Positions 1 through 27,008 of a stretch of DNA of 27,008 bases are shown here, one piece after another (the stretch's first letter is position 1; every line of letters starts with the position of its first letter). The translations under genes and the position numbers were made by a program. The stretch comes from a virus. The notes under the pieces are model-generated. The model was not told where the DNA came from, searched no databases, and worked only from the letters and a program-made list of their open reading frames with translations. The stretch spans positions 1 to 27,008 of the IMG/VR virus record IMGVR_UViG_3300017917_000847; one strand, given 5' to 3'.

Positions 1-20
1 ATACACCAAGGAGCGTATGT

Positions 21-299
21 ATGACTAATCCATTAACCAAGGTAGAACTTACCGTTACAGAAGAAGAGCTCCAAGAACTAGCACAATGCGATGCAGAATC
101 GGTTGGAGAGTACATTATTGATCGTATAGACGACTATGTACTAGAGCTAGAGAAGTTAAATCTAAACCCAGAGATTGTCATGGCTGCACTACTACAAGTC
201 TACTGTAATGTAGCTGTAGATCATAACATGAGGGAAGAGTTTGAGGAGCAGTTGTCTTTTGCTCTAGAAGAACCCTGGGAGACACAGATCATACACTAA
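21..299 (+). CDS. Small acidic hypothetical protein (92 aa)
   Basis: I do not recognise this protein. It is rich in Glu and Asp, has few basic residues, and looks alpha-helical and soluble. It has no signal peptide, membrane segment or clear metal-binding motif. The start is well supported: an AAGGAG Shine-Dalgarno at 8-13 lies 7 bases before the ATG at 21, while an ATG at 17-19 is in another frame. It is one of only two rightward genes in the window and is followed directly by a strong rho-independent terminator, so it probably ends a rightward, perhaps early, transcript that begins left of the window. Small acidic proteins like this are common in the early regions of T4-like phages, but its role here is unknown. 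Confidence 0.7.
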   Translation: MTNPLTKVELTVTEEELQELAQCDAESVGEYIIDRIDDYVLELEKLNLNPEIVMAALLQVYCNVAVDHNMREEFEEQLSFALEEPWETQIIH

Positions 300-330
300 A
301 CAAACTTTGTAAGGGACCTTATAAGGGGGA

Positions 331-362
331 AATAGGTGCGTAGTTTATGCACCTATTTTTTT
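331..362 (+). terminator. Rho-independent terminator after the 92-aa gene
   Basis: A perfect 9-bp stem (AATAGGTGC at 331-339 with GCACCTATT at 349-357) is followed by a run of seven T (356-362). The stem can extend inward by a G-T and two A-T pairs, leaving a 3-base loop. It lies 32 bases after the TAA of the 92-aa gene. On the other strand the stem is followed by TTTCCCC, a weaker T-run, so it may also work partly for the leftward fibre gene that ends at 409. Confidence 0.85.
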
Positions 363-371
363 GGCTTTTGA

Positions 372-396
372 CCGCTACGCGGCTTCGCCGCTACGG
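372..396. repeat. GC-rich imperfect palindrome with internal direct repeat
   Basis: CCGCTACG occurs twice (372-379 and 388-395), separated by a GCGGC-TTC-GCCGC hairpin (379-391). Outer pairs CCG/CGG (372-374 with 394-396) and TA/TA extend the fold, with two bulged C. The block is far more GC-rich than its surroundings. It sits between the rightward terminator and the stop codon of the leftward fibre gene at 409, so it may be the hairpin part of a leftward terminator or a REP-like element. The 5'-to-3' leftward sequence after it is not T-rich, which argues against a simple intrinsic terminator. Confidence 0.6.
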
Positions 397-408
397 ACTC
401 TGGGACCG

Positions 409-1101
409 TTAACCACCAAACACGGTAAGGTCAGTAGTGGCAAAAACAGTATACATATGGCCAGTGTAATCAGTTCCTGAGATAGTCCAAGTGCCGACAC
501 CACAATAAACAATTTTTGCTAGGCCGGAAACTATACCTGTTGTGTTAGGAGTCCCCACACTCATGGGCCACTGAAAATTATCATCTGGAGTGACTGTCTG
601 TATTTGAGCTCCAGAATTAGAGTTATTTTTGATGTTTGTACCGCTAAAATAAGCAGGGTATGTTATGATATTTTCTAGTTGTATGTTTATATCTCGTTCG
701 GTATCTAAAGCTCCAAACAAAGACTTTACAGCTAACTCATATATAGTGCCCACTGGAACAGATACTTGATCGGGATTTGGCAGATAGTAGTTTTGTTGAC
801 TATTGGTTAAGGTAATTACTGCGGCTGTAGGAGCTCCGCTGGCCACAGTTAATGTAACTTTACCCGTGGTATCATTATAGTTGACAGTGACGCCATTTTG
901 ACTGCCGTTAAACATGGCAGCTACAGTATCTTCTATTTGTTCTTGACTGCCCAGGGCGTATCCGCCAGGTACTATACCATCGTAGAGGCGTAGACGATTA
1001 TTAGTTCTGTCAAAAAATATTTCGCCTTTAGCACCTGTGATGCGATCTAAATCTGCGCTGTTTCGCCCATCAAGGCGTATGCTTCTTTGTATTGATGCCA
1101 T
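409..1101 (-). CDS. Tail fibre-like protein with Mtd-like N-terminal domain
   Basis: This is a 230-aa virion protein, probably a distal fibre, adhesin or fibre accessory. Residues 4-42 match the pattern of the N-terminal domain of phage fibre proteins related to the major tropism determinant: an IRL-x-GR start, then GEIFFDRTN, then LRLYDG. The same module opens the fibre at 5905-7113. The rest is beta-rich, Thr/Asn/Gly-rich and low in charge, with no catalytic motif. The start has an AGGAAA Shine-Dalgarno about 10 bases upstream and lies behind a T4-type late promoter at 1125-1132, which supports a late structural gene. It is the last gene of the leftward fibre block and is followed by the GC-rich hairpin. 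The function is inferred from the N-terminal domain and the context. The receptor is unknown. Confidence 0.7.
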   Translation of the reverse strand: MASIQRSIRLDGRNSADLDRITGAKGEIFFDRTNNRLRLYDGIVPGGYALGSQEQIEDTVAAMFNGSQNGVTVNYNDTTGKVTLTVASGAPTAAVITLTNSQQNYYLPNPDQVSVPVGTIYELAVKSLFGALDTERDINIQLENIITYPAYFSGTNIKNNSNSGAQIQTVTPDDNFQWPMSVGTPNTTGIVSGLAKIVYCGVGTWTISGTDYTGHMYTVFATTDLTVFGG

Positions 1102-1124
1102 ATAACTAGTTTCCTATAGGCTAG

Positions 1125-1132
1125 TATTTATC
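1125..1132 (-). promoter_or_regulatory. T4-type late promoter (GATAAATA)
   Basis: Read leftward, the sequence is GATAAATACTAGC, close to the T4 late consensus TATAAATA. The predicted +1 is near 1119, inside a CCTATAGG palindrome (1113-1120), which gives a leader of about 18 bases with an AGGAAA Shine-Dalgarno before the ATG at 1101. The 12-base core ATAAATACTAGC is identical to that before the other Mtd-type fibre gene (7141 region). Late promoters of this type are recognised by a phage sigma factor (gp55 in T4). Confidence 0.75.
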
Positions 1133-1134
1133 GG

Positions 1135-4100
1135 TTATTCTGGGCTATCACTATCTAGATCATCGTTTAGATCTTCATCGATTCTTTGCAGTTTTAGGGC
1201 TTGCTCAAAAGGAGTTAAATCTTCACCAACGCCTGGGGGACTTATTGGCCCAGCATCATAGTCTGTTATCAGTCCTTTGATAGAAGGCCATGTAGAATCA
1301 GTACCTAACGAGATAAACACACAGCCATCTGCTCCGTTGCCCGAATAGGTTCCCGATGCCCCTGCGCCACCACCGCCATACTTTCCGCCATGGCCGTTTG
1401 AACTATAAGAACCAGTGGTTCCGTTAGACGTTTGTATAGTGTCGCCGTACGTTGAGATTCTTACCTTCCAATTAAACGACTGATGTAAGTATGCAGGTCC
1501 TGACTGCTCTATAAGTAGTCGACTATCCGAAACAGTAGTAGTTAGAGTAGGTTCTACTACTGGGCCATAAAAAAATAAAAAGTTTGCGTCTGAGTTAAAG
1601 CGGGACAGCGCCGAGTTTAAATCTCCATCTACTCCAGAATAGAATCCATTTCTCAGTCTAGGATAGAAATAATTTGGATTTCTCCCGGCCGCATATATTT
1701 CAACTTGACTCGGTGAAAAATGTCCAATAGTTGATGTTATGTCAAAGTCTGTAATGGTTCCTATGTTGTCATTTAATTCTACTGAAAATGTAGCACCTGT
1801 GCCTGTTCCATACACTGATATAGCAACTGGTTTACTGACCAATTGTCCATCTCCATTCATGCTATACATACCTCTACCGATTTTAGTAACCTCTACAGCT
1901 TCAACAGCACCGGTGTCTTCATTAATCTGTGTACAACGCACAGCCGGCCAGTTCCACCATTCTGCATTGTAAATTTTTACAGTTCCTTGTGTGATACCTG
2001 TAAAGTATCCTCTTGCTTTGTTTAAAAGATCTCCGTACAATCTAATATTGTCTTTGTCAACTACATCAACAAAGAAATAAGAAGTGTAGGTTTGTCTTCT
2101 ATAACCATTGCCATAGTAACCGCTATTCATTGCGCTGTTTGGTTGTTGAGCAGTTCCCCAGTCTGTTGCTCCGGTTGGTTTTAGAGTAGCAATATCTACA
2201 TATGCATACGTAGTAACGCCAAAGCTACCATATCCTGCAACTGGGTGTCCTGAGAAATTATAAAAACTAGAAGTTACCATGACGCTTACATTATCTTCGT
2301 CAAATATGTTCATACCTACAAGTTCTCCGCCAACGTATCCGTGATCTACAATATGTAAACCGTAACGATAAGGTTGAAGGCTACTCGGAGTATATCCAGC
2401 ATCAGTAACGTCGGCAGAAGTGACCCTATACATTCTAGGAGGTCTAATAGCAACTATAGGAGCCGGAGAGTAATCTGCTCCACCTGATGTGATAGTAATG
2501 GATTTGATACCATCTTCTTGTAAGAGAATAGTTCCATCGTGTGCTCGGCCAGCACCAGAATATATTGATGCTGGCATTTTAAGTATTCCTGTAATCTGAC
2601 CCGAAGCTCCCACTGATGTGACTTTTATGATTAAATTGTTTACCTTGCTGTAACCGCCTAGATCTTTACCTGGAATAGTAATATAGTCGTCAAATGCATA
2701 TCCAGTTCCAGCCGATGAACCTATGTCTACTGTATATGTAGTTCCGGTTTTAGTCACATTAAATAGAGCGCCTGTTCCGTTTACGCTAGTAGTTGTACCA
2801 CTTCTATCTAGGTAGACTCTACTAGTAACAGGGGCATTAATACCAGCAGTTATGCCGAGCAAGCTCTTAGCACCACCGGTGCCAAACTGTGGAGGTGTTG
2901 AATAATAACTTCCGCCTAGTGAATAGCCAACAGAGGAATACCAATTAAGTGTATTATTAAACATAGTGCTAGTATCATTAAACTTAGCAATACCTGTTCC
3001 GCCACCGCCACCACCTCTATTTGACCCATGGAGACCCCCATTGGCTCCATACATTGTTCCAGGTAGAGCTTTCTGACTGTATATGCTACTTCTTGCTAGG
3101 CTTAATGGATAGTTTGATGCGCCTGATCCGCCTTCACCTCTATACAATATTTCCCTGCTATCAGAAAGCACTCGTGTAGTGTTTAATGAGCCAGTTCCGC
3201 TTTCCCATAATTTGTTGGCATAATCATATATATTCTGAGGAGTCCTCTCAAAACCGTATGAGCCAGCGCCGCCACCACCTCCAGAGTAGCTCCAACTAGT
3301 CCAGCTGTTTGCGTATGCATTCCAGTCGATGCCACCAGCGCCGCCATCTCCACCGAACACGTTTTCAAACTTTAAATCCCATGAGATACCCCATGTTCTG
3401 TCATAAGCATATAGATTACCAAGAAAGTATAGAGGATTATTGACAATAAGATTAATACCGTAGTAATTTATACTATTGTCTTCTACCTTAAACAAGAAAT
3501 CATAAGTTTGTCTATTAACGTCCCCAGTATTTGCAGATAAATCAACTGCTGGACCTATTGGGTTGTACGTCCCTGGGTTATTGGTCCAAATATGTTGTTC
3601 GCCGTCAAAGCTCGGGTCGTCTAATTTATCAAGAGGTATATTTTCTCTTCTTTTTAAGAAGTTAGCACTCCAACCTGGAATAGTAGCGGCATAGTGCTGT
3701 AGTTTGATCCAATCTCCGCTAACTTGATGGACAAAATACAAGTCATTTTCGTACAGATCGTCACTGGCGTTTTTAAAAGTCCATATGTCGTGTTCTTCAT
3801 TATATCCGGGGAAATACCAAGCTCCCGATCTATACATCACAACATCACCGTTTTTAAGAGTATGTCCTGGCAGATAGATACTATTATTAACAGCATCTAC
3901 ATCTCCACTCATTGATTCAGTAACACCATCGTATCTCTGATTGACAAACTTATATGTTGATAAATTGCTACCTCGGCCGCCGGCTGCAAATGGTCCTCCG
4001 TTTCTACCTCGTTTGCCACCACCACCAACTAATACAGGTACTCCTGATCTAGTTACAATAGAGTCTCCACCTGTAGTGCCATGACCTGTAACTGTTGCTC

Positions 4101-5898
4101 CAGCACCGCCTGCGCCAACAGTAATATAAAATATTTCATTAGGTCTTACATCTATATTCTTTTTCCAACGTAGGCCGCCTCCGCCACCACCCCCTGCTCT
4201 AGTACCCGAAGCACCACCTCCACCTCCACCTATACACAATGCATTTAACTTAGTTACTCCCGCAGGAATACGTAGTTTATACCTACCAGGAGTTTGATAA
4301 TACAGCTGAGTGACCTGGCCTCCTGACGAACTCTCGCTTGGCGGAACAGTACCTACTATGTTAGCTGTTGATGTTATTGGACCGTCTAACATACGAGGCA
4401 AGCTAACTAGAAGTTCTTGTATGTTGTATGATTTAATAATACCGGCATTACCGCCAAACTGGCTTCTATTATTAGTATAATCGTTATCAACCCCACTAGT
4501 ATACATTAGTTGTGTTCTTTGAGAGTTGACCCAATTATATACTTCCACAACTGAAGAGGCCGGTTTAGCTTGTAGATACAACGCTATCATGCCTGCTACT
4601 TGAGGCGCTGCCATACTAGTTCCAGAAATATTAGTTTGTCTAAATCTTCCATCGGCGTAGTAAGGTGCAGATCCGCCCATTTGATCAGAATTAGAGCAAG
4701 CACTCATAACATAATGGCCGGCTGCAAATATTTCAACACCGGGACCGGCATTGCTAAAAGTTGCCTTTCGTTCGACGCCCGCACCGTTAGTAGAATAATC
4801 TAAACATCCCACGTTAATGGTGCCGTCGGTGTAAGGACTCATTCCTCGGTGATAATAGTATCGATCATACCCATCATTAAAATAGTTATCGTAGTCAACA
4901 CCGCCGGGAGCATCAATCTTTGCATTTGCATTACCTGCCGCGGTAACAACTATAATTCCTTCGTCTAACATTTCTTGAACGTTAATGTCTACGGATGCTA
5001 CACGAATACTTAATGAATTTCCAGTTACACCGTGGCTAGAGTTTAGAGTAGATATAGATTGTCCTCTATAGTTTCCCGATAAATTTGGATATCCGCCCCA
5101 TGCGTACCCCCAACTCATATTAACAACGGTTGGACGCTTTACACCTGTAGCTGGATTAATAGGTTTATTTCTGTGCCATAATTTGACCAAGTCAAAACAT
5201 TCATTCATGTCAAACCCGTACGGGCTTAGACCTGCTACGGGCATTACATATATACGTGCATTCTTGGCCCACCCGTACGTCTTTCCGGCCATAATGCCAC
5301 CTACGTGAGTTCCATGACCGTAGGTGTCAGTGTATACTCCAGACGATTGTGATTTACCAGAAATGCCGGCCGCCTCATACCAGTTGATTAACTGTACGCG
5401 AGAGTTGCCGCCTTCGTCTGTAAACTCTGGATGATCTACTTGTAATCCCGTGTCGTGGACAACTACGTCAACACCGCTACCGTCTAACAAGTAGGTATAT
5501 GACTCAGTAGTAGACATCGAGTCTCCGTAGGCGTTAGGAGATATCGAATGTCTTATTAGTCCCCAGTTTAAATTATTCCCAGACTTACTTTCTGTTTTAG
5601 TAAAGTTTCCAAATTGAGTTGTACGCAGTCCAATTTTTAAGTTTGGTCTCTTGTATGCAGGTATTTCTACAACCTCAACTTGGGGATGCTGTCTTAATTT
5701 CTCAGCTTGAGCGTCAGTCATGTTGTAATGACATAAGCGATAGCTACCAAATCTTTCGTCAGCTATTGATAATGCTTCATCTGGTATATGTTCTATACCT
5801 TCAGATTCTCGTTCTATCTGTGCCCAAATAGAATCGTAAACGCTCGGATCGTCGCTTTTTTTAAGACCGACTACATATTCTTTATATTCGTCTTGCAT
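1135..5898 (-). CDS. Giant tail fibre/adhesin with N-terminal subtilisin-like (S8) protease domain
   Basis: This 1587-aa protein fuses a peptidase to a fibre. Residues 1-85 resemble a subtilisin propeptide. Residues about 135-460 carry a complete S8 triad: Asp149 in VHDTG, His195 in YGHGTHVGG and Ser428 in GTSMAAPQVAG, with the oxyanion Asn323 in AAGN. After about residue 535 come the glycine-rich blocks typical of marine phage fibres (an IPAGV segment, then G-runs, then VGAGGAG), repeated several times, with a final GGGGAGASG block near the C-terminus. A beta-module near residues 1040-1105 is shared with the protein at 9600-10646. No export signal is visible, as expected for a virion protein. 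The ATG lies 7 bases after the stop of the upstream fibre gene and has only a weak Shine-Dalgarno, so translation is probably coupled. The protease could cleave host surface proteins or mature the fibre, and the sequence does not decide which. Confidence 0.85.
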   Translation of the reverse strand: MQDEYKEYVVGLKKSDDPSVYDSIWAQIERESEGIEHIPDEALSIADERFGSYRLCHYNMTDAQAEKLRQHPQVEVVEIPAYKRPNLKIGLRTTQFGNFTKTESKSGNNLNWGLIRHSISPNAYGDSMSTTESYTYLLDGSGVDVVVHDTGLQVDHPEFTDEGGNSRVQLINWYEAAGISGKSQSSGVYTDTYGHGTHVGGIMAGKTYGWAKNARIYVMPVAGLSPYGFDMNECFDLVKLWHRNKPINPATGVKRPTVVNMSWGYAWGGYPNLSGNYRGQSISTLNSSHGVTGNSLSIRVASVDINVQEMLDEGIIVVTAAGNANAKIDAPGGVDYDNYFNDGYDRYYYHRGMSPYTDGTINVGCLDYSTNGAGVERKATFSNAGPGVEIFAAGHYVMSACSNSDQMGGSAPYYADGRFRQTNISGTSMAAPQVAGMIALYLQAKPASSVVEVYNWVNSQRTQLMYTSGVDNDYTNNRSQFGGNAGIIKSYNIQELLVSLPRMLDGPITSTANIVGTVPPSESSSGGQVTQLYYQTPGRYKLRIPAGVTKLNALCIGGGGGGASGTRAGGGGGGGLRWKKNIDVRPNEIFYITVGAGGAGATVTGHGTTGGDSIVTRSGVPVLVGGGGKRGRNGGPFAAGGRGSNLSTYKFVNQRYDGVTESMSGDVDAVNNSIYLPGHTLKNGDVVMYRSGAWYFPGYNEEHDIWTFKNASDDLYENDLYFVHQVSGDWIKLQHYAATIPGWSANFLKRRENIPLDKLDDPSFDGEQHIWTNNPGTYNPIGPAVDLSANTGDVNRQTYDFLFKVEDNSINYYGINLIVNNPLYFLGNLYAYDRTWGISWDLKFENVFGGDGGAGGIDWNAYANSWTSWSYSGGGGGAGSYGFERTPQNIYDYANKLWESGTGSLNTTRVLSDSREILYRGEGGSGASNYPLSLARSSIYSQKALPGTMYGANGGLHGSNRGGGGGGTGIAKFNDTSTMFNNTLNWYSSVGYSLGGSYYSTPPQFGTGGAKSLLGITAGINAPVTSRVYLDRSGTTTSVNGTGALFNVTKTGTTYTVDIGSSAGTGYAFDDYITIPGKDLGGYSKVNNLIIKVTSVGASGQITGILKMPASIYSGAGRAHDGTILLQEDGIKSITITSGGADYSPAPIVAIRPPRMYRVTSADVTDAGYTPSSLQPYRYGLHIVDHGYVGGELVGMNIFDEDNVSVMVTSSFYNFSGHPVAGYGSFGVTTYAYVDIATLKPTGATDWGTAQQPNSAMNSGYYGNGYRRQTYTSYFFVDVVDKDNIRLYGDLLNKARGYFTGITQGTVKIYNAEWWNWPAVRCTQINEDTGAVEAVEVTKIGRGMYSMNGDGQLVSKPVAISVYGTGTGATFSVELNDNIGTITDFDITSTIGHFSPSQVEIYAAGRNPNYFYPRLRNGFYSGVDGDLNSALSRFNSDANFLFFYGPVVEPTLTTTVSDSRLLIEQSGPAYLHQSFNWKVRISTYGDTIQTSNGTTGSYSSNGHGGKYGGGGAGASGTYSGNGADGCVFISLGTDSTWPSIKGLITDYDAGPISPPGVGEDLTPFEQALKLQRIDEDLNDDLDSDSPE

Positions 5899-5904
5899 TA
5901 TTTG

Positions 5905-7113
5905 TTACCATGAAGTTAGTGCAATTCTTTTCCAGATAGCAGTTGTGCCATCATAAAAATCTGTACATGTGTAAAAATAACTTGAATTGTATGCAAATAG
6001 TCCTGGAATATCTCCGGCTGCTCCTATAGAAGTAGCAGGAGCCGACACACGTAACATGATTGAAGCATCTTTACCTTGACTGAATGCTTTTAATTCTCCG
6101 TCAGTCGAAGTTATATAGATGTCTCCATCACTTAGGCCAATAGTTGCTTTCTTTTCCGCAGTTAATGATGATACATTAAGTACACCTGTGCGTATACTAA
6201 CTCGGTTAGTTGCTGTTAGATAAAGCTCTGCACTACCTAGTACAGTCGGAATTCCTGCAGATACACAGGAAAAACCAACAGTAGTAGTAACACTATTAAA
6301 CAGTACATCATTGGTTGTATTCAATGATTGGTCGTAGGCAGTTCCCCCGCCCCCGCCACCACTTACAGTTCCCCAACTTAAAACAGATCCATTAGTTGTT
6401 AAATATTTTCCGCTGTTTCCAACTTGACTCGGTAGAGTGTCGCCACCGCCGCCAGTAATAGAAAGATTTCCAGAACCAAGCAACGAAGTTCCGTTGATTG
6501 TTTTAATATTAGTTCCCGAAACTAGGGTTGCTTGAACAGTTATATTTCCCGATCCGAGTACCGGTGTACTATTAATTGTTTTAATATTAGTGCCTGAAAC
6601 AAGAATATCTTGTTTACCAGCTATTGCAGTAGCATCCACATAGCCTGCATCGTTAGTAAATGCACTTACATTAGTTGGCTTGTTAACAATTCTTGATACT
6701 CCGCTAGTTGCATTCCAATCAGAACTTATTTGCGGTAAAGGAATACTAGGTCTGTTAGTTAAACTAGCATAATTACCACTAAACGCTACTGGGGCTAAAT
6801 CAACAGTATTTGCCTTGGCGGCAATTGATTCTAATACTGCCGTCGATACTGTTTGGTTCTGTAATGCAGTAGCTAGTTCAGTTAATGTGTTTAATGTCTC
6901 CGGTGCGCCGCCAGTTAAGTTTGCTATTTGCGTATCAACATAGGCTTTTGTAGATAATGTAACGCTGTTAGTTCCAGCAGTTGGAAAAATACGCAGTCCT
7001 TGATTAGTAGTATCAAAGAATATTTCGCCGCTAACTCCGACTAATTGATTAAGTTCTGTGGCCGTACGACCTTGTAGTCTAATACTACGCTGTGCTACTG
7101 CTACTCTTGCCAT
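5905..7113 (-). CDS. Tail fibre protein with Mtd-like N-terminus and repeat shaft
   Basis: This is a 402-aa probable tail fibre. Residues 7-43 form the same N-terminal module as the 230-aa fibre (IRLQGR, GEIFFDTTN). Next is the widespread fibre motif GGAPETLNTLTELATAL (68-84), then a shaft-like stretch with two 22-residue repeats (172-193 and 198-219, VSGTNIKTIN-type), a Gly-rich hinge (253-257) and a beta-rich C-terminal part. There is no catalytic site. The start has a GGGAG Shine-Dalgarno and a late promoter at 7141-7148. It is followed by the protease-fibre gene after only 6 bases, so the two are co-transcribed. Family knowledge says such proteins trimerise and attach at the baseplate or on another fibre. 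Which end binds the host is an inference I cannot settle. Confidence 0.8.
   Translation of the reverse strand: MARVAVAQRSIRLQGRTATELNQLVGVSGEIFFDTTNQGLRIFPTAGTNSVTLSTKAYVDTQIANLTGGAPETLNTLTELATALQNQTVSTAVLESIAAKANTVDLAPVAFSGNYASLTNRPSIPLPQISSDWNATSGVSRIVNKPTNVSAFTNDAGYVDATAIAGKQDILVSGTNIKTINSTPVLGSGNITVQATLVSGTNIKTINGTSLLGSGNLSITGGGGDTLPSQVGNSGKYLTTNGSVLSWGTVSGGGGGGTAYDQSLNTTNDVLFNSVTTTVGFSCVSAGIPTVLGSAELYLTATNRVSIRTGVLNVSSLTAEKKATIGLSDGDIYITSTDGELKAFSQGKDASIMLRVSAPATSIGAAGDIPGLFAYNSSYFYTCTDFYDGTTAIWKRIALTSW
6457..6600 (-). repeat. Two-copy internal fibre repeat
   Basis: Two 22-residue units (DNA 6535-6600 and 6457-6522) share SGTNIKTIN and LGSGN, separated by four residues. The nucleotide copies have diverged at synonymous positions, so this is an old coding repeat and not a recent duplication. 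It probably forms part of the trimeric shaft. Confidence 0.7.
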
Positions 7114-7114
7114 A

Positions 7115-7145
7115 AAATACTAGCTCCCGCTCGTTGCTAGTATTT
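7115..7145. repeat. Inverted repeat overlapping the fibre-operon late promoter
   Basis: AAATACTAGC (7115-7124) and GCTAGTATTT (7136-7145) form a perfect 10-bp inverted repeat around an 11-base spacer. One arm lies inside the late promoter (7141-7148) and the other inside the leader, next to the Shine-Dalgarno and just before the ATG at 7113. It could be a protein-binding operator or a relic of a duplicated promoter core. If transcription starts near 7135, only one arm is in the mRNA, which argues against an RNA hairpin. Confidence 0.55.
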
Positions 7146-7148
7146 ATT
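7141..7148 (-). promoter_or_regulatory. T4-type late promoter (AATAAATA)
   Basis: Leftward AATAAATACTAGC matches the T4 late consensus in seven of eight positions and shares the extension CTAGC with the promoter at 1125. The predicted +1 near 7135 gives a leader of about 22 bases that contains GGGAG before the ATG at 7113. It would drive the fibre gene and the downstream protease-fibre gene. Confidence 0.78.
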
Positions 7149-7152
7149 TTTA

Positions 7153-8610
7153 TTATTCTGAATTGTCACCTAAGTTATTTAAGAACTGACGTAGTTTAGT
7201 CGAGTCTGTTTGTGCCCTAACTTTAGGTATAGCTACACCCTGGGTTGGGTCTGTCATTATTTCGCCGGTGCTAGAATCCACTGTTGTTCCGCCACTAGGT
7301 GCTTGTGCCTTGCGTTTGATATCATCTAGGATAGCACTAGATTTTGGACGGTATTCTTCGCCTTGTCCATCCTCTCCAGCGTCTGTAATACGAAGAGTAT
7401 CTACATCAAACTCTAGGTCAATTTTCATACCCACACCGGAACTACTACGAGTTTTCATCAGCTGGATCTGATACTTACCACGCTCACGCATTGCACGGCT
7501 TGTAAAGATACCAAACACGTTATCAGCAGTTTGAATCTTAGATAAGCCACCTGAAATATGACTGTGATCAAACTCAACTTCTTCAACAGCGCCACGATTC
7601 AACTGCGCCGCTGTCACGCATACACAGTTCTTTTCCATGGCTAAGTTACGCATTTCTTCCGACACATACTTGTCTTTAACAAACAAGTTTTCCGCGGAAA
7701 TCTTACGGCTCAAAGGCATTAGCAAGTCCATATAGTCTACTAATAAGATGTCAATTTTCTTGCCCATCTTGATCTCGTACTCTTTCATGTAAGCACGAAT
7801 GTCGTTACAAGTCTTACCACTTGGCATGTATTTGATCTGCATTGCACCGGACTTTTTGCCGATCATTTTAACTTTCATTTCAACGTTGTCGAGATCCTTA
7901 AAGATGTCGCGAGTTGTAATGCCAGTGGTCATTGAGTCAATACGCATAGACACTAACGGCTCAGAAAGTTCCAGTGTTAGATAAACTACGTTCAATCCAG
8001 CGAGTGCAAAATTTACGCCTAAGTTAGCCAAGAATAAGGATTTACCCGCACCAGATCCGCCAGCAAAGATATTAAGTTCGCCTCTGTTGAATCCGCCAAA
8101 CAATCGCTTATCTACTGTATCCCAACCAGTCTTAACTTGTCCGTTTTTATCTTTAAGCCCGACCAATCGACCTTTGGGATCAGCAAAGTAATCAGTACCC
8201 ATATCCTTTTGTAGACCTACTTGTACTGCTTTCTTAATCAGTTCTTCAACTGGACCATAGTCACCTTTTTCCAGCATGTCTGCTGACTCAAGGATGGCCT
8301 TTTCTAATCCTTTGTGTTTGATAAATGTTTCAAACTCAGTTAGCAACCAATCATAATGTTCGTCTTGCAAACGTCCGGGATTTTTAAATTCGACATGCGT
8401 TGCAGCCGCCACCATTTCATATGTAGGTAGTGCATTATGTTCAGTTACATAATTGTTGACAAACTCTGCAGGTGCTTGCAGTTTACGATCAAACAACGAA
8501 GCGTCAAAGATGCTTTGACAGCGAACAAATGTGCTGGCATCGCTCAGCATCATTTCTAGATATAACTTCTGAATGTCGTAGCCGTAGTCTGTATTTTGTC
8601 TTGTTGTCAT
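7153..8610 (-). CDS. 41: Replicative DNA helicase, T4 gp41 / DnaB family
   Basis: This is the hexameric 5'-3' replicative helicase that unwinds the fork and works with the primase encoded just upstream. At 485 aa it is close to T4 gp41 (475 aa). The N-terminal part (about 1-140) is helical, as in DnaB-type proteins. The RecA-like motor follows: Walker A GGSGAGKS at 184-191, ELS near 214, Walker B ILLVDYMDLL near 288-297, and a downstream AAQLNR motif (sensor-like, H3 region). The C-terminal tail after about 410 is polar and probably flexible. The start lies 4 bases after the primase stop and has no strong Shine-Dalgarno, so translation is likely coupled to primase. No terminator separates it from the fibre genes other than their own late promoter. 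Confidence 0.95.
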   Translation of the reverse strand: MTTRQNTDYGYDIQKLYLEMMLSDASTFVRCQSIFDASLFDRKLQAPAEFVNNYVTEHNALPTYEMVAAATHVEFKNPGRLQDEHYDWLLTEFETFIKHKGLEKAILESADMLEKGDYGPVEELIKKAVQVGLQKDMGTDYFADPKGRLVGLKDKNGQVKTGWDTVDKRLFGGFNRGELNIFAGGSGAGKSLFLANLGVNFALAGLNVVYLTLELSEPLVSMRIDSMTTGITTRDIFKDLDNVEMKVKMIGKKSGAMQIKYMPSGKTCNDIRAYMKEYEIKMGKKIDILLVDYMDLLMPLSRKISAENLFVKDKYVSEEMRNLAMEKNCVCVTAAQLNRGAVEEVEFDHSHISGGLSKIQTADNVFGIFTSRAMRERGKYQIQLMKTRSSSGVGMKIDLEFDVDTLRITDAGEDGQGEEYRPKSSAILDDIKRKAQAPSGGTTVDSSTGEIMTDPTQGVAIPKVRAQTDSTKLRQFLNNLGDNSE

Positions 8611-8614
8611 ATAA

Positions 8615-9589
8615 TTATATTATCCCATCGAACCATTTTTTGGCTCTTAGTTTGATTTTTAATTCTGTTGTTTCCACAGACTGCATGATCAAATAGGCAG
8701 TCCATAAATTTCCATAGGTGCGTATAGCATCGTTACAATCTTTAACTCCGTCAGTCCATTCGGGCATACTAACTGACCAACCTAGTTCTATAGCACGTTC
8801 CACTGTGCGAAAGCCGTCATAATCTCTATCTGGTACTACAACGACCTTCTTGCCTATGCGATTGATCAGCATGGCCTGCTTGTCCATAATGTCTGCGCCC
8901 AGTATAGCAACACCACCAACTGACAGAGCATCCAATGGTCCTTCTACTACAATTACCACTGGCTTGTCATTGTTTTGTGCATCTAAGTTAAACACATAAC
9001 CGGGTGTCTGTTCGCTTAGATACTTAGGCTTGCCGTCTGTAATCTTACGACCAGTATAACCTACAATTCGCCCTTCGTAACGGAAAGGTATGATCAGTCT
9101 GTCTGGTAATTCTGGGCTCCACATCCAATCGCCCCTAATGTCAAAGCCTCGGGTTAGTATATAGTCTGCTACACCGATAACTGCTTCGGGATCAGACATT
9201 AGTGCTTGTTCAAGTGTTTGACAGTCTCTAGGTAATTCTTTATCGGGCAATGTAGGTAAACTAACTGCTTCTAGTTCTTTTTGGTCAGCTTCGACCTTTA
9301 GAGCTTCCAAACTAATCTTATTGATAGCATCGTCTGGAGCACCTAGCCATTCTAACAACTGCTTCATTTTGCGTGTTAAATGGCGCCCGGCTTGATAACT
9401 GGCTTTGAATCCACAGTTAAAGCAATGATAGCTAACACCGTCTCCATTTCGAATAATACCACCGCGCTGGCGTGTGTCAGGAGTGTTTCCATTATGTGGG
9501 CAACAAACTGCGTTGAACTTGGTCCAACCACTTGGAGTGTTCTTGCGTTTTGCCGGTAGGTACGAATAGATTGTGTCGACTATACTCAT
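8615..9589 (-). CDS. 61: DNA primase, T4 gp61-like
   Basis: This enzyme makes RNA primers for lagging-strand synthesis in complex with gp41. Near the N-terminus a zinc-binding set is visible (Cys and His in CCPHNG, then CFNC about 25 residues later). The catalytic core is a TOPRIM fold: VVIVVEGPLDALS with its Glu near residue 216, and VVVVPDRDYDG with the DxD near 254-256. I chose the ATG at 9589 over a TTG one codon earlier, which gives 324 aa. This start codon lies in the loop of a perfect 7-bp hairpin and has no clear Shine-Dalgarno, and the upstream gene stops about 10 bases earlier. The gene is followed immediately by helicase gene 41, forming a primosome pair. Confidence 0.93.
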   Translation of the reverse strand: MSIVDTIYSYLPAKRKNTPSGWTKFNAVCCPHNGNTPDTRQRGGIIRNGDGVSYHCFNCGFKASYQAGRHLTRKMKQLLEWLGAPDDAINKISLEALKVEADQKELEAVSLPTLPDKELPRDCQTLEQALMSDPEAVIGVADYILTRGFDIRGDWMWSPELPDRLIIPFRYEGRIVGYTGRKITDGKPKYLSEQTPGYVFNLDAQNNDKPVVIVVEGPLDALSVGGVAILGADIMDKQAMLINRIGKKVVVVPDRDYDGFRTVERAIELGWSVSMPEWTDGVKDCNDAIRTYGNLWTAYLIMQSVETTELKIKLRAKKWFDGII

Positions 9590-9599
9590 CAAGTATAGT
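9579..9599 (-). promoter_or_regulatory. Hairpin presenting the primase start codon in its loop
   Basis: ACTATAC (9579-9585) and GTATAGT (9593-9599) are perfect inverted arms around a 7-base loop. Read leftward the loop is TTGATGA, so it contains the ATG of gene 61. As RNA this could expose or mask the initiation codon. As DNA it would be a symmetrical operator. The stem is AT-rich and only 7 bp, so its stability is modest. Confidence 0.5.
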
Positions 9600-10646
9600 T
9601 TAACTTCTTACGATTATTTTGTCAACAGTCTTGAACGAATTAATCTTGTTTGCGGGCACATTTCTAAAATACCCAGTGCCAGTGCCAGTACCTGCCCAAG
9701 TAATACCGGTGATAGTATTGAGGCTACCTAGCGGATATGTATTGACGTTTTCAACAGTAATAACCAAATCGTTAACGCCATCGTCTCCGCCCAATTGGCT
9801 ACCTAGAATACGCAATTGGTCTCCGATTCGATAATCTTGTCCGCGAATGATAACACTGACCAATTCATATACACCATTGTTTAATATGATGTTGAATGTT
9901 GCTCCGAATCCAGGGCCGCCGCCGTCGTGAATAAAGCGAACAAAGCGATAGTCTACATTGTTATAGGTCTTTGTTGGATTGTCAACTTCCAAATCCCAAC
10001 TTTCTAATCTGACCCATTTATTACCAAATGCTGTATTTTTATCTTTTGTAACTTCTACGTGTACAATACCAATAAAATCCCCAACCAATTCAACAGTCAT
10101 GTCTCTAGTAGGAGAATCGTTAATGCCAGATCCAATTTGTAGAATTTCACTAGTGTATGCGTGTTGATCTGCTTCGTAGTTAAAACAAATTGCTTCGTCT
10201 TGATATGTTGGTACTGTATTGTAACCATCTAAAATCTGGCAAGTGGCAGCTAGTCCAAATTGACTATCACTATATAGGATAGATTCAGCTTCTGTATTAA
10301 TGTTAACTAATTTAGCAACAATGCTTAATTCTTGCGGACTAATGTCCTCTATTGCTGTAGCAGGCACAACTACTTCCATCATACCAGGCATACTCATAAT
10401 AGCGTTGCCAGTAACACTAGCTAGTTCTTTTCTAGTAGAATCAAGGAACTGTACTACAATCTGCGATCCTACTACGTTTTGTCGTTGTTGGTCAGCAGAC
10501 CTAACTTCGAACTGAAGAGTATTATCGATACCCTTGTATAATTTGATTGTACGTTGATACACTTTTCTAAACTCCGTTGTAAATCCTGCCATATCTGTCG
10601 TGACTGTGATTCTATTTGGAACTAAATAAAATTGAATTTTTTGCAT
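9600..10646 (-). CDS. Probable virion structural protein (348 aa)
   Basis: I recognise this only as a type of protein seen in marine T4-like phages, and its exact position in the particle is unknown. It is beta-rich and has no catalytic motif. Near residues 250-315 it carries a module with the pattern FN..., YRIGDQLRILGSQLGG, NDLVITV and ITGI. The same pattern occurs in the protease-fibre at 1135-5898, so a fibre, baseplate or tail role is likely. I chose the ATG at 10646 (MQKIQFYL) over an upstream GTG at 10661. A T4-type late promoter (10681-10688) lies just upstream and supports late, structural expression. It is the gene before primase and would be co-transcribed with genes 61 and 41 late in infection. 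Confidence 0.65.
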   Translation of the reverse strand: MQKIQFYLVPNRITVTTDMAGFTTEFRKVYQRTIKLYKGIDNTLQFEVRSADQQRQNVVGSQIVVQFLDSTRKELASVTGNAIMSMPGMMEVVVPATAIEDISPQELSIVAKLVNINTEAESILYSDSQFGLAATCQILDGYNTVPTYQDEAICFNYEADQHAYTSEILQIGSGINDSPTRDMTVELVGDFIGIVHVEVTKDKNTAFGNKWVRLESWDLEVDNPTKTYNNVDYRFVRFIHDGGGPGFGATFNIILNNGVYELVSVIIRGQDYRIGDQLRILGSQLGGDDGVNDLVITVENVNTYPLGSLNTITGITWAGTGTGTGYFRNVPANKINSFKTVDKIIVRS

Positions 10647-10680
10647 TGGACTAATTTTCACTTATATGAAGGTCATACAG

Positions 10681-10688
10681 TATTTATG
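10681..10688 (-). promoter_or_regulatory. T4-type late promoter (CATAAATA)
   Basis: Leftward CATAAATACTG matches the late consensus TATAAATA in seven of eight positions. The predicted +1 near 10675 leaves a leader of about 28 bases before the ATG at 10646. The element overlaps the ATG (10686-10688) of the rightward 124-aa gene, so late transcription here begins inside the neighbouring gene's start site and could interfere with it. Confidence 0.7.
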
Positions 10689-11060
10689 GTAAAGTTAACG
10701 GAAGAGATCAGAGAAAACTTCCCTTTTATTTCAGTTGTTCACTATGGTGGTGTAGAATACGTGGGGGTCGTAATCAACCAGGATCAATACGTAACTAGTA
10801 TCTATAACTATGAAGAACTACGATCTGAAGAGGAGCGCAAGCACTTTTTAGAGCTCGGCGAAGTATGGTGGTGGGAGTCAAATCGTAGCATTCCTATTAG
10901 CATTTTCTTAAAACAAGAAATGGAACAATATCGCTACACTATTATGACCATGAATACTAAGGATGTTAATGTAGTATTTGGTCCTACAATTAATTTACAC
11001 AATATGGCAATCAAGCGTGTCAAACGCAAAATGATCCAACTAGTTAAACCTAGACGTTAA
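10686..11060 (+). CDS. Conserved-looking hypothetical protein (124 aa), isolated rightward gene
   Basis: I do not recognise a function. The protein begins MVKLTEEIRENFPF. Its first half has beta-strand character with many aromatic residues, including WWW near residue 61-63, and its C-terminus is strongly basic (KRVKRKMIQLVKPRR), which suggests nucleic-acid contact. The upstream in-frame TTG at 10632 is an unlikely start because it lies inside the opposing gene. The ATG at 10686 has no well-placed Shine-Dalgarno, and its AAGG is about 13 bases away. It is the only rightward gene between 300 and 27008, divergent from the structural gene and convergent with the mini-polymerase gene, with which it shares the palindrome TTAA as overlapping stop codons. 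No rightward promoter or terminator was convincing. Confidence 0.65.
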   Translation: MVKLTEEIRENFPFISVVHYGGVEYVGVVINQDQYVTSIYNYEELRSEEERKHFLELGEVWWWESNRSIPISIFLKQEMEQYRYTIMTMNTKDVNVVFGPTINLHNMAIKRVKRKMIQLVKPRR

Positions 11061-11635
11061 CTTCCGCCTTCACTTAGGTTTTCGCAAATTAAATTCATCT
11101 GCACAACGATTGCCATAGCGTATGCAATGGCGTGTGCCTTCTTAAAGTAGTATTCGTCAGTAGTCGGTTTTGTCCACACTTCCGTCATAATCGTCGTCCA
11201 ATCCTTCCCAATCAAATGCCTCTTTGCTGGGCGGATCATAGCGAGGACCGCACCTAATTGTTCCACGGAAGTAGGGCAAGTCTTCTTCAGTACCTCCCCA
11301 TGCCCGTTCAAATGAAATAACAGATTCACAAACTCGTCTTGTAATAGTAAATCCCATAGCGGTTCTTGCTCCATTAAAAATTTAAGATGTTCTTCGTTTT
11401 TTATTTGGTTATAAACGCTGACATTTAAAAAATCAATCTTAAAATAGCCTCGGTCTTCTGCTGACTTGTAATCTATTGTTGATAGATTTGTTCTGACATC
11501 TTTAGGAATGTCTGTAACATATATACCAGTATTGTGAGGCTTCACTTCTCCATGATCGTCACGACTTGCAACTGTGTGTTCAAACAGTTTTAGTGCAAGT
11601 GTCCTGTCAGCAAAGTCAATATCAATATCAGGCAT
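11057..11635 (-). CDS. Miniature DNA polymerase III alpha (DnaE/PolC, family C)-like protein
   Basis: In 192 aa this protein carries the signature blocks of the bacterial replicase core in the right order. These are PDIDIDF at residues 2-8 (E. coli Asp401/Asp403), HNTGIYV at 34-40 (like KHAGGVV), FKIDFL at 65-70 (Asp555), FHLNGHGEVLKK with AMIRPA to about residue 137 (like FQLESRG...ALFRPGP), and FKKAHAIAYA at 164-173 (like FNKSHSAAYA). All three catalytic-aspartate equivalents are present. The PHP domain, most of the fingers, the beta-binding, HhH and OB parts are absent. The start is the ATG at 11635, which overlaps the 62-aa gene by 8 bases. A longer reading from 11707 would run through that gene. 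It ends the ten-gene leftward array. Whether it is an active polymerase, a primer-handling enzyme or a regulatory relic cannot be told. Confidence 0.75.
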   Translation of the reverse strand: MPDIDIDFADRTLALKLFEHTVASRDDHGEVKPHNTGIYVTDIPKDVRTNLSTIDYKSAEDRGYFKIDFLNVSVYNQIKNEEHLKFLMEQEPLWDLLLQDEFVNLLFHLNGHGEVLKKTCPTSVEQLGAVLAMIRPAKRHLIGKDWTTIMTEVWTKPTTDEYYFKKAHAIAYAMAIVVQMNLICENLSEGGS

Positions 11636-11816
11636 CTTTACCGTCCCATGTTGCAATCTTCTTCCATTGTAGCGGACCTTCTGTAAGATACGGCACGTAA
11701 ACTTCACCAGTCTCTTTGTCTGCTAACATCCATTTCTCTGGACATTTTGTTACTATTGTCAATACAACTGGCTCTTTTAACTCTTTAGCTTTTGTACCGT
11801 CTTTCAGTTTCCTCAT
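11628..11816 (-). CDS. Small hypothetical protein (62 aa)
   Basis: I do not recognise this protein. It is basic at the N-terminus, followed by a short beta-like core (VVLTIV, then a GEVYVPYL segment) and a C-terminal WKKI. Its size and pattern suggest a single small domain, possibly an SH3- or OB-like barrel, but that is a guess. The ATG overlaps the stop of the zinc-finger gene as ATGA, and its own stop overlaps the start of the mini-DnaE gene by 8 bases. It is therefore translationally coupled to both and may act with the DnaE-like protein. Confidence 0.65.
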   Translation of the reverse strand: MRKLKDGTKAKELKEPVVLTIVTKCPEKWMLADKETGEVYVPYLTEGPLQWKKIATWDGKDA

Positions 11817-12547
11817 AGGGCTCCTTCTTCTACTACCTGCTTGACTAAACTTAAATCAGCAGGGTATGTTCTAAAACGCTTGGCCCAAAAATCTGGATTC
11901 ATTACTTCAAAAATAATTCCTAATTGTTCGTCATTGAGCTTGCCAAGCATAGCTCGACCAGTGTCACAGTTTAATACCAGCCAAGGACTAATTTTACCGT
12001 CCTTAATATCATATACTGCTCTGTTGAGGCTTATGTATTTAAAGTAATGATTCCATTGACTTTTATTATTATCTGCCCATTCTATCATAGTGTTTATACT
12101 ACGTTGTAATGCAACTTCGGCAGGTTCCTTTTTAATTAGATCTAAGACGTAATTATAATACAGTTCTTCTCTGCACCAGTGATCTAATTTTACACCACTA
12201 GTAACAACAAAATCAATGTATCGATCTAAGTAAAGAGGGTTTACATTGCTCAAGAAACTACCAAACTTAATGAAAGCATTATAGTATTGGCTCTTGGCAA
12301 ATTCTTCATATGTTTTTGTGTTCTTTGCTTTTTGACTCAACTGAAAGAATCTAATATACGTTTGATATCCTAGTTGAACGTGCTTGTCTGTCTTGGCGAG
12401 ATTTCTACGCTTCTGTTCGCACATATGAACAGTAAGCGTACTTTCCTTAACATAAGCACTACCACAGTATTGACACACGTATGGTTTTTCAACTGCTGCC
12501 ACTGATATTTTTATCCTTTTTGTTTTTTCAAAAACATCTAAATTCAT
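11813..12547 (-). CDS. Zinc-finger protein of unknown function (244 aa)
   Basis: The N-terminal part contains a finger of the C2H2/C2HC type: Cys25-x2-Cys28, then His41-x-Cys43, within YVCQYCGSAYV and TVHMC. The remaining 200 residues are helical with many aromatic residues and no recognised enzyme motif. Proteins of this shape recur, from memory, in marine T4-like phages, always without known function. A DNA- or RNA-binding or transcription-related role is plausible from the finger alone. The gene starts with an ATGA overlap with the 155-aa gene and ends with an ATGA overlap with the 62-aa gene, in the middle of the tight leftward array. Confidence 0.75.
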   Translation of the reverse strand: MNLDVFEKTKRIKISVAAVEKPYVCQYCGSAYVKESTLTVHMCEQKRRNLAKTDKHVQLGYQTYIRFFQLSQKAKNTKTYEEFAKSQYYNAFIKFGSFLSNVNPLYLDRYIDFVVTSGVKLDHWCREELYYNYVLDLIKKEPAEVALQRSINTMIEWADNNKSQWNHYFKYISLNRAVYDIKDGKISPWLVLNCDTGRAMLGKLNDEQLGIIFEVMNPDFWAKRFRTYPADLSLVKQVVEEGAL

Positions 12548-13011
12548 AGAATCTTTTTAATTTCTTCTTCCGACATACCCATGTCTCTTGCAAGCTCTTT
12601 AGCTTCTTTTGTATCCATTAACATAGATTGCAATTCGAGCTCGTCTTCTTTCATATAGGGATATAGAGTTTCTAAAAACTTATAAACTTTGCTGTCACCG
12701 GTTTTCTTTTTGTAACCAATCCACTCATGAAAGTACAACTTCTTTTCTGCATTGCCAGTCATACAAAGCAAATACCAAAGTAGTTTAGGATGCTTGGTCA
12801 ATGAGAAGTAATGTTTATTAAAATATTCATTTGTAGTAAAAACTGCCAGCTCTTGAGCATCTCTGTCAGATGTTTTAATTGAGCTAGCATAACGGTTCAA
12901 CAAATAGAAACTGATTTGTTTTTTCTGTTCATCTGTGAAGTTATCCCACAGATCTCTGGCGCCCATATCAATGGCCGCTGTTTCATCTTTGATTGTTAGT
13001 TTATCACTCAT
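12544..13011 (-). CDS. Hypothetical protein (155 aa), possibly a small clamp-loader subunit
   Basis: This helical, soluble protein has no metal-binding or nucleotide-binding motif. The general look (a DMGARDLWDNFTDEQK region, an SFYLLNRYAS stretch, then HPKLLWYLL) reminds me of short proteins in marine T4-like phages labelled as the small clamp-loader subunit (gp62-like) or a late-transcription accessory protein. I cannot separate those options from the sequence, so the function is left open. The ATG overlaps the upstream 83-aa gene by 8 bases, and the stop overlaps the zinc-finger gene as ATGA. Neighbouring replication genes make a replication-accessory role reasonable. Confidence 0.6.
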   Translation of the reverse strand: MSDKLTIKDETAAIDMGARDLWDNFTDEQKKQISFYLLNRYASSIKTSDRDAQELAVFTTNEYFNKHYFSLTKHPKLLWYLLCMTGNAEKKLYFHEWIGYKKKTGDSKVYKFLETLYPYMKEDELELQSMLMDTKEAKELARDMGMSEEEIKKIL

Positions 13012-13255
13012 TGTCGTCTTTTATTGTGTTATATATTAGTATAGCACGATCCAAAACTTTTTGCAAGGCGGGGTTGCTCTTTCCAGCATAGACAATGTCT
13101 TGCCAAAGTTGAGTTTCGATTAAGTCGTATTGTTGTGGCCGGTTTGGCATGTGATATCCTACTAGTGTTCGTTCATCGTTGCCAACTTCTCGAGCATAAA
13201 TTCGATTGTCGGCACGTTCATATACATAGGTTGCGCCTGGTTTAAGTAGTCCCAT
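13004..13255 (-). CDS. Small conserved-looking hypothetical protein (83 aa)
   Basis: I do not recognise a function. The protein begins MGLLKPGATYVYERADN, has a short beta-like N-terminal half and a helical C-terminal half rich in charged residues. I chose the ATG at 13255 over a longer reading from 13336, because the extra 27 residues are hydrophobic and lie entirely inside the upstream oxygenase gene. A GGAA Shine-Dalgarno lies 4 bases upstream. The start overlaps the oxygenase-like gene by 14 bases and the stop overlaps the next gene by 8 bases, so it belongs to the coupled array. Confidence 0.65.
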   Translation of the reverse strand: MGLLKPGATYVYERADNRIYAREVGNDERTLVGYHMPNRPQQYDLIETQLWQDIVYAGKSNPALQKVLDRAILIYNTIKDDNE

Positions 13256-13847
13256 TTGATTCCAGTATAGTTGTATTAAAGGCAATAGATATTCTAGATT
13301 GATTGTGCAAATTAGACCCAACTGAATGGGGAACATATCCGGGCCACATTATCAATGTACCCTCTGTAGGTATTATACCAAGGGCTTCATTTGTGAACTG
13401 ATTTCTTTCTTTTACTATGCCCAGACCTTCCCACAGTTGATTCATTCCGGGATTTATTAAGTTTAATTGACCACTACCTTCTGGCACTTGTAGATAAAAT
13501 ATTCCAGAGATAACGCCTGCGTGTATGTGTTGAAAATTAATACAAGCAGATGAATCGTTAACATTGATCCATGCTGCCGAAATCCCAATATTACTATCTA
13601 GCCCGATAGAATTAGCTGCCAATCTAGATCTGTTTAGAATGAAATCAAATAACGGATTAAATGATTCAATGCTGTGTATTGTAGGCTGACTTTGCCAGCC
13701 GTAAAGATTTGACCTACTAACTCCTTCGGGGTCTTTAGCTCGACAGTTCTTTACTTCCTCAATGAATTTAGATTGATAAACTTGAAAGTTTGGCATATCT
13801 TCATTCCATACAGGAATAGTAAACAACGGAACTGGTGCAAGTTTCAT
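13242..13847 (-). CDS. Putative 2-oxoglutarate/Fe(II)-dependent oxygenase
   Basis: The protein (201 aa) has the pattern of the phage-rich 2OG-Fe(II) oxygenase family with a jelly-roll fold. The likely metal ligands are His107 and His109 in FQHIHAG and a distal His174 in YVPHSVG. Arg185 in RISIAFN would hold 2-oxoglutarate, and SGIFYLQVPEGSGQL is the characteristic strand between. The usual HxD is HxH here, as in relatives of this type. The substrate is unknown, and such enzymes hydroxylate proteins, nucleic-acid bases or small molecules. The start overlaps the upstream gene as ATGA. A second member of the family lies two genes upstream (14366-14995), and the two differ strongly in sequence, so this is not a recent duplication. 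Confidence 0.72.
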   Translation of the reverse strand: MKLAPVPLFTIPVWNEDMPNFQVYQSKFIEEVKNCRAKDPEGVSRSNLYGWQSQPTIHSIESFNPLFDFILNRSRLAANSIGLDSNIGISAAWINVNDSSACINFQHIHAGVISGIFYLQVPEGSGQLNLINPGMNQLWEGLGIVKERNQFTNEALGIIPTEGTLIMWPGYVPHSVGSNLHNQSRISIAFNTTILESNGTT

Positions 13848-14350
13848 AATAACTTATAATGATCAATCATTTCGCTTTGTCTACTAATATCTTTAGTAAA
13901 GAAAGCACACATTGGTTTTTCACCGTCCCACAAAGGAACTGATAAAAGCTGATTGTTTTTCATTTTAGGGAAGTACCACTTAACATCATTGTAGACATTA
14001 ACAATTTCAATGTTTGCATATCCGTGTCTAAATGCGCTTAATGGGTTGAATAGAAAAGCTTCAAATCCTCTATCATTTAAACTAGTTAAGGGCAATACTT
14101 CTACTTCACTTCCGCACTGACTGTCGCCAACAGCAATAGACCAATCGATAGGCATAGTTACTTCATACCCGCCGATATTTAAAACCATCGCCGGACTATT
14201 AAAACTCTCCAAGAAAATTAACGGAATAAAAAAGAAGTCCGGATTATTAGGATCGCTGTTATCTAGTACGCTAAAACGTATATCGTCTTCTAGCTCATCT
14301 GGCATTTTAGATAAATCAAATGTCTTGTCGTCTAGTGTTAGTATCATCAT
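13844..14350 (-). CDS. Hypothetical protein between two oxygenase-like genes (168 aa)
   Basis: I do not recognise this protein. It is acidic overall, with a beta-rich core (residues about 38-75), a central IDWSIAVGDSQCGSEVEVLPL segment (residues 68-88) and an aromatic-rich C-terminal part. There is no signal peptide, membrane segment or cofactor motif. It begins with ATGATG preceded by AAGGAAAAAT, and its stop overlaps the oxygenase gene downstream as ATGA. Because it lies exactly between two 2OG-oxygenase-like genes and is coupled to one, it could be their substrate, partner or chaperone. That is only inference from order. Confidence 0.65.
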   Translation of the reverse strand: MMILTLDDKTFDLSKMPDELEDDIRFSVLDNSDPNNPDFFFIPLIFLESFNSPAMVLNIGGYEVTMPIDWSIAVGDSQCGSEVEVLPLTSLNDRGFEAFLFNPLSAFRHGYANIEIVNVYNDVKWYFPKMKNNQLLSVPLWDGEKPMCAFFTKDISRQSEMIDHYKLL

Positions 14351-14365
14351 TATTATTATTTTTCC

Positions 14366-14995
14366 TTATTGTTGTTCTTTTGGAACTAGTATGGTATCAA
14401 AGGCCATAACAGTTCTAGTGCCGGTACCTTTCCACGGGTAAACAGTATGTGGTAAATGACTTGGGAATAAAATTACAGTTCCGTCTTTAGGAGTGTATTT
14501 CCAAGTGTCGTTCATTATAAATTTACTAACATCTTTAGTGTGAGGCAGTCTAAATAAAATTTGACTGTCGCTAGGTTGACTACCAGGTGCTAACTCTGGT
14601 GTTCTAATATAAATGTTGCCGCTGAGATGTCCGCCTGGATGACTGTGCATTTCTTGATAGTCACCGGCTTCTTGTCTAATAGTCCATATGCTTGTAACTA
14701 CTGGCTTGCAAAGTTTCATTTCTTCAGCACCGCTTTGTGCTGATATCAGTTCTAAGTATCCTTGGCAAATGCTTTCAATCCAATTAGTTAACCAGCTAAC
14801 GTCTAGTCCTAATTGATTAGGATACACTTGTATTTGCTGTCCTCCTCTAATGCTTAGTAGTGGATTATTAGAATCATTTAGATCGGATCGAGAATGCAGA
14901 GCTTCTGTTAGATTAAAGATTTGACTAAACTGTACTGCTGGAACATCGTCAATGGCAAACACCATAGGCTGAAAGTAGGCTACTCTTAATGTCAT
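14366..14995 (-). CDS. Putative 2-oxoglutarate/Fe(II)-dependent oxygenase
   Basis: This 209-aa member of the same broad oxygenase family has its likely ligands at His117 and His119 in MHSHPGGHLSGN and His183 in HLPHTVYPW, with Arg194 in TRTVMAFD for 2-oxoglutarate. The GTVILFPS strand before the distal His is typical. I chose the ATG at 14995 (MTLRVAYF), which has AGGAAAAAT directly upstream, over an ATG at 15016 that would overlap the uvsW gene. It lies 8 bases after uvsW. Such genes are common in marine T4-like phages, but their substrates are mostly unknown. A role in modifying DNA, host protein or virion protein cannot be chosen here. Confidence 0.75.
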   Translation of the reverse strand: MTLRVAYFQPMVFAIDDVPAVQFSQIFNLTEALHSRSDLNDSNNPLLSIRGGQQIQVYPNQLGLDVSWLTNWIESICQGYLELISAQSGAEEMKLCKPVVTSIWTIRQEAGDYQEMHSHPGGHLSGNIYIRTPELAPGSQPSDSQILFRLPHTKDVSKFIMNDTWKYTPKDGTVILFPSHLPHTVYPWKGTGTRTVMAFDTILVPKEQQ

Positions 14996-15003
14996 ATTTT
15001 TCC

Positions 15004-16476
15004 TTATTTTTCCCAAGTTACTTTTTCAATAGTAAATGGATATTTTGCTTCTTTATAGAATTTTTTACGTTCTGTTAAATGTCTCTTGGCATATTTTGCT
15101 GTGCTTGTGACGTCCCAGATTTGTACGAAGTCTTTATCTTCCGCTTTTCTAATACCCCGTCCAATAGATTGGATAACGCGAACAAAGCTCTTTCCGGGTT
15201 CCAGAAGCACCAAATTGAAGATCCTAGGAATATTAAGACCCACAGCGGCCACACCGTAAGTTGCCACAATAACCTTATTAGTACTTGTTTTAATTTCGTC
15301 ATATTCTTCTTTTCTTTCTGCTAGTTTAACTTCGCCTGATATAAAGATTGAATCAGGTATTGAAGCCGCTAGATGTCTACCTGCATCTAGTCTATCTACT
15401 AGTATAAGTGTGTTACCGGATTCTTTAATTGACGAACATACTTTACTAATATAATCCATTCTGTCTTTATCAGACACTAGGTATTTTAATTCTTCTTGAT
15501 AGCTTCTAAATTCTTTAACGTCAATCATTTGTAAAATGTTAACGTGACATTGGCTCAACACCCCTCGCTCTTGAAGAGTGTGTGCTGATATGCGATTAAC
15601 AACCGGACCTAATGTTGCTAGGATGCTGTGGAAGTTAATATCTTCCTTTGGCACAGTACCAGTTAATCCCCAACGAATAGGAGCATTGGCTAAGTTTTGA
15701 CTTAATAGGTTCTTTAGAACATCGGCTTTGGCCATGTGTACTTCGTCGACGATTACGCATACAACGCCGTCTAATAATTCTGCCAATGTTAATATTTCTT
15801 CGTCTGTAACGTCTTTAGATTTCTTGTCAAGTATGTTTAAACTTTGCCAAGTACAGATAGTATGTGTCTTGTTTAGGTCTTTTCTATCGCCAAAATATAC
15901 GCCCGCATCTAGTCCTACATTAAGATAATCTTCTTCTGTTTGTACAACAAGACCTTTGTTAGGTACAATGACTAATGTTCGTCCATATGGCTCACAAAGT
16001 GCAGAAAGTGTGGCAGTAATAATTGTTTTACCAGCACCTGTTGCTAGTTCTTGGAGGCCTTGTAGGTTCTCCATAAAGTTATTAATTGCGTCTAATTGAT
16101 AATCACGTAGAACAATTGGCTCACCTGCTTTAGGATGACCTTCTGGCCATGTCTTGCCTTGGTCCGCCCAGTATTGGTCTGTAATCTTTTGGAATTGAAA
16201 ATTATGAGTTTGTCTTTGGTCGTCAATTTCTGCAACATCAACACCACACTCTTCTATCACAGCTAGAATAACATCGAGGTGATTCAAATATCCATTTCCG
16301 CCTAGGCCAAAAAATGTCGTGGTGCCATCCCATCTGCCTAATTTGTATTGAGGCATATGACGAGCATAAGGTAATTCAAATTTTAACTTGTTAGAAATCT
16401 TTCGACGGACTTCTACTGCAAGACCCTCGATTTTTATGTTTACTTCGTCTCTAATTACGATTTTACAACTGGGCAA
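15004..16476 (-). CDS. uvsW: UvsW-type SF2 helicase
   Basis: This ATP-dependent helicase remodels recombination intermediates and stalled forks and unwinds R-loops, in T4 switching origin-dependent to recombination-dependent replication. The length of 490 aa fits (T4 UvsW 503 aa). The N-terminal domain (about 1-115) includes a GRWDG motif like T4 UvsW. Motor motifs follow: LRDYQ (Q-like, 123-127), ATGAGKT (Walker A, 145-151), DEVH (244-247), GLTGT (motif III, near 274) and QSIGRGIRK (motif VI, near 445). It starts with TTG at 16476 behind an AGGAG Shine-Dalgarno 9 bases upstream and overlaps the 415-aa gene by 14 bases. A rare start codon inside an overlap suggests reduced, coupled translation. 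It probably shares the promoter at 17717-17744. Confidence 0.93.
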   Translation of the reverse strand: MPSCKIVIRDEVNIKIEGLAVEVRRKISNKLKFELPYARHMPQYKLGRWDGTTTFFGLGGNGYLNHLDVILAVIEECGVDVAEIDDQRQTHNFQFQKITDQYWADQGKTWPEGHPKAGEPIVLRDYQLDAINNFMENLQGLQELATGAGKTIITATLSALCEPYGRTLVIVPNKGLVVQTEEDYLNVGLDAGVYFGDRKDLNKTHTICTWQSLNILDKKSKDVTDEEILTLAELLDGVVCVIVDEVHMAKADVLKNLLSQNLANAPIRWGLTGTVPKEDINFHSILATLGPVVNRISAHTLQERGVLSQCHVNILQMIDVKEFRSYQEELKYLVSDKDRMDYISKVCSSIKESGNTLILVDRLDAGRHLAASIPDSIFISGEVKLAERKEEYDEIKTSTNKVIVATYGVAAVGLNIPRIFNLVLLEPGKSFVRVIQSIGRGIRKAEDKDFVQIWDVTSTAKYAKRHLTERKKFYKEAKYPFTIEKVTWEK

Positions 16477-17710
16477 TTTGTCTTGCTCCTTTTACTTTAT
16501 TATGTCTTACGAGTACTGAAGTATTATAATAATAAACTGTAGAAATGTCATCCAGAAAGGCAGATGTTTTTCCAAAGTCATGTTGACTCATCATTATTGC
16601 GGCATAAGGTTTCCAGGCCGCTTTTAGTAAAGGCTTAGGAATCTTGTTTTTTGCGATAAAAACTACCTTTGTATTAGAGCCTATATAATTATTTAAGTTG
16701 TTATCCTTGACAAATTGGGTAAACTCGTTAAAATTTTTATGTCCTTTATCGACTCTAAAAAATACTGTCATGTCCTGATTTGAAATTTTCTTACTCAACG
16801 CAGAATACATGGAAAAAACCTGGTCATAAGCCCTATGATCTTCATCAACTAGCACTAACATTGGCCATTGATCAAGTGTATCAATTACATCCACAATTTT
16901 TTCACAGTCGTACGATTTAGGATCAATTCTAAATCTAGTCGAGCCATGAGACAAAATATTTTTTATTAAATCGTTAGGTGCTTGATTTCCAATTTTTTCC
17001 AAAATTTCCTGATTTTTATGGTAGATACCACAATTTTTCAGTTTTTCAATATACCTTAAAAAATTAGCCTTTGTCTCATCTGAAATATTTTTTTCAATGT
17101 AGTCGTAGCAATGCTTGTTGGCATTTTTTACAACCACTTGGTTTTCTTCTAGACCAACGTATGGGGCAAAATTATCAGGATTTTCCAGGATTTTTTCAAT
17201 TTCTTGGTAAATTTCCAATAGCTCAGTACTAATAGTGAAATCACTATCAACAAACTCACCAATGAGGTTCAAAATATTAATTTCGCTAATTGGAATTTCG
17301 CGTGTCATGGCTTTGTCAACGTATTCGCCAATCATGCTATTTTCAATTTTTGACCATTTTTCCTGAAAAATCTTGGATCTAGTGCCTTTTACTAAAATAA
17401 TAGGTTTTCCATCTTCATTTTTTTCAAAAGAAATTGTTTGACTGCGATCAATTTCTCGTAGCGGCAGTCTTAATGGTTTTGTCAACAACATAGTTTCAAT
17501 GTCTATGTTATTTTTTTCCAAATTTCCTTGATATTTTTTGATTTTTTTCAAAGATAAGTCGAGTTGACGGTCAGTAAGAGCAATTCCATTGGCAACTTGT
17601 CTGCCAATGCTCTTAATCAAATTCTTTTCGTTATGATCTATTCGTATATTAATAATACGAGGACGAATTCCTGCCAAAATTTCGATGGCATCTTCAATAG
17701 TATGACTCAT
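16463..17710 (-). CDS. Unknown 415-aa protein, first gene of the uvsW operon
   Basis: I do not recognise this family. The N-terminal half is helical and charged, rich in Lys, Glu, Ile and Asn. The C-terminal half has alternating hydrophobic strands (MLVLVDEDH near residues 285-293, then TVFFRVD, then TKVVFIA), which suggests an alpha/beta or Rossmann-like fold. No Walker A motif is present. The gene looks more A-rich on its coding strand than its neighbours, with many AAAAAT runs, which hints at separate ancestry. There is no Shine-Dalgarno. A consensus sigma70-type promoter lies so close that the predicted +1 is the A of the ATG. The stop overlaps uvsW by 14 bases, so a role linked to UvsW (recombination, fork processing) is plausible but unproven. 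Confidence 0.75.
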   Translation of the reverse strand: MSHTIEDAIEILAGIRPRIINIRIDHNEKNLIKSIGRQVANGIALTDRQLDLSLKKIKKYQGNLEKNNIDIETMLLTKPLRLPLREIDRSQTISFEKNEDGKPIILVKGTRSKIFQEKWSKIENSMIGEYVDKAMTREIPISEINILNLIGEFVDSDFTISTELLEIYQEIEKILENPDNFAPYVGLEENQVVVKNANKHCYDYIEKNISDETKANFLRYIEKLKNCGIYHKNQEILEKIGNQAPNDLIKNILSHGSTRFRIDPKSYDCEKIVDVIDTLDQWPMLVLVDEDHRAYDQVFSMYSALSKKISNQDMTVFFRVDKGHKNFNEFTQFVKDNNLNNYIGSNTKVVFIAKNKIPKPLLKAAWKPYAAIMMSQHDFGKTSAFLDDISTVYYYNTSVLVRHNKVKGARQIAQL

Positions 17711-17716
17711 AACTAT

Positions 17717-17744
17717 ATTATACAGGGTTTTTTACAAAAGTCAA
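17717..17744 (-). promoter_or_regulatory. Consensus sigma70-type promoter, leaderless geometry
   Basis: Leftward TTGACT (17739-17744) and TATAAT (17717-17722) are separated by 16 bases. This is the best host-type promoter I found by eye. If the -10 hexamer ends at -7, +1 falls at 17710, the A of the ATG of the 415-aa gene. It overlaps the region just after the hairpin that follows uvsY, so it restarts transcription after that block. It would serve as an early promoter read by the unmodified host RNA polymerase. Confidence 0.8.
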
Positions 17745-17747
17745 GAG

Positions 17748-17773
17748 AAAGGTTGCATATTTCAGCAACCTTT
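17748..17773 (-). terminator. Probable terminator after uvsY
   Basis: AAAGGTTGC (17748-17756) pairs perfectly with GCAACCTTT (17765-17773) around an 8-base loop. Read leftward the stem ends in TTT and is followed by CTCTTGAC, so the T-run is short. The hairpin begins 5 bases after the uvsY stop and abuts the -35 of the next promoter. Termination is probably partial. Read rightward the T-run is better, but no rightward gene ends here. Confidence 0.55.
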
Positions 17774-17777
17774 TCTT

Positions 17778-18230
17778 TTACAACCTGGCGTCTTCCATAC
17801 CAGCAACACGTAATTTTACAATGTTTGTAATTTGCCATTGTTTTTGATCAAGTGCTTTGGTAATGCCTAACCATTTATTTCGAAGTAGAGCAAATTCATT
17901 GATAATTTTTTCCATATCAACAACATCCGCTTCGCCTTCGACATATTTTTCAACATCTCGACTGCTTAGTGCTCTAGCATAACTTTCCAGATACTTTCTA
18001 AAGTGGCTACTTTTCAATCTTCGTAGTTCAATATTCAAATATTCTAGAATTGCTTCAATTTCTTGTAATTGATTGAAACGTTGCTCCACGATGCCTGGCA
18101 TACTCGCCGCGGCTTTCTCTAAATTACCCGTTATACGGCATTCATCTCTTGCGGCAATCAGCTCTTTTTCAAAGTAATCCACTGCATCGGGGATATTGCC
18201 AATATCTTTAGCAACTTTGTTATACCACAC
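17778..18230 (-). CDS. uvsY: UvsY-like recombination mediator
   Basis: UvsY helps load UvsX onto ssDNA covered by gp32. The 150-aa length is near T4 UvsY (137 aa). The protein is helical and strongly charged, and the C-terminal pattern (WLGITKALD, then an INTERVAL, then IVKLRVAGMEDARL at the end) resembles the conserved T4 C-terminus around its last 35 residues. It starts with GTG at 18230, supported by GAGGAA a few bases upstream inside the acidic gene's end. An ATG is not available nearby. It lies 2 bases after the 84-aa gene, in the order uvsX, acidic protein, uvsY, which is the main contextual support. Confidence 0.8.
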   Translation of the reverse strand: MWYNKVAKDIGNIPDAVDYFEKELIAARDECRITGNLEKAAASMPGIVEQRFNQLQEIEAILEYLNIELRRLKSSHFRKYLESYARALSSRDVEKYVEGEADVVDMEKIINEFALLRNKWLGITKALDQKQWQITNIVKLRVAGMEDARL

Positions 18231-18232
18231 AG

Positions 18233-18487
18233 TTATTCCTCATCAGAATCGTAATCTTCTGACTCGTAATCTACATCTTCCTCTTCGCCGTCCCAGTCAT
18301 CGAGGTAATACTCAATGGCAGTATCCAAATCTTCGTCACCGCCTAAGGCAGCTTTGAAAACATGGTCGGCTACACCGTTGTCAGCAAGGATGTCAACATA
18401 CTTACTGGCAACAGTTTCAATGGCTTTCTTGTCAAAAAATTCTTTCAGTCCAGTCCAGATGTCGATAATGTGGTCTTCGTTAATCAT
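18233..18487 (-). CDS. Acidic hypothetical protein between uvsX and uvsY (84 aa)
   Basis: The function is not known to me. Residues 1-50 look helical (MINEDHIIDIWTGL start), and the C-terminal third is almost all Asp, Glu, Tyr and Ser, so it is strongly negative and probably disordered. The start overlaps uvsX as ATGA and uvsY follows after 2 bases, so the three are made together. The negative tail might mimic DNA or bind basic recombination proteins, as the acidic tail of gp32 does for its partners. That is inference from charge and position only. Confidence 0.72.
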   Translation of the reverse strand: MINEDHIIDIWTGLKEFFDKKAIETVASKYVDILADNGVADHVFKAALGGDEDLDTAIEYYLDDWDGEEEDVDYESEDYDSDEE

Positions 18488-19545
18488 TCTAAGATTTCTC
18501 CAGTTTCTTGGTCAATGATAGTTGGTACTGCTGTATCGTCAAATTCAAGCATGATCTTGTCGAGGCCGCCTTCTTCATTGCGATCCCATTCTTTGCGATA
18601 CATCTTTAATTCTGTACCATCTTTAGAAACGTATTTAAGTCGATTACCGTCTTTTGTGAGAATACCTTTGGCTTCACATAGATCAACAAGGCCGCTGTAA
18701 GGACTCATGCCAGTAGCATAAGGAATTTCAACTTGTACTGATTCAAATGGCTTTGCATAACGTGTCTTCATGATTTTACATGCGGCACGAATACCATTTA
18801 CAGTAGTAGTCTTATTACCATCTGCGTCTGTCTTGAGCTTTAACTTACGCATAGCAATAACAATAGAACTTGCGTAGATAAAACCTTGACCACCTGAGAT
18901 CTTGTCATCTGGATCGAACATGTCCTGGCTTGCGTATGTGTGATTAGTACAAACTAAACCAACATTGTAGCTACCAAACATATTAACACAGTTACGAACT
19001 AGTGCTGTCAGTGCCTTAGGCTTACGGCCCATATCACCTTTTAAGTCACCTGCTTCAAACTGGTTTAAGTCAGTTGGGGTTAACAACATACCCAATGAGT
19101 CGATAACGAAAAGAACCTTAGGACGTTCTTCCATTGCTTTGTATTCTTTCATAAACTCACTGATAGTTTTAGCTACGTCATCGATCATAGCCATATTGAG
19201 TTTAAGAAGTTTATCTTGGCTTGTATCTACACCTAATGCGTGTAACCAAGATTCGTCAAGAGCGTTTTCGCTATCAATTAAGATAACATAAATGCCTTGC
19301 TCTTGTGCGTGTCTTACAATGTTACCTGAACAGATATATGATTTACCTGCACCAGATTCACCTGCAAGAACTGTAACTTTACCTAGTGGAACACCTTTGT
19401 TAAAGTCACTGCTGATTAGATAGTTTAAGGCATAATTGCCTGTAGAGATCCAGTCTGTTGGATCATTAAAACCGACACCAAGTCCATCAATACTTTTTGT
19501 CAGAGTCTTTCTGAATTTCGAAAGGTCAAATGCTTTCGTAGCCAT
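18484..19545 (-). CDS. uvsX: UvsX, RecA-like recombinase
   Basis: UvsX forms filaments on ssDNA and drives strand invasion, feeding recombination-dependent replication and repair. The length of 353 aa fits the family (T4 391 aa). Walker A is GESGAGKS (62-69), the Walker B region is VLFVIDS (144-150), and a SGGQGF segment near 210 corresponds to the DNA-binding loop area. The start at 19545 has an AAGGAG Shine-Dalgarno with good spacing. The gene lies after gp32 and a C(UUCG)G hairpin, and before the acidic 84-aa gene and uvsY. Co-transcription with both is likely. Confidence 0.95.
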   Translation of the reverse strand: MATKAFDLSKFRKTLTKSIDGLGVGFNDPTDWISTGNYALNYLISSDFNKGVPLGKVTVLAGESGAGKSYICSGNIVRHAQEQGIYVILIDSENALDESWLHALGVDTSQDKLLKLNMAMIDDVAKTISEFMKEYKAMEERPKVLFVIDSLGMLLTPTDLNQFEAGDLKGDMGRKPKALTALVRNCVNMFGSYNVGLVCTNHTYASQDMFDPDDKISGGQGFIYASSIVIAMRKLKLKTDADGNKTTTVNGIRAACKIMKTRYAKPFESVQVEIPYATGMSPYSGLVDLCEAKGILTKDGNRLKYVSKDGTELKMYRKEWDRNEEGGLDKIMLEFDDTAVPTIIDQETGEILE

Positions 19546-19571
19546 ACGTTCTCCTTGTGCTTATAGTTATG

Positions 19572-19593
19572 AGAAGGAGCCGAAGCTCCTTCT
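19572..19593 (-). terminator. C(UUCG)G hairpin between gp32 and uvsX
   Basis: AGAAGGAGC (19572-19580) and GCTCCTTCT (19585-19593) form a perfect 9-bp stem. Read leftward the loop is TTCG closed by C-G, the extra-stable tetraloop that T4 uses often. It begins 9 bases after the gp32 stop. No T-run follows, so it may act as an mRNA 3' end stabiliser or attenuator that lowers uvsX relative to gp32, not as a full terminator. Confidence 0.65.
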
Positions 19594-19601
19594 ATTCTTG
19601 A

Positions 19602-20570
19602 TTACTGCTTTTGACGATTACGGATCATTGCAAGAATGTCTTCTGCACGACCGCTACCACCACTAGCTTCTGCTTTTGGAGCAGACTGCACTGGAGCACT
19701 ACGAACTGGTGCTTCATCTGGATCAACTGTGTCGTCTGCTGGAGCAGCCGAAGTTGACTTGTTAGGATCACCGGTTACTTGTCCCATACCGGCTGGGCGG
19801 AAATACTGACCCCATGCTTCTTTGTCGAACGGCTCACCGTCAACTGATGCTTGGAACATTTCCTTGATAACTTTGAGCTCAACATCACCTGGCTTCTTAG
19901 GCAAGAAGTCTTGTAAGTTAAACAAGCCATGTGCCTTAACTGCGTCAAGTTCTGAGTCAGTTAATGGACGCTCACGACGGCTCCACTTACTAGTAGAGTA
20001 GTCTGCGTAACCACCTTTGCTTGTCTTAACCAACTTGAAGTCAACACCACGTGCGAAGTCTGTTGGCAATTCTTCCAACTCTGGGTCAACTAATGCTGAC
20101 TTGATCAATTGGAAAATTTGAGGACCGATAATGAATCGGCGAATTGGATTTTCTGGAGTACCATCTTCCTTCAAACCATCGTCTACAACAAAGCCTTGGA
20201 AAATGTATGAACGCTTCTTCCAATACTTACGACCCATGTCTTCCAAAGACTTGTCCTTAAACCAACCACGGACTTCGCTTAGGATAGGGCAAGTTTCGCC
20301 GTACATTTCCATACAAGGTACTTGAACTTGTACTGGACGTGAGTCGGTTTCACCCTTAACACCTGCGAAAGGTAGTTTGATCATTAGGCGTTCTGCCCAG
20401 AAGAATGTGTTGTTTGAGTCGCCATCTGGAAGGAATCTTACTGTAGACTCTTTGCCCTGCTCGAGGTTCCAAAATGGATAGATTGCGTTGTCACCAACGG
20501 GACGGTCACCGCCGCCTGCTTTGTTTTCTTGTGCCTGAAGTTTTGCACGGATTTCTGCTAATGTGGCCAT
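19602..20570 (-). CDS. 32: Single-stranded DNA-binding protein, T4 gp32-like
   Basis: This protein coats ssDNA and organises replication and recombination. I chose the ATG at 20570 (MATLAEIRAKLQ, 322 aa), which has GGAG 7 bases before it. The longer reading from 20660 runs through a terminator and leader. T4 gp32 has 301 aa. The N-terminal segment is Lys/Arg-bearing, as needed for cooperativity. The core (about 30-235) contains FLPDGD, then Cys86 and Cys94 in VPCMEMYGETCP where T4 has its zinc site, but the other zinc ligands are not evident, so the zinc site seems reduced or lost. The C-terminal tail is Pro/Ala/Ser-rich and ends in a basic helix. A leader hairpin at 20612-20631 may serve autoregulation. 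Confidence 0.9.
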   Translation of the reverse strand: MATLAEIRAKLQAQENKAGGGDRPVGDNAIYPFWNLEQGKESTVRFLPDGDSNNTFFWAERLMIKLPFAGVKGETDSRPVQVQVPCMEMYGETCPILSEVRGWFKDKSLEDMGRKYWKKRSYIFQGFVVDDGLKEDGTPENPIRRFIIGPQIFQLIKSALVDPELEELPTDFARGVDFKLVKTSKGGYADYSTSKWSRRERPLTDSELDAVKAHGLFNLQDFLPKKPGDVELKVIKEMFQASVDGEPFDKEAWGQYFRPAGMGQVTGDPNKSTSAAPADDTVDPDEAPVRSAPVQSAPKAEASGGSGRAEDILAMIRNRQKQ

Positions 20571-20611
20571 AATATTTCTCCTATTGTTATGCCTGTTTTT
20601 GCCTTTATATT

Positions 20612-20631
20612 GTTTTACACCAATGTAAAAC
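20612..20631 (-). promoter_or_regulatory. Leader inverted repeat upstream of gene 32
   Basis: GTTTTACA (20612-20619) and TGTAAAAC (20624-20631) form a perfect 8-bp hairpin with a 4-base loop, 42-61 bases before the ATG. It is followed by an A-rich, little-structured leader. T4 gp32 represses its own translation by binding a pseudoknot in about the same position. A pseudoknot is not obvious here. An alternative is a DNA operator, since TATAAA at 20604-20609 could be a -10 with a poor -35. Confidence 0.5.
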
Positions 20632-20632
20632 A

Positions 20633-20664
20633 AAAAGTGCATACATGTTATTGTACGCACTTTT
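20633..20664 (-). terminator. Rho-independent terminator after the 491-aa gene
   Basis: AAAAGTGC (20633-20640) and GCACTTTT (20657-20664) pair, with an additional four inner pairs (20642-20645 with 20652-20655) and a 6-base loop. Read leftward the stem is followed by TTTTTG and TTTTAC. It lies about 50 bases after the stop at 20716 and just before the gp32 leader, so gp32 needs its own promoter. Confidence 0.8.
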
Positions 20665-20715
20665 ATTTAGTATTGCAACATCAAACCACCCTTAAATGTG
20701 GTCGATATTACCGTT

Positions 20716-22191
20716 TTAGTATTTTGCTAGTTCTTTAATACGAGCTAATGAGTCTAGCATAGGATCTGCTTGAACTGTTGGAGCCACTGGCTGTTCTTGC
20801 ATAGTCGGTGCTCCCATTCCTTGTGTCTTGGCACTTAGTTTCTCAACTACATAATGAGCAAATTGTCCAGCTTGTTCGCCGAACTTCTTTTCACATGCAA
20901 TCTTAACACCTTCTTCGCCACGTGGGAAAGTTCCAGTCTGTGCATCATACATAGATTGAATGAACTCAACTACTTCTTGTGTAATTGGGCCTTGTTGTGG
21001 CTCTGCAGATTCGCCATGTGAGTGATCATCACATGAGCATGGATCTTCGTGACATGTCGGACATGCCTTTTCAAATTGCAAAGCACCAATTTCATTTACT
21101 GTCTTTTCAAAGTCAACAAACATACTGTGCTCGTCCATATCTTTGCTCTTGTCTTCGCATGAGCATGGATCTTCGTTACATACTGAGCAAGTAGATTCTT
21201 CATTTACTAGGTCTTCATAGTTTAATTCGCCTTCGCGCTTTTCACTTACTAGTTTGTAAATGTATGGGAATACACTCTTTAGTTCTTCGTTGAATGTACG
21301 AATAGTTAGTGCATCTACCCAGCTGTTGACCATGTCTTCAGGAACTTCTTGTGACTCAGTTGGTGCAAAACTTTCACGGAAACTTTCATAATTTGATTGC
21401 TTCTGAAGGCTCGCAACTTCTTGTTTAACTGCTTCAATTCGTTCTGCAACACGCTCGTTGATGTCTCCCATAGCTTCTGCTACTAGACCAGAGCGGTGTG
21501 TATAATTTTTAAATTGACGGAGTTTGCTTAGTTCCTCGCTCAATCCAGAAATATGTGAACCAATTGGATCATATGGATTGCCGCCATTGGCTACGTGTAC
21601 TGCCATTGCACGAGCACCGTTCAAATGCTTTGCTGGGTAACGGAAACGTTCACCTGTTGAGCTTTCAATGTAGATACTTTCGATACGCTGTGTGCGGCCA
21701 GCTGGATTATTGTAATTTACAGGTGCGCTGTGCTTGACAATAATTTTAGCCTCACCTACGTCTTGGTAACTAGTCTTGCTTGTACCAAATAGTTTCGATT
21801 CACTCATTTTTTCTTCTCCGGTCTTTTGTGCTAGGTATTCGTAGTCGCGTTTGTCTAAATTTGATTTAGCGATATCGCGTGTGTCAAAAGTGAGCAAGTT
21901 TTTTCTTGCAAACTGTCGTAATTCTTTTAAAAAATCAAACCAATCATTTCTAACTTCTTCTGCTTCTCCGTCGCACATTGCTTCGTCATAGATTACAGTT
22001 AAGGCGCCGTCGTCAACTTTTAAGTTAACTCTGCCTAAGTTGTGGCCGGAAACTGTATATGTTATATCAAAAAATCGTGCTTCTTCTGGGTCAGTAGTTA
22101 CAGCACCCTCTTTATCCCCCATAGAGATTTTAGAGAAGCGGCTGCGAACTTTGTTAAACAAATCAGTCGAAATAGTGGTCAAGTCTTTCAT
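20716..22191 (-). CDS. Unknown 491-aa protein with duplicated Cys cluster
   Basis: I do not recognise the function. The N-terminal 150 residues are mixed alpha/beta. Residues about 215-315 are helical and look coiled-coil-like. Then come two copies of a Cys cluster, C335-x2-C338-x4-C343-x-C345 and C377-x2-C380-x4-C385-x-C387, both with EDPCSC, the second followed by Asp and His. These are likely metal-binding modules. The C-terminus is Gln/Pro-rich before a helical end. It follows gp17 by 11 bases, carries a late-type promoter at 22197-22204 and no Shine-Dalgarno, and is closed by a terminator. Late expression and position suggest a virion or assembly protein. An internal ATG at codon 24 lacks a Shine-Dalgarno too, so I kept the first. 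Confidence 0.75.
   Translation of the reverse strand: MKDLTTISTDLFNKVRSRFSKISMGDKEGAVTTDPEEARFFDITYTVSGHNLGRVNLKVDDGALTVIYDEAMCDGEAEEVRNDWFDFLKELRQFARKNLLTFDTRDIAKSNLDKRDYEYLAQKTGEEKMSESKLFGTSKTSYQDVGEAKIIVKHSAPVNYNNPAGRTQRIESIYIESSTGERFRYPAKHLNGARAMAVHVANGGNPYDPIGSHISGLSEELSKLRQFKNYTHRSGLVAEAMGDINERVAERIEAVKQEVASLQKQSNYESFRESFAPTESQEVPEDMVNSWVDALTIRTFNEELKSVFPYIYKLVSEKREGELNYEDLVNEESTCSVCNEDPCSCEDKSKDMDEHSMFVDFEKTVNEIGALQFEKACPTCHEDPCSCDDHSHGESAEPQQGPITQEVVEFIQSMYDAQTGTFPRGEEGVKIACEKKFGEQAGQFAHYVVEKLSAKTQGMGAPTMQEQPVAPTVQADPMLDSLARIKELAKY
21032..21176. repeat. Intragenic direct repeat, 19 bases, 126-base period
   Basis: CATGAGCATGGATCTTCGT occurs at 21032-21050 and 21158-21176. The period is exactly 42 codons and the repeat encodes part of the EDPCSC Cys cluster in both copies. 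Identity at the DNA level, beyond what the protein requires, suggests a fairly recent duplication or gene conversion. Confidence 0.85.
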
Positions 22192-22196
22192 AGTAG

Positions 22197-22204
22197 TATT
22201 TATT
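22197..22204 (-). promoter_or_regulatory. T4-type late promoter touching a start codon (AATAAATA)
   Basis: Leftward AATAAATACTACT is followed directly by the ATG at 22191. With T4 late geometry (TATAAATA from -13 to -6), +1 is the A of that ATG. The element overlaps the stop of gp17 (22203-22205). Its core ATAAATACTA is shared with the fibre promoters. No Shine-Dalgarno is present, which fits a leaderless late mRNA. Confidence 0.7.
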
Positions 22205-23807
22205 AGAAACTGCTGGAAACGAATATTGGCATTGGCGGCTCAAAATCTTCAAAATCGTCATTGTCTAGACGACCTGTCATTACGTCAAATACCCTAGTAT
22301 CCCAGTCTGCTAGTACTGCTGACATACGTACAATCAGCAACATAGCCGAAACTAAGTCGTCAGCTTCGCCAACTTTTGCTTTAAATGTAACACCTGTGGC
22401 AATAAATGCTTTAAGTTCGCTGATAAAGGGCTTACTAGCAATTTTAAGTTTTCCAGCTTCAATTAAGTGTTTTAGTCTAGAACATGCAGATATTTTAGTA
22501 CTATGTGTAGTATTGAATCCTTTGCGATACTTACGTACATGTCCTTTACGCATTGGTTCAGCGATAAACAAACCAGGAATATGTTCTTCGCCCATGTTCT
22601 TAATAACAATCAAGGCAGCTTCGCCGATGTTATTGTTTTCTACACTCCAGTATATGTTTTGTCCGTTCATTTTAGGGCAACAATCTGCAATGTATTTGTT
22701 AATGTCTTTAAGGATCTTAATTTGTCCTTCTACGGGAGTTGTATTATGTTGCCACTCAGCAACTTGAGTCATGCTAGGTAATTCAACAACTTGAATAGCC
22801 GCATAGTTGCCTCCAGTACCTAAACTAGGATCTAAGGCAACTGCATATATCATATCATCTGTAGGCTTTTTATACCAACGTACTTGTCCCATTTTAAGGA
22901 CAGGTTCTTTGCCTTCCATGCCTGCAAGACAAATACTGTTAATTAGCGTTTCGTCATAGACTAAGAATTCGCAACCGTACTCTCGACGGAAACGTTCTTC
23001 ACCGATACGGCCCATTTCAACTTGGCGCCACTTTTCATCTCGATCAGGATGTTCATGCCATTCAGAGCGAAATCCAAAGAATCCGTTTACACCACGCCCA
23101 TCTTCTGTTTCATTACCAAACTCGTCAAACTTCTTTTGACTTTCTTTCCAGATAGTAGCAAATGTATCTTCGTCACTGTTAGGTGTTGATGTAATAATTG
23201 CTCGACCACCAGTAGCTAGTGTCGGTGAGATAGAAGTCCAAAACTCACTAGCAATGTTAGGTTGCACGAATGCAAACTCGTCACAGTATAGTAATGATAT
23301 AGACATACCACGACCTGTATTGCTAGTAGTTGTTTGACTTACAATACGACTTCCGTTGTCAAATTCAATACTTTGTTTGTTATAGTTAATAACACCGCAA
23401 CGTATATGATCGGGGCAATCTTCATATGCATAGCGAATACGTTGCATAATTTCTTGTGCGCCTGAATATTTGTGAGCGGCAACTAGAATAGTCTGGTCCG
23501 GGTGAAACATTGCATACCATAACAAATAACCAGCGGCACAAGTAGTCTTACCACTTTGACGTGGAAGCATATTAATGTTAAAGCGATGATCGTGGTAGCT
23601 GTGTAATAAGTTAACTTGATAAGTGTAAGGTTCAAATAACAGTTTACCTTTTACTGGGTGCTGGATATAGAAAAAGTTTCTGCAAAAGTATTCATAGCCG
23701 CCTGTAGGCTCCATGCAGAATGCAAGTTCCTGAATTTGATTTTCAGTAAACGTTTCTTGTCTATTGGCTTTCTTAATTAGAACGCCGTCTAATGATTTAC
23801 TTCCCAT
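22203..23807 (-). CDS. 17: Large terminase subunit, T4 gp17-like
   Basis: The packaging motor cuts concatemeric DNA and pumps it into the prohead. The protein has 534 aa (T4 610). The N-terminal ATPase has Walker A LPRQSGKTT (81-89) and Walker B LLYCDEF with Asp176/Glu177, followed by a TSTPN coupling-like motif near 207. The C-terminal nuclease of RNase H type has Asp326 in VALDPSLG, Glu390 in SVENNN and Asp483/484 in EADDLVSAM, a complete set like T4 Asp401, Glu458 and Asp542. There is no Shine-Dalgarno. A degenerate late-type box ends 5 bases before the ATG. It is transcribed after gp16 and two virion genes, separated by a UUCG terminator. Confidence 0.96.
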   Translation of the reverse strand: MGSKSLDGVLIKKANRQETFTENQIQELAFCMEPTGGYEYFCRNFFYIQHPVKGKLLFEPYTYQVNLLHSYHDHRFNINMLPRQSGKTTCAAGYLLWYAMFHPDQTILVAAHKYSGAQEIMQRIRYAYEDCPDHIRCGVINYNKQSIEFDNGSRIVSQTTTSNTGRGMSISLLYCDEFAFVQPNIASEFWTSISPTLATGGRAIITSTPNSDEDTFATIWKESQKKFDEFGNETEDGRGVNGFFGFRSEWHEHPDRDEKWRQVEMGRIGEERFRREYGCEFLVYDETLINSICLAGMEGKEPVLKMGQVRWYKKPTDDMIYAVALDPSLGTGGNYAAIQVVELPSMTQVAEWQHNTTPVEGQIKILKDINKYIADCCPKMNGQNIYWSVENNNIGEAALIVIKNMGEEHIPGLFIAEPMRKGHVRKYRKGFNTTHSTKISACSRLKHLIEAGKLKIASKPFISELKAFIATGVTFKAKVGEADDLVSAMLLIVRMSAVLADWDTRVFDVMTGRLDNDDFEDFEPPMPIFVSSSF

Positions 23808-23812
23808 GCTTT

Positions 23813-23820
23813 TATTTAAC
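23813..23820 (-). promoter_or_regulatory. Candidate late promoter for gene 17 (GTTAAATA)
   Basis: Leftward GTTAAATA matches TATAAATA at six of eight positions. Spacing to the ATG at 23807 is 5 bases, the same as at 22197-22204, so +1 would again be the A of ATG. It lies directly after a strong terminator, so some promoter is needed here. The weak match keeps this uncertain. Confidence 0.4.
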
Positions 23821-23821
23821 G

Positions 23822-23849
23822 AAAAAAATGGGCTCCGAAGAGCCCATTT
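23822..23849 (-). terminator. Strong rho-independent terminator with UUCG loop
   Basis: AAATGGGCTC (23826-23835) and GAGCCCATTT (23840-23849) form a perfect 10-bp stem. Read leftward the loop is TTCG closed by C-G, and the stem runs into seven T. It lies about 37 bases after the stop at 23886, ends the head-protein block and precedes gp17. Confidence 0.93.
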
Positions 23850-23885
23850 GGCATTGTCTTAATCACAATGCAACTGCCGACGAAA

Positions 23886-24833
23886 TTATGCCTTGTAGCT
23901 TGCTTTACGCTCTTTGTTGGCTTCCTTGTCAGCTTTCTGACTTTGGTGACCTTGATATGTATGAGCTTTAACTTTTGCGCCACTTGGTAAAGTTACATCA
24001 CGCTCACCAGTCTTTTTAGTAGGTGCGCGATTATCTGCTTCTTTCATTTTCTTGTCTTTGAATGCTTTCTTCATTGGCTCTTTCTCGTTGCCATCTCCGT
24101 CTGCATCAATATAATCTGGTTTAGCTTTTGCTTCTTTGATTTCTTTGTAACGTGCATCTAGCATCTTACGAATGCTTTCCATTGGGTTTCCGCCACCGTT
24201 AACTTTAGGAGCTTCTTTACCCTTGCTTGCAAGATCGTTACCAGTTGGTATAACTGTGTTGACATCGCCATACTTTTCATCTGGGGTGTTAGCATAGTCT
24301 TCGGCTTTCTTCTCGCCATCGTTTACGTCAGCTAGAGTATCCGCCATGTCTTTTACTTCGTCAGCTACTTTGTTCATTTCAGCTTTTGGTGCAGGAGCTT
24401 CTCCACCCTCTTCACCTTCTTTTTTGCCTTCTGGACCTTTTGCTTCTGGTTCATCTTTTGGCTTGACTGCCATTCCAGCTTTCTTGATTAAGTCATCAAG
24501 TGGATCAACACCAGGTTGTGGTTCAACTGGAGGAGCCATTGGGATTGTCATTGCTGGCTCAGCGTTAAGTGCCGGAGCAGAACTTACTGTAGGCATTGGT
24601 TCTGGGGGCATATTCATTCCGCCTACTGGACCAGCTGCCAAAGGACTATCTGCCTTGTGCATTAACTGAATTAATTCTTTAATGTTGTCAATACCTTGAG
24701 CATTTAGATTAACACTCATAGATACTGGTTGTGCAGTTGGAATACTTGGACTCATAGGAGCCTGGTCCATCATGCCGCATTCATTTACTTGTTTGCTTTC
24801 TGACACGATGGTCAGTAATTTTTTCATATCCAT
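23886..24833 (-). CDS. Low-complexity probable virion protein (315 aa)
   Basis: The protein is Pro/Ala/Lys/Glu/Met-rich and probably disordered. Residues 25-45 and 70-110 are Pro/Met-rich, 125-175 are highly charged, and the C-terminus is strongly basic. A DADGDG loop at 243-248 with a following Glu resembles an EF-hand or dockerin-type calcium loop. Such proteins occur next to terminase genes in marine T4-like phages and are annotated as structural. A scaffold or internal head role is my inference from composition and position. The ATG at 24833 has AGGA 7 bases upstream, and a second ATG two codons on is possible. It follows the 198-aa gene after 1 base and ends before a strong terminator. 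Confidence 0.7.
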   Translation of the reverse strand: MDMKKLLTIVSESKQVNECGMMDQAPMSPSIPTAQPVSMSVNLNAQGIDNIKELIQLMHKADSPLAAGPVGGMNMPPEPMPTVSSAPALNAEPAMTIPMAPPVEPQPGVDPLDDLIKKAGMAVKPKDEPEAKGPEGKKEGEEGGEAPAPKAEMNKVADEVKDMADTLADVNDGEKKAEDYANTPDEKYGDVNTVIPTGNDLASKGKEAPKVNGGGNPMESIRKMLDARYKEIKEAKAKPDYIDADGDGNEKEPMKKAFKDKKMKEADNRAPTKKTGERDVTLPSGAKVKAHTYQGHQSQKADKEANKERKASYKA

Positions 24834-24834
24834 T

Positions 24835-25431
24835 TTATTTTCCTTTTAGTCCAGCGGCTGTTGTTCCAACTGGTAGTTTGTTTTGATGACTGCCTACTGG
24901 GCTAATGCTAGCTGTAGCTTCGGGCATTGCTTCATAATCGCCTTTTGGTTGATCTTTACAAGCACGGTCCTTTGCGTCATTAGCAAGGTCTTTTAAAAAG
25001 CTACTAATACGCTTTTCACCTACTAAACTTTGACCATCTTCGGCTGCTTTCTCAGGCTCGCCTAATAATGGTTCTAGTTTTTCTCCTAGATGTCTTTGAT
25101 ATTCTTCGCTAGGTTCGTTAGCTGTGCGAACAACTACATTGCCTTCTGGGCAACCGCAAACTTGGCAAATATAACTTTCTAAAACTTGTGGTGTTGTTGG
25201 GTAGTTAACTTCTAAATCAAATACAGTAACGTGTGTATTTTTAAGTAAAGGAAAATCTAAAGGTACGTCTTGAATAGGAGTACGCTTTCCTGTGCTCATC
25301 TTAACAACGGCAAACTTTTCCATAGCTGATTGTAAATCAGAAGAAAATCCTTCTGATAGATCACCAGCGATTTTAATCTTAAATTCGTAAGTTTTCTTAC
25401 TTTCAGTTAGGTATTCTGCAAATGATTTCAT
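24835..25431 (-). CDS. Probable virion or assembly protein (198 aa)
   Basis: I recognise only the general type. The protein starts MKSFAEYLTESKKTYEFKI, a start resembling several marine T4-like structural proteins. A beta-rich domain follows (about 14-105) with the IPQ-like core TPIQDVPLDFPLLKN, then two Cys in CQVCGCP near 119-124. The C-terminal third is polar and probably disordered. There is no enzymatic motif. A late promoter at 25450-25457 and weak GGGAA before the ATG support late expression. It lies between gp16 and the low-complexity virion protein, with a 1-base gap to the latter, so the two are made together. Confidence 0.65.
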   Translation of the reverse strand: MKSFAEYLTESKKTYEFKIKIAGDLSEGFSSDLQSAMEKFAVVKMSTGKRTPIQDVPLDFPLLKNTHVTVFDLEVNYPTTPQVLESYICQVCGCPEGNVVVRTANEPSEEYQRHLGEKLEPLLGEPEKAAEDGQSLVGEKRISSFLKDLANDAKDRACKDQPKGDYEAMPEATASISPVGSHQNKLPVGTTAAGLKGK

Positions 25432-25449
25432 ATTAATTCCCGCATACTT

Positions 25450-25457
25450 TATTTATT
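25450..25457 (-). promoter_or_regulatory. T4-type late promoter (AATAAATA) at the end of gene 16
   Basis: Leftward AATAAATAAAG matches the late consensus at seven of eight positions and overlaps the stop of the small terminase gene (25453-25455). The predicted +1 near 25444 leaves a leader of about 13 bases before the ATG at 25431. AT-richness around the stop codon makes chance more likely here than for the CTAG-type promoters. Confidence 0.6.
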
Positions 25458-25947
25458 TCATATTACGTAATTTTTCAAGCAGGCTATTACGGTCTGTAAT
25501 AATGGTTCCTTCTCCTGCTATCATATTATCGTCCCCTGCGGGTTTAGCATCTTGATCGAGTTTAGCTTTTTTAATTTGCAATTCGATCATTTTTAATTTC
25601 TTGTCAATTTTAGCTGACTTAGCATCTATAGCATTTTTAAGCATCCCGCCGGCTACTTCAAAAATACGACTACTATAACGTGCTTCTACATTCATACCTA
25701 GATCCATTAGATCGTCATAGGCATCTGTAGCACGTTGAGCCAATGCATCAAATTCGCTGTCTGCTAAATCCCCTAAGCCTTCAACTTTAGGCAAACTAGC
25801 AGAGATTTTATCAAAATCTGCAATATCACGGAATAAGTTATCAGAAGGTGCGTTAGCTCTTGCTTCGCTGGTTTCTGCAACTCGTTCCTTCTTAGCAATT
25901 TCTTTGCTTTCTGGTAAATTTAATAATTCTTCGAGCTTCTTAGTCAT
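25453..25947 (-). CDS. 16: Small terminase subunit, T4 gp16-like
   Basis: This protein regulates the terminase motor and recognises DNA for packaging. From the ATG at 25947 it has 164 aa, equal to T4 gp16. Most support comes from its central helical stretch (DLMDLGMNVEARYSSRIFE, then LKNAIDAKSAKIDKKLKM), a pattern of T4-like small terminases, and from its place between gp4 and gp17. The N-terminal quarter is charged and low in structure. The C-terminus carries a GTIITDRNSLLEKL motif. An in-frame GTG at 25962 overlaps the gp4 stop as GTGA and is a realistic alternative start. Neither start has a clear Shine-Dalgarno. Confidence 0.78.
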   Translation of the reverse strand: MTKKLEELLNLPESKEIAKKERVAETSEARANAPSDNLFRDIADFDKISASLPKVEGLGDLADSEFDALAQRATDAYDDLMDLGMNVEARYSSRIFEVAGGMLKNAIDAKSAKIDKKLKMIELQIKKAKLDQDAKPAGDDNMIAGEGTIITDRNSLLEKLRNMK

Positions 25948-25958
25948 ACTATTACTTA

Positions 25959-26390
25959 TCACTTGCCCGTATGGAAAATATCATTTTCGGAGATAACTCT
26001 AAAGAACACGTTTTGTTGTTTACACCATGCTCTGGCTGCTTCCCACTTTGCCATATTTAATACTGCGTGGGCTTGGGCATGTTTACTACGTCCTGCTTCA
26101 CGTAGACTTGTTTGTTTTAAAGGTTTAACTTCAATTACTTCGGCGTGCATCTTGCCGTTCTTATCAACATAGTTAATAAAGAAGTCTGGTACATATACTG
26201 TTTGTTTACCAGTAAACGGGTTACGATAAGGTATTTTAATGCTTTCACTGGCCCAGTTAGTTACTGCTGGATTGTTATCGCAGAATGTCATAAAAGCATA
26301 TTCCCAGCTTGATCTATAACTAGGAGTTCCTATCCCAATATACTTTGCTGGGTTCTTTGGTTGGAACTTGCCGTGGGCAAACTTACTCAT
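25959..26390 (-). CDS. 4: Head-completion protein, T4 gp4-like, nuclease fold
   Basis: gp4 acts after DNA packaging to finish heads before tail joining. The 143-aa length fits (T4 gp4 150 aa). The N-terminal YRSSWEYAFM segment with Glu30, then VPDFFI with Asp69, then EVIEVKP with Glu87 and Lys89, together form a complete PD-(D/E)xK set like that of TnsA-type endonucleases. This suggests trimming of DNA ends. The start overlaps the upstream gene as ATGA. It is followed by gp16. The nuclease activity is inferred from the motif only. Confidence 0.82.
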   Translation of the reverse strand: MSKFAHGKFQPKNPAKYIGIGTPSYRSSWEYAFMTFCDNNPAVTNWASESIKIPYRNPFTGKQTVYVPDFFINYVDKNGKMHAEVIEVKPLKQTSLREAGRSKHAQAHAVLNMAKWEAARAWCKQQNVFFRVISENDIFHTGK

Positions 26391-26761
26391 ACTACTATAT
26401 TTCTTTTCTCTAATAGGTCCGAGTTGTCAGTGCGTCTATATCCTAAGGTGGATATTTTTTGTCTGTTGTAATTTAATACTTGTGCTACTACTGCTGACAA
26501 TTTAAGTTCTTCAAGATTGCTCAACGTGTCTAATAAAGTAAAAACATTTACATTATCTATTTTTGCTTGTTGTAAAAGGATAATAGCAGTTGAGTTGCTA
26601 GCCAGCTCATCAAATCCTCTTTTTGAGAAAAATCCAACTACTGCATCTATTTCTTGAGCTGGAAAGATAGCTGGCTCAGTGAAATACATATTAAAAAATT
26701 GTTTAACTGCATCTGCTGAGTCAGCTTGAATTAAATTAGCTGGAAGATTAGATTGTACCAT
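26387..26761 (-). CDS. Hypothetical protein of the head block (124 aa)
   Basis: I do not know its function. It is mostly helical, with an amphipathic core (VVGFFSKRGFDELA, then IILLQQAKIDNVNVF) and few charged clusters, and no metal or nucleotide motif. The ATG at 26761 overlaps the upstream partial gene by 14 bases, and the stop overlaps gp4 as ATGA. Tight coupling to gp4 and gp16 suggests a head, neck or packaging role and late expression. This is inference from context. Confidence 0.7.
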   Translation of the reverse strand: MVQSNLPANLIQADSADAVKQFFNMYFTEPAIFPAQEIDAVVGFFSKRGFDELASNSTAIILLQQAKIDNVNVFTLLDTLSNLEELKLSAVVAQVLNYNRQKISTLGYRRTDNSDLLEKRNIVV

Positions 26762-27008
26762 AAATTACCTGATTTTTAATTAATTGATATTGACTTTGTA
26801 CTGATGGATCGCCATTAATTACTGCTTGTAGAGCTTGCTGTTCATAAACTGCTTTTGCCGCAGTACTAAGTGCATTCCATCTAGTGTTTATCTCTGTTAA
26901 TGTTCCACCACCGGTAGCTTTGGCAAATGTAACAGTTCTAGCCAGCGATGCTAGCGCACCTGGTCTAGCATCAAAGAATGCTTTTACTTTATCAGGAGGA
27001 AGTGGTCC
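26748..27008 (-). CDS. C-terminal part of a gene cut by the window edge (86 aa seen)
   Basis: An open frame runs leftward from the window end to a TAA at 26748-26750. The visible 86 residues are hydrophilic and helical, beginning GPLPPDKVKAFFDARPG and ending KNQVIYGTI. There is a short Gly-rich turn (TGGGT), and no Cys and no catalytic motif. Codon use matches its neighbours, and the 14-base overlap with the next gene follows the style of this phage. It is probably a structural protein of the head or baseplate block. Its start lies beyond the window. Confidence 0.7.
   Translation of the reverse strand, partial: GPLPPDKVKAFFDARPGALASLARTVTFAKATGGGTLTEINTRWNALSTAAKAVYEQQALQAVINGDPSVQSQYQLIKNQVIYGTI

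Follow-up and report, generated by a model that had tools for sequence, protein, structure and literature searches.

A proteinase K-like protease joined to a glycine-rich fibre tail and predicted to be carried on the virion of a T4-like phage

The window, the whole 27,008-base stretch of an IMG/VR record that was analysed, comes from a T4-like phage, as judged by its homologues of TerL, UvsX, gp32, UvsW, gp41 and gp61. Its TerL matches those of PA5oct and MIJ3 at 55% and that of the jumbo phage Phosso at 48%. Positions 1135–5898 of the minus strand encode a subtilase-fibre protein of 1587 residues, with the ATG at 5898 and the stop codon at 1135–1137. The product is a long fibre protein that is probably exposed at the surface. 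An earlier note on this DNA had described the interval as a single uninterrupted frame and had excluded an accidental neighbour. The frame was open for all 1587 codons, and a complete protease ran continuously into the tail. An assembly join of two genes is unlikely because relatives with other tails join them at about the same place, the tails beginning there in 21 of the 99 sequences whose 3′ ends are complete (the window among them).

The catalytic domain is of the proteinase K-like S8 type and spans residues 93–486 (4441–5622, minus strand), as delimited by the Pfam match, the AlphaFold2 model, the aqualysin I alignment and conservation in 102 of 102 homologues. Pfam Peptidase_S8 (PF00082) matched residues 140–458 at 1.9e-25 (90.2 bits against a gathering score of 21.8), and the PHROGs profile phrog_9158 covered residues 3–479, that is, protease and propeptide, at 4e-81. 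NCBIfam profiles gave only matches far below cut-off on this protein. By motif reading, the minus-strand codons of the triad lie at 5452–5454 (Asp149, in VVHDTGL), 5314–5316 (His195, in GHGTHVGG) and 4615–4617 (Ser428, in SGTSMAAP), and that of the oxyanion Asn323 lies at 4930–4932 (in AAGN). The earlier note had placed the triad at these same three residues and had named an oxyanion Asn, now numbered 323. It had also proposed a Peptidase_S8 profile search and a structure prediction, and both agreed with its reading. The AlphaFold2 model of residues 1–486, built with 50 locus homologues, was a confident subtilisin fold with a mean pLDDT of 92.5. Its best structural match was aqualysin I (4dzt; Z 35.2, 2.1 Å over 264 residues), and the proteinase K-like group of proteinase T, aqualysin I, keratinase and proteinase K aligned best overall (Z 33–35, about 2.2 Å over about 265 residues). 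By motifs and model, the protease is a complete subtilase of the proteinase K/aqualysin type and is predicted to be active.

Residues 1–92 (5623–5898, minus strand) were assigned as a predicted I9-like propeptide from the secondary structure of the model and the alignment of the mature N-terminus. Residues 1–78 of the model run beta-alpha-beta-beta-alpha-beta, the topology expected of an I9 propeptide, and the rows of the structural alignment cover residues 93–486. In the structural alignment, mature aqualysin and mature proteinase K both begin at residue 93 of the model. Residues 93–95 read TTQ in the window and ATQ in most relatives, with Ala at 93 in 65% and Gln at 95 in 80%. Because mature residue 1 aligns to residue 93 and the (A/T)TQ is conserved, self-cleavage is predicted at about 92/93, before this motif. 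The Inhibitor_I9 profile (PF05922) stayed below the Pfam cut-off (15.0 bits against 21.2, E 0.041), weak matches to it occurred in 8 of 30 homologues, and a propeptide profile had no significant match in the PDB. The propeptide-like start that the earlier note had seen is supported, as a predicted propeptide, by model topology and mature N-terminus position, and its proposed profile check was sub-threshold. No signal peptide was seen in the N-terminal sequence MQDEYKEYVVG....

The remainder of the chain forms the fibre tail, all of it on the minus strand. A linker (residues 487–535, 4294–4440) follows the C-terminal motif of the family, and the tails of other fused members begin at this point. 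The fibre part starts with a Gly_rich_2 domain (residues 536–656, 3931–4293; PF21722, 1.4e-12) that scored 48.5 bits against a gathering score of 24.3 over profile positions 2–124 of 226 only. Residues 1023–1096 (2611–2832) carry a structural-protein repeat that also occurs in neighbouring genes of relatives. It was matched by blastp to neighbours of cluster c4, at best at 2.6e-7, and phrog_460 covers the region at 3.8e-4. A C-terminal Gly-rich block (residues 1494–1530, 1309–1419) was weakly matched by the C-terminal portions of phrog_863 and phrog_4474 and is possibly the end of the Gly_rich_2-type domain. The earlier note had described about 1100 residues of Gly-rich fibre. A long in-frame tail with Gly-rich stretches was found; it is not uniformly Gly-rich, the stretches lying near residues 536–660, 875–1010 and 1490–1530 with long ordinary-looking segments between them. 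A tblastn search of the phage collection returned no match to the tail, and single-sequence AlphaFold2 of residues 490–1587 gave a pLDDT of 30. Two relatives (L023 and L024) encode a Gly-rich (Gly_rich_2) protein as a separate gene immediately 5′ of the protease; in the window, protease and Gly-rich part form one chain.

Fibre genes flank the protease gene on both sides. Upstream lies a tail-fibre gene of 402 residues (5905–7113, minus strand) with an Mtd_N-like start (Mtd_N below the Pfam cut-off), and about 6 nt separate its stop codon from the protease ATG. Downstream is a short fibre gene of 230 residues (409–1101, minus strand). The upstream gene belongs to tail-fibre cluster c0, and the N-terminus of the downstream product matches c0 fibres. 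Clusters were drawn by single linkage, so c0 is broad; across the loci compared, it accounts for 79 of the 96 genes immediately upstream of the protease and for 39 of the 93 downstream ones. The upstream gene of S-CREM1 starts with T4_gp9_10_N and matches phrog_677, “baseplate wedge tail fiber protein connector”.

The T4-type late promoter core ATAAATA occurs on the minus strand at 7141–7147, 34 nt 5′ of the start of the 402-residue fibre gene and so before the fibre-protease pair, and at 1125–1131, before the 230-residue fibre gene. A motif scan placed the remaining minus-strand cores at 10681–10687, 22197–22203 and 25450–25456. The total of five is fewer than the 9.9 expected. All five are on the coding strand, 12–34 nt before the start of a virion- or fibre-type gene; the zone 8–40 nt ahead of gene starts covers 1.7% of strand positions. 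The genes behind them are two virion-structural PHROG genes (20716–22191 and 24835–25431), the gene at 9600–10661 and the two fibre genes. Of 65 fibre genes that lie before the protease in relatives, 31 have ATAAATA within −80 to +10 (random 90-mers, 1.9%), and the core preceded the protease gene itself in 6 of 99. A sigma-70 promoter scan gave no more than chance would, with 23 found where 22.8 were expected. Read from these motifs, the fibre and protease genes are a late operon among replication genes. The five cores also map late genes amid replication genes elsewhere in the window. One such gene (9600–10661), between the primase and DNA polymerase genes, encodes a 353-residue product with the structural repeat common to cluster c4 (4.4e-4) and is predicted to be probably a virion protein.

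Homologues of the protease were found by tblastn in 65 phage records, mostly of Synechococcus and Prochlorococcus myophages, and an alignment search of IMG/VR gave at least 589 confirmed matches. This large family comes mainly from aquatic phages, many of which encode the enzyme next to tail-fibre genes or fused to them. Asp149, His195, Asn323 and Ser428 were invariant in 102 of 102 homologues, with strong divergence elsewhere; one of the two IMG/VR search patterns was the GTSMA motif, so the conservation of Ser was partly selected, that of Asp, His and Asn not. The earlier note had suggested such a survey of the triad, and it held that relatives with a mutated triad and a retained fibre would speak against its reading. 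Triad loss was absent from the 102 homologues, and no homologue of the fibre tail was found in the phage collection for comparison. The window protein is a divergent member, at most 52% identical to the others, with a giant Gly-rich tail. Close bacterial kin that would point to a cellular origin were not found: genome contigs reached at most about 33% identity over long stretches and plasmids 26%.

Most members carry no tail. Among the 99 sequences complete at the 3′ end, the window being one of them, the stop codon came within 80 residues past the protease in 78, after 80–160 more residues in 2 and after more than 160 in 19, and stand-alone members have about 520 residues. The tails vary. Laminin_G_3 was found in S-SCSM1, Gly_rich_2 in L070, a cupredoxin-like domain in L098 and YHYH in L071, and others were unrecognised. 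Gly-rich stretches like those of the window occur in the tails of L028 and L068, and by reading, several tails contain repetitive beta-rich sequence. In a tree of 78 non-redundant members, 11 changes of the fused state were counted, and well-supported branches force no fewer than 8 of them. Fusion is therefore an addition that comes and goes repeatedly, while the enzyme itself stays constant. The earlier note had described the protease as built into a giant fibre; such fusion is not essential to the family, 78 of 99 homologues having no tail. An architecture unique to the window was rejected, since fused members sit among stand-alone ones in the tree and L070 also has a Gly_rich_2 tail. The subtilase of L071 (2836–3939) is fused to its YHYH domain at 1.9e-33, a domain predicted to be a tail-associated metal-dependent hydrolase (PMC7824862). 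Tandem subtilase pairs were seen at L009 3963–7581, L029 3912–7518 and L049 3792–7533, the first of each pair being a divergent paralogue on a long separate branch with the triad kept.

Several known proteins resemble the window protein in part. Aqualysin I, proteinase K and proteinase T (MEROPS S8A) share its fold (Z 33–35), triad, oxyanion Asn, SYTY..GxGVxVxVxDTG context and a mature N-terminus at the conserved (A/T)TQ. They are secreted with a signal peptide, whereas the window protein starts at the propeptide and runs into a phage structural tail of 1100 residues. PHROG 9158, the “subtilisin-like serine protease” of Kyanoviridae (S-H38, S-CREM1, S-WAM2 and P-SSM2 PSSM2_297), is the same family and lies beside fibre or baseplate genes as in the window. 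Unlike the window protein, its Kyanoviridae members are mostly stand-alone and without a Gly-rich tail, at 29–33% identity, and their function is listed as unknown. S-SCSM1 gp144 likewise has an N-terminal subtilase and a long C-terminal part, but that part is LamG-type (Laminin_G_3) instead of Gly-rich and the protease is 31% identical. Atu_ph07 gp329 and the Phosso S8 protein (1251 and 1287 residues) combine an N-terminal subtilase with a long tail and adjoin tail-fibre genes, and by its TerL, Phosso is among the nearer relatives of the window phage. Their proteases are 25–27% identical to that of the window, and propeptide region and tail differ. Cyanophage subtilases are already annotated, one fused form is already virion-flagged, and the window adds a divergent giant-tailed member. 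A description of the PHROG 9158-type family as a virion- or tail-borne protease was not found in the open-access literature searched.

Two of these relatives bear on where the protease would reside. S-SCSM1 gp144 (S8 and LamG, 1411 residues) carries the note “(virion protein)” in its record. Mass spectrometry was run by the S-SCSM1 authors on CsCl-purified virions, in which NMNAT and D-Ala-D-Ala carboxypeptidase, among others, were detected (PMC9602691). The same note stands on such proteins named from mass spectrometry and is absent from several predicted structural proteins. The mass spectrometry flag of gp144 was read from the record notes, in which 47 proteins are virion-marked by our count against 45 stated in the paper (PMC9602691). 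The S8 protein of Atu_ph07, gp329, is the last of CDS 284–329, a cluster defined by virion mass spectrometry in which gp329 is not named individually in the main text (PMC6102473). A virion location of the protease is predicted and well supported by homology. The earlier note had put the protease on the particle, which is supported at the level of homology by the virion flag of S-SCSM1 gp144, together with the late promoter core at the upstream fibre gene.

We consider it fairly probable that the locus encodes a late-expressed, self-processing protease on the tail or baseplate whose targets are proteins on the host surface and whose exchangeable C-terminal parts serve display or binding. The protease would be made late, together with the fibres, and the propeptide would aid folding and silence the enzyme until it cuts itself near 92/93. 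The enzyme would remain joined to its C-terminal tail and be mounted on the tail or baseplate fibre assembly. At the host, it may cleave exposed surface proteins, such as S-layer, pili, outer-membrane or capsule-anchoring proteins, so that the receptor is reached or exposed. The tails that differ among relatives would serve as display or binding modules, the Gly_rich_2 tail being the version of the window phage. Most relatives have no tail, so in them the protease would have to be attached through another surface or a partner.

The main rival, which we regard as unlikely, is a fibre-maturation protease that cuts neighbouring fibres or its own tail in late assembly, with its location on the particle incidental. 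The very close association with upstream fibres of a single cluster (79 of 96) and the late operon would suit such a role, as would the virion-maturation role proposed for structural-cluster peptidases of jumbo phages (PMC7824862). The earlier note had offered opening of the host surface and processing of the phage's own fibre as alternatives; the second is weakened in cis, where it cannot be general, since 78 of 99 members have no tail. Trans-processing of the upstream fibre is possible. Against fibre maturation, reading of the tails revealed no common motif at the protease-tail junctions, a broad proteinase K-like fold would be an unusual choice for site-specific maturation, and repeated fusion to lectin- or adhesin-like modules fits delivery better.

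It is quite improbable that the protease is a free late enzyme that contaminates particles and does its work in the host cytoplasm or once the cell has lysed, by breaking down host proteins or clearing debris and competing receptors. Many members stand alone, and the S-SCSM1 authors warn of possible carry-over of detected proteins after CsCl purification (PMC9602691), but the fusions to structural modules and the fixed pairing with fibre genes speak against this reading. A degenerate domain, with the subtilase fold as a scaffold without catalysis, had no observation in its favour and is hardly credible given that triad and oxyanion Asn persist in all 102 homologues despite strong divergence elsewhere and that propeptide and mature N-terminus motif are kept as well.

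Tail-borne depolymerases and T4 gp5-type tail lysozymes open the host surface barrier from the tail, with polysaccharide or peptidoglycan as targets, and most tail enzymes known so far act on sugars or peptidoglycan. The proposed tail protease would resemble these enzymes by role; it is not homologous to them and would have a protein target instead. We are evenly balanced on the broader proposal of an unrecognised, widespread class, in which aquatic T4-like phages would have, on their complex of baseplate and fibres, a proteinase K under propeptide control that activates itself in assembly and is aimed at host surface proteins by exchangeable C-terminal modules. If this is true, host surface proteins would be a routine barrier or receptor mask for a large family of aquatic phages, polysaccharide depolymerases would have a protein-cutting counterpart, and PHROG 9158, listed with unknown function, would gain a name.

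Three further features of the window were noted. A 216-residue DNA polymerase piece stands alone at 11057–11707 (phrog_11778, 1.1e-65), and this phage may encode its polymerase in several separate genes. A plus-strand gene at 10632–11060 (phrog_11637, 3.2e-32) lies amid minus-strand genes and overlaps the start of the gene at 9600–10661 by 30 bases. Two 2OG-Fe(II) oxygenase genes (phrog_81), of a kind common in marine T4-like phages, lie at 13242–13847 and 14366–15016.

Follow-up and report, generated by a model that had tools for sequence, protein, structure and literature searches.

The polymerase gene and its surroundings

The window, meaning the whole 27,008-nt stretch of viral DNA that was analysed (IMG/VR record IMGVR_UViG_3300017917_000847, positions 1 to 27,008), carries on its minus strand an open reading frame (ORF) that runs from 11635 down to 11057 with zero internal stops. 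Sequence comparison places its product as the C-terminal half (hereafter C half) of a split minimal family C polymerase. A longer GTG-start frame of the same ORF extends to 11707. The features considered below are as follows, with residues of E. coli Pol III alpha given for comparison.

7153..8610, minus strand: DnaB/gp41-type replicative helicase
8615..9592, minus strand: DNA primase (gp61/DnaG type), from Pfam/PHROG-type searches
10632..11060, plus strand: convergent ORF at the 3' end of the polymerase half, PHROG 11637, function unknown
11057..11635, minus strand: C half of the split minimal polymerase (family C, Pol III alpha-like), 192 aa with ATG start
11132..11134, minus strand: H168 of FKKAHAIAYA, matching E. 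coli FNKSHSAAYA
11228..11233, minus strand: RP of AMIRPA (R135-P136), the finger motif that reads ALFRPG in E. coli
11432..11434, minus strand: codon D68 in FKIDFL, equivalent to E. coli catalytic D555
11525..11536, minus strand: HNTG block (H34-G37), like E. coli HAGG 511-514
11615..11629, minus strand: DIDID, codons D3-D7, with D3 and D5 equivalent to E. coli catalytic D401 and D403
11628..11816, minus strand: upstream 62-aa ORF, matching the C-terminal end of PHROG 4098, function unknown
15004..16476, minus strand: UvsW-type helicase

Around the polymerase half lies a T4-type replication set that comprises primase, gp41-like helicase, UvsW, UvsY, UvsX and a gp32-like protein, with a large terminase gene farther along in the window; through its gp32-like SSB, UvsW and gp41, the window has the T4-type replication set of group 2 phages. 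The original prediction, made from the bare sequence, had the polymerase gene overlapping its neighbours in one operon. This holds upstream, where the 62-aa ORF shares 8 nt (11628-11635) with the polymerase half, but not downstream, where the ORF at 10632-11060 is on the opposite strand, convergent, and so outside that operon. In the phages examined, too, the C half is repeatedly followed, at once or almost at once, by an ORF on the other strand.

Elsewhere on the minus strand, the gene at 1135-5898 encodes a 1587-aa protein with a subtilase (Peptidase_S8) domain at residues 140-458 (E 1.9e-25), together with a glycine-rich domain and tail PHROG matches, and is a protease within a probable tail or fibre protein. 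Two separate 2OG-Fe(II) oxygenases (PF13759), at 13242-13847 and 14366-15016 on the minus strand and less than 2 kb apart, sit between UvsW and the polymerase half. Upstream of structural genes, the minus-strand gene at 25959-26390 encodes a 143-aa protein with a TnsA-like endonuclease N-terminal domain (PF08722, E 2e-22).

Family C identity and truncation of the C half

As a single-sequence query, the window protein matched no Pfam family and no PDB chain, so its relation to family C is visible only through PHROG and profile searches. It matched PHROG 11778 ('DNA polymerase') at E 1.5e-65, and PHROG 405, a full-length family C group of 1190 positions, at E 1.2e-5 over positions 576-678. When a profile of 39 relatives was compared with the PDB, only Pol III alpha chains rose above background, with blocks in order, as in 5lew (E 0.0013) at 413-425, 567-664 and 773-788. 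The original prediction had read five family C blocks into the 192-aa ORF, with Asp at each position of the E. coli catalytic triad D401/D403/D555, and had proposed a profile search. All five blocks are present, the search returned family C (PHROG 11778, PHROG 405 and Pol III alpha PDB chains), and Asp occupies all three positions: D68 falls on E. coli DnaE D555 by hhalign, and the opening DIDID is the counterpart of D401, D403 and D405. The HNTG block was left unpinned by the sequence-profile alignments, though it is spanned by the structural alignment. At the level of sequence, we regard the family C homology of the window protein as real and confirmed.

Conservation is concentrated on the active site. 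Across the 39 aligned relatives, whose identity goes down to 33%, the invariant residues are D3, D5, D7, H34, G37, K66, D68, R135, P136, K138, H168 and Y172, and the catalytic Asp triad is kept in 159 of 159 IMG/VR metagenomic loci, a count that is partly circular since the regular expression used for C-half loci demanded DxDxD, H..G and IRP; D68 lies outside every retrieval pattern. Seven C loci missed by the regular expression and read separately have all the Asp, and two of them have S at G37. The median dN/dS of the C half is 0.17 (745 pairs). Relatives do not lose the Asp, and the purifying selection among them agrees with the original view that the gene is not debris.

The protein begins at PDIDID and is without the GxGRGS triphosphate-binding motif. 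PHP, OB and tau-binding domains gave no Pfam match in the window protein or in 38 relatives, and 192 aa leave no room for them. The spacing from DIDID to HxxG is 26 residues, versus about 105 in E. coli, where the thumb lies between these blocks, so that most of this stretch is gone, including the thumb. The sole Pfam match among C halves was the Pol III finger domain (8 of 39 relatives), and the structural model of the C half aligns up to E. coli residue 784. The proposal that PHP, finger, clamp-binding and OB parts had all been removed is therefore right for PHP, clamp-binding and OB, which are absent, but overstated for the fingers, which were not wholly removed.

A second gene for the other half

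A search with the Pfam Pol III alpha family turned up, in all 12 reference phages, a second small ORF (about 175 aa) elsewhere in the genome that resembles the Pol III region immediately ahead of PDIDID, and GxGRGS was present in each of these 12 profile-found proteins. The N halves measure about 170-200 aa, contain GxGRGS and, with few exceptions, have an EF[LF] motif close to their C terminus; their retrieval partly used GRGSS, which makes the corresponding counts partly circular, whereas the 12 found by the Pfam profile all have GxGRGS. PF07733 was matched by 51 of 51 aligned N halves, and PHROG 11127 by N halves of relatives (up to E 3.1e-85). The triphosphate-binding motif missing from the window protein thus sits on a separate N half in its relatives, and the picture of a self-contained 192-aa palm remnant gives way to one of a palm divided between two genes. 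No N half was found in the window, which is a 27-kb fragment and hence uninformative on this point.

The N half aligned to E. coli 319-395, with its last residue at N393, and the C half starts at 399-400; on this alignment, the division of the palm falls after the triphosphate-binding loop and before the first catalytic strand, and about six residues have been lost there. The cut is sharply kept: of 80 N halves, 73 have exactly 35 residues between GxGRG and the C terminus; of 157 C halves, 142 have two residues ahead of DIDID; and both proteins break off where the conserved core does, with hardly any added residues, which gave little reason to suspect a split intein behind the division. No fused N+C ORF occurred in 236 loci. 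The dN/dS of the N half (0.51 over its full length, 0.36 in the core) is unreliable, with most pairs saturated. The first ~75 residues of the N half are strongly variable and have no counterpart in Pol III alpha (for example in L187:4770-5306, where the alignment runs from model residue 74); they are perhaps a phage-specific binding part.

Structure models agree with this assignment. AlphaFold2, run on alignments of window and IMG/VR rows only, gave mean pLDDT values of 86 for the C half and 90 for the N half, and family C polymerases filled the top 14 rows for each half model. By VIA-align, the C model aligned over its whole length with E. coli 399-784 or equivalents in 14 family C entries (Z 5.3-8.3; non-family-C entries at most 3.8), and residues 74-179 of the N model with E. 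coli 279-395 or equivalents in 14 family C entries (Z 7.5-11.8; others at most 2.5). Foldseek was weak for the single halves (E 0.06 for the C half, 0.014 for the N half). In the C model, mean pLDDT falls to 65 over residues 1-10, which include DIDID; besides the C terminus, the DIDID strand is its least certain part. This would fit a strand modelled without its partner, and equally a poor model. From sequence comparison, then, both proteins are halves of one family C core.

The two halves travel together. Of 50,697 phage records, 63 contain the C half by tblastn. Most of these come from jumbo phages of the RaK2, 121Q, GAP32, PA5oct, Atu_ph07, SCTP-2 and XacN1 kinds, and two from 141-kb Alishewanella phages. 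Over the matched part, the Phosso and Atu_ph07 proteins share about 53% identity with the window protein. A single N-half tblastn query found 60 records, and further search added Slicko01 and Slickus01, so that the N half is present in 62 of the 63 C-half records (the exception being PP728206, 109 kb). Among metagenome contigs of at least 200 kb, which may be incomplete, 6 of the 7 with a C half also have an N half, and 7 of the 8 with an N half also have a C half. Records matching only the N-half query were weak matches, where annotated mostly DNA polymerase (III alpha) from 77-120 kb phages. In relatives, the halves lie 11 kb to more than 200 kb apart. Alishewanella phage Slicko01, at 141 kb under the 200-kb jumbo limit, has both halves ~11 kb apart (L008, L015).

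Placement is also regular. The C half adjoins primase and a gp41-type helicase in 10 of 12 phages (XacN1 and RAS14 differ), and a clamp-loader-type AAA gene lies a few genes downstream of the N half in five of five, as annotated in three, by PHROG 168 search in Phosso, and by AAA annotation only in PAC2. According to annotation, a GroES/gp31-like gene sits between the N half and the AAA gene in four of these five phages. In all three phages searched, which are of different genera, the gene immediately after the N half is a small one of PHROG 14844 (L329:4567-5028, L332:4566-4940, L333:4599-5051), and its product is a candidate partner subunit. As the original prediction expected of T4-like phages, a family B polymerase was found in 12 of 12 reference phages, as well as in 10 of 10 related contigs.

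Known split polymerases and the likely role of the pair

A second, family C palm in such phages had been called unexpected, but a split minimal Pol III is already known: by genome comparison, Iyer et al. 2021 (PMC7824862) described one in 'group 2.2' jumbo phages, in which widely separated genes encode an N part that binds NTP and a C part that binds Mg2+ and template, and which also have a family B polymerase. Compared with that account, the window gene is a stand-alone C part with the metal-binding Asp and the template-binding region, an orthologue with no difference in kind, and Atu_ph07, in which we found both halves, is a member of group 2.2 according to the same text. With the window gene, an uncultivated contig supplies a further orthologue. 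Added here are the exact split point, the broad conservation, and the consistent placement beside the clamp loader (N half) and the primase-helicase (C half), the last of which we did not find in the consulted passages of Iyer et al. 2021 (PMC7824862). Pol III subunits are listed in the genome papers of Atu_ph07 and AP-J-162 as well. A 2026 review of jumbo phages leaves polymerase III unmentioned. PHROG 11778 (C half) and PHROG 11127 (N half) are both labelled only 'DNA polymerase', with the halves unstated. The split polymerase B with an intein reported in the MIJ3 paper is a different gene. Outside subscription papers and preprints, no laboratory test of the split polymerase was found in the literature.

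Relative to bacterial DnaE/PolC, the pair is alike in block order, catalytic Asp, GxGRGS and finger motifs, but consists of two polypeptides of ~370 aa in total, where E. coli alpha has 1160, and neither half was found to have PHP, thumb, clamp-binding, OB or tau-binding parts. The DnaE of other phages (e.g., Pseudomonas phage nickie, 112 kb) is family C by annotation; such records match the N-half query only, and weakly, with no C-half match at E 1e-3.

We consider it probable that the C protein is a subunit of an active two-subunit minimal family C polymerase, working as a second fork polymerase beside the family B replicase. Heterodimer formation and polymerase activity are what we infer from the divided core. 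A gene elsewhere in the phage genome would encode the N subunit, whose GxGRGS loop would hold the incoming triphosphate; the C subunit would bring the metal-binding Asp triad and a reduced finger module, and the halves would associate without a peptide bond into one Pol-beta-type nucleotidyltransferase palm that extends primers. At the phage fork, such a split enzyme would probably act as a low-processivity second polymerase next to the family B replicase. That no thumb, clamp-binding or OB part for holding DNA was found, and that Foldseek scored the single halves weakly, counts against it. Its most plausible task would be primer extension or gap filling, a role that we offer as speculation, indeed as a guess, from the placement of the genes. 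The further idea that the working pair extends primase products at the fork and then hands over to the family B replicase, in the manner of eukaryotic Pol alpha and Pol delta, is possible but doubtful.

Alternatively, the halves could bind each other without polymerising and form a structural or regulatory part of the replisome, for example a bridge from clamp loader to primase-helicase. The absence of a thumb and clamp-binding part, the family B polymerase already in the phage, and the encoding of the halves beside clamp loader and primase-helicase genes would all suit such a complex, but the metal-binding Asp and GxGRGS are invariant down to 33% identity and a purely structural role needs neither, which makes it unlikely. 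That the 192-aa C protein alone is a tiny polymerase or nucleotidyltransferase is very improbable: it does hold the three metal-binding Asp, but it is without the triphosphate-binding loop and part of the palm, and the same genomes keep an N half that supplies precisely what it lacks. A decoy or inhibitor of host Pol III, floated in the original prediction for the host replisome and since left without support, would draw on the likeness to host alpha, yet this likeness is very low in sequence (none in the single-sequence search against the PDB), catalytic residues and both halves are kept, and the protein is conserved within the phage replication cluster across diverse hosts, so that we find this reading scarcely credible. 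A functionless, decaying remnant of an acquired dnaE, for which the big missing parts of Pol III alpha might speak, is already contradicted by the open frame, a dN/dS of ~0.17, the invariant active-site residues, and a position conserved across many phage genera with hundreds of copies of the C half in IMG/VR, and we give it next to no weight.

Returning to the active pair that we favour, because the cut falls exactly between GRGS and DIDID, mixing two small proteins would put the idea to a direct test. If the handover to the family B replicase were true, the pair would be the smallest family C polymerase known to us and a model of the ancestral catalytic core, the idea of an ancestral state coming from Iyer et al. 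2021 (PMC7824862). An active pair, being a naturally split family C polymerase of ~370 aa beside the 1160 aa of E. coli alpha, would show what a replicase core needs, and would mean that a whole branch of large T4-type phages runs two kinds of DNA polymerase.
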